Origin: Siniperca chuatsi
Taxonomy: Eukaryota > Chordata > Actinopteri > Centrarchiformes > Sinipercidae
Reading direction: 5' to 3'
Assembly (NCBI RefSeq): GCF_020085105.1
Contig: NC_058052.1
Location: forward strand, 8,355,733 to 8,419,732
Length of the DNA stretch: 64,000 nt
Within the stretch, counting starts at the first letter, position 1; each line of letters opens with the position of its first letter. Positions 1 through 64,000 of this stretch are shown here, piece after piece. Below the pieces are notes generated by a model. It was given only the letters and a program-made list of their open reading frames with translations, did not search any database and was not told where the DNA came from. A program made the position numbers and the translations under genes.

Positions 1-217
1 GATAGTGATTCGGACGCCAGTGTCTAGTCTTTTTCACCTGTGGCACGAGAAGCAGTGTGCAGACGAGCTGACGCCTGAGCAGTACCGCATGTGCATCCAG
101 TCCAAAGCCATGAACGAGGCCTCCCACTCTCACCTGGGCATGTTGGTTTTCCGTGAGGAGATTGAGGCTCACCTACGCAAGCAGGCCTTCAAGACTCAGA
201 GCAAAACAGAGGACTAA
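1..217 (+). CDS. C-terminal coding exon of an unidentified gene (partial)
   Basis: An open frame runs from the window edge to a TAA at 215-217. It encodes about 71 residues with a helical, charged composition and ends in KTQSKTED. Motifs that could help identification are [18 protein letters not shown] and [15 protein letters not shown]. The frame is open to the window edge, so the upstream exon boundary cannot be fixed. AG dinucleotides at about 19-20 and 26-27 could be acceptors. The following 1.6 kb looks like a 3'UTR with AATAAA at 1819, which supports a terminal exon on the + strand. The gene is tail-to-tail with sec23ip. I do not recognise the family. A neighbour such as wdr11 or plpp4 would fit human synteny, but nothing in the sequence proves it. 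Confidence 0.6.
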
Positions 218-1845
218 GTAAGCCTTTTCGTACCCAACGTCATTCCACCGTTAAGACTGTGAGTTGCTGACTTAATTAACGCACTACAGCAAAGACAAGT
301 TTACATGGATCCTTCTGCATTTCACCGCACAGCTGTAGACAAATGAATGTACAAAAACAAGCATTGATCAATGTGAAACATGGTACAACACTTATTGAAG
401 AGCTACAGCAGAATCAAACACAAATGAGCGATCAAACTGGTAATATTTAACCTGCTGAAGGAAAATGGACACATGTAAAACAAGTAACATTTAGGTTGAC
501 ATTATATTTTACGTATTGAAATCAATTCAGTTAGCATGCCGTTATTATCTTGGGAAACATAACTTCTTATTGAGACATCCTACCTGCTTCAAACGCAGCA
601 CCTGATTTGCAACCGGTTTCTTCACCATTTTCGCCCTCTCTGCTGCTTCACTACCTTTCACTGCTGAATGTGACCTCAGCCAGTAGATTTAAGCCGTTTC
701 AGATGATTTCTGCATTCCAGAAAGGTATCCAACAAGATAAAATACAACCAGCTGTCAACGTTTAGAGTGGCTTTTTAATAGGAAAAAAAGCAGTTACTAA
801 AGGGTAAAGTCCAGCTATAGAACTATTTATTTACTGTTTACAAAAGTTGCACTTTCTTAAAATGGAAGTAAAAAAAAAAAAAAGCAAGTTGACCCCACAA
901 GAACCAGTAAGTTTCTACTGATTCCCAGCTGTCTGCAAGTTGAAGATCAAAGCAATTTACAATCTGTCACCTTTTACAGTATATTGGCAGTTGAGTTTGG
1001 AGCCATACTGTTCTGTTAGTATTATATTTATAGGTTGTGTCAGACTGGCAATGTGGTTTTAAAAAAAAAAGGGACCTTTTTGTGTTTTATGTGACAATCA
1101 GTCACTATTTCCTTTGCTGATGACAGCTTCCAAGTGATTCGTTTTTCAGAGAGAAGCATGTTGATTAAATAGTTAAAGAGCCAGGAGCAAACATGTGCTT
1201 AGAGCATGCAGTGCTATGATATCAGGTCTATGTGGACCAGTATTATTTGTCTAAATAATAGATTTGTCATTTATGCCCGGTGAGAATCACTCACAGCACT
1301 ATGATTCCTAATACTGGATGAATGTTACAGCCACTCTTGTACATACTTTTCTAATATTTCTTTGTTTCATACATGTGAGTTGAATACGTTTGTTGTACGT
1401 GCCTACAGGCTTAAAGTGATATGAAATGTTGAAGACAGGGTTTTGTAACGGTGTCAAGAGCTGTAGGCCTGATAATTTTATTCCATCTCATAATGAGAGC
1501 GGATGTTACAGCTGAACAGTTCAGTCACAGAGGTTTGAGGCGTAATGAGTACAGCTGTCAAAATTCTACTTAGAGCAGATTAAGAAGTGCTTTATTTTTC
1601 TCACAATGAAGGCAGGTTATTCTTGCATCTCATCTCATCCTGTACTGTAATTATTTTTAATCAGTGTTTTTGCAAATGTTACAGCTTTTTGTAGATAGTC
1701 TTAAAGTCTCCTCACCTTGCAGGAGAAATGGTACATGTCTTCCTCTCAGCAGTATACAACAACTCAAACAGGAAGATCCTGTGCAAGGAAATGATTTATT
1801 TTGACATTTTGGCCATGAAATAAAATTTACATAAGGCTGCATTAA
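218..1845 (+). other. Probable 3'UTR of the first gene
   Basis: This is AT-rich non-coding sequence with no convincing exon on either strand. A canonical AATAAA at 1819-1824 on the + strand would end the transcript near 1840. Another AATAAA lies at 2042-2047. The only open frames here are short and have no protein-like composition. Confidence 0.5.
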
Positions 1846-2024
1846 CTGCTGCTATGTCATTCCTGCTGTTAGCATTTGATTTGATGATACATATTTTCAG
1901 AATACTTGACCAGTTCTATAATTTATACTATAAAAACTTCATATCAAACTTGTCAACTGTCTTTGAATCTACAAGCTCATTTGTGTTTCTTAATTTAAGA
2001 CAAATGGCATAATACAATTTTTTT

Positions 2025-2162
2025 TTTATTCATCTGTATACAATAAACTACATGAATAGAAAAAAAGAAAAGCATAATTAAAATCCAGGAGAACTGACAT
2101 GAAATAACCCAAATGGGAAAGTTTCAGACAGGCTTATTTTCATTCGAAGGTACTTCATTGTA
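2025..2162 (-). other. sec23ip: 3'UTR and poly(A) signal of sec23ip
   Basis: TTTATT at 2025-2030 reads AATAAA on the minus strand, about 135 bp past the sec23ip stop codon. That implies a very short 3'UTR. The + strand gene ends nearby (signals at 1819 and 2042), so the two transcripts converge within about 200 bp. Confidence 0.5.
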
Positions 2163-5100
2163 TTAATGTGCTATCTGCTCTGGATGGATCCCCATGGTCC
2201 TGTAGATCTCTTTGAGCAGAAGCAGAGCCGTGTCTTCAGATTGCCTACAAAACAACAGAAGTGTTAATAAGGCCTTGCCTTCATCTGTGGTTGACCTACA
2301 GGACTTTTTCATGGAAGGCATTTTGTCTCAGTAGGAAAAGCACAGGTGTAAAGAATAAAATTAATGATGGCTGAATTCTATTTAGCTGCTTCAGTTTCAG
2401 GTGATTTATACTATGAGTTGATCATCAAAATAGTAGCCGATTAATTTTCTGTCAATTGTTTCAGCTCTAGTTGCAATTACAAATTGGTGGAGGGACTGAA
2501 TTTTAAACGGTCGTTAACATGAACGTGCAGCGCCTGAATGAAATGAAATTCTCTGTACCAGTAGCAGAGATGACTCTGGAGGGCAAACAGGTACTCGTTG
2601 AAACTCTCGATGGGCTTCTCCTGCAGGACGTAGTCGATGCGATTCCCTCCATTCAGCATCCCAATCTTCACCTGAGGCTCCTCTTCTCTTTGTGGCTCGG
2701 GGCTCTCTGGGATCTTGTGCTCTGTGAGAAACCGGAATGGACTTATAAATCTCGCACAGAAATAACTTGATTGAAGAGTCACAAATCAGAGAAACTCACC
2801 CTCCTGCGCTTGCTTCTCCTGCTCTTCGATCTGATTGGCTACGATGGCCAGCTCAGCCTGAAGCTGGGCAGACGCAGTGTGAGCGCGAGCAAAATCGTTG
2901 AGGGTCTGCCAGGCGCTCCTAAGGGAGCTGATAAAACCGTGCTTCAGGTCAGAGCCCATCCTGGAGAGACTCTCCTTCAGCTCTGAAACAAAGATCCATC
3001 ACTAAGTCCATCTGCATGAAAAAGCTTTTCATGTGATTTCTGGCATTCCAACATATCTATGCATAGAAAAATTGACAAACCTAAATATTTTACTTCACCA
3101 ATTATTAGACATCTATTTGTCTTTAAAATGAAACAACAAAAGACCACATTGTCCTCTTCTTAATGTTAAAATTTCAATCTAAAAAACATCCAACAGGAGA
3201 AACTTCATTTCGACATTCAGCTTAAATTTTTTCTGCAAAAGCAAGAGAAAAATCACTGTTCAGTCTGTTTTGCCATTTTTTACGCCATAGCAATTTCAGA
3301 GTAAGAATAGAGCCTTTGTATTTCACCACCACAAAAATTAGGGCACCCCACCCTTAAAGGGGCAGAGAGGCCTGAACTGAGAACACAACATGCAGTAACG
3401 CTGGACAACAACTCAGTTTAGGCTCTTATGAAGACACGGAACCGTCAGCATTTAGTGTTAATTTAGGACATGCTTTAATTTACTTGTAGCTTTATCAAAT
3501 ATGTTATCAAAAAAAAATGATGACAACAGTGGTATAGTTATCTGCCGAAATGTACGAGAAAATTATCAGTCAGTGTCGTACCGAGATGAAGCCTCTTCCT
3601 CCCTTTGTGATGTGGGATCAAAACAGGCTTCAAGTCCAAGTCTGGTATTATCATTGGCTCAATCCTGTACGCCACTGGGTCCAACTGAAAGAAAATGAGT
3701 CATTCATGAAGCCATCAGACAGTAATGTATAAAGTTACTCAGCTTCACTGCTTTCATCACATTTTGATACGGAGTAACTAATGTGTGGGCGAGTAGGGTT
3801 AAGGGGAAATTACTTTAGTTATGTGACGATATTAAATATTTAACAAACTAAGTAGACTAATTTTAATGCCTTTGCACACTACAATAATATGTACAGAACT
3901 GCAATCAAAAACTATAAAAAAGTGCTACAAGCCGAGTAGGCAAATAACTTTTGGGCATGTGTAGCTTAATTAGCCATAATTCCTTCAGGATACACAGGTT
4001 GAAAGAGCTGCATACCGGATGGTAAATATTGAAGAATCTCTTGCACGTGGGCAGCTGGTACGTCTCTTCAATCTTTTCCAGCCCTCGGACTGTCAGGAAC
4101 ATGCCGATAGGAGAACCCAAGGCAAAGAAATTCACTGGCTCAAAGTCCAGAGAGTGGTAGACCACTGACACCTGTAGAACAAAACATAACAGTTATTATT
4201 AAATGTCAAGTCAAATTCAGAATCAGCTTTAACATTATCCCTCGGTCACATTTACCTGTCCAGTGCCAACTTCAAAGTAATTGTAGTTGACGTGGATGGA
4301 GGACACAGTGTTGCCCACTGGAAGCTTCCTTACAGTGAGATCAGGAAGAGCTTCGGCTGCTGGTGGAGGCGCCACAACCTGACTGACCAGATCTTTGACC
4401 TCTGCTTTCTTCTGCTGGGCTGCCTGACGTGCAGCCTGCGTACAGGAAACAAGACAGAGGCACAAAGAGTGTGTTGGTCATCGCCATCGGTTTGCACGTC
4501 TTACAGGTACTCAAGAGACAAACGTACCTGCTTATTCACTCTCTCTTTGACAAACTTGGCGATCTTTTTCCTGGGACCCAGTGGGATTCCCATCTCTTTC
4601 AGGTCCTCAATTGTGCACATAAGCTGAAAGAACATCAGAAAGGGACAAAGTGAAACAGCCACCACTATCTTATAAAAATTATATGTTAAGAATAACATGA
4701 GCCTGAGCTGTTATCAAATTACTTCCCCGATTTTAGCAATTAAAGACATCAGCATTAAAAATGTCCGTCCATGACCTTAACCACATCTATTTCTCATACA
4801 AACCATTGTATTTATTTTTTACATTGTTGTAGACCACAAAACTTTAGATTTACTATTTTTGGAAACGGTTCTGACTTTATAACAAGCAAAAGAGGCTTTT
4901 ATTCTTACAAAAGATTCTATGTCAATCCTCTCCTCATCAAAGGTACTCTTGTACTCAGACAAGCCTAGATGTTCCAGAATAGCAGAAAGATCCTCAAACA
5001 CCTCCCCGTCTTCTTTGGGCTCCTCTTCCACAGCTGGAGGGGTGACGGCATTATTTCCCTGTGTAACGGGGGCTGTCACCTGATGTGAGAGGCACAATTT

Positions 5101-8100
5101 ACAATTATGTTTTGCAACGTTATTTTGAAATGATCCATTATGCACATCAGTATGCCAAAGAACTGAACACCTTTATGATCAATTATTACATCACATTCAG
5201 TTGGGAAAGAAATACACTGGGTTTTAATTGCAAATTCTGATGTTTTTCAACTGATTAGCAGGATAATAGATGACATGTTACTGTATATGTTAAATTAATT
5301 AAATGAACTGGCGCATGACCTGTTTGGTGTCACCATTAGCAGTGGGTGCAATTGGCATGGCCAGTGCAGGAGAGCTATTCTTCTGATTGGACAACAGGTC
5401 AAAGAGAATCAGGGAACCTGCAAGAACAAAGGAGAAACAATACAATCTAGGTGAAAAACAGAAGAGAAACGAAAGCCAGTGGTGTAGAAGCTAGTCAACA
5501 GGTTTATTACCCAAGCTGTGTCCAGACACTGATGTGCCTCCACTGTAGTCTGGGTTCCTCTTCATGAACAGGGCATAAAGTCTGTTAATCTCTTGGGCAA
5601 CTGTGTCCATGATGGTCTGGCAGTAAGTGGGACTGTTGTAGAAAAGGACATCTAACAAAGTCTCATTTGTAAAGTGACGTAAACGTCCAGTACTGGGCAA
5701 GGTTATCTTCTTTATCCTCCTACAAAAGAGAAATAAGTCTATAATTAATTAACTATATTAAAGGATTAGTCTGGTGATATTTTTCTTATTGTTAAAATAA
5801 AAGACCAAAACCAACAATGGATTTATCTTCTAACATGTATTGTCTGTGTAGCCAAAGCCTGAGATATCTTGTTAAAAACACATCAGTGAGCCACACTGTT
5901 GCACTGAGTGACAAGTTCCTTCATCACCACAAACATACACACTAGTTTATTTTGAGTCAAACCACATACACCCACCTGCTTAATCCACTGCTGAAAATAG
6001 TTCCCAACAAATGCACTATTTCCTCTTGTTTGAGTAACGTCAGCTAAAAACTACTGTCCCCAACTGTTTTAGGAAATTACTGATTTTATCTCTTTTTTTT
6101 TTTTTCATAGGATTTGTTGACAATAAGAAAAACATACAAACAGAATAAGTCCATAAAATGACCTTCTAATGTACAATTAATGGATGACTGACTTTGAATG
6201 CTTGGACCTAATGGATCCACTGACATTTCCACATACAGTACTTCAGTGATTGTGAGGGAACAATTCTATGTATTTACAATTTTGAGCTCAGAATCATTTA
6301 ATTGAATTAACAGTCCCACAGATTTCCATTAAAGTCCAAACAGCAGCTGATAACAACGACAAATGTGTGTGTCATAAGACTTCCTTTTGTGTCCGCATTG
6401 ATTATGATCAAAAACTTCCACAGTCAGTGTAAACCTGCCTCTCCTCACCTGTCCACCCCTGTGGCATCTCCATGTAGAGCCGTGTGCCACTGGACAGGGA
6501 GGAACTCCACCCTGCTGATGGCGTGCTCGTCCAGTGATTTCTTAAAGTGACTGTGCAGCAGCTTCAGTGACACACTGCGGAAGTCGTCCACTGAAAGCAC
6601 AAGGATTTGTACAGTTTATTTCATAAATACAGTCACCATGGAGGGTACACTAATACTGGTAAACGGCATGATTGTATAGTACTCACCACACTCGACCATG
6701 CTCCTAAACCTCAGGTCACACACAGGACCGATTCCATGAACCATGAACACAAGATGATCCACTTTCGGGAGCTCACCTGGAAAAGGTGCACGGGATGGAA
6801 ATGTTGACTTTTATTTTACTCACTGATCTACACAGTCAATTATTGCCCTGTTTACATCATATCATGCACCTGAACTGTGGTACATTATAATTAAAATGTA
6901 TCTCACAGTTAAATGTGACTTAATTTCCCATTTTAAAACAGATTATGGCGGCGGGTCCTTCCTATAATGTCTTTTAAAATGCCTCATCTCACTTTATAGT
7001 GTCCTGACTTTTAATAGTGTAAAAATACTCTGGAAGTACCTGAGCTTTCTGTTTGGATCAATGAGCTTAAAGTATATTTCTATCTACATAGGGGGTCTAA
7101 AATGACAAAGTACAAGCTGAGTTTTATGGGTTTAGTAAGTGCCTACACTTTTAAATTAACTTGGCTACAGAGGAACTTGACTACCATCAGGCACTTCGTC
7201 ATGGTCATCGTCAATCCCTCTCTTCACCACTCTGGGCCTGGTCTGCCCATCCTGAGTTGTGCCCCACTCATCTGGTATGGAGGAGGGCTGAAACTGCACA
7301 ATCACCTACAGATGCAAACGGAACTCATTAAATCAAACTAATAGGATTAATCATCACAAGACCACCACTTAACACTAATCACACAAGGGTTTACCTTTGG
7401 ATTGTGCATGACAATGGTCTCTCCTGATGGGAACTCCAGTCTACGGTGCCACTGGTTGGTAGACACAGCTTTCTTATATTCTGCCTGAAGTTAAAGACAC
7501 AAGTATATACAGTGACTTACAATACAAACATTAGAGTCGATGCAGAACTGGATGAAATATAGATATGTTTGACTGGAAGAAGCAATGTAACAAAAAAGAT
7601 GTCCCACATTTTATTAACACAACATCTGTTTCTGGTCAAATGTAGTAGTAAGACAAACCTCCAGCTTGTCACTAAACTCCTCAGAATAAGGAATAAAGCG
7701 ACTATCCGTATCCCCTTTGTAGAACCAAGAGCAGCGCCGGACCTCTGTAGGTTCCTCCTCCCAGTACACCGAAGTCCGTATGCGGTCATAGAGCTGCACG
7801 TCGTAACGCCCTCCATCTGTACGTACGATCACATTTTCTGGGTCCGGTTGAACTTGAAGAACAAAAAGCCCCCAAAAACGTTAGAGGAGATCACAGAGAG
7901 CACCAACACTGCCAGCGTTAGACATTCTGATTTCTCTAGATTAAAAAAAAATAATCACAAATTAGCATGAGCAGTGTGTCATCGTACCTGAGTTATATGT
8001 CTCCTCTAGCTGAAGGGAGTCAATGATACTGAAAGGAAGCCAGACGCTCTTTGATTCCACTTGCTTGCAGTAGAACCAGTGAGGCTGAACAGGCTCATAG

Positions 8101-9741
8101 ACATTGTAGTTGTATGGCATCATGGGACCAGCAGGAACTAACGCTCCACCAGTGGTGGCTGAAGGTGGAGGCGCTTGAATCTGTGTGGGAGGAGGCTGAA
8201 GAGAAAAGAAACTATTTCATTAATGATGATTGCATTTGAGGCATGTAGCTGGTGCTCTTAACACTCATTTCGTTAACTTAATGAGTTAATCAAGTATCTG
8301 ACAAACAAATTCGGTCATTGATTAGCTTATGTATACCTTTGTGAATGTGGGTCCTGACAGCGGGAATGTCTGTGGCGGCGAGCTGAGAGAGTATGGGTTC
8401 TGCTGAGGTGTGTGTGTCGGTGGCAAGACCTCTGGAGCTGGAATATAAGGACTGGCTCTGCTGCTGGTGGGGGTGTGTCGGTACGGGTTATGACTCTGTG
8501 GCTGCATCTGGGGAGGTGGTGGAGTCATTGTGGTGGGGGGAGGAGTGTGACGCCCCACAGGGCTCTGGTAAACTGCACTGCCAAACGCTGGAGGAGCAGG
8601 GTTCATTTGTGATCCTGGAGGTGGTGGTGGAGCCATGCTGACGCTGCTGGGAACAGAAACGGGGCCCGTTGTTGTCGGGGCTGCTGACAGGGCCGGCGGT
8701 GGGCATGGCGACTGGCCGATGGATGCGAATGGGTCGCTGCTGGTTACGGGGCTGGAGAAGTAGTTGAATGTAGAGGGGGCTGGTCCATTCCCGGAGGTCT
8801 GACCTAGAAAGCTGTCTTCTTCTCCAACATCAGTGGAATCATCTAATAAATCAAAAACTTAGTAAAACTTTTACATTTGTAAACAGTAAGCACATTTATT
8901 TGTGATTCTGCAAGGGACATCCAAAACACTTGACACATATAAACACAACAGGCATGTATATATAATAGTAAAGCTGCAGCTAACAATTATTTTCAATGGT
9001 TTAGTCTATGAAATGTCAGAAAACAGAGAAAAATGCCCATCAAACGTATTTAAATGTCTTGTTTTGTAAGACCAAAAGTCTAAAACCCAAAGATATTAAA
9101 TTTATAATGGTACATGGTAACCAATCATTTCAGCTCTCTATAATAGCATATCAAGTTACTCATTACAAGAGACACCTGAGATCAGGGTGCTGTGAAAGTT
9201 AAAATACAGGTCCAGCTCCCAGATTACAGCAAAACACAGCTAATTTTACCAGTAGAGTTTTAAAAAATACTTTGTCAGTTAACTCAGACAGACGGATGTG
9301 GCCAATTTTAAGACTTTACAGAAAAATGTTTTGATAACATGACTCCCAGATGGCTGGACTTCCTCTTCATGTAATAAAAAAAATCAGACAGGGGACAGTC
9401 TGACCAAAACACATCACTGTCTATTAGGCTAACCTGTCTGACAAACGACTGTCAGCTCAGACACACCGTTTCTTTTTTTGTTTCAACTACTTTTACACTA
9501 AATAACAGCTGACAGCAGCACAGGGACCCGGTTGGCTAGCTAGCTGGCTGGCTTAGCCTAGCTAGCCGCTAATGTTTAGACATTTCCTCAAACGGTATTT
9601 CATCTCACCTCCTGACAACACCGCCGGCCCAGTGGCCCGACTCACTGGCATGAAAGGCAAATTGAAGTTAAACTCCGGAGCGGCGCTGAACAGTAAATTT
9701 GCACTGGTGTTGGCAGCATTATTATTTTTTCTATCTGCCAT
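2163..9741 (-). CDS. sec23ip: SEC23-interacting protein (p125), about 15 exons
   Basis: Sec23ip binds Sec23 at ER exit sites and resembles phosphatidic-acid-preferring phospholipase A1. The start ATG at 9739-9741 opens exon 1 (9609-9741, MADRKNNN...). Exon 2 (8337-8842) is the proline-rich Sec23-binding region. Exons at about 7988-8199 and 7655-7852 carry the WWE-like domain ([29 protein letters not shown]). Further exons follow at about 7396-7490, 7185-7305, 6688-6780 and 6455-6591. The exon at 5511-5719 ends in the lipase motif GHSLG, completed in the exon at about 5320-5418. A SAM domain spans about 4911-5080 and 4529-4622 ([20 protein letters not shown]). The DDHD domain spans about 4256-4436, 4017-4171, 3583-3689, 2800-2982 and 2559-2721. 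The last exon, 2163-2244, ends at a TAA with [13 protein letters not shown]. All junctions I checked are GT-AG and keep frame, so the gene looks intact. A LINE sits just upstream of the start. Confidence 0.95.
9532..9570. repeat. GCTAGC/TAGCC-rich palindromic run in sec23ip intron 1
   Basis: A dense cluster of GCTAGC, GGCTAGCTAG and GCTAATG words lies about 40 bp beyond the donor of sec23ip exon 1. Similar runs occur near the 5' ends of mcmbp, inpp5f, bag3 and tial1 in this window. Confidence 0.6.
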
Positions 9742-9779
9742 TTTCCCCTAGAATTACACGTAGCCACTACCGGTGCAGC

Positions 9780-9792
9780 CAGGCAGTAACCT
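9780..9792. repeat. Target-site duplication, copy next to sec23ip
   Basis: CAGGCAGTAACCT here is identical to 13305-13317. The two 13-mers exactly flank the minus-strand LINE, as expected after target-primed reverse transcription. Confidence 0.85.
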
Positions 9793-10236
9793 CCTCCTCC
9801 TCCTTCTTCTTCTTCGTTATTGCGTTTTATGGCGAGTGGCAACCAGCGTTAAGGTGCATTACCGCCACCTACTATGTTGGAGAGTGGACCAGAGTTATCT
9901 ATCCCCTTATTCAAACAACTAAACTAAACAAAAAAACATTTCACAGCCCAGTTTCTTTCAAATAATGGAACAGCCTCTCTAACCCAATGTCAAGTACATT
10001 TTTTTAGACTCATTTCTTCCACTCCAAGCTTCCTGATTTCCCTCTTTAATGTTTCTAGTGCTGGAGAGTACTTTGGGCAGTGAAGACTTACATGCTCCAC
10101 TGATTCCTCTATTTGACAGTGCTCACACAATCCTGAGGGATGTTTGTTTATTAAGTCTGCTATGTCCTACCCTCAGCCTTGTCAAGATGTTCTCCTCTTT
10201 GGTGCTCCTTTGAGCTGCCCTCACTGTGCCCACCGC

Positions 10237-10821
10237 TTAAAAGTGTCGGCCTGTGTTTCCTGTATCCCAGCTGTGCTGCCACTCTTTAATGATGTTTCTT
10301 TTGATTAATCCCTTTGCTTCGGATTTACTGAGTGAGCTGTCCGTGATCTCCTCATGCTTCAGAGCCTGTTTTGCTAACGTGTCCACACTTGCATTGCCCT
10401 GAATCCCTCTGTGAGCTGGTATCCACATAAATGTGATCAAAATATTCATATTTTGAAATCTGTACAGCGTTTCATATATCTCATTAACTATATCCTGCCT
10501 ACTGTGAGATGTAAATGACTGCAATGACATTAGTGCAGAACATGAATCTGTACAAAGAATAACCTTTCTTATTTGTAACTCTTCTACCCACTGTAGTGCT
10601 GTTGCAACTGCTAACATCTCGACTGCATATACAGATAAATGATCCGAAGTCCTTCTTTTAACAGAAACGTGTAAGGCTGGTATACTAAAAGCAAAACCTG
10701 TGCTGCCTATATTAGGATCCTTGGATCCATCAGTGTATACTGGGACAAATGTTTGAGATAATGTTTGTAACCTATCTTCAACCAAGATTGCAATATTTCC
10801 AAAACCTTTATGAACCTGCAT
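10237..10821 (-). pseudogene. RNase H domain of the LINE (fragment)
   Basis: This open frame of 194 codons has RNase H-like motifs in order: TDGS, an E-containing helix (YAVEMLAVATAL), a second TDS, and HRGIQGNASVDTLAKQA. It is the longest surviving piece of the LINE polyprotein. It has no start of its own and is separated by frameshifts from the RT pieces upstream, so it is not an independent gene. Confidence 0.85.
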
Positions 10822-12773
10822 TTTTTATATCTAGAATATAGAAATCAACTGACACTGAGGGAAACATCCAGGGTGCTGTTACTGGTAACGGTACTGTAGG
10901 GATATATCTTTTCTGACTTAATGTCATGTCTCTAGCTACTTTCTCACAGCTCCATGCAAAACAGTCCCTCTGTTGTTGGATGTCTATCTTCAGAATGGCC
11001 TTGAAGATTTGCCCAGTAGTTCATCATTAACTGTTTACGTCGAATATGCAGCGGCATTTCACCCACCTCAACCTGAAGAGCAGACACAGGACTTGTTTTG
11101 ACAGCACCACAACAAAGTCTCAAAGCTTGAGCTTGTACCACCTCCAACTTCTTTAATCACGTTTTTGCTGCTGACCCATAAGCAATATTGATCTAATCAG
11201 CGCTAGATACAAGTTTTTTATTGCAGATCTGCTCGCTCCCCATTCTGACCCTGTTAAACATCTCATCACATTTCCCCTTTTCCACAAGGCTCTGTCATCA
11301 GCAAACAATGGCTGTCCAATATCGCCCTGAACTTGAGAAAAAACATCATTTATCATAATGGAAAGAGACTGCCCTGAGGAGTACCATTATCTACCATATA
11401 TCTTCCAGATAAAGCTGTCCCAATTCTAATTTGTATAAATCTATCAAATAAAAAGTCTTTAATCTAATTATACGTTCTACATGCTATTCCTATCATATTT
11501 AATCATTAACCCCCCCTTCCAAACCATATCATATGCCTTTTCTACGTCAAAGAAAACTGCCATTACAGATTCTTTATTAACTTGTGCTTTCCTAATCTGT
11601 TTCCAGGCACACAGCAGGGTCCATGGTTCCTCTACTCCTCCTAAATCCACTTTGATGAGGTGATAAGATTCCTCTGCTTTCCATGTAAAATTCCATGTCA
11701 TAGATGTTAGTCTTTCTGTAATCATTCTTTCCATTATCTTTCCTATATGTGACGTCAATGCTATTGGCCTATAGTTCATTGGACTTGATGGGTCCAGGGA
11801 AGGGATTCACTGCTTCTTTCCAGCCAGTTGGTAATTTTCCCACAACAACTTCATAGATGCTAAAACACTTAAATGCTTTAACATTATGTAGCAGATTTCA
11901 TCCTTTGTCCTTTATCCTTCTGCTGTTTCCTCCCCCATCTTCAGTACTGGATACTGCCATTCCCTTCTGACTCCTCTCATGCTCCTAATCGTGTTCCAAA
12001 CAGTTTTCTAACAAAAAAATCTGCCAGCTTTGCCTTTTTGCTTTACGTATAACTTTCCTAACCTTTGCTTGTGGCTGCTTACATTTAATTAAATTCTGAA
12101 ATTCTTTACCACACTCATCTGCCCACCAGGGGACTGCCTTTCTCTTTAGAAAGAAACTGACTTATTGGCAACTTCTAGTAATGTTGTTTTAAATGTTTTT
12201 TTTTTATCAATCTCCTCCATATCTTCATTTAAGTCTATTTTATCCATTTCTATCTCACATATATATTTAAACATTTCCCATTTTGCACTGCTAAATACCC
12301 ACTTCCCCAATATTTCCCCTTATTTCTTAGTAATAATACACTACACCACACTGGAAAATGATCACTGCCTACTGATGTTTCTTCTAATAGATCCCACTCA
12401 CATGCCCCCACTAAATGTCTAGATTCTCTATCCCTCTCCCATGATTTAAACAAACCATGTTCTTTTCTTCTAGCAGTTCTTCAATTACCACACCATTTGC
12501 ATCTGTTCTTATTCCTCCGCATAACGTGCTATGTGCATTAAAGTCCCCACATACCAACACCCTATTACCATCCAGCCCTTCAATTTGTGTTAATCTACTC
12601 AAATCTAGTTTCCTAATTAATAATTACAAACTCTCACTTGTCCATATCTCTACGTTACGTATCCTTGCTCATTTTTCTCTATACTAACCTCTCTAAATGA
12701 AATATCATCTCTAATGAATATTGCGGCAACAAATTTGTAGCATTCCATTGTAGCAGGAGGGCCATTATTAGTA

Positions 12774-13301
12774 CTATCCAACCCATGCTTGCTCCTGGCT
12801 TGCTTGACTACTGAGCTCATTCCTCACCTCCTCCCATGTCAGCCCGCTGATATCTAGGTGATGAGCTGCTGCCTTTACGGTTATTTGTATTCTCTCTGTT
12901 TTGGATTGAACCTCCATTGTTGCATTTACTATCCCTGCTATAAAAGTGACTAGCTTCTTTAAATCAACCACTAATACTCCCTCTTTTGTCTGGTCTGGTT
13001 CTTTTGTGCGTTGTTTTCCTGCTCTGCTTCTTTCATCAATTCCTCCGCTCTGATTCACCATCGTCACTGCCTCTGCATGTGTGATCTTATTCTGAGCTCT
13101 TACCTGCTGTACTTCCATTTCCCTTTTGATCACTTTACATCCCCCATAAGCCACACTGTGATTTCCACCACAGTTACAAGTTTTAGGTTGTTCATGATTA
13201 CCCTGCCCATACGCGAGATCTTCTCCACATCTGGCACATCTTCTTCTGCCTTTACATGTCTTTGCTGTATGACCAAACCTTTGACAGTTGTAACACCTCA
13301 C
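12774..13301 (-). pseudogene. Gag-like zinc-knuckle C-terminus of the LINE ORF1 (fragment)
   Basis: The frame begins abruptly at the 5' truncation point of the LINE with RCYNCQRFGHTAKTC, a CX2CX4HX4C knuckle. A second cysteine-rich stretch follows (CARCGEDL...CNCGGNHS). The remaining residues are a charged tail. Nucleic-acid binding for the retrotransposon particle is the family role; this copy lacks its N-terminus. Confidence 0.8.
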
Positions 13302-13304
13302 TGG

Positions 13305-13317
13305 CAGGCAGTAACCT
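13305..13317. repeat. Target-site duplication, distal copy
   Basis: CAGGCAGTAACCT is identical to 9780-9792. It marks the 5' (truncated) junction of the minus-strand LINE. Sequence to its right is the original flank of sec23ip. Confidence 0.85.
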
Positions 13318-13455
13318 ACACGCTCAGTTCTCCAAATAGATGAGAGCAGGCATACGTCACTTTCCTGTCTTCAGAACGACCACGCCTCTTTTTGGGTGAA
13401 AACAAGCGCTGTAAAAGTGCCATGCCAGCGCCAAATTGAAAAAACTAGTGGCACC

Positions 13456-13631
13456 ATGCCTAAAAGCTGCTGCGTCGCATTTTGCACGTCAAACAAAACC
13501 CAGTTTACAGTTTAAGGACAATAAAAGAAGAGAGTTGTGGCTTCGTGCCATCCACAGAGAAGATGAAAATGGTAAACTGTAGAAACCGGCCATTCAATAC
13601 GTGTACCTCTGTGGCAAACACTTCATCACAG
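13456..13631 (+). pseudogene. Broken THAP-domain exon
   Basis: From ATG 13456 the frame reads MPKSCCVAFCTSNKT, the N-terminal C2 half of a THAP C2CH zinc finger. It then hits a stop and shifts frame. The second frame gives RRELWLRAIHREDENGKL, a stop where THAP proteins usually have W, then KPAIQYVYLCGKHFITG, followed by GTTAGT, a plausible splice donor. So C..C, the tryptophan helix and C..H are all recognisable, but at least one frameshift and one nonsense change are present. THAP domains are DNA-binding modules found in host genes and in P-element-like transposases. No transposase body or downstream exon is visible, so the source is unclear. Confidence 0.7.
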
Positions 13632-14800
13632 GTTAGTTAATGTTGTTACTGAGCAAATGCCATGTGTGCCGATTGTGCCTGTAGATCGAAGTGAATCAGA
13701 AAAGAGTCTTAGTGATGGTGTGAGTAAAGTTTTTACTGTGAAAAAAAATGGCCCTACCATAAAACACATGCTTTTAGAATGGAGTTTGGTTCAACAGTAT
13801 GTCCACTCGAAAGACCGGTGAGCAGATGGTATTTTAACGTTAATAATTAACATAAATTGAGCTGACCTAAGTTCTAATAATGACCCTTGTAGGAAATGGG
13901 GCTAAAACCGTCCCGTTTTCTACTTGACGGCTCATAGTTAATGGTCACGTAATAAGCACAAACGGCTATCAAAACAGAGACAGCGGTTTACAGTAACTTC
14001 ATATTGGACAGACTACCAAAATACCAAACAATAAAGTGTCTTAACGACATAAGAAGTGACACATTTCAGAAATACATTACCTGGAGATTCAATACGCTAT
14101 GCCAGGTTAGTCCACTTGGTTCGTTTCACTGAAAGGACACTCATCAACACCTATTTCTTTATTTTTGTCTATATAACGACGCCGATTACCGTTGATCGGC
14201 AGCGATATAACATAATTGTTTGCCTGACTGGCCATAGGATTTGGGCTCCTAATAGCTAAAAAACCAATACAGTATTCTTATTTTATTGACAAAGACCTCG
14301 TTATTTGCATTTACCGCCAGTCAAATTAGAAGGGCTGCTTTCACCCAAAAGGGGACGGAGCCTGGGGCAAAGTACCCGGATGCGCTGTTCTCATCTCTTC
14401 CCTGCCCTCACAGATTTTAATGATCTCTAAAGCATCAACAGTAGCTTGACAGACGGCGACGCAGCCCCACACATTGTTTATAGATCTGCTAAAACCACGC
14501 AGGTCATTTGACCGCAGTTCGTTGGTTGTAGGAAAAACAAACACTCTCTCTCACTACTGCCTCCTACAGGCCAAACAGATTACTTACACTGTGACATTGT
14601 ATCCTTTCAAATGAGCTAAAATAAGAAAACGCAATCTAAAATGAAGAGTAATTTTATTAAAAGTATGCATGCTTTTTCTCCTCACTAGACCACCAACCTC
14701 AAACCAAAACACCCAGCCCGTTGAAGTACAGTAAGTAAGTCAGTGTGATAGCTCCGTGCTCCGGCTCGTCTCTGTATGCAAAACAAACGAACAACGCTTC
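13632..14800. other. Intergenic sequence, sec23ip/mcmbp
   Basis: No gene is supported here. The notable item is a 12-bp inverted repeat: TTTTGGGTGAAA at 13390-13401 and TTTCACCCAAAA at 14339-14350. It brackets the THAP remnant and could be a trace of transposon termini. The remainder is unique-looking, moderately AT-rich sequence. Confidence 0.4.
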
Positions 14801-14804
14801 TTCG

Positions 14805-14856
14805 ATTGGTGACGCAAATTTCCCGCCCTCACTTCTGCAATCCGGTGTGCGCGAAA
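14805..14856 (+). promoter_or_regulatory. mcmbp: Putative mcmbp core promoter with two E2F sites and a CCAAT box
   Basis: Within 130 bp of the mcmbp ATG there is an inverted CCAAT box (ATTGG, 14805-14809). There are also two sequences matching the E2F consensus: TTTCCCGC at 14819-14826 (+) and TTTCGCGC on the minus strand at 14849-14856. E2F control is usual for DNA-replication genes, which fits mcmbp. The sites are read directly; their use is inferred. Confidence 0.6.
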
Positions 14857-14933
14857 GTTAACAAAATAGTGTTTTCACTGAGATTTTACTTTGATATATT
14901 TTATATTCTTCGGACGTTTGTCACTGGCCAATA

Positions 14934-17713
14934 ATGGCTTCCACACATGACTGGATTAACAACCCTCTCGGTGTTGTTGAAGGGATGTTTGGTAAGAGAT
15001 ACACCGGAACTTCACTCCTTGACAGCTAACGTTAACGCGTGAACTTAGCTAGTTAGCTGTATGGCAGCAGGGGTATGCTAACTACCGTGCTCACCACATG
15101 TAGCTGTGCTTTTTTCCGTCCTTCCGAAACAGCAAGTAACTTAATGAAGTTTCTGCGGGTTGTAGTACCAGCGCTGCTTTGTTGCAGCCTGCACCAACAC
15201 CATTTCCGCTTTTAGTTATAAGAAGAAGTGCCGGGTCCCGGGTGTGCAGTTTGATCTGAAGACCTGTGTGTACACATGCAAACTGAAAATCCACAACATG
15301 GGGCATTCACGTCATAGGTCATTAAAGTGTCTCAAAGTCGTTTAAAATTGACTGAACTTCTTTGAATGCACTGAATTGAGGTGGATATAAATATATGTAG
15401 CATTTATGCCCTAAACGGCTTCAGAGGTTGTGAAATGTTTTACCATTTCTTTGTCACGATATGAAGGACTATTAGTCCAGCTCCTTTTATCCACCAGTGA
15501 AAAGAGCTGGTACCTGACACTGATCATTATTTAACAAACACATAGTTCCATCCTCAAAAGCAGTAATCTTTGCTCGAGGATGCACAGATATGTTCTGTAA
15601 AAGTCATCATTATAAAGTATTTTATGAATAAAGTCGACAATTTTATTTATTTATATATATATATGAGTCAGTTGCAGGGTCAAACTGATTTAAGGTGAGC
15701 AACACTTAAAGTAAATGTTTCTTCATTGTTTGAAATTCTTCACACCACCACAGCACACCATGCTTACTCAGTGACCATTGTTGCTAAATGAGACAATCTA
15801 ATTTATTTGATAATCTAATCACTGGTATTCTCAAAGCCAGTGTTTTCTGTTATTATACTGACTATGTTTCTATTACTTTAAATGATAAATAACATTATGC
15901 TCTTGTTGATATTTTAGCTGCTTCCCAGAACAATCCAAACTCTGGATGGCAGGCGAAAGCGGTTGAATTCTTTAAAGATCAGCTGAAAGAGAAGAGCGCT
16001 CATACCGGGGTAATGCAGCTCTGGGATCTTTTCAGCATGTAAATTCCACAGCGATGCAAAAGATGCCTGTAAACCTCAATGGCTTGTAAATGTCAACCAC
16101 TTCCATTTTGGTTCAGGTCCCTTCTTTGAACGATGTCCCTCTGCACTACCTGAAGCCCAACAGCCTGGTGAAGTTTCGCTGCTTAATCCAAGACATGTTC
16201 GATCCAGAGTTCTACATGGGAGTGTATGAGACTGTTGATCCGTCTACAAAGGCTAAAGTAAGTGCTTCCTTGTCCTCTCCTGTGCAGCTCTTTGCATTCA
16301 ATTGAGCAAGCAAGTACAGCCCTCTCATGTGTCCAGTGCGTGTGTTTTGCATTTGATGCGGTGTTAGATGTCATCATATTTATTGTCTTATTTTACTATC
16401 TGACTATCCCAGGTGTTGCGATGTGGGAAGTACAAAGATGTGACAGAATGCGGGGTAAGTCTGCCTCTGCTTAATCACTCAAGAGATCCATAAATACCTC
16501 AATTCAGCTTCAGATTTGCTAACACGTGTTTATCTCCAGGTGGATTTTAACTCCAGAAACACTGTGACTGCAGAGAGACAGACTTTCTACTGTGTGCCAA
16601 TCCCTGGAGAAAATCCCTGGGTGAAAGAGATATCCTCATCTTGTCCAGATAATGCCATACCTATCTGATGGACATGCTCCTCAAACAGGATTTGATCATG
16701 TGTTCTTCGCTGCACCCAACTTGTGTCGGAAGTATTTTTGAATACTGCTCCCTAGTTTTCCTTAATTCTGTCGCACAGCTACGCCGGCTCTAGCCAAGCA
16801 AGAGTAGTTCCGTCCACCTCGTATGCGCCGACCAGACAGAAACGTAGCTACGAGGAAGACGACGACATGGACACACAGCCGCAGAAGCAGAGGGAGCCAC
16901 ATACTGGTATGAGCTGCTGTTTAAGTGATGATGGACTAATGTGTAGCTGAATGGTAAAGCATTGTCCAAAGTGTATTAATAGACACAAGTCTTATATTTT
17001 GTCTTGTTCCCATGACGGTTTTTCCAGTTATTATGGAAATGTAGGAAACCGCTAACTGTAATAGGTGTACAGGCAGGTTGAGAGAAAGTTGGTACACCAG
17101 AGAAGTAAATTATTACACACCTGAAATGTATTTGACATCATAGGTTATCTAACAATAAAAATCCATACAAGGGTGGATTTTTGCCACAAATGCTGACTGC
17201 TCCCTCTCTCGCTGCAGGTCCTCAAAGTCCCACAGAACAGCACAGCAATGGTGACTGTAAGCGGCAGGAGACAGAAGCTCCTTCCAGCCAGACTGCATCT
17301 GCCTCCCATCTCGACCTTAACTTCCCCCTACCGGGAGAGAAAGGCCCCTCCTGCCTAGTCAAGGTGTGTTATGTCTCTTAACATTGGGTTTTGGTACCTT
17401 TTCTCTTATCACCTCATTTTCATTGCTGTAACCTGGACTCTTGACACAGTTATTGGTGGATAATTTATCTCATGTCAGACGTTTGTTCTAAGAGGTGATT
17501 CCAGAGATGATACCACCATTATCAGCAGACTTTCCGAGTGTAGAACAGAAGCTAAAAGGTGTGTGTTGTTGGCAGGTGTACGAGGACTGGGACAGCTTCA
17601 AACTGAACGACACACTAGAGGTCTACGGGATCCTCTCTGTCAGTCCGGCTCTCAGTGCTCTGGCTGACGAGAAGTAAGACACATCATTGAGTTGAATTTC
17701 CCTCTGGTGGTGA

Positions 17714-17752
<39 letters not shown>

Positions 17753-17996
17753 CATTCTTGGCATGTCCACACAGAGACGCCTCCTCATCCCTCCTGGACC
17801 CTACAGAGTGCATGGAGACGGCAGAGGAGCAGAGAGTGCACAGCCCGCCAGCCTCGCTCGTTCCTCGCCTCCACATGCTCTACGCCAAGCCACTGCCACA
17901 CAACAACCCCCTGCTGCCCTCTGCCACCTTGGAGGACAACGGTGCCTGTAAGGACAAATGAATGCTGCATGATAACCAAATGTATCTTTTCTTTTC

Positions 17997-18033
<37 letters not shown>

Positions 18034-21000
18034 ACTGTAAATGCCAGTAATCATGAATATTTCAACCTAGTTTTTGAATAGAAGGCTGTTGCACTACATT
18101 GGCGCTTATGTTTCCTTGTCCAAACCCTGACCGATCACACTGTCAGAAGAGATGTAGTGAAATGTTTACTAAGCCTGCCGCAGAACTGGCTGGGGCACAA
18201 AATTTTGCATCCTCACAATTTTTACACAGTAAACGAGCCTGGCTGCAATTCATCTTATTTGCATAAAGTGCTGCTAATAAGACCAGAGGCCGTGTTGTTT
18301 TTACACCTGTTGCACATGTCACTGTTGGAACTGCAAGTGTGTATTCATCCCACAAGAGGAAGACTGCATGAGCAAATATTAGTTAAATAGCTTGATGTTA
18401 TCAGCTCAGCAAACAGATCGATGTTTAACTGTGTGATGAAAAATCAGTATGGTAAAACTCCTTTGGCTAGATTATTGCTGTAAACAGAAGATATAACAGG
18501 CCTACATAATGAATATTATCAGTGGTGCCTCTGCAAAACCTTGGTGCGGTCCTTTTTGTAAACATGGACAAACAATTTGACTTTTGTTTGTTTTGAATAC
18601 CTATAAAGGGCCGCAAATCCTTTAAAAAAACTTAATAATTTCATTTATCAAGCATAAATGCAAAACTTTAGCTGGTTCTTGGGAACAGATCTGTCTTGCC
18701 TTGTATGTTCTGTGTGCTGTCTGTGTTCCGCACTGAATCCAGCCATTTTGAAAACCCTGTTTTAAACAAATAAGCAACATAAACCTTAGTTACAGTCACA
18801 TTATCATGTCGCCCTCCAGCTGTGTGGGGAAGCAGAAAAAAGGGGCCATCATGCTGAAGTTCATTTGTCTTGTAAAGCTTTCCAAGAAGAGGAATAATGC
18901 AGCAAGTGTTTTCCACTGTAAAGCTTTTAAAGAGCACATGCCTGTAGTAGCCATAGGGACTTATTTAACTCTTCGTCCGTTCTCCTCAGTTTTATCTTCG
19001 ACCCTGAGCGAGATGGCCTCTGTCAGGGCAGAGCTGCTCACATACTTCACTCACATCCTTCTGGGAGATGCCCTGGCTGCCGAGTACCTCATTCTGCATC
19101 TCATTTCTAACGTGTACGTTAAGTTCAAGATGAAATGTTTAAATAGGAACCTTCCTGTCTCTGTTTTCCAAAAGAGTTTCCCCTCGGGGATCAATAAAGT
19201 ATTTCTGATTCTGATTTGTGGCTTCATGCTGAAGCCGAAGGAGTTTTCTCATTTCACAATGTGGTTGATTTTGCTGCAGGTACACTAGACGGGATGTTCT
19301 CCCCCTGGGAAAGTTCACCTTGAACCTGAGTGGCTGTCCTACTGTCGCCTCGTTCACTGAACGCTTCTACCAGATCATCCAGCAGCTTGCGCCCTCTGTG
19401 AGTGAACTTTGTCACTCCAAGCAACTGCAAGTACTGATATGGTTTATTTATTGTTGGTTGAAATGAAACTGAACGTCCATTCCCCACAGTCGTACTATCT
19501 GGGCATGAGCCTCCAGAACATGAACCAGATGAGGTTGGTGCCTAAGAAGGACTATGTGGCCAACCGGCTAGTGAGTGGAGCCCTGCAGCTGGCCAGAAAC
19601 ACTTCCCTCTTCCTGGATGAAACCCAACTGGAGCAGGGACAGCTGGACACAACAGGTGAAGCTTCTAGAAACCACAAGAGGACGACACTCTGCAGTTAAT
19701 GCCCTCCCTGCTGCCTGTAGACGCTGTTGAGTATGATTTGACCGCGCTAACACTAACCAGGTTGGATCTTCTTCTGTTTGTGTTTGTGTTTGTGTTGTGC
19801 AGGTGTGCGTAACGTCACGGCCCTGGGGAACCTGATCTCGTGGCAGAAGGTTGATTATGACTTTAACTACCACCAGATGGAATTCCCCTGCAATATTAAC
19901 GTGCTCATCGCGTCAGAGGCCCGCTCGCTGCTGCCGGTAAGGACAAGGAGGGATGAGGCGTGTAACCGCAAGGCGAAAACTCACCCCTAAGCACCACTGA
20001 TCCACCCCCAACCCTCCGGCATGGCCAGGGAGGGGTTAGGTTTCGCTCAGCCTCTCATGAGACCGAGCAGTGTCTGACGCTGGAGTTTGTTTCCAGCCGG
20101 TGTCACGCTGTCATCTCAGCTGCCATTGGTTGTCCGCAGCAACCCCTCCAGCCAGCAGCTTTAGCCCGGGTCTCACTCTGTTGCGAACAGCCCAAGGAAT
20201 GTGCTGTGTGCTATTCCTGTGTGTTGGTCTATTGGGTTGCCATGGCGGCAGCTGTGTGCCACAGGACCAATCCTGAGAGAGGCGTCAGGCTCGGCCATCT
20301 ATTAGTCCCACAGTGAAGGGCAGCACGCTGTAAACAACTCCCAGGGTTAATTAGAAGTCAGGAGTCCATGGCTGTGTTTACATTGAACAACTATCGGCTG
20401 ATGAGCAGCTGGCGGGTCAAGCTGTTCAGATGCCTCACAGTCAGCTCACCAAGGCTTTGCTCTCGTCTGGCGTGCTATGAAGTTTTGAGAATATGCCAAA
20501 CTAGGCTTGCACACAACAGTCAGGGCCTGCTTCTGCATAGCAACACCTTTAGAAAAAACTAGATACGCCTATAGCGTTTGTATGTACAAAGTTCTTCCCT
20601 GGCACAGTGTCAATATTTCTCTTTCTTTGTAACTCCACAGTCAGACTGTCAGATACACCTACAGTCTCATGTCACCCCACCCCACCTGGAGGAGTATCTC
20701 AGCAGCATCCACATGCTTCCGCAGGCTTCGTCACAGCTGAACAAGTTCAGAATCTACCTGAGCGTGGCTCGGCTGCTAGACTACAGTATCTCTGATGAAG
20801 TGACAAAGGTGAGACGTGGGCATTTAAAAAAAATAAATAAATAAAAAAAAATCATATATAGAGGTTGATGTAAAAAAAATGTGTATAATATATTGGAACG
20901 AGTTACTTGCGGGTTAGGTGTTCCTTCATGTACCCAGCAGGCCTGTGTGTGTCTGTTTAATGAGCAGTCTGTTACCATCTGTGTGCAATTAGCAACTGTG

Positions 21001-21476
21001 TGCAACTGCTTGTCCTTTTCTGGTGTCCTCAGTCAGTTGAGGATGACTTTGTAGATATGAGGAAGGACGACCCCCAGAGCGTATCTGCTGAGGACCTCCA
21101 CAGGATGCTCGTTGTGGCGAGGTGGGCTGTGGATAAGTTTATATAAGTAACTTTACTTGGCATTTCTTTCCTTTTATCTGCTCTTTAAAAGGCAAAGTGT
21201 TAAGTAAACAATAATAAGTCATTATGACCAACAATGAAAATGCCAGATATGCTAAGCAACAGAAATGTTCTAACAGTATTTAGAGTATACATTTATTCAT
21301 GCTGAGATGTGTTTGAGTGGGATGTGGCTGACTGTGAATCTGTCACCAGGTTGCTGTCTCTGAGCCTGGGACAGACCTCTCTGTCCAGAGACAGCTGGCT
21401 GAGAGCCAAACACATCGAGATGCTGCGGAGGAGCCGGATGGAGCAGCACAAGTGTGTCAACGGCAACGAGCCGTGA
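14934..21476 (+). CDS. mcmbp: MCM-binding protein, 16 exons
   Basis: MCMBP binds MCM3-7 in place of MCM2 and helps unload or recycle MCM complexes in the nucleus. Exons read: 14934-14991, 15918-16009, 16117-16257, 16413-16454, 16540-16629, 16777-16906, 17218-17363, 17576-17673, 17775-17947, 18990-19113, 19280-19397, 19490-19655, 19803-19936, 20641-20808, 21033-21121 and 21350-21476. The product starts [13 protein letters not shown] and ends CVNGNEP. Conserved blocks include [75 protein letters not shown] and [19 protein letters not shown]. An acidic stretch (YEEDDDMD) in exon 6 follows the orthologue. Intron 5 is AT-AC; the other junctions I checked are GT-AG and keep frame. It is head-to-head with sec23ip, as in human. 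Confidence 0.97.
15020..15085. repeat. GCTAACGTTAAC/TTAGCTAGTTAGC-rich run in mcmbp intron 1
   Basis: This run of GCTAACGTTAAC, CTTAGCTAGTTAGC and GCTAACTACC words starts about 30 bp after the donor of exon 1. It resembles runs near the other housekeeping gene starts in the window. Confidence 0.6.
16630..16776 (+). other. mcmbp: AT-AC (U12-type) intron 5 of mcmbp
   Basis: Exon 5 ends GTGAAAGAG and is followed directly by ATATCCTC, matching the U12 5' splice-site consensus. The intron ends TTTTCCTTAATTCTGTCGCAC. It holds a U12-like branch site (TTCCTTAAT, branch A near 16765) about 11 bases before the terminal AC. Splicing AT..AC gives [12 protein letters not shown], matching the orthologue pattern KE-AY. 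Ending instead at the nearby AG (16778) would shift the frame into a stop. Confidence 0.85.
17716..17748 (+). repeat. (GT)n microsatellite in mcmbp intron 8
   Basis: A pure GT/TG dinucleotide run of about 33 bases between exons 8 and 9. Open frames reading VCVCVC across it are artefacts of the repeat. Confidence 0.95.
17999..18030 (+). repeat. (GT)n microsatellite in mcmbp intron 9
   Basis: A pure GT dinucleotide run of about 32 bases, 50 bp after exon 9. It lies within 300 bp of the similar run in intron 8. Confidence 0.95.
19170..19217 (+). mobile_element. Likely LINE 3'-end remnant in mcmbp intron 10
   Basis: The stretch TTTCCCCTCGGGGATCAATAAAG followed by TATTTCTGATTCTGATT resembles 3' tails that I recall from many teleost LINE fragments: a hairpin, then GATCAATAAAG, then short tandem repeats. 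Only about 50 bp is present and no coding part remains. The class is uncertain. Confidence 0.5.
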
Positions 21477-21560
21477 TCACACAGAGACAAATGAGATGGC
21501 TTTTGCTTTTCTTTTTGATACCTAAAAAGTTTGTAATAAAGATGTTTTTCATACGCCGGA
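21477..21560 (+). terminator. mcmbp: 3'UTR and poly(A) signal of mcmbp
   Basis: AATAAA at 21535-21540 lies 60 bp after the mcmbp stop codon, so the 3'UTR is very short. A GT-rich stretch (TTCATGTTGTGTTC) follows within 40 bp, as expected downstream of a cleavage site. Confidence 0.75.
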
Positions 21561-21944
21561 AATAGTTCATGTTGTGTTCAACTCTTTTACCAGACTGAGT
21601 TGCAGATAAGATTGAAATATTTTCACTTAATCGACTAATGGGATTAATGGGTTGTAGTTTGTACATACAGTAATTTCTCAATGTGTCTTATTGCTCTCAT
21701 TTTGCCTTAATTTCATGCCAGTGGTTGATGACCAAACTTTCTATGTTTACAAAAAAAATATTAAAAAAATTTACCTCAGAAATAGGTGAATAAATCAATG
21801 AGGTCTGGAGGATTATTTCCTATGATGCATTTTCTTCTTGAGTCAGTACATTTAGCTTGTTGGCAGTGTATATAAAAAGCAAACTGATATCCTGGCATGG
21901 AGACTTCCTGTTAATGGATTTGAAAATAAACCTCATGCCACACT

Positions 21945-24938
21945 CGTTCACTCATACTTTTTATTCCAATGGAATATCTTCCTAAACAAAAAGTGTACAG
22001 CGTGTTTTGTTATCAAATAACACACCCAAAGAGCATAAGAATAAATAGGATACTTTAATATACAATACAATCTCAGTACACTGTGGAAAACAATGACAAC
22101 GGTCAGTTGGTAAAGAGGAAAGATATGACCACAGACATTCAGATGGAATGGTGCTAATGCTAGAAAATGTGCTTAAAACAGTGCAAATCAAATGCTTTAA
22201 GACCTCTAGTCACATGATAATTTGTCATGGTTTGGGGTCCTAATGGGAGGGCAGGACAACCACAGACAACAAATGAAGAGGTGGTTGCAAAAGCACTTGG
22301 TGCAAAACAAAAGGAAAGGAGAAAAATCTCACCCAGCAAATATTGGATCAAATATAATTGCCAGCTTTTGTATTAAAAAAAAATCAGACACCACACTCTA
22401 GCATTGTGGTCTCTATCGGGAATGTTGAGGATTACTGTTCCTTTTAGCTTAACACAGCAGTTTAGGAAACAATAAGTTTCTGCTCTGCTTGAGAACTGCT
22501 CCAGTGTTTGCAATCCTGAAGAAAGTTTAAAAAAAAACATTTTCCCCTCTGCATTAAACCTTTGCATTAGAGCTATTACCTTCAAGCTTTGGCAGCAACA
22601 CACACTATCAGCAGGTTCAGTAACTATAATGTAGCACCCACAAGCAGCCAAGGCTACAGTCTCACATAACACAATTATTGTCAGATAAAATATACAAGTG
22701 TCCCACATCTTATCTGCTGGTGAGCAAGCTGAATGCAGAAAACAGGCAAATGTAATACAAAATATGAAATGTGTGACAGTTTATCTTGGGATATTTCAGC
22801 TTGAGGCAAACCAGATGATTATTATTTATCATAAATAGACAATAATATAAACAGCAGAGGGAGATGGTGGCCTTGGTTCATTAGTTCTTCTGGAGGACTG
22901 TAACAAGGTCATGTGGGAGATTTTCACTGAATGACAACTGTAAAGTTTAATGAGTGACTAATGAGGCAAAACCTCACTCCTTGAGGCCAACGAAATAAAT
23001 GTACAATATAACAATGTTTACACATAAATATAACTAGGGCTCCAAGGTGAGCACGCTTAAATACCAGCAGCATCAGGGATGCTCTAACACACAAACTCAC
23101 ACATACTGTACAGTACATACACACAGCCAACACACTGTTTACATCTCTAAAACCTGCTCATTTCCATGGAGAATGTATGTGCCAGTAGATGAAATATTCC
23201 AAGATAAAGCTTGATGACATACAGTAACCCTGAACATGATCATTTATACAGTACACCAAATGTAACATGTTAGAATGGGCTTAAAAAGGTAGATTTTGCC
23301 ATAAATACCTGATATACATAATCCCACTTCAATTTCCTGTTAAGGCAAATATGCTTTCAGTTTGGGGAGTGCATAAAGCGTCAGTGTTTCTAATAACTGG
23401 GTGGGTGCAATTGCATATATACCTACTATATGCTACTCTCCTCTCTTTGTCAAACATGCAACGTCAATGTACAACGCTGGCCGAGGACTCAGTCCAAACA
23501 AACCCTCATAGTTAATTAGTACAACCATTAGCAGAATAGTTATTTCAGTACATATATCTATCAAAAACAACTGCAACCAGTAGTTTTCTGGTTATTCATG
23601 GTTAGCAATGACAGTACTGGGCGTTCTTTTCAAAATATAATGCTCATACCTCTTTGAACATATTAAGCTGCCACCCTACCATCAATACAAAAAAGCTTAA
23701 GGGAAGGCTCTACTTAGGGAACAGATAGACATACAATACTCACTGTACATATCAACAACCAGGATACTCTTACTAAGCTCTTGTGTAGTCATTATTTCTA
23801 TAACGGTATATCTTCTAAAGTTACACTTTACAACATTGATATTACATAGGATAACTACGCACGGTATGTCATCTGGCTAGTTTCTGACAGCTATACAAAG
23901 GGTAATAGTTAACACAGAATTGTCCTTTGGGAATCACAAAAGATATTTGGTCAGATTCTACAACAGCTGTTACAAATTGAAGGTTATTACGAGGCCTATA
24001 TCACAAATACCAATAAATGACCTGCACGTACAGGATGACATTACAGTGCATGATAAAGTCAGAGTTGGTATTTCGGCATGCAGCTAATGTTCACCTGCCT
24101 TGTCAAAATCAGTTACCATTAACCTCACATGCAAGCATTGTGGGTAAAATAACTTTTCAGACTAAGGATAGTGACATGTTTACATGCACAAAAATACTCT
24201 GCATACCACCCTGGAAGTACAGGAGTTTAAAACATCTTAAAAACCTAAATATATTCTTAGGTCTTAGTTATTTATCTCTTGAGAACATCCTTTAAATTTT
24301 TTAAGAAAACTTTACTTATAGAACAATTTACTTCAACAGTAGCAGTATTCCTGGAGTGATTTAGGATTTGTATGTACATACACTCGTTTCAATTAAATGT
24401 TCTACTGTATACAATTTTCACTGTCACATGGGAATTATACCAGTTTCCCCGAATACTTAAACATTTACTATGTGCCATTTTTATACTCAACCTCCGTACT
24501 AAGCTCTGGTATTCTGAGATATTTACATTAGAAATGTCATGGACGGAATATATTGGGGACAATTGATTATTAAACCATAAAAGAGAGGACACCTGACATT
24601 GTTATCAATCAGTGTGCAAGGTTGCATGACAAAAGGTACATGAGCTAAACGTCCCTTATAGCAAAAAAATTGGACCAGACAATCAGTGCTCTCTTTAGTA
24701 CTAAGGGAATCTATAATTATGTGCATGTAAACATGGTCACTATCATGTTGGGCTTAAGTATATATTTATAAGTTCTGTACATGAGTCATAATTAACATGG
24801 GCAAGTTTAACTAAAGGGCGAATTTAAGAGTGCATTTCTTGGCTGAGTAGTGACGCTATGTGCAAGCTTTTGCTACTGCTACCATACAGGAAGTTTCTAC
24901 ACGATGTACGACTACAAAATCCTGCTACAAGGAAAGCA
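21945..24938 (-). other. inpp5f: Long 3'UTR of inpp5f
   Basis: About 3 kb of AT-rich sequence with no convincing coding exon lies between the inpp5f stop and a minus-strand AATAAA (TTTATT at 21960-21965). I read it as the 3'UTR. The mcmbp and inpp5f 3' ends then lie about 400 bp apart. Confidence 0.6.
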
Positions 24939-27900
24939 CTAGATCTGAATGATCCTGGTCTGGCACTGTGTAAACATTGCCTTCAGCTCGCTCTCTTGGG
25001 CTTCGTTGACAGTATCTGGCTCTGGGCTCTTCTGCACCTTTGCCACAGCAAAGTTGATGCCCTGGGTGAGTCCTGCCTGGGTGAGGCTGGCCACCTGGAC
25101 CATGGAGCTCTTGATCTTGGCAAAGGGGGACACCACTCGGCTGCCGTTGCTGTCAGCAGGTGAAGGGCCAAGGCTCCCCTCCATCAGTGAACTCAGACTC
25201 CTCTGAGAGCCTCCTGAGGCTGCAGAGCTCGGCTTCTGGACTGTGAGGAGGTTGGAACCGGAGGTAGTGGACTCGACGTCTAGCTGGGATGGCCTGGGGA
25301 GCTGGGGCTCCTCCTGCTGATGCTGTGGCTCGGAGCTTGGCTGCTTGTCTGAGTCTGCTGGGGTCTTATTCTGCACCACAGGGTTGAATTGGGGGACAGC
25401 AGCTGGTGGCTGCTCTCCAAACACCTCAACAGGTTTGGTCTGTGCATCCTGGACAAACTGATGGCAGTAGGCATCAATGGGAGTACCAAAGTCAATCAGA
25501 ATGGCTTCTTCAGCCACTGAGGCGGCCCCTGGGGACTTGTCATCACTGACTTGAGAGGAGCTTTCCTGCTTCACATCACAGCCAGTGACACGGATAACAG
25601 AGGGGATATTTAGCTCCACGCTACCGATAGATTGGGAGCGGCTGCCCAATCGTGGGTTTGATGCTACTATGCCGCAGCTGGGCAGCACATAGTCTACGTT
25701 TTCTAAAGAACCAGAACACGGGTGCTCTGGGTCAGAATTATATGAGTCAGAGTCTGAGATTTCTGAGTGCTCGTCACCGATATCTTTTAGGGCTCCTGTA
25801 CCAGGGTTATCTGATGTCTCCAAGCTGCTGTCTGACTTCCACAGGTTGCCATGCATAGTTGGCTTTAGGAAATTAACTTTTACATCAGGCTTAGAGAAGT
25901 TGCTCAGCCTCCCGAGGGGCTTGAAGGGGCCAATGTTTACGTTTGTCTTGGTCTGTTTCACTTTCTGATTGAGAGAGGAGAATTTGTTGAGGAGGAAACT
26001 TTTGCCCTGTGCCAGACCAGAGCTACCCTGGACCTGGTCAGCAGGTTTGTTCTGGATGCCCATTATATCCTCATGAGGTTTACTCTGCCGCCTGGAACAC
26101 AGACACAAACCATTTAAATACGCGACCCACAGCTCTTGTCATTGGTTAAAAGTTAAAACTGTGCTATGATGACTGCAAATGTTTATCTTCATTACATTCA
26201 AATACGTGAAAAAGAGACAGAGATGAATGCTAATCATCTTAATGACAACAAATCTGTACTCACCGCTCCAGCTTCTTTTCAACCACAAGCAGGTCCAGCC
26301 CCGTGGCCTGTTTAGTTATGCGAAGCATCTCAGCTATGCACTGTAATGTGTCTGAAATGTAATCACAATGTAAGTCTCAACCAGCATGTGCAGAGTTTAT
26401 GATCTAAAAAGTTACCTTTTCTTGCCATTTAAAGAATTACATCCTACCTTTTCCATCATCCTCAGGATTTCGTGTTGCTGCTCTCAGCGTGTGAAAGTAT
26501 CCACTCGTCTCTTCATTCCTGTAATGCAAACGCATGCAGCAGAACTTTGGCTTCCCAAACAGAGTAGGCTCTGGACCTGCAAAAGAAAACACAACTTATA
26601 ACTTCCATTTTTAGTGATGTGCTTTCCTTGCATGAATCATAATCAGCAGAGATATTGCTAAAAGGTTACTGAGAAACTGTTAAGCACACTTTTGGGAAGT
26701 GTTGGGTGACTCAGTGAGTGTACAAAAACCTTCACTTCTCCTTTGAGTCTAACTTCTTACCAATTTCGATCTTTTCCAAACCCTCTAAATTGAGGCGCTG
26801 GTATTGGTTCACTTTATCTGCTTCTTCATCATAGCTGCAAGAAAACAAATGCTAACATAAGTGAATCTATAAGAACAATTTTGAGATCTAAGAAAAATGT
26901 TGGCAAATTTAAAATCAGACTTACTAAGCAATGTAATAGGCATTGTTAGACAGAAGCAGCAGCACATCCACGTCTTTATTGTTTGCATCAATGAGGCTGG
27001 TGGGAAATAAGAGAACGGTATCATGAAAAGAGCACTTCATAAACTACTGAAAACATAGAATAAATAGTACAACAGTTGCTCGTCATCTATATCCCTAAAG
27101 GTATAAAGTTAATAAATAATAAAACAGGGCAGCTAGCCACTAACCTCATGTCACAATTGATGAGGGCCCAACCTCCATGAAACTTCTCATCATCAGGCAG
27201 CAAAAGCTGCATGTAGGTCTGCAGCAGGAGGCTGACCTGCTCCTGCGCTCCCCTCTGGCTCTCCTTCTCTTTCTCTTCATGCTCCTTCTCCTTACTGAAG
27301 ATGGAGTACAGGTCCTCCGTCACTGGCAGGCCCATCATTAGGTCTGCAGGGAGAGGCAGAGGATACAGAAGAGTCAATCAAGGACCGATTTTGGGACAAC
27401 ATGAGTACAGATACACATATGCACATGGGAGAAGTTTGCCCTCAGAGATTTCTGCGTCAGCCTTTCCATACCAATGACTGCTTGTCTGTAAGCATCCCTA
27501 AAGCGGTTCAGATAGTAGCGGTTGGCTGAGTTCACGCCATCCTTCATCACACCAGCCAGTCTCCTCTCCCCCGTCCTGGTGAAATCTCCCTAAAATAGAT
27601 CAAAAAGTGTCTGTTTGATGTACCTTTGAATTGTGAAATTTCAGTCCATTTTTAAGTCCTAAAGGCTCAATCCATATTTGTCATTCTGATGTGTTTAATC
27701 TACTGAAAGACTACATGCTCTGTTGATTTACAAGTCCTACTGTTAGAGAAAGCTTATGTCTCAAAAGCTTAAACTATCCACCAAAAGATGGCACACTTCA
27801 CTGCTGTTTGTTTAAGCAAACACTGACTCAGATGTGAACGTGTGTGCAAAGACAATGATGTTACCTTGAGCGCTGCTGTGCCTGCGTACTGTCTGCTGAT

Positions 27901-30900
27901 GGTGTCTCCATTATTGGCCCACATGATCTGATAAATCCTGTAGCATTTGAGAGGTAGAGGCTGCTCTGGAGGCATCACACCCAGTTTCTTCAGCTGCAGG
28001 AAGAAGGGAAACATTTTTGTCCATGGGTGTGCTGTTAAAGCTGTGAGTACATAGGGATGTCTCTCTTTCAGTTTACACTGCATCAGTGGAAAAGGTCAGC
28101 CTATATCCACATATATGAACTGCTCAATTCACACTTGTATTTGCTCATTAAATGTAATCCAAGATGAATATGGTGCAGTTGCTGGATTTTTAGAAAGCAA
28201 AAATGATTTGGGGTGTATAAACTATGATTGTGTTAGTGCGCACTAACGGTCTGTTCTACTATCCTTGCTGCTTAGTGCTGTACTAACATGACAAGTCTAC
28301 CACTAGTGTGTGTGATCCGATGAGCAAATATATGCAGCTGTCTGTTAGTTTGTAGTTTACTTTGTGTCTGTACAACAGATTACTGAGCAAAGAGTTCATG
28401 ATGCCAAGTGAATCTGGTGAGTCATGCTTACACCTTTTGTAAAGTACTTTGCAATCCCAGTTTTAGAAAGCAGTCATGTAAAATAAGACAATGACCTTTA
28501 TGATGATGCTGATTATTCTATATTATGAATACTGGTATTATTTATAAAATAGAAATTCTTGTAAAAATACACATTAATTAACATCAAAGTTGTTAAATGT
28601 GTATTTTTTCCCTGAATAACTGATTATTGCAAATTCCTTTCATAGTTGATGGGCTCCCGGCAGAATAATGTCTAATTTCACTGACACTAGGAGCAGTTAA
28701 GTTTATTTAGCTGGACACAAGTTTGATAAGGAACAATATAACTTTCAGTCTAAAAAGGTCACTGGTACAGTTAATAGTCAATCAAATTTAGAAAGCGGCA
28801 CCCACAAGGCATAGCAGACCTACATAATACCGATGTTATGAAATTTATGTTCATTTCTTTGCCTGGGTCCAGACAAGGAATTGCTCTCACCTGTTGTTCC
28901 ATCACCACCCGAGCGATAGCAGCTTGGACCACGTTGGTCCTGTCAAGACAGTCCATACAGTTAACTCTGAAGATACCCTCCTGCTTGCAGATGACTCCGG
29001 CCTGATCCACCCTGACAGAGGAAGATACGTTCATAATAGGATGCATTCATAGGATTACAATCTTTAACCCAATAACAAACAGGATTACTAACGTGCGTTA
29101 TAGCCTACTAGTGGTTCATTGTTGTTTTCTAATAAAACAAATCTTGCCTAAATGAAGATGAGCAAGAGTTCATGTTATCAGCATTTCTCTGAAAATAACA
29201 AAATACTGTCATGACACTTACCAGGCCCACTTCATGTCAGTGATGATATCAGAGATTGCATCTGTCAGTATCTGCACATTCTCAAACTTCATACCTCGGC
29301 TGAGAAACAGGATATAAGCATTAAGGGGAAGTAAATGCATTATGGTATAAAATATATTTGTTACGACTACATTCATGAACAAGTTACACTGCTGAGGAGT
29401 AGTGTCTCTTACCAGTGCTCATGGAAGTCAAATGAAACATATGTGAGATTTGGATTGTTGTAAAGCAGGACTTGCTTCAGATATGCGTCACCAATTAGCT
29501 TCTCCCGTCCACTTTGATCCACTAAGTTAATAATGACCTGAAGAAGACAATAAATAGCGCTCTCATTTAGCCTTGTTTATAACATTTATGCCCCTCTAAG
29601 CCTTTCCTGTGCAAACACACCGAGATACTAAATGTTGACAACAAAACTGTCACACAGACAAGATTGACTAAAAGTGCACACTTTTGGTAAAATGTGCCTA
29701 AATACATTTTTCCAAAGTATACTAAAAAATTTCACCAACCCTAGTCTAGTTCACACGCTAAAACTTCAGTCAGAACATTCAACTATATGCAGCCATAGGG
29801 GGCAGAAAAACCACAGTGGGGATACATTTTAAATAACAATCCTAACACAAGACTGATGTGTGCAAGTAGTCAATAACTATGCTAAGCACATACCCAAGCA
29901 TACTCTCTGGCAGAGCAAACCCACCTGCTTCTTGTAGAGTTTAAGCTGTTCTTCAAAGTGATCAGAAAAGTAAGACATGGTCTCCTTCTCTCCTGAAACA
30001 ACAGAAAAATATGCATACAAATGATTTCCATATAACTGAATCTGGCTAAAGACATCAAGAGATCTAGATTGCAAACTTTTACATCATTATCATCAACAAT
30101 CAACATCCTCAGGACTGTATGCAAGATAATGTAGTTCCACTGACCTTTCTCTAAGCGTGGCCGGGGGTTGTAGCGGTACCCCGCCTGGCTCCAGAAGACC
30201 GGCACAGAGCCACGAGTCTGCACAAAGGACAGAGTGTGGCTGTGCACGTGGATCAACTGCTCTGTCTCCACATAGTTAGCCACATGGCCATCAGTATCCA
30301 CTCCCCTGCGTTTGTACCGCATCCCTTTGGGCCAGGAGAATGCATAAACACTATCCAGATTATTTATATCACAGATCATGCTTCACTTGAAATGAATAAA
30401 AGCTAAATTGTCTACCAAGGTATTCAAAGCCTTTTGTGAGAGAAACCCTATTTGAATGTGTGGTAAAAATCCTAATTACATAACATAACCCATATATTCA
30501 GAGTTTAGGCATGACCTTCCTCTAGGCCAAGCTGACAGTAACCGCAGCTCTACCTGCGCGGTGGCGGCTGCGTCTGGAGATCAGGGCCACAGTGAAGCGG
30601 GGATGGATGTCATCAACACAGGTGACCTCCTGTGGTGGGGTCTCAGGGCTGCTCCTCTCCTCGTCGGATGTATCGTTGTAGTTCACCACCAGTTCCTCCA
30701 CCTGTACAAAGCCCTGGATGATTGGTACCACCCAGAAGTCCACGTCTGGGACCTGGAGCATTCAAAAAGTAAAACAAAAAAAACAGCAGGACAGGGAGAT
30801 TAAAATGTTGTTTGCCAAGTTGATAAGGAAGCACTTTGCATCCACCAAGTATCCAAAGTAGATAATCTTTCAAAACTAAGAGCCGTTACTCCTTCTATTC

Positions 30901-33900
30901 ACGGAGTATTTTCATACACTGATAAAGCTCTGGTAATTATCAGCACATACAACTGCCACGCTTACACTGCAGGGCCATCTATGCTCTTTCAGTTGACAAT
31001 TGTAAAGAAAACCACTATGACTGTGTCAAAGAATCAAATCTGGGGACAAAGTGCATTTATTCAATTCAAAAATGAGAGAAAAAACATTTACCTGAAGGTC
31101 AATAAGGCCTTGGATCATGTGTTTATTCCAGAAGAAACGGTCATCCACCTTTCACAAAGAATAAAAATTACAATCAATCAGATGTAAGGGTTTTTGCAAT
31201 ATAAATATGTCTTTTTTTTTTTTTAAATGAGGCAACGAGCCCAACGAGTTGTGATTCTCTCCAAACCTGTTTCCATAGGGGTAAGCTGGACTTATCCGAG
31301 TCCCCCTGACGCTGCACAGTGTTTGTCAGGTCATAGGTCATGCTGTAGTAGAAGGAGTCTGAGTCCATGAATATCTTGTACAGTTCATCCAGGAGCCGTC
31401 TCTCCAGACGTTCCTTCTCTTTGTTTTCCTTGACCTGGAAGGCAGGGGAATACTGGATTGGGTGGGTGGATAGAAAAGAGCGATAAGCTGACAAAGCAAA
31501 GAAAGCAAAATCCTATGAGAACTTCAAAGCCTTTAAAAGTGTGAAAGATGGAAAATGTAGTGTATCGGTTTGAGGATGACAGAATACATTTTTATAAAGT
31601 GTACAACAAAAGAATACCTTTTTCTTGATGGGCACAGCCACATTAGATTTGATCTGGCTAAAAGTTTTCATCAAGAACTTTGCGTCATCGGGAGACTGGG
31701 CCAGTTTCTCTGGTTTGTCGATTCCAAAGTGATGCTTCTTGCAAAGCTGAAAAAGAAGATCCCCTATCAAATGTATGCAATTTTACAAATTTTATGAACA
31801 TGATAGTGATACTTACAAAAGAAATTGTCAATTTGATGAGGATAATAGCTGAATTTGGTACCACCTTGAATTTCTCAAAACAATAAATAAACGTTTATTA
31901 CTACCCACTACAAACAGCCAAAAACAACAATACAGTACTCTGTATAGTTCTCATTCTTCTAAACTAACGCAGTAAACAATCTAACAGCTACATTGATCTA
32001 TAGGATTTCTAGACACAAAAGGGGTGGGATAATCATTCTGCAGTACAAGGACAATGTACAACAGGATGGGGTCTAAAAGCCTATCCAGGAACGATCATCC
32101 TCCTCCGTATTTACTCACTTGAAAATATTCTGTCTCACCATCCATGAAGCTCCCCTGAAAGACTGAAATCTTAGCAATATTCAACTTCCTTTGCGTGATT
32201 TTATGTCTGCATTTAATTTTCACATTAAATGTGTGGGTGAAAATGAAACAGATCTTTTAATAAAATGTAAAAAAAAAAAAACTCATTTTGCACCACTGTC
32301 AGCCCATCAGAGATGAATCATACGCTGACGCATACAGGGTATTCTTGGGTACATTAATAACAATTCAGGATTCTCACAAACACTGTTACAATGATTGTCA
32401 GGGGGGCTGTACATGATCACTGCTTCTCGTGTCTCATTACAGTATTAGTATACACACCTCCAATTCAAGCTCCTGAGGCTCTTCATCAGACAGAGGAATG
32501 ACAGCTATCTTGGTGATCTTGTAGACTTTGTGGTTGCCTGGTAAATGGCCCACCAGTGCTTTCTGACGGATTAATACGAGGCCGAGAGGAAGATCTGTCA
32601 AGAAGAGAAAGAGGAAGGGGGAGTTGCATCATGGGTGCAGAATTCCTCACATTCTGAGAGGTGTGAAGAAAGCAGCTGCACGCCAGCCATTAACTGCAGA
32701 TTTTTAATAAGATAACACAAGACATCTGGTAAATAAATATTTAAACCATCTATCTGAATTACCAGAATAATATAATTGTTCCTTATGAAGGGTATAATGT
32801 TTAATCTCAAACTTCCTATCCTGAGGCCCACAGAGGCAAAATCAGATTTATCACCAATTGAATCATCACCATCAGCTCACTCCTCTTCATAACTACACAC
32901 ATTTCAAAGTACTTTTCCACAATTTTTCCACACCTTTCCTTGTGAGTAAGAAACATACTAAGCACTGGATGATTTTGTAACTCAAGTGTCTAGTGCACAC
33001 AGATGGAAAATACTGGCAAGAATGTATGTGCTGTGTGCAAAAGAATAAAAAAACAAATTGCTCAGCGTTCTAATGTTTTTCATTCTCCACTTACCTGTGT
33101 GAAGTTGTATCTTTCCAATGACACCTTCTACCAAACCCAAACACACTGGATTCCAAGCTAACAACAGGTCCGTTGCTGAAATAAAAATATGGAGATGAAA
33201 CATCAGAACAGCGGTGTAGCAAGACAGCTCAGCAAGATGTGCTTTAGACCAGATAAGCAGCCAGTCAAAATGTACATGTGTAGGGCTATAAAGGCCACTT
33301 TACTTATTGAGTCCTCAGGTTATCTCTTGAAAGGTTCAAGCGTGTGCATCTTTTCTGTCAGAAACAGCTAAATATTCACACTAAGAGCAAAGTAAGTGTC
33401 ATGGATGGGTTGGGATTTCCTGTTACCACGCTAAAACTTGTTTTTAATACCCAGTAAACATTCATAGCCTCAAAGACTTGGTCTCAAAATTGCAGCGCGG
33501 TTAATTGCAGTAACAACCCACAGATGGAGGGATCTCAATAAATGTGTATCAATCTCATTGGTCTGTCATTCTTCATCCACATTTGCATGAAAAGTACAGC
33601 TATTACACATAAAACAGGATAGTGTCGTTTTATTAAAGAAAGTATAATTCGATCGGAGAAAAAAACTACCCTGTCTCCATTTACTAACATTTTCAAAGAC
33701 CAGGCCAAGCTTGAAGTCAGTTATGGCAATGCACAAACTCAGTGACTGAAGAGGAAAACTGAAATGCCTATGATTGGTGACGGATTAAACATCAAAGTGG
33801 AGAAAATTGGAAAAACATGAAGGGTGTGGCTAAGGGTGGAGGCAGCCTCAGACAGGGACTCTTCCTGTTTTACCAGCCAGAGAATTTCATGTACAGGGGA

Positions 33901-35016
33901 ACTGGGTATGAGGGCCCCACAGGACCAGTCTCCCAGAAAAAAGACACAAAAAACACTAATAAAAACATACCACAACTTCACCCAGAATGTGTAATATCAT
34001 GGAAATACTTCACTGTGAGCTTGAGAGTGCAGTGGAAACCCAGTGAGGAGTGGAAACCCTTTTTCCAATTAAATAATGAAACAGTGGTGCAACTAAAAAC
34101 CTGTTCAGGATGGCTGCACAGCCATACAACTTCAACTGACACAGATGATTACGCTCACAGCCTTCTGATGACTCTAATGAAACTTTTCTTTTAGGTCAGC
34201 AGTTCTTTCACTTACTGGGGATATATAGCTTCCACAACCCACAGTATTTCATTTAGTACAAAAGCATGACCAATATTTTGTCACAGCCATGAGCCGCAGC
34301 AGCAGTACTCACTTCTGCAATGTAATACCTGGAGCTTCTTACAGACTTCAGTAACACCTGTATAAATAACCTGTATTTATTGTGCCTTCCTGTTCTTATA
34401 GGACGGTATTGTACTTTTCTAACAATTCACCATTTTAGAATAGTACATCTGTTAAGCTGTCATACGTCAAGCACATCGTATATAAGCTAAAAATTACGTT
34501 ATATTCACATTCCGTAACATAAAAGCAAAGCAAGAACTTTGGAGTGTGTTTGGGGTGTTGGCACTGCCGAAAGCTAGGACGATATTTCAAGGCTTGGGAA
34601 TGGCGCATTCAGCCATTTCTAGCTTTTCTTTACCAAACAACTTGTTTTGTCTAACGCAGCTGGATCATTTACAACGACTAAATGATTACTTTGACGTTTA
34701 TTTCAGAGATGAACGAGTGAGAGATTAGACTAAACCGCTGAGGTGTTTTGGATACATGGTGACAAAAAAAAACATCAGTAAAATAATGTTTGTCAACTTC
34801 AGACAGGCCAAGAAATACATAGCTTTTATTTCACTCTAATAGGAAATAATGCCAAATGTTAATTTCAGGTAAATGGCCGGCTGCAGAAGAGAAAGCTGTC
34901 ACCCAGTAGCGTTACGTACCAGGTCTGACGGTCATGGTCCCGTCTTTTCGGCTGCACCACAGAGCACGGTCCCCGCTCTGGAGAATGTAATCGTCTTTAG
35001 CTTGGAACAGCTCCAT
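24939..35016 (-). CDS. inpp5f: Inositol polyphosphate-5-phosphatase F (Sac2), about 20 exons
   Basis: INPP5F/Sac2 is a Sac-family phosphatase acting on PI4P on endosomes, despite its 5-phosphatase name. Exon 1 (34920-35016) encodes MELFQAKDDYILQSGDRALW. Later exons lie at about 33094-33177, 32458-32597, 31617-31749, 31267-31435, 31092-31148, 30557-30752, 30144-30327, 29925-29996, 29415-29537, 29222-29299, 28891-29013, 27866-27994, 27478-27588, 27146-27345, 26925-26997, 26762-26835, 26456-26580, 26264-26353 and 24939-26092. The Sac catalytic CX5R loop is NCMDCLDRTN near 28940-28966. Other marks are YVETEQLIHVH, GSVPVFWSQ and QIMWANNGDTISRQYAGTAALKG. The hSac2 homology region follows. The last exon is a long serine/glutamine-rich tail ending FTQCQTRIIQI. 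Junctions checked are GT-AG. I see no breaks. Confidence 0.97.
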
Positions 35017-35044
35017 TTTGTCCCTTTACGTTACACAAAACAGG

Positions 35045-35205
35045 TAACTAGCTGGCTTATCAGCCAGTTACAGGTAATTATCAACTTCCACGTCTTGGAG
35101 GTTGGCTGTAGCTAGCCAGACAGCGACTGGCTAGCCACACGGTTAGCTCGTTCCCCACAGGCTGGTGAGCTGCGGTAGCTAGCTACCTAGCGAGCTAGCA
35201 GCAGC
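35045..35205. promoter_or_regulatory. inpp5f: inpp5f upstream region rich in GCTAGC/GTTAGC words
   Basis: Immediately upstream of the inpp5f start (35016) there is a 160-bp run of TAGCTAGCC, GGCTAGCC, GGTTAGCTCG and GTAGCTAGCTACCTAGC. It is the likely promoter region. A CACGTG E-box follows at about 35399-35404. No TATA box is clear. Confidence 0.5.
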
Positions 35206-35449
35206 TGGATGGGTGTCGGATTTGTTTATTCCACTTCTACGCATACTGATAATCAAATTCCCTTTCTACTGGAGAGGCATCCCTTCCCACAGTCATGCTG
35301 AACAGAGTAACGGAAAATACACACCAATGAGTGAGATGGTGTCCCAACAGCTGCTGTGTGCCGTTCAAGACGAAACAGTTTCCTGCTCTAAACAATAACA
35401 CGTGATCTGTGCCGTCATCACCGGTGTACAGGTAACTGTACATAAAAAC

Positions 35450-36140
35450 TATTTACATTATTTACTAAAGGATCAGAGTACTTATTAACTCTATGGTTAA
35501 TTCATTATATGATGTTATTATATTTTGAAGAAACCATATGTTGATAACTGGACTCCCCATTCTGATGAAAGTGAAAATTTGCCAGAATTAAGAATGTGTA
35601 GCTTTATTTTATTATTTTATATATTGCCTTTATTTGTCTTTTTTTTAATAATATGATACTTATATTTCAGGGAAAGCAAATATCCCAGCTACAGCACCTC
35701 TTATTCAGTGACAGCAAGGTGAATACAAGCTGAATCTGAGGGAGGGATATTTTTAAAATGAGGGGATTATGTATGTAAAAATCATCCAACATAAGTATTA
35801 AAGTCCCTATTCTGATGTTACAGGCTAGGGTCATTTGTATATAAAAAGCACAAAACACACCACTTGCACACAGGGAGCAGCTGACCTCAGACAGAGACAT
35901 GACTAAGCCAGACTTTAGACAGCTGAAAACTGGGACTCAGGGACACATCTTCAAATCCACAAGTGGAGCACACGCATACTCATGCATTATTAAAATATGG
36001 ATTCTTTTGGCAGGGAGTAAACATGGTGGACCTTCAGTTCAGTATTAGGTATACTGTATATATGCAATTAAAGAAAGTATTATCCCTAATGCAAAAAATC
36101 TGTCTCAGACTTTGCAGAATCTGTGGGAACCCAAATATTA
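35450..36140. other. Intergenic sequence, inpp5f/bag3
   Basis: AT-rich sequence with no supported exon or recognisable repeat family. It lies between the inpp5f promoter and the likely end of the bag3 3'UTR. Confidence 0.4.
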
Positions 36141-36144
36141 GTCA

Positions 36145-37382
36145 AAATCCATGTCAAATACATTTTATTTTCAACCATACCAACGTGACTTGCTTTCAAC
36201 AATGCATCAGCGTGCTACTCATAAACTGTGATCAACACTAAGCCACAATCCATAAATTGTAAAGGTGTGTTAGGCAGTGACCCTACCTGACAGATGGCTT
36301 ATGATCATATTATAGTGACAAATTACTACACAAACAATTAGGGTAATATTAAAAGTAATTTAAAACATTTTTAAATGACAAATTGAAGTTGATCTGTTTA
36401 TGAATTGGGCATTCTCTCACCGTTGGCATTTTTAAGGCTTTTAGGCCGTTTTTGTGTTAGTGTTATTACAGATTGTGGCTTTGGTAGTTATACATGAACA
36501 ATCTGACAATTTTAAACTTCCTCATTAGCACCAAGTGCCGATTGTCTCACATCTCAAGTAAGATACACATCTCACCTCAATTTGTCATTACACATTCATA
36601 AATGTACCAAAATACTATATGATGATATAAATACTGATATAGTGTTTTGAAATAACAAGTAAACCAATGCACATACAAACACTCAAACACATCAATCAAA
36701 ACGTGTGTAACTTATATATTTCAAATGAAGTGCTGCTGATCTTTCAGCATGATGCATTTCAATGATGGCAAAGTGCAAAGACGGCAAAATCAGTAATGCA
36801 CCACCAAAAAGCAGCATCTAATAAACATATTCACTGTGTTCTGTGACAAAGCAGCTCCAACATGGCCATGTGGCTATAAAGGGGAAAATGCTTTTCTGTT
36901 GACTTGAGTTTTGCAGTGAGTTCTGCTTTAAAGCCCCGACGTTTGCACTCGTGTACCAACTGATGTGCTGACTGGATTAAGAAAAGCTTCATACAATATT
37001 TGATCAAGACAAAAGGCAACTACACATAACATTTCTTAAGAAAATACTTCTACTTTTCTTCCATTTATTGATAAAGGCCTCTTATTCAAACTTTAATTTG
37101 ACTAGAAATTGTTGTCAACACCTTGATCATGGCAGCTGTCTTATTATGAAGACATTGGCACAACACAGAAGGCAACAACATTGGCTTGAAAAACATGATT
37201 GCACTGAGCTACCATCAACTATGTGCTGAATGGCAGGAAATACCAACACTGTTAATCAATGCATGCAACTTCCACAAATGCTGTAGATAGAGGAGGAGGA
37301 GAGTTAGCCAGAGCAGACTTGTTCACTATCAAATATACAGCAGGTTATCCTTCTCTCCTCTTGATTATGAAGTGTGCAGTCA
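36145..37382 (-). other. bag3: 3'UTR of bag3
   Basis: No coding exon is visible between the bag3 stop and a minus-strand AATAAA (TTTATT near 36163-36168). That gives a 3'UTR of about 1.2 kb. An alternative signal (TTTATTGAT near 37064) could give a shorter form. Confidence 0.5.
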
Positions 37383-40300
37383 TTATGATATCTCCTTTGC
37401 CAGCTCAACGTTCTCCTTGGTGATCATGCTGGGCTCTCCCTTCTGTGTCAGGCTGTTTCCCTCCATCGCGGTCTCGCTGGCGGGCCTGGCTGGCTGCTCT
37501 TCCAGTTGCTCCAGTTCTTCCAGTATGGTCTGAACACGACGGACTCCATCCCGTCTCGCCTGCCTTACATCTAAACGACCCTCTGGGTCAACCGAGTCCA
37601 GTGCTAAGAGCTCTTTGGTCAGCAGCTCCTCCAGTAACAAGTATTTCTTATCGTTCTTCTTTCCATCGAAACATTTCACCTCCTGCTCCAGTTTAGCAAC
37701 CCGGTCGACTATCTTCTGTACCTTAGCCAAGCCTGGGTGGACTGGGCACTGAGCAGCCTGTTCGGCCTCTACCTTTACAGGTGGGGCCTCTGGGGGAACA
37801 GCTGTCATGTCCTGGGCCTCTGGTTTTGGAGGTATTTGAACTGTGATATCTGCAGTATGTTGTTGTGGTTGCTCTGGTTTCTGGGGCTGCTGGAACTGTT
37901 GCTGCGACTGCATTAACTGTTCAGGATGCTGAGGCTGTGGCGATGTCTGAGGTGGTGCCTGCTGAAACTGTTGTGGTTGCTGAAACTGTTGTGGTTGCTG
38001 GAACTGTTGTGGTTGCTGGAACTGATGTGGTTGCTGGAACTGCTGAGGTTGCTCTGGTGGAGGCTGTTGGAACTGTTGAGGTTGTTGAGGCTTTTGGACG
38101 TCAGCTTCTGTGTGCAATGGTTGGGGGAGCTGCGTGTTCTCGGGTTTCTGCTGAGTGCTTTGTTGTTCCTGCTCAATTTTCTGGGGCGGGTCTCTTGTGA
38201 GGACATGCTGCTGAACCTTAGAAGTTAAAAAGAAGTCATTAGGATCTGACACAATTAACAATTACTGACAAACATTTTTGAACATCAAGAAAAATCCAAG
38301 TGAAAACACACAAAAATAAAATTACCTGTGGTCTTTCTCCCAGCACCTGCGTTATAATAGGTGACTGGCTTCTAATATGAGGTGGGAGGTGAATAGAATC
38401 GCGATGCTGGGGAAACAGTGTTGGAGAAGCCCTTTCCCGGGGAGGCTGCATTGCTGCAGAGTAGCCAGGCCATTCGTCTGTCTGAAGGCGATGGAAGGGC
38501 TGCTGGTGCTCTGAGTAGGGGACGCGCTGAGAGTAGGCCGAGGGATTTAACTGAGCCTGTGTTTGTGTTTGGCCTCCTGCACCCTCATGGATCACCGGGA
38601 TGGGGATGTAACCTGCTTGAAGACCAGTGCTGCTGGGCCGTGGGGGTTGGTGATGCGGGGCAGTGTAAACCTTGAAAGTATATCAAATTGAAACAGTGAA
38701 AATTCAGAATTTGGTCATTTGTTTTCATTGCAAAACTTATGATACTTGCTTCATAACTGCATTTCCAGCATACACATTATACAGTATTGCAGCATGCATA
38801 GTCTTATGTTTGTTCTTCATTACTCAAGTCCAACCTCTGCTGTTTGTGAAACAGGCGAGCTGGTCTTTCCAGGCTCAGTGGAGCAGCTGTCTGAAGGTCC
38901 ATGTAAAGGTGATCTAGGCCTGCAGTGGAGCCCTGGTGTCGGGGAAGGTGTCCGCCCGTCTGTCCGGATATTCTGTGCAGTGGTTGGCTGGATGTAGGAA
39001 TAACATGGATGCTGTTGCTGCCTCAGTTCTGCGCCCTCATGGAAGACTGGGATAGGAACATAACCTGGGCGAAGAATGGGGTGCTTCATTTCCCTCACAA
39101 AGGTCTTCTGCGTCTCCTGAGGGCTTGGTTCTGGTGGTATGTTGGGTCCATTTGCTGACACTTCTCTGACCTGAAACACAGCCAACAGTATATAAATATG
39201 ATTTAAAATTAAAAATTCCCGTAATTAATTATGTCTTTACAACAATGAATATCAAGAATCTTGTCATTTATTTCTATTTCAAGATCCAGCAAAGGAAAGC
39301 AACTAAATAAATCTACTCTAAGCACTTAGAAGATCTTTTAATCTGCAACATTTTCGGCAACATTGATGTTGGTTCCTTACTTATATTAAAGTTATTAAAC
39401 AATTCAACCACAAAAATAGTTTAGTTTAGTGAGTATACTAATGTCATTTACACTACAAACTTGGTTGACATTATTATCCCTAAACCTTAGGCAATTATTA
39501 ATTATTATTAAATACGATTAAATATTTTGCCAGCTGATTGGCTTATTTTGAGCAATTAGAAGTTATAAACTATTAAACATAACAAAATACTTGAGTATTT
39601 TTAACCAAGCTATTCTTGCTTATAGTTTTCATCTAGTAAATTGTATAGGTACTTACTCCTCCACTACGAGATTTACATTTAATTAAGTACATCTGAAACT
39701 CTGTACAAATGAACCTTCATAAATTCAACATTCTTATCTCAATATGTGCAGCTAAACATGTCTGCAAAAACTTATTACAGACATATTAATACATACAACC
39801 AAATGGTTTTCAAAACCTGGAGGTATTTTTAATAGGAGAGTGCTTTCAGTCCTGAAATAACTGCAAAGGTTATAGGTTAAAATGTGACATTTCCACAGGG
39901 GAATGCCAAAAGTATCACCTCTTTGAGTATTTGATGAAATTAACTTGGGACTACCATAGACTTTCCCAATCAGACAGTTGCTGTGTTTGTGTTTCAGATG
40001 TTGCTCTACAATCAGAGTGACATCATTCACCTGGCTGAATTTCCTCACTTCCACTCCCAATAGTTTGGCACACCTTCTAAACTAACGTGTTATTGGCTAA
40101 TCATCATTATGTCATACAGAGAGAGAAAACTTGTTTTGCTCCACCCTTTGACAAATTCCATAAAGAAGAAAGAGTCAATATTTGAATTATTTTTAGCATG
40201 CACTGAATAACTGAATTTCTTCCTTGTGTCAGTCTTCATTGACCACACTTATTCTGGTCTAGTTTTATTGAAAAAGAACATACATAATCCCAGAATACAT

Positions 40301-41511
40301 TGGTATGCACACAATACTAATAATCACACTAAAATCCACCTTATTGGGGACTTACTTTAGCAGCAAAGTGACTAGACACCTGCCAATGGCAGCTATGGAG
40401 GAGTACAAGCAACAGGTCTACTGATAGTTCAGCACTCTGTCAATGATATATCTGAAAGGTGGTCAAAGCTCTACCTCTAGCCACTAAAAAACAAATACCA
40501 AAGCCTACAGAACAAAAACTGCATTTATATGTAAGCCTGTGGCATTTTCCCTCTAAGACAAAAGTTATGAAATAGCTGTGAACGACCCTTTGCCCTCTGC
40601 CATTTCAGCATGGGACACCGCACACTGGCAGCACCATTGCACCAATTTTATCCCCTGACAGCTGTGTCTTTCTAGCAGATTCTTCGGGACACTAACTTGG
40701 GACAACAGTGTCTGTCTCTGAGACGAGAGATTACCAACTGGCAGCCCGTTGCAGCTCGCTTCAGCCCACGGGTTTTCTCTGCAGACCTGAATGTTTTCAC
40801 AACATGTATTAAACACAGCTGAATGCGATATGCAGGGCGGCCGGCGCCTCCGTCGTAGCCAGTGTATGCTCCTCAGGCCAAAGTGAAGTGGACCTGCCTC
40901 AATCCTTGTAAGGGAAAAAGTTTAATATGAGCTGGACGCCGCAGTGTTTTCCACCATGAAAGAAACGTTATTAGAATACTGGAAGCTCATCATAGATAGC
41001 CTTTACATACTGCAGGGTGAGTCATCGAGTAATAATAGTGTTAGATCATGATACGGGAATATAACGGGGTTGATCACCCGTTATAATAGGCTTATGAGCT
41101 GTCTATGAGGGGGAGGTGACGGTGCCAAACAAGGCCTACAGTCAACAAGATTAATATATGACAGTGATGTAGCACAACGCTTTTGCAGCTTTAACAGCCT
41201 ATCAAACCAAAACACGCACTATAACCGACGTAGCTCGACACACAAACAAAAACGGTTATACAACCGTTAGCCGTTAACACTGACAAACCAACTTTATCCC
41301 TCCGCTCTTTTACCTTTTTCGTGTCGTGTCTCGGGTCATTCCAGGTTGTCGTGCGGTTATTGTGATCCACAAAGAAGGGCCATCCAGTCTGAGGGTCAAT
41401 TTTTACTTCCCATCCGAGGGGGAGAGGGTCGTTGTCATTGTTGGCCATTGTCATTATCGGTGACTGTGTCTTCATGCCGTTCATGTTGCTGGTTGTCGAG
41501 TACTGAAACAT
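37383..41511 (-). CDS. bag3: BAG family molecular chaperone regulator 3, 4 exons
   Basis: BAG3 is an Hsp70 nucleotide-exchange co-chaperone that links small heat-shock proteins to selective autophagy. Exon 1 (41314-41511) holds the WW domain ([19 protein letters not shown], then [12 protein letters not shown]). Exon 2 (38835-39170) has IPV motif [11 protein letters not shown]. Exon 3 (38326-38670) has the second, [11 protein letters not shown]. These two motifs bind HspB8/HspB6. Exon 4 (37383-38216) has a Q/P-rich repeat, then the BAG domain (about 37510-37745; [32 protein letters not shown] is split by me as [15 protein letters not shown] and [12 protein letters not shown]). The total is about 570 residues, close to human (575). 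The start is uncertain. ATG 41511 directly follows TATAAA, and the in-frame ATG at 41484 (MNGMKTQSP) aligns better with the human start. Four exons match the human layout. Confidence 0.95.
37857..38096 (-). repeat. bag3: Q/P-rich coding tandem repeat in bag3 exon 4
   Basis: This stretch encodes about 80 residues made almost only of Q, P and F. It includes an 18-bp unit (QQPQQF) in roughly five tandem copies at about 37956-38048. It replaces the proline-rich PxxP segment of mammalian BAG3, between the second IPV motif and the BAG domain. The antisense reading gives a spurious leucine/tryptophan-rich frame. Confidence 0.9.
41252..41285. repeat. GTTAGC/GTTAAC run in bag3 intron 1
   Basis: A short run (ACCGTTAGCCGTTAACAC) lies 30-60 bp past the donor of bag3 exon 1. 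It is a weaker version of the runs near the other gene starts. Confidence 0.45.
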
Positions 41512-41582
41512 TTTATACAGGCGACGGACGCTTTAAAGATTCCTTCAAGTGACGTGGAAAAGTGGGCTGGAAGTTTCTCGAA
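41512..41582 (-). promoter_or_regulatory. bag3: bag3 promoter: heat-shock element and TATA box
   Basis: GAAGTTTCTCGAA at 41570-41582 is a perfect three-unit heat-shock element (nGAAnnTTCnnGAAn; the pattern is symmetric on the other strand). A TATAAA box at 41512-41517 on the minus strand lies about 50 bp closer to the gene. HSF1 induction of BAG3 is well established in mammals. If this TATA box is used, transcription would begin about 30 bp downstream, past the first ATG. Confidence 0.75.
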
Positions 41583-41589
41583 ATAGCAG

Positions 41590-44100
41590 GGTTAACGTTG
41601 GGGGCGGACAGCGCTGGATACGGTGGCATGGGTTCCCAAACCTGTTGTGTCGCAGACCCCCCAACATAGACACAAAGTAAACCTCTGATCTGCATTATGT
41701 TTTTTTCCCAGGTAGCACCAATTAAGAGGCTTTTTGTTGCTGCAGCTGTGGAGAAAGTGACTGCTCTGATCATGACAGGCATATTCTCTCCTGCTGGCTG
41801 GGAAATCTCCTCACCTAATATTCCCGGGACTTCCTGGAGCCCCATCAGTGACCCCTGTGCGACCCTGGGCCCTAGCTTGAGAACAATGTTCTGTGTATTA
41901 GACAAGGGAATCCCAAGCTTTTTCATAATAAAAGATTCCCCAAATAGATGTACTCAAACTCCCACATGAAAAATCTTGTCCAAGGGAAGTCTGGGTTTGC
42001 TATGATTTGGTATACTATTACGTAACTGTGGTGGTGTGATACAGTGTGGGCACAGTGACACCTCTAATGACAGATCTTCATCACAGGACTACTCCAATTC
42101 AGTCTCATACAATGTGGGAAATACTAGTAAATCTCAAGAAACTCGTCCTCACTTGGCTGGAGACTGTCTGAAACCACCAATCCAACTGCTCACAGTTTGG
42201 ACACCTCAGCTGAAGACAATTGAATTCTGTATTTTTGATTGACAATAACAAACCTGTAGGCCTATTACATATCCTCTGGAGCCAATTCCTGTAAATAGGT
42301 GTTTGTAAGTGTAAACAGCGTAGACATTATCTTTCCCACATGAGAGTTTGTTAAGGAATAAATCAGCTCAATAAACATTTTTCAATAGGAATATTATAGG
42401 GATTGTTATTATATATACAGATTAAATCAGTATGTGTGTGTACTAGTGACACACACATTTCTTATTGTGATTTTTTTTTGCTTGGGGGGAAAAAAGCTAC
42501 AGTCAGCCCTATATTGTTCAGTTGTATGTGCTACAATAATTGATGCCTTTAGTCAGTGGACTCATTAATACAGTGATAAATCACATTGACAAATGATTAT
42601 CAGATTCTTCATTCAGTGATGATGTTGATGTTTCCAGAACATTTCATGACATGCTTCCAGAATATTTGCATGCCAGGACCAAGGGGCATCTCTGACTTTT
42701 GCAAGCTGACCAACCAGCACTGAATGGATATGTATCATGGTAACCACCCACCATCCGTCCTGCCTTGACCCCTCTCTGAGGTGGTTTCTAATGGAGTACG
42801 AGCTCAGTGTTGCTCAACACAAAGTGGAACCACTAATCCTTGATGGGAAGAGTGACTGAAGAGAAACCTTCAGTATTTTTGAAGGAACATTTCTGGATAA
42901 TTTAATGATGACACTGGAGAAATCATACTTGTTCGCCCTTTAATACAATTACTTCAAAATAAAAGCACCTGCCAAAAACTTACTAAAGCCACTATAGGGG
43001 GGAAAATGGAAATGTCCTGTCTTTAGCGCCCTCTAGTGCTACTATCAAAAAATACACTGTGGCAGACAGTAGTGCATACTTCCTTACATATTTCCAGTTG
43101 TATCACAGCAATTTATTTTTGAGTATAAATTCAGCAGTCTCATGATTCAGCAGCATTTTTTTAACATACACTTTTATATACTATGTGTATGGGCTATTCA
43201 TATATAAATTTCTCCCCTTTTATTATTCCTGTTCTTTATAGATGATCATAGTTTTGTCTTTAGTTGATAGTTGATGGTGGAAAGTGATAAGAGGAAGGAC
43301 AGAGGTGACATGTAACAGTTCAGGCCTATTTTCACCCTAAATTGATCAATTTATATAGCTTGGTAGTGCCCATCATTCACCAAAACAAAACAATGATGCA
43401 TTTTTCAATTTTATTTGTTGCCAAAAAACCCTCCACCTTCCACCACCTTGGAAAAATACCAGTGTTGTTTATTCTTAAATAAATTACATTTATTTATTTA
43501 TTTGTTTGTTTGTGTAAATGGACAGTCTGTTTGATTATGCAGAATAGACTAATCCGATTTTTTAAATCATGTTCTTAATTAGATTTATTGTCCCTTTGAT
43601 ACGTACATTAGTCAGTACTCAGTACACTTTAATACACCTTTTGTACAGTTAGAATAGCAGTGCTATGAGACAGAATTAGTTTATCAAAACATGGATGTGT
43701 TATTCAAAACGTGCTCACAGTGGAGCCTTCATGCTGACACCTGAACACAGATTCCAGAAAGGTCCTGAGCATTCGAGCCACTGCCTGAATCGTCGAACAC
43801 CGGTGATTAAAACAAGCGCACCCTTGCATTCCACTTCAAAATAAAAGTCTTTTACGCAAATTACTTTGCCTAATGTGATAAAATAATTACTGAATGTGTT
43901 TGCTGTTTGGGCTTTTGTATTTATTTATAACTAGTCACCTCAAGAAACATAGCCATCCTTAATTAATTTATCATTTCCACTGCTGAGACTGTAAAAATGG
44001 TGGCTCTTTATTGCCTCACCCTGGTCTCGCTGGAGATCTTCACATGCACGCACAAACGTACGCAATCACGCTCTCTGGGCTCCTATAGTGACGTATGCAC
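41590..44100. other. Intergenic sequence between the bag3 and tial1 heads
   Basis: About 2.5 kb without a supported gene. The stretch at 41628-41660 (GGTTCCCAAACCTG...GTCGCAGACCCCC) resembles hAT-type non-autonomous element ends known from fish, but no partner terminus was found. The rest is AT-rich and unique-looking. Confidence 0.35.
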
Positions 44101-44108
44101 TGGCGCCC

Positions 44109-44212
44109 GGTTAGCTAACTTCTAAGCTAACTGTTAGTTAACTACTTGTTGTAGTTAACAGCGTACACTGGAGTCGTTTAGCGTTAGCTAACTAGCTAGT
44201 GACTAACGTTTT
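44109..44212. promoter_or_regulatory. tial1: tial1 upstream region rich in GTTAGC/GCTAAC words
   Basis: Directly upstream of the tial1 start codon are repeated words GGTTAGCTAAC, AAGCTAACTGTTAGTTAAC, GCGTTAGCTAACTAGC and GACTAACG. More follow in intron 1 (44290-44340, 44395-44560). It is the likely 5'UTR/promoter region. No TATA box is obvious. Confidence 0.5.
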
Positions 44213-44239
44213 CTGCCCTGGTGACTGTCGGCATCGGCC

Positions 44240-50492
<6,253 letters not shown>

Positions 50493-53045
50493 GCTGGCCC
50501 TAACCTAAGTGTAATACCAAGGGGATTTAGTCAACTCTTTGAGACCACACAGCACTCTTCTTGACAGCTGCTGTGGTGGAGGAAGGACGGGGCCATATTC
50601 ACAAAGCCTTTGTAGCTAATAGTTGCTCCTAAATAACCAGTGTAACAATTATGTTTTAATGACAGTGTCCATTTGACTCAAAACTTTTAAAAAGTTTATT
50701 TGATGATAATTCATAGTTCTGTTATGGAAAAGTGCTCTTGGGCCTCTGAAGCAAAGCCAAACCAACTGTCTTTGTCTAAGTAGATGTTAAAGGAAATGCC
50801 AACCCTTTGAATGTTTGGCCCTATGAAAACCTTACCCAGAATGTGACAAAGAGGATTTGCAGCGTTAGCATGCTTACTGGACAGCTATCTTAACAGAGAT
50901 GGAAACCATTTGATCTTTCCTCTTATCACACATTAAGTAAGTAGACCAATGTGCCAAACCATTAAAAAGTTAGTGTAGTCCTAAACTAATTGTTACCCTC
51001 TCAAATTCAAAATTTAAGCAAAAATGTATCTGAAAATTCTGAAATGTACACATAGAAATACAACAGCTAAGTTATTAGTTAAATTAGTTAGTTAGTGTAG
51101 TGGAGCTAAAGCACACTTACTATAATCAATCATGTTACTCCAGCAGCTCACTGGAACATGACAAGGAATCATTGGAAACCTCAAACTTTATGACGTTAAT
51201 ATTGAATTTTCAAACTGTAGCAATGTCTGCTCTTTTTGCCAATGTGTTTTTTAAATATTTCAGTAAAAAAATAGTTTGTGACAGACTTGTTAAAATGTTT
51301 ATTTACTTGTCATACTAGAGTCATTTATCTGTCATTTTATGCAACAGAAGACAAAACTCCACTCAAGTCTTCATGCATTGATTAAGGTCATTTCTGTCAT
51401 ATAGGTCAGTTTTTAAAACGACACACAGTGATGACAGTCGGTCACCATGAATTTGTGCTACAAACTGCACTGAGCCACAAGAATAAACCAAACTGCTAAG
51501 AGTTGGTCTCGGCTTAGCTTCAGCTCATAGCTAGAAATTCAGTGCTATTTTGATATATGAATGAAAAATGCTTTGTGAATAGAGGCCCCGGAACAGTAGT
51601 TACCTTTCCAGTATATGTAAAGAAACTATTTGTATAAACAACTGTGGCTTTAAATGAGATTTAAGCGGAACGTGGTATCTCTTGGGTAAATATTGTGTAC
51701 AAAGAGAATTTCACCTACACAGCTGTAAAAGCAAAAAAAAATTGTTTTTTCATGTTTTGTATTGAAGTGATCAGCATGTTCTTTGCAGACTTTTGATGGA
51801 CTTTAGTTTACACCTTCATGTAACCTAGATTGGACTAATATATAATCCTGTGTCTCAAAGGAAAGACTATAGCACATGCTCACTATTTAAAGAAAATACT
51901 GTAAAAACAGCTTAACCCCCGAACTTTGTAAAGGTAACTGACTCTGTGTGCTGACTCTGGGGGTGGTTTCCTATAAAAAATATTGAATCTTAAGTATTTT
52001 CTTCCTCCTTCCTTCCTCTTAATAACCTTAGTTAATTTATAGTCATTTCTTTCTAATGTTTGTGAGTGTTTGCGAAGAACCTTAGACATAATTTAGCACC
52101 AAAACCAGCCCCTAATCATATTGCATCATGTTTTACATCTTTCAAAATGCTGTACTTTAGTCACCCACTTGTGCAAAGACAAATTGTCTAAAGTTTTAGG
52201 CTTACTATAAATTGGGATTGTTTTATTTTATTTTTGTTCCATTGAAAGTGGAAGGTTTCCTAAATATGCTATTGATTTGTCAGGGCACCGGGCACATTTT
52301 CTGCCCCTTAGTGTATTCAGAATTTTCTCAGTATTTGCACAATATTATCATATATTGCAGGTAACTATTTAAAAAATCACTGGCAAATTGTGACAAGAGG
52401 ATTTCACAATGATGTCCTGCCATTTGGATTTTATTTGCATATGTGCCATTCTGTACAGTGTATTACACTCCTTGTAAGCTCACTCTCCTTTTCCTGTTGT
52501 ACTAGCCAACAAACTAATAATATTTTTGTTTGTTTGTTTATTAGAGTCGGGGGGTGTTCGTGTAACTAAACAGGGTCATGTTGGCTGAGAGTGTAAATAG
52601 AAACCTTGATCACAAACCTTCATGAAACTGAATAAATAATGTACATACTCTAGGTAGAATGTTATAAAATGAAATGCCATCATTACATTTCAGTAATATA
52701 ATTTATGAATAAGCCTTAATTGATGTTTTAGTAAATTCAAACTTTGTGTTATTTGCAGAGGCTCCATTACAAATCTAAATTCTTTTCCAATGTGGATTTT
52801 CCCATTTTTAAGTTTGTGTGCCATTTTCAGAAAGTTGCAGGAAGCAGGTGATGTTTCAGCTTGAACTGCACGCTTATGACATGTAATATATTTGTTGCCT
52901 AAAATACTGAATGTAATGGAAATTTGCTTTTGACAGTAATACATCTAAGTTGAACTACAGAAGTGATTTGTAATAATAAAGGATGAAATCAATTTTCCAT
53001 ATAAACGGAAAAAGTCACTTCTAATAAAGAAACATTCGAACCTGG
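50493..53045 (+). other. tial1: Long 3'UTR of tial1
   Basis: Some 2.5 kb of AU-rich sequence follows the stop, with no supported exon. Two AATAAA signals lie near its end (52975-52980 and 53023-53028). TIA-family transcripts usually carry long, conserved 3'UTRs. Confidence 0.65.
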
Positions 53046-54472
53046 TCGTTCAGTACATTTATTAGACACAGAATTCAGAACAGAAATTCTGACAGCAAAG
53101 TATACATTCAATGTTAAAATTGTCTTTTCAGCAATTCTACCAGTCGCAGTAAATTACATATTTACCGTAAAACTTAAATTAATAGCTTGGGCTTTTATTT
53201 GCTTCAGTCACTGAACTCAACCTGCCTATATTTGGGACAGACCTTTGATTCCTTTCGCACAAAACTCTTGCTTAGCAATGATGGAAAATAGTAAATAACA
53301 AGGAATGGACACATACTGTATTTGGACTTAACAGCTTAACAGGTAGGGAGTCACCGCTTAATTTTTTTTAATTTTTTTTTTTAAATTAGGGCATTTTTTG
53401 CCTTTATTTGACTGTGACAGCTGCAGAGATAGACAGGGAAGGCAGGAGAGCGAGAGGGGATGACATGAAGCAAAGGGGCCGTATGTTGGAATCGAACCCG
53501 GGCCGCTGCGGTACAGATCCAGTCTTAATGGTACGCGCTCTACCAGGTGAACTACTGGGGTGCCCAGCAGCAAGTATTTTGACCTTTTTTATCCTTTTTG
53601 TTTGCAGTAATGTTGGGTAGTATGAAACCTGAATTATGACAAACACATTTTTTTAAAACATCCAGTCCACTGGGATAATACATCCCAGATCCAATTATTT
53701 TGTATTTTGGAAATATGTTTTTAATGACGGTGCCGTAGACGCTGCCATTGATCACTTGGTGGCTCTGTTACACATGAAGTGTTGGCAGCTCAGGAAGTAG
53801 GCAAAGTTGATGAATAATTATTGAACCATGTATTACATATAAAGATAAAAAAAAGATTTTGTAAATACATCTCACTAAACTGCAAACAAGTCAAGGGGCT
53901 GAGAGCTTTTGAGACACTGTAATAGAACTTGAACATTCATAAACATGAAATGGCTAAAGCAAAGCAAGCATTCACCTAGTCAGACGTTAGGTGGCATATG
54001 CACTGCCTAATATTGGATTATATTGCACAACTTTATTTTTCTAACCTACTGTTGAAATACATTTGTATTACACAACACTAATAACATGTAGATTTACATT
54101 CAGGTCTCATCTACAACATACATTGTATATATCTGAGCTTAAACTTTAACCAGTTTATTATATTAGCTCTAGTGCAGTCACCTAGTAAGCAAAGAATTTC
54201 AAAAACGTATTTATACAGTATTTACATATTTCCATGAAATGAGTGGCTGTAACTTAGTAACAGCTGAAGCAAAGTGTTGCATATTGCCATGTCATACTGT
54301 CAGTAGTTTATTGTTGATCTGACCGCCTATTTGTTTTCAACCTGAAGAATCCTTTCATTGAACAGACTTTGAACATTGGAAAGTTGTGAAGCACAAAATA
54401 TTGTTGGTGTGTGACCCGTTCATGTGTCAGCTGACTTCCAGATAACCTATGATTCTGCTTCTCAGAGGTTAA
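53046..54472 (-). other. pkd2l1: 3'UTR of pkd2l1
   Basis: A minus-strand AATAAA (TTTATT at 53058-53063) is the nearest strong signal to close the pkd2l1 transcript, about 1.4 kb after its stop. The region holds a SINE and no coding exon. If both signals are used, pkd2l1 and tial1 transcripts end within tens of bases of each other. Confidence 0.5.
53386..53566 (-). mobile_element. tRNA-derived SINE
   Basis: On the minus strand the head carries an A-box-like TAGTTCACCTGGTAGAGC (53537-53554) and a perfect B box GGTTCGATTCC (53488-53498). A body ending ATAAAGGCAAAAAATGCCC and an AT-rich tail follow. This is the layout of a polymerase III SINE common in teleosts. It is not a functional tRNA, because it lacks a cloverleaf 3' half. 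Confidence 0.85.
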
Positions 54473-57400
54473 TCACATATGACAGTCATATGTGGCATTG
54501 GTTCGAACTGCATTTTTCCTTGATGACATCACAGCCTTCGTCCCTCTGTCCACACAAACCAGGACGCTCCCATCTGTGGCAGTTTCATCACTCTAGATAG
54601 GGGAAAATCGAAAATGAAACATTTTTTATTTGTAAGAATAAAACTAAGAAAGTCTAGTCTTAATTTGCTGGAATGCTTAAGTACAAAATAGCAGACATTT
54701 TCCTCACATTATATTACAGCCTCTTTGGCATTATCAGCTACACAGCTGATCATAGTCAATATACTTTTCAGTGTACTCCGTGAACTGATAATCTTAGCTG
54801 TTTAGTGTTCAATTAAAAAATAGAGCATACAACAACGTTTAAGAATATCTTTAACCTATTTCCATACTCACATCACTATTGGTCACAGTGAGTTTCTCTG
54901 CCGTTTCGTCCCCTACAGCTTTGTCTTGTATTCCCAGTTTCTCCATAATCAACTCAATCCTGGATGTGATGCCTGCCACAGAGCTTTCAAGGTGGAGAAC
55001 CTGTCTGGCCAGTCTTTCATGGTGAGAGAAAGGTAATTCAGTTTTTGGTTAACTTCCACTGTAATGAAATTAATTTCTCTTTAAGGTACTTCAAGACATT
55101 TCATAAGTTAAATGTAAAAACTTTTCCTCACTTTATAAACTGTTCCCGATCTACAAATGTATGACTGGAGTGGTGGTTCTGCTCCTCAGATGTTAAACGA
55201 GGCTTCTCTAGTAATTCTTTCCCATAAGTCATTCCAAGATTGTTGAGTTCAGCGCAAAGAGCATCCTGACAAAAAATGAGGAAACCATCATGAAAGGACA
55301 GATTTGTCTGTATTTTATTGCTTGTCAAGCTAAATAAAGAAACAAGTCAAAAAACTGTATGAAATTGACATGAAGGTATCACATTCATCTTGTAAATCAA
55401 GTCAAACCACACAGACTATTACACAAACCCTTTTTTCTTCCAGCTCGATTTTCATCTTGTCTTGTTCATCTTCATCTAGAATTTGGTTCCCATCACGGTC
55501 AAACCGTGAGAAGGCTGCAGAAATTTCATGATCAGCATGTCCCATCCTGTGAGATCATCAGGGCGGTGAGGGTTATGTTTAATACTAAAGTTAGCATATG
55601 CTCTTCTTTTGATATTTTGTCACTTACTCTTTCAGAGTTTCTCTAAAGTCCTTGAATTCAATTTCTCCAGATCCAGATCGTAGCGCTTTCTGAACATCGG
55701 ATATTTTCTCCTTTTTAAGTTTCAACTTCGTAAAAGTCTTCATATAGCTCTGAATTACAAGGGAAAAAATTGTAACTCTTGTAAAACTTTATCCATAGAT
55801 GTATATATTTTTACATTAATCTGATTGCCTTTACCTGTTTGATGATGTCAGTAATCTGTAGCTCGTCTTTTTGGGATGAGAGCTCCTCCTTAACCTCAGA
55901 ATACGTGTCATTTATGATGGCCAGAAACATGTTCTGAGGGACAGATACATAAAGAGATAATGAGAACACTCATCTTTATCATTTTAAAATCAAGCAATAT
56001 GACTTACCAGTAGAACAAAGAAAACGAAGAACACATAGGTGACAAAGTAGATTGGCCCAAGAACTCTGTTAGCACGGTCGATGGCATCGTAATCAAAGTC
56101 TCCGAGAATAATCCTGAACTGTGTGAAGCTGCGGAATGAAAGAAAAGAAAAGGATTGATTCATTAATGCTCAATCATCCTATTTAAACATTTCCTGCTCT
56201 GCTGCTGTGTTTGACATCTCTTACATGCACTTGACGAAGGTGCTGAAAGATTCAACCTCTGTCCCAAAGAGCAAATATCCAAGTTGAGCATAGGCGAAGA
56301 ACACAATAAAGAACATGATGGCGAAGCCCAAGATATCTTTAGCACATCGACCCAGTGTGGAGGACAGCTGAGTCATGGTCTTGTTAAAACTGATGTACTT
56401 GAAAACCTAAAGGACAAGAAAAAAGCACACAATCTCTGGGTTGACGCTAGAGCTAGATAATTTTCCTGAATGTGTTAGAGTGAAAGATGTCAGTACTTTA
56501 CCTTGATCCACGCAAAGAACAAGTTCACTGCATTCATGTTGTTGTACTGTGTTTGCCAGAAGGCCAGAAATTCAAAATCAGCGTAGATACCAGGTTGTTC
56601 CAGCAGTTTGCCAAGCAATTTGTCCACTTTGACGGTTCGGAAAATATTGAATACAATGGCAACTATGGCGAGCTGGGAAGGAGAATAATTTTACTTCTTT
56701 GAGGCCAAGCAAAATCAGAGAAAAGGACACGTTTGAATCAAATAAGAATTACATTTTCTTACCATTATGATAACAATATCCAGTATGTTCCAGATGCTTT
56801 TGAAATAGGAGAACTTGTGTATTCGCAGCTCAAGAATCTCCTCCACAACATAATAGAGGATGAATAAACAGAAGACCATCTCGCAGCCGAGGATGAAGTA
56901 ATCCCAGTGGGTGATATAGCGAATCAGTTTGACTGTTCTTATCTGATAGGAAGGGATCGCTCCGCCAGTTGCCGGGAATTCAACCACCAACCTGAAAGAA
57001 GCAGATAAAACTTTGGTCAACCGATGGGCGGGTACCAACCAATTGGTAAAGTTGCTATTGTCAATGGTGCTCTTTACCTGATGACACAGAACATGTTGAT
57101 GTTTGCGTTGTAAGTGGAGAAGTCAATGAAGGCTGCTCTGGTTCCTCGGTCAAGCCACAGATTGTCCATCAGTTCCGTCAGTATGATGGTGCTGTCCTCT
57201 TTGGTCTGACTCAGGTCTTGATAGTATCCCGCTCCACTGTATGTGGTCAGCAAGCCCCAGTGAGAGGAACCTTTGATTTCTTTCTCTGTGTGGTAGGTCC
57301 AGCTGCAGAGGAAGAAGACAATGTTGCTGTAGTTCTCTAACTGCATACCCAAAGTAACCCTGTAAAGAAAAACAGCGAGTGGCTTACGCAGTGCCATTGA

Positions 57401-59728
57401 TGAGACCGAAGCTAAGGTCATCCTCCTTCTTCTCACTGTAAACATCGAAACATCCTGTGATCTCATCTTTGAAGTCCTTGTGGACCTTGCAGGAGTTGTT
57501 CATGATCTTGATCTGCCTCATTCTGGGGACTCCCAGCAACATGTTCTCATAGTAGATGAAGGACTGGTCTCCTCTGTCCAGGGACTCGTTATTGTACCAT
57601 TTAGTCCAGTAGAGGCCGTCCAGTAATGGGCCCTGGGCGTACTGTTCATATAAAGAGAGGGTGGATGCAGTTTGAATAGCACACAGAAGAAATCTCATAT
57701 TCTCATTTCTCAATGGAAGAAATTAATATGGAGGAAAACTCACAGTCCAGAAGTCAGCCATGGTGCTAATGGACTGAAACCTAACCCCACTTTCACCGGC
57801 TGTGTTCACAAACAGGTCCGTCATGGCTTTAGTATAATAGTAGGTGCTTGAACTGGTCATACCGTATGTCACTGAAAGACAGCATAAGTCAAGTAAAGCA
57901 AATTGTAATCACACAGCCCAATATCACGAATTTGCCTCAAGGGGCTTTACAAAAAAAAAACAGGGGAAAAATGGAAGAAACCTCAGGAAGAGCAACAGAG
58001 GAGGGATCCCTCTTCCAGGACAGACAGACATGCAATAGATGTCGTGTAATCACACGTAATCACATTGTCAACGTCCAATCATCGATTCCTATCTGGCTTT
58101 GCTCAGGCTCAGCTCTAAATTGTGTTCCATTCAACGGTCCAAGATAAGACAACTCAGAAGCAGACACGCAAAGCCTCATTGAAGACTTGTTGTTTGGCTG
58201 TTTGTGTGACTGCAGTCAAACAGATCCAGATTAGAGGCCATAATTTGTTTGAAGAGAGAGCACTATGGCCTGACGCAAATAGCCTCATCAAACAATGTAA
58301 ATCTAACACAAACAAAGCAACAATGGTCGAGCCCAAATGCTCTTATCGCTAAAAAACAAGAGTGCAGTGCCCATGTCCCTTTCATTCCTAATACTCAGCT
58401 GGACAATGGCTTTCAGGCAGAAGGATGGGGAGGACATTTGTGGTAGGCATTAAAGCAGGGGAGAAGCTTTTGATGGTAAATCAACAGTCTAGCGTGCCCT
58501 ATACAGTAACATCCTACCAAATGGTGAGCACTTCAACAAGTGATCAGCATTGCTAAAAACAAAAAGTTGATTGAAATATACTGAAGTAGACATAGGGTGC
58601 ATAAACACACCAAACAAAATATGTAATTCAATTTATTGAAAAAACACTGTAATGCATTTAGTGTTTGTCAAACCCAGAGACACATTTGAATTCTCTTTAT
58701 CCCCTCACATTACGGGTCATTTATGTGTAAAAAGCATACATTTGAGATAACCATATTTGGAAGTAATTTTCATGCTTGCACGTCAATTCAACAGGTTTCA
58801 TAATATATACTAAATCCAGGAAAGTAGGTGTGAAAGTAAGCTTAATTCGAGTTTCACAACTTTCCTTAAAGTAAAATTTCGAGGTGTATAAAACACTGTG
58901 TGATACTGCAAGTAATAGAGAATTACTTGAAAGTACTGTTTGACCAAGGTACTAAACATCATTTTTGACTTGAATTTTGAGACTACTACAAGTGCCAGGA
59001 ATAGACATTCATATTGCACATGCAAAATTTCGGGTGATATAAGTAGAATGCTTACAGAGGCATATATCCACCAGGAACACCAGGTAGACCAGTAACTCTC
59101 GTAGCGTGGTTCGGACAAACAGTTCCCTGTTGTTTGAGGTGTTTTCAGTCAATGTTGTGCCCCACAAGCCTACAGAAAAAATACAGTGTAAGGTAACAAT
59201 TCATGTCATTATGATACTACATTATTTATAGAGTCGAGACTGTGTTTTTAGGCCTTTTATGCAGAGGGAGATACATCCATTGCTTTTACGGACCCAGGCT
59301 GAACCAGTACCAAACAAAGTCTCAAGTGAGATAAATGTTTTTGTCAAGATCTTGTCATCCAAACTCATTAAACTAGTTGTACAGATGACAGTTAGAGCAG
59401 AAATACTGTTGTAAACTCAGCTGAATGGGTTCCTACCTTTGATAAAAGAGCAGCAGCCTTTCTGTTTCTTCACCAGGCTTTGTTCAGTGGATGGTGGTTC
59501 CTGTGGGAATGGGCCGGGGTTGTCCAGTTTGTACATGCTGTCCACGGAGCCCTGGAAGAGGGGTTGGGGATTGTAGATGGTGCTGACAGCTCGGGGCAGG
59601 GGCGGAGGAGAGCCACAGAAGCCCTGGTTCACCCAGGCCCCGTTGCCCATGCTTTCCAACTCGCACTCCACCTGTCCGGTCAGGTGGCTGTCGGCCCGGT
59701 TGTTTAGGCACTTCATGCTGTTAGACAC
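54473..59728 (-). CDS. pkd2l1: Polycystin-2-like 1 cation channel (TRPP family), about 15 exons
   Basis: PKD2L1 is a six-transmembrane TRP channel with a large extracellular polycystin (TOP) domain. It acts in spinal CSF-contacting neurons and cilia. Exon 1 (about 59417-59728) is cytosolic. The start is ATG 59728 or, four codons later, ATG 59716. Later exons lie at about 59055-59170 (S1, [13 protein letters not shown]), 57743-57870, 57387-57642 and 57079-57303 (TOP domain: [40 protein letters not shown]), 56761-56993 (S2-S3), 56503-56672, 56226-56406 (S5, [20 protein letters not shown]) and 56007-56128 (pore, [11 protein letters not shown]; then S6). The next are 55833-55934, 55628-55750, 55432-55546 (EF-hand [12 protein letters not shown]), 55132-55267, 54867-55021 (coiled coil) and 54473-54592. 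The last ends YDCHM. No breaks are seen. PKD2 itself is less likely given the pore and tail. Confidence 0.93.
57885..58080. repeat. Dispersed fish repeat in a pkd2l1 intron
   Basis: The stretch includes ATTTGCCTCAAGGGGCTTTAC, with the 20-base core TTTGCCTCAAGGGGCTTTAC. GAAACCTCAGGAAGAGCAAC and GAGGAGGGATCCCTCTTCC follow. I recognise this as a widely dispersed repeat of perciform genomes. The class is unknown to me. It carries a poly(A)-like run at about 57949-57961. Confidence 0.55.
58081..59054. other. Remainder of the large pkd2l1 intron
   Basis: About 1 kb of AT-rich intron before the S1 exon. I see no exon, RNA gene or recognisable repeat in it. Confidence 0.4.
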
Positions 59729-62120
59729 CCGTGTTTCTCTGTATGGACTGCTGGTGTTTAGATCAGAGAGGAAAATGAAGCAGAGTAGTGTAGGCAGCTT
59801 TTGAACACCTGCTTAAGAGGTGATTATAAAGGGTAGATGACATCACCTTTGTTGAGGGAGGAGCTGCTGGTCCTCTGCTGGAGCTTTTGTAGTCTTGAGA
59901 TTGACACCCAGTTAAAACACATTGAGGTAATAAAATGGTAGTTGTTGTACTAACACAACACTGACGTACTTGTGTCCTGTTTTACTTGGACTCTTCAAAT
60001 ACTTCACATTTAACCTTATTTTGGTTAGTGGTATAATCTAAACCCTTAACTAGTAAAAGCTTGTATCTACTCCTTAGCCCATTTCGAACTTTTAGATTTG
60101 ATTGTACTTAGTTGCCAGAAGCCTCTAATAAATAATCATTTTCATGTTAGCAATAGACAATGCATTTGGTAAAATGAAATGAAATCACCAGAAAACAAAA
60201 CATGTACAATTAGTGTAGAGATCGCCTGCCTCCCTCTCACTAACAACCATCTTTCAGACTGGCAGTGAAGAGCTGAAATTCTAAAAATACCTTATCAAAT
60301 TTAAGGAACTTTATTCTATAGTGGGGATCTCCACAATACCACATACCCGCTTATTAATCTGCTGGAAATGTCTAATAAAAGAGAACATCCAGCCATGTTG
60401 GAAGGCTAAATAATTCAGCAGTTTAAAGACATTTTAAGTTGTTTTGCCCTCTCAATTACTTCCATGCTGAGCACATTGCTGTCACTATTGATTAACAACT
60501 CATCCAGTAACATGCTCCTATTGAGGAAATCAATTCATTGCACTTTGTTTGCGGCTTGTGACTAAATTAATGAAGAGCATAATTGCAGTGTCACTGACAG
60601 TCTCCGCCTCATTACCATTACGCACTTCTGACTCTGCCATCTATTCATTTTTGGCATGCCAACTGTCAGAAAGCGTTTATTAGGTATGCAAACATTAATC
60701 TTGGCATATGAACCATTATGACCATCTGTATCAGTGTTTGGCACCTCATCTATCAGCCAAGTGGCCAAGTATTTTCTGCCAACCCAACAGGCCCCCTGCA
60801 ACACTTATCACAAGTGTATCTAAGTGTTCTTGGCTAATATCAATCATTAGTTGAGCAGAAAAAAATGAATTGTTACTTTAGCTACATTTCATTTTTCTTT
60901 TCTATAATTTGGTATATGATATAAATCTACATATTTTTCTTTGTATTTCTTTATGTGTTGGTTTATTCTGTGCTGTTAGAGGCAATAAACCAACAAACTA
61001 TAAACAACACAATTCCAAATATTACCACCCAAATCAACTGCAGGCTAATAAGATGTGTATAGTGTAATAGCAGGTGGACAGTACAGTTAATGCACTGCTG
61101 TAGATGTCTTATACTTAATGCAGATAGAGTTTGTGTCCAGCTATGGGTGTTCATGCTTCAGCGGCTCTGAACAGAGCGATTACACACAGCCATTACCACA
61201 CAATAGAGTTACATTTCTGCTCCCCCTCTGAAGCCGTGGCAGGATCTGGCACACAGGCTTCCTTAATTTGCTGTGGCTTGTGCCACCATTCAAACTTTTT
61301 CAAATCTGGAACAATCACATGTCAGTGGCTGATGACTGCCATTTAAATCTGTAGCTGTGTGGCTCATATGGCATCCTGGTTTATCTCTGGACATTGGACT
61401 ATCCTGTAGCAGAATTCAATCAGTTTAATACCTTTAAACTCCAAAAGGTGTTATTTTTATAGAAACATTTATAAATACTTATTATAGAGAGTGGGATAGT
61501 TAAATGATTGTACTTGGTCCCCCCAAAATGAGTCTATTTATTTTGGTTCTCTGTTGACGTAAAATGTCTTATCTCAGAACACAGGAGCTCAGGACAAAAG
61601 GATGATTTATTCCCCAGGGTGCAGAGCGAGGCAGTGCAGCAGACATGACCTGCCATTACTCCCACTGAGAACTTGACACACACAAAACAAAGGATGTGCT
61701 GTAAATTAGTCATTCTCCTTGATAACCCTTGTTTTAATACCACACAAAGGAGACAACATGAGATTATGAGTGTTAACATACCAGAGCTTTCAAATAATAA
61801 GAATAAGTTTTTTATTGAAATTAGAAAGTTATGCAGTAAAATGTGCTATTGTGTAAATGTACTATTAAGCTTTTCAGTATGTCAGGGTTATATTTTGCAA
61901 ATATGAATGTTTTTTAGGATGCAAAAGGAACATTTTGTTCATAGGGAATCAGCTTTGTATTGTTAAAACTTGTATAAACTAACTTACTTAGCATATAATG
62001 TAAGTACATACAGTAGATACAGTATAAAGTACATTATATACAGTTCCATTTTTCTGTTGACTAATAGAGAAGACAATAAAGAACAAGATGCTTGCAAGAT
62101 GCAATGCTTTTTCATACAAA
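59729..62120. other. Intergenic sequence, pkd2l1/atoh7
   Basis: No gene is supported. The part at about 60470-60800 has less low-complexity sequence and several homeodomain-type ATTA/TAAT words. It may be a conserved non-coding element, but that cannot be judged without an alignment. Confidence 0.4.
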
Positions 62121-62615
62121 ATAGTTTTTTATTTTTGATCAAAAACTATAATTCAACAAAACAGAGGTCTGCATGTGAAAATAATGTGCATTTTTCAACT
62201 CTACAAACACATACTTACACTTTGACAAAATAGTTACATATTGACTTTAACTAATGCAACTAAGACAATGATTTTCTCAGAATCCATTAAACATTGCACA
62301 ACATTTTAGGGCCGTATCAAAATAACTGATAAAAATACACCATTGCCTGTATCTTCAGTACAATCTAGTGATCATTATAATGACACTACATTTCTTTCAT
62401 TTCTATACTTTGAACAATACGCTGCTCAACATTGCTGGGTTTCCTAGCAAAAATAAAAAAGACTTCAAACTGAAATAGAAGCCTTTCTGATTGTCATACA
62501 AAAATTAGATAAATACAAAAAGAAAATAATGCAATACAAATGTATTTACTGAAAAATATTCACATTGTCACTCACATCCAACAACATGACTGATTATCTA
62601 CCAAATGGCAGCAGT
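62121..62615 (-). other. atoh7: Probable 3'UTR of atoh7
   Basis: Non-coding AT-rich sequence after the atoh7 stop. A minus-strand AATAAA (TTTATT near 62126-62132) could end the transcript after about 0.5 kb. Confidence 0.45.
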
Positions 62616-63047
62616 TTATGCATGGACCTGATGGCCATCGAACTGATATGAGAACGACGAGTGGATGTACTCCTCTCCGGTCGGAGAGTCGTACCTCATG
62701 AAGCAGGGGTAGTTTTCAGGCTGCATGCAGTCAAACTGCAGGTCCAGCCACTGCCTGTGAGGAGCGTTGTGCCTCCTGGCGTCTGTCAGGATCCGGTTAA
62801 GAGCCATGATGTAGCTGAGGGCCATCTGCAGGGTTTCATACTTGGACAGTTTTTTGTCCTGGCCCCACTGGGGGACCACTTTACGTAAGCGATCAAAGGC
62901 TGTGTTCAAACCCTGCATCCTCTTCCTCTCTCTGGCATTGGCAGCCATCCGCCGCCTTGTGGCAGTCTCATATTTCTCTGGGCTCTTGGAGTCTGGTTCT
63001 GAGGACTCGGATCCAGAGTCAGTGCAGCTGGGTCGACGAGACTTCAT
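62616..63047 (-). CDS. atoh7: Atonal bHLH transcription factor 7 (Ath5)
   Basis: Atoh7 is the proneural bHLH factor needed for retinal ganglion cell fate. The single coding exon gives 143 residues, close to other fish Atoh7 proteins. It starts [20 protein letters not shown], with the basic region [17 protein letters not shown]. The helix-loop-helix follows: [33 protein letters not shown]. The tail ends [12 protein letters not shown]. The basic region/loop [13 protein letters not shown] separates it from atoh1 (VIPSF...). The frame stays open upstream to an ATG at 63350, but that ATG lies beyond a TATA box at 63291-63300, so I chose 63047. A single coding exon is normal for the family. Confidence 0.95.
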
Positions 63048-63290
63048 GATTTTTGGTTGAAGAATCGAACCGGTGTATGTCCTCAGATCAGAAAGACTCA
63101 GCTTCGAGTCAACAGATTTATCAGAGAAGTTTCCAGTTTCAGCTTCAGGGTCCCTCAGAGGTCTCCTCAATGTTACAGCCTGGCTGATGTCCAAGCTGTG
63201 TGTCCTTTGGGCTGAAATATTTGTAACTCCAGATAGTGGGTAGCCTGAAGAGTCCAAGGTGTCTGTGTTCCTGGAGACAGTGAGGGAGCA

Positions 63291-63332
63291 GCTTTTATAA
63301 GAAGAAGCAGATGAACAGGTGGCAGCAGGTGG
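63291..63332 (-). promoter_or_regulatory. atoh7: atoh7 proximal promoter: TATA box and two E-boxes
   Basis: On the minus strand TTATAAAAGC (63291-63300) is a TATA box. Just upstream are two CCACCTG E-boxes (63326-63332 and 63316-63322) separated by three bases. CCACCTG-type E-boxes in the proximal Ath5/Atoh7 promoter mediate proneural and auto-regulation in other vertebrates. Their use here is inferred from position and sequence. Confidence 0.75.
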
Positions 63333-63412
63333 AGTTCCCCCCCCCACCAATCCTCAATATTACTCATAGAGAAACACACCCATGCGGACTCATAAACACC
63401 CACACCCACTCT

Positions 63413-63415
<3 letters not shown>

Positions 63416-63455
<40 letters not shown>
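63416..63455 (+). repeat. (CA)n microsatellite upstream of atoh7
   Basis: A pure CA run of about 40 bases, roughly 85 bp upstream of the paired E-boxes. Confidence 0.95.
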
Positions 63456-63459
<4 letters not shown>

Positions 63460-64000
63460 AAACCTTAATGAAATTCCAATTATCTTGGGCTGGCCTATCT
63501 GGCCGTGGCTTCACTCAGAGCCATGTGTCACAAACACCAAAACTCTACCATCTGGTAGCACAACTCACCACAGCTGATGGTGCAAACAAACTTTTAAAAG
63601 GCTAACATTGTGGATATTTCCCAATTAAGCTTACATTTCCACCAAATATGTAAAATCACGAAAAACCTAATCATTAACTATCAAGGATTGAACTCTTAAT
63701 TAAGATTTAATTTAAACAGAATATTAACAAATTATGGAATATAAGTACCGTCAGGTATTAGGAAATAAATGAAACGACATCACGGATGTTGCTAAAATGG
63801 CAATAAAAGCATGAGTATCATTTTTATCTAATTTAAACTCATTTCACTATACTGTGTCAAAGAAAGGACTTAAAATTGTACTCATTGAATGTGCCAACAT
63901 ACAGTATCTCACCTCATTGTATAGTAAAAGGTTTTCATTTCTTAATCAATATTTTAAGTTCAAATGTTTTCTCATTCTAAAATTTAACATTTTTGAAGTT
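63456..64000. other. atoh7 upstream flank
   Basis: AT-rich sequence to the window edge without a gene. It may hold further regulatory sites, but none stands out by eye. Confidence 0.4.

Follow-up and report, generated by a model that had tools for sequence, protein, structure and literature searches.

LINEs of the Nimb type are known from teleosts (PMC9004415), and for one of them, Nimb-2_DR, the joining of zebrafish inserts to their targets has been described: about 70% carry duplications of 10 to 15 bp, with a peak at 12 to 13 bp in cells, and 95% of the 5'-truncated inserts are joined by microhomology or extra bases (PMC4245944). Bidirectional promoters are a second described system, and their fraction is given as falling from 25% in amphioxus (3,950/15,884) to 12.83% in the mouse and to 7.84% in the zebrafish (PMC6292497). 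For genes with a TISU element, leaders are reported to measure 12 nt at the median (PMC2518114). In camel, one study assigns SEC23IP, MCMBP, and INPP5F to the same locus (PMC9104199).

In the 64-kb stretch of DNA analyzed here (the window), sec23ip and mcmbp lie head-to-head, with the start codon of sec23ip on the minus strand (9739-9741, ATG 9741) and the first exon of mcmbp on the plus strand (14934-14991, ATG 14934), the end of this exon being placed by eye from its translation. Downstream of the sec23ip start on the same strand, three of the six pieces tried matched WWE, SAM (below cut-off), or DDHD, and the N-terminal piece 8322-8636 gave no Pfam match. DDHD2 carries the same three domains, and the name sec23ip draws on these domains together with a resemblance of the N terminus and synteny. 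For mcmbp, MCM_bind (PF09739) was found in later exons, in three of the five exon pieces, the two misses being 31 residues each; the translated piece of the first exon had no Pfam match. The order of SEC23IP and MCMBP is presumably head-to-head in human as well.

The two start codons are now separated by 5,192 bp. Subtracting a LINE together with one copy of its target-site duplication (3,525 bp) leaves 1,667 bp, and subtracting a second repeat-like block at 13335-14399 (1,065 bp) leaves ∼602 bp, so that by arithmetic the gap was stretched from ∼0.6 kb to 5.2 kb by the two together. We read the locus as a truncated LINE that inserted in a gap shared by the two genes, leaving the promoter-like words with mcmbp and sec23ip with a short leader, and we give this account as a whole a probability of about 0.72.

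The LINE occupies 3,512 bp on the minus strand (9793-13304), in the same sense as sec23ip. Along that strand we found the zinc-knuckle end of ORF1 (CCHC; 12774-13301; PF00098, E 0.0027, with 18.2 bits, which is below the Pfam cut-off of 20.8), an APE-like endonuclease (12411-12602; PF14529, E 4.7e-08, above the cut-off), a piece of the reverse transcriptase (11477-11779; PF00078, E 5.2e-07, its 30 bits just exceeding the cut-off of 29.6), and the RNase H piece of ORF2 (10237-10821; PF00075, E 3e-16), with RNase H lying 3' of the reverse transcriptase. This domain order defines the I group, and the element, with its reverse transcriptase, APE-like endonuclease, RNase H, and target-site duplication, is an I-group non-LTR retrotransposon. 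It is decayed, its reading frames being broken into short ORFs, and its spacing suggests internal losses near 11274 (compared with the copies at loci L060 and L067) and near 11900 (compared with L064 and L067).

The 5' limit of the element was taken from the starts of other genomic copies, using a query that included 34 bases beyond 13304. Matches began at query base 34-36 (13305-13303 in the window) in 21 of the 48 non-self rows, and none began before base 31 (13308). Copies on contigs C23 and C13 have a further ∼0.75 kb in common upstream of this limit, at 80% identity to each other, so the copy described here is truncated at its 5' end inside ORF1. An earlier note on this DNA had already called the element a 5'-truncated I/Nimb-like LINE, and it was right on both the truncation and the I group.

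At the other end, a conserved 3' end (9808-9876, minus strand) leads into a tail at 9793-9815 that is made of (GAA)n and then (GGA)n. As the same note had said, this purine-rich stretch is what sec23ip now has immediately upstream, and it lies in sense orientation to the gene. The change to (GGA)n lies beside the target; the tails printed for other copies are mainly (GAA)n, with a short GGA step in those of L067 and L030 as well. The conserved end also occurs inside a dispersed repeat of ∼220-300 bp (L033-L038, centered on locus positions 1501-1570), which contains ∼69 bp of it and has common sequence on both sides of this part, L033 matching all five of the others tried. This repeat may be a SINE or MITE into which the end of the LINE was taken up.

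A genome search with the 3' kilobase of the LINE gave at least 48 matching rows including itself, a lower bound because scoring covered 40 of the 341 first-look candidates, and the top identity was 91% among the listed non-self rows longer than 100 bases. Substitution-only distances, calculated over pairs of at least 400 bases with CpG positions left out, were ∼0.094 between this copy and the others and 0.125 among the others. In a maximum-likelihood tree of 10 of the 17 gathered copies (9793-11300), the terminal branch was 0.038 for this copy and 0.053-0.079 for the ten others. The element is therefore old, yet no other copy in the tree is as little diverged as the one upstream of sec23ip. 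A related LINE family, ∼66% identical to this element in the ORF1 region, was seen at L065 and L066; its two copies there agree at 96% of positions over 860 bp, which indicates that their family probably moved more recently.

The exact 13-bp duplication that had been claimed to bracket the LINE was confirmed. The 13-mer CAGGCAGTAACCT is found at 9780-9792 (the proximal copy, reading AGGTTACTGCCTG in the sense of the element) and at 13305-13317 (the distal copy), both assigned to the minus strand with the element, and it has no other exact match in the window, where the third match carries two mismatches. The whole genome (719 Mb in 65 contigs) contains 21 exact matches to it when both strands are counted; a reversed control has 7, and the arithmetic expectation for any 13-mer in 719 Mb is ∼21. 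Since the count is close to chance, the word itself is ordinary and it is its position that carries weight. A repeat search and an abutment script put the distance between the repeat and the mapped 5' limit of the LINE at 0, and on the 3' side the conserved family end and the (GAA)n tail, as in other copies, run to 9792. We therefore consider the repeat a real target-site duplication, because it abuts ends of the element that were mapped independently from other genomic copies.

That the two 13-mers are a chance repeat is hardly credible to us given this double abutment, even though the 21 genomic copies would allow it. The shuffles speak in the same direction, as a 13-mer match to the 60 nt downstream arose in only 7 of 2,000 trials in which the 4,633 bases upstream were shuffled by mononucleotide, with abutment not even required. 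Two further observations lean toward chance. By eye, the ends of the duplication are ambiguous, since its first three bases, AGG in element sense, could belong to the tail and its last G to the element, which leaves an unambiguous core of 9 bp. The same script also found an abutting repeat of at least 9 bp at the 5' homology start in 0 of 19 other loci, a comparison in which the 5' starts were often mere alignment ends, the flanks examined were short, and repeats resembling the tail had been removed; moreover, a different short repeat accounts for six of the 19 loci. We also considered, and dropped, a tension between the decay of the LINE and the perfection of its duplication: with a branch of 0.038, the chance of 13 + 13 bp remaining unchanged is ∼0.37 by arithmetic.

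The tail and the orientation of the insertion fit target-primed reverse transcription, and it is most likely by this route that the LINE inserted, in the sense of sec23ip, 38 bp upstream of the ATG. The target end CCT could have paired with an AGG of the tail, and slippage at the start of synthesis may have added the (GGA)n that separates the target from the (GAA)n tail. The element landed in the short gap between sec23ip and mcmbp already truncated at its 5' end, and the 13-bp duplication was made on insertion.

The repeat begins 38 nt upstream of the sec23ip ATG and the LINE 51 nt upstream of it, a small correction to the earlier figure of about 40 bp for the 3' junction. We regard these 38 nt (9742-9779, minus strand) as a putative remnant of the original leader or promoter. 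In-frame TAA and TAG within the 51 nt keep LINE codons out of the protein, and an upstream ORF that starts at 9859 stops ahead of the ATG. In the motif scan, a YY1-like word, AAAATGGC, runs from 9744 over the start codon. A full TISU element at a start codon reads SAASATGGCGGC; the sequence here, GAAAATGGCAGA, agrees by eye with this consensus at 9 of 12 positions, and we set TISU aside as a partial match. A genome search with 9480-9800 for a retrogene that would have kept the sec23ip leader returned one match, the locus itself, and thus no fossil transcript.

The scan, a search for ten motif words in which chance matches may be included, placed a cluster of NFY-, CRE-, E2F-, and SP1-like words next to mcmbp (14805-14856). 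TATAAA is present on the minus strand at 14905 and 14482, and these two words may point to a start on the mcmbp side that is older or that remains in use. The observed/expected CpG ratio, taken in 200-bp intervals, was 0.94-1.23 near mcmbp (14600 to 14999) and 0.62-0.67 near sec23ip (9500 to 9999), the latter falling between the 75th and 90th percentiles of the window, whose median was 0.32. In the body of the LINE (intervals starting at 9900-13100) it ranged from 0 to 0.86 and was ≤0.5 in 29 of 33 intervals. Part of the sec23ip-side signal (9800-9999) is LINE sequence and is CpG-rich by descent.

With the promoter-like words, both TATAAA words, and the strongest CpG signal all lying beside mcmbp, sec23ip might still be driven from that side, with the LINE sitting in its first intron and being spliced out. 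We consider this quite unlikely. One moderate acceptor is present inside the LINE, at 9918, but its use would leave the upstream ORF at 9859 in the mRNA; the junction beside the ATG is purine rich rather than a pyrimidine tract; and the minus strand of 13305-14934 has no donor of strict consensus, the one kind that was scored.

The 3' end of the LINE, being the immediate upstream sequence of sec23ip, could instead have become its promoter. Such a start would overlap with the one we prefer, but the LINE sequence would be necessary to it, and we judge this unlikely. There is a CCAAT word at 9984 inside the LINE, but the last ∼190 bp of the element contain none of the ten scanned words. The four family CpG sites of 9793-9900 are all kept here, but other copies also keep most of them (40 of 51 cells), and CpG retention was dropped as a promoter footprint because it does not discriminate.

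We prefer a short leader drawn from the residual sequence, with transcription of sec23ip most likely starting in the 51 bp that are left to it or in the final ∼100 bp of the LINE. Where the earlier note had offered three options, a start in the LINE end, a very short leader, or a LINE spliced out of the transcript, the first two fit best and the third is weakly supported. We therefore place a short leader that draws on residual sequence, whether or not the LINE end contributes, ahead of a LINE-end promoter alone, and the latter ahead of a spliced-out LINE.

The idea that the insertion displaced the sec23ip promoter is incomplete. What was displaced was probably the short gap shared with mcmbp rather than a private promoter, and to the displacement of 3.5 kb first proposed the second repeat-like block adds ∼1 kb. 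This block (13335-14399) has inverted ends that are imperfect (∼65-110 bp with gaps) and, by eye, THAP-like codons, and from its sequence it is probably the remnant of a DNA transposon. A 22-residue piece of it had no Pfam match, and the block itself had no match in the other loci examined or in the rest of the window. Its CpG ratio is high, up to 1.14, and it also holds a few promoter-like words.

The two genes may once have had a single bidirectional promoter in common, of which the cluster of promoter-like words would have stayed on the mcmbp side. We put forward, as a speculation of low probability, that the LINE split this promoter and uncoupled the regulation of the two genes, and that sec23ip rebuilt a minimal promoter from the 51 bp and the 3' end of the LINE. 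The partners differ in function, mcmbp being the gene of a DNA-replication factor and sec23ip a gene of the secretory pathway.

LINE insertions near genes are common, and the loss of bidirectional promoters in vertebrates has already been described; the insertion is of an ordinary kind in an informative place. Judged by titles and the beginnings of abstracts, we found no description of the sec23ip/mcmbp case among the papers listed. Its value lies in being a clean case that could be dated by comparison of species. If confirmed, it would provide a natural experiment in the break-up of a shared promoter, in which the co-expression of mcmbp and sec23ip can be compared between species with and without the insertion, and it would show how little upstream sequence a gene like sec23ip can live with.

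Among the described systems, the short-leader genes with TISU resemble sec23ip in the ATGGC at the start codon, the YY1-like site, and a very short possible leader, although the match of sec23ip is only partial (PMC2518114). Nimb LINEs such as Nimb-2_DR share the layout of ORF1 and ORF2 and the frequent 5' truncation, and the 13-bp duplication with a possible 1-bp overlap fits the Nimb pattern (PMC4245944). The copy upstream of sec23ip is, however, decayed and truncated, and it is likened to Nimb by layout and duplication length. The disentangled bidirectional promoters of vertebrates offer the third likeness, that of head-to-head genes whose shared promoter was pulled apart; for these, a link to rounds of genome duplication is suggested (PMC6292497), whereas the cause that we propose for sec23ip and mcmbp is the insertion of a transposon.
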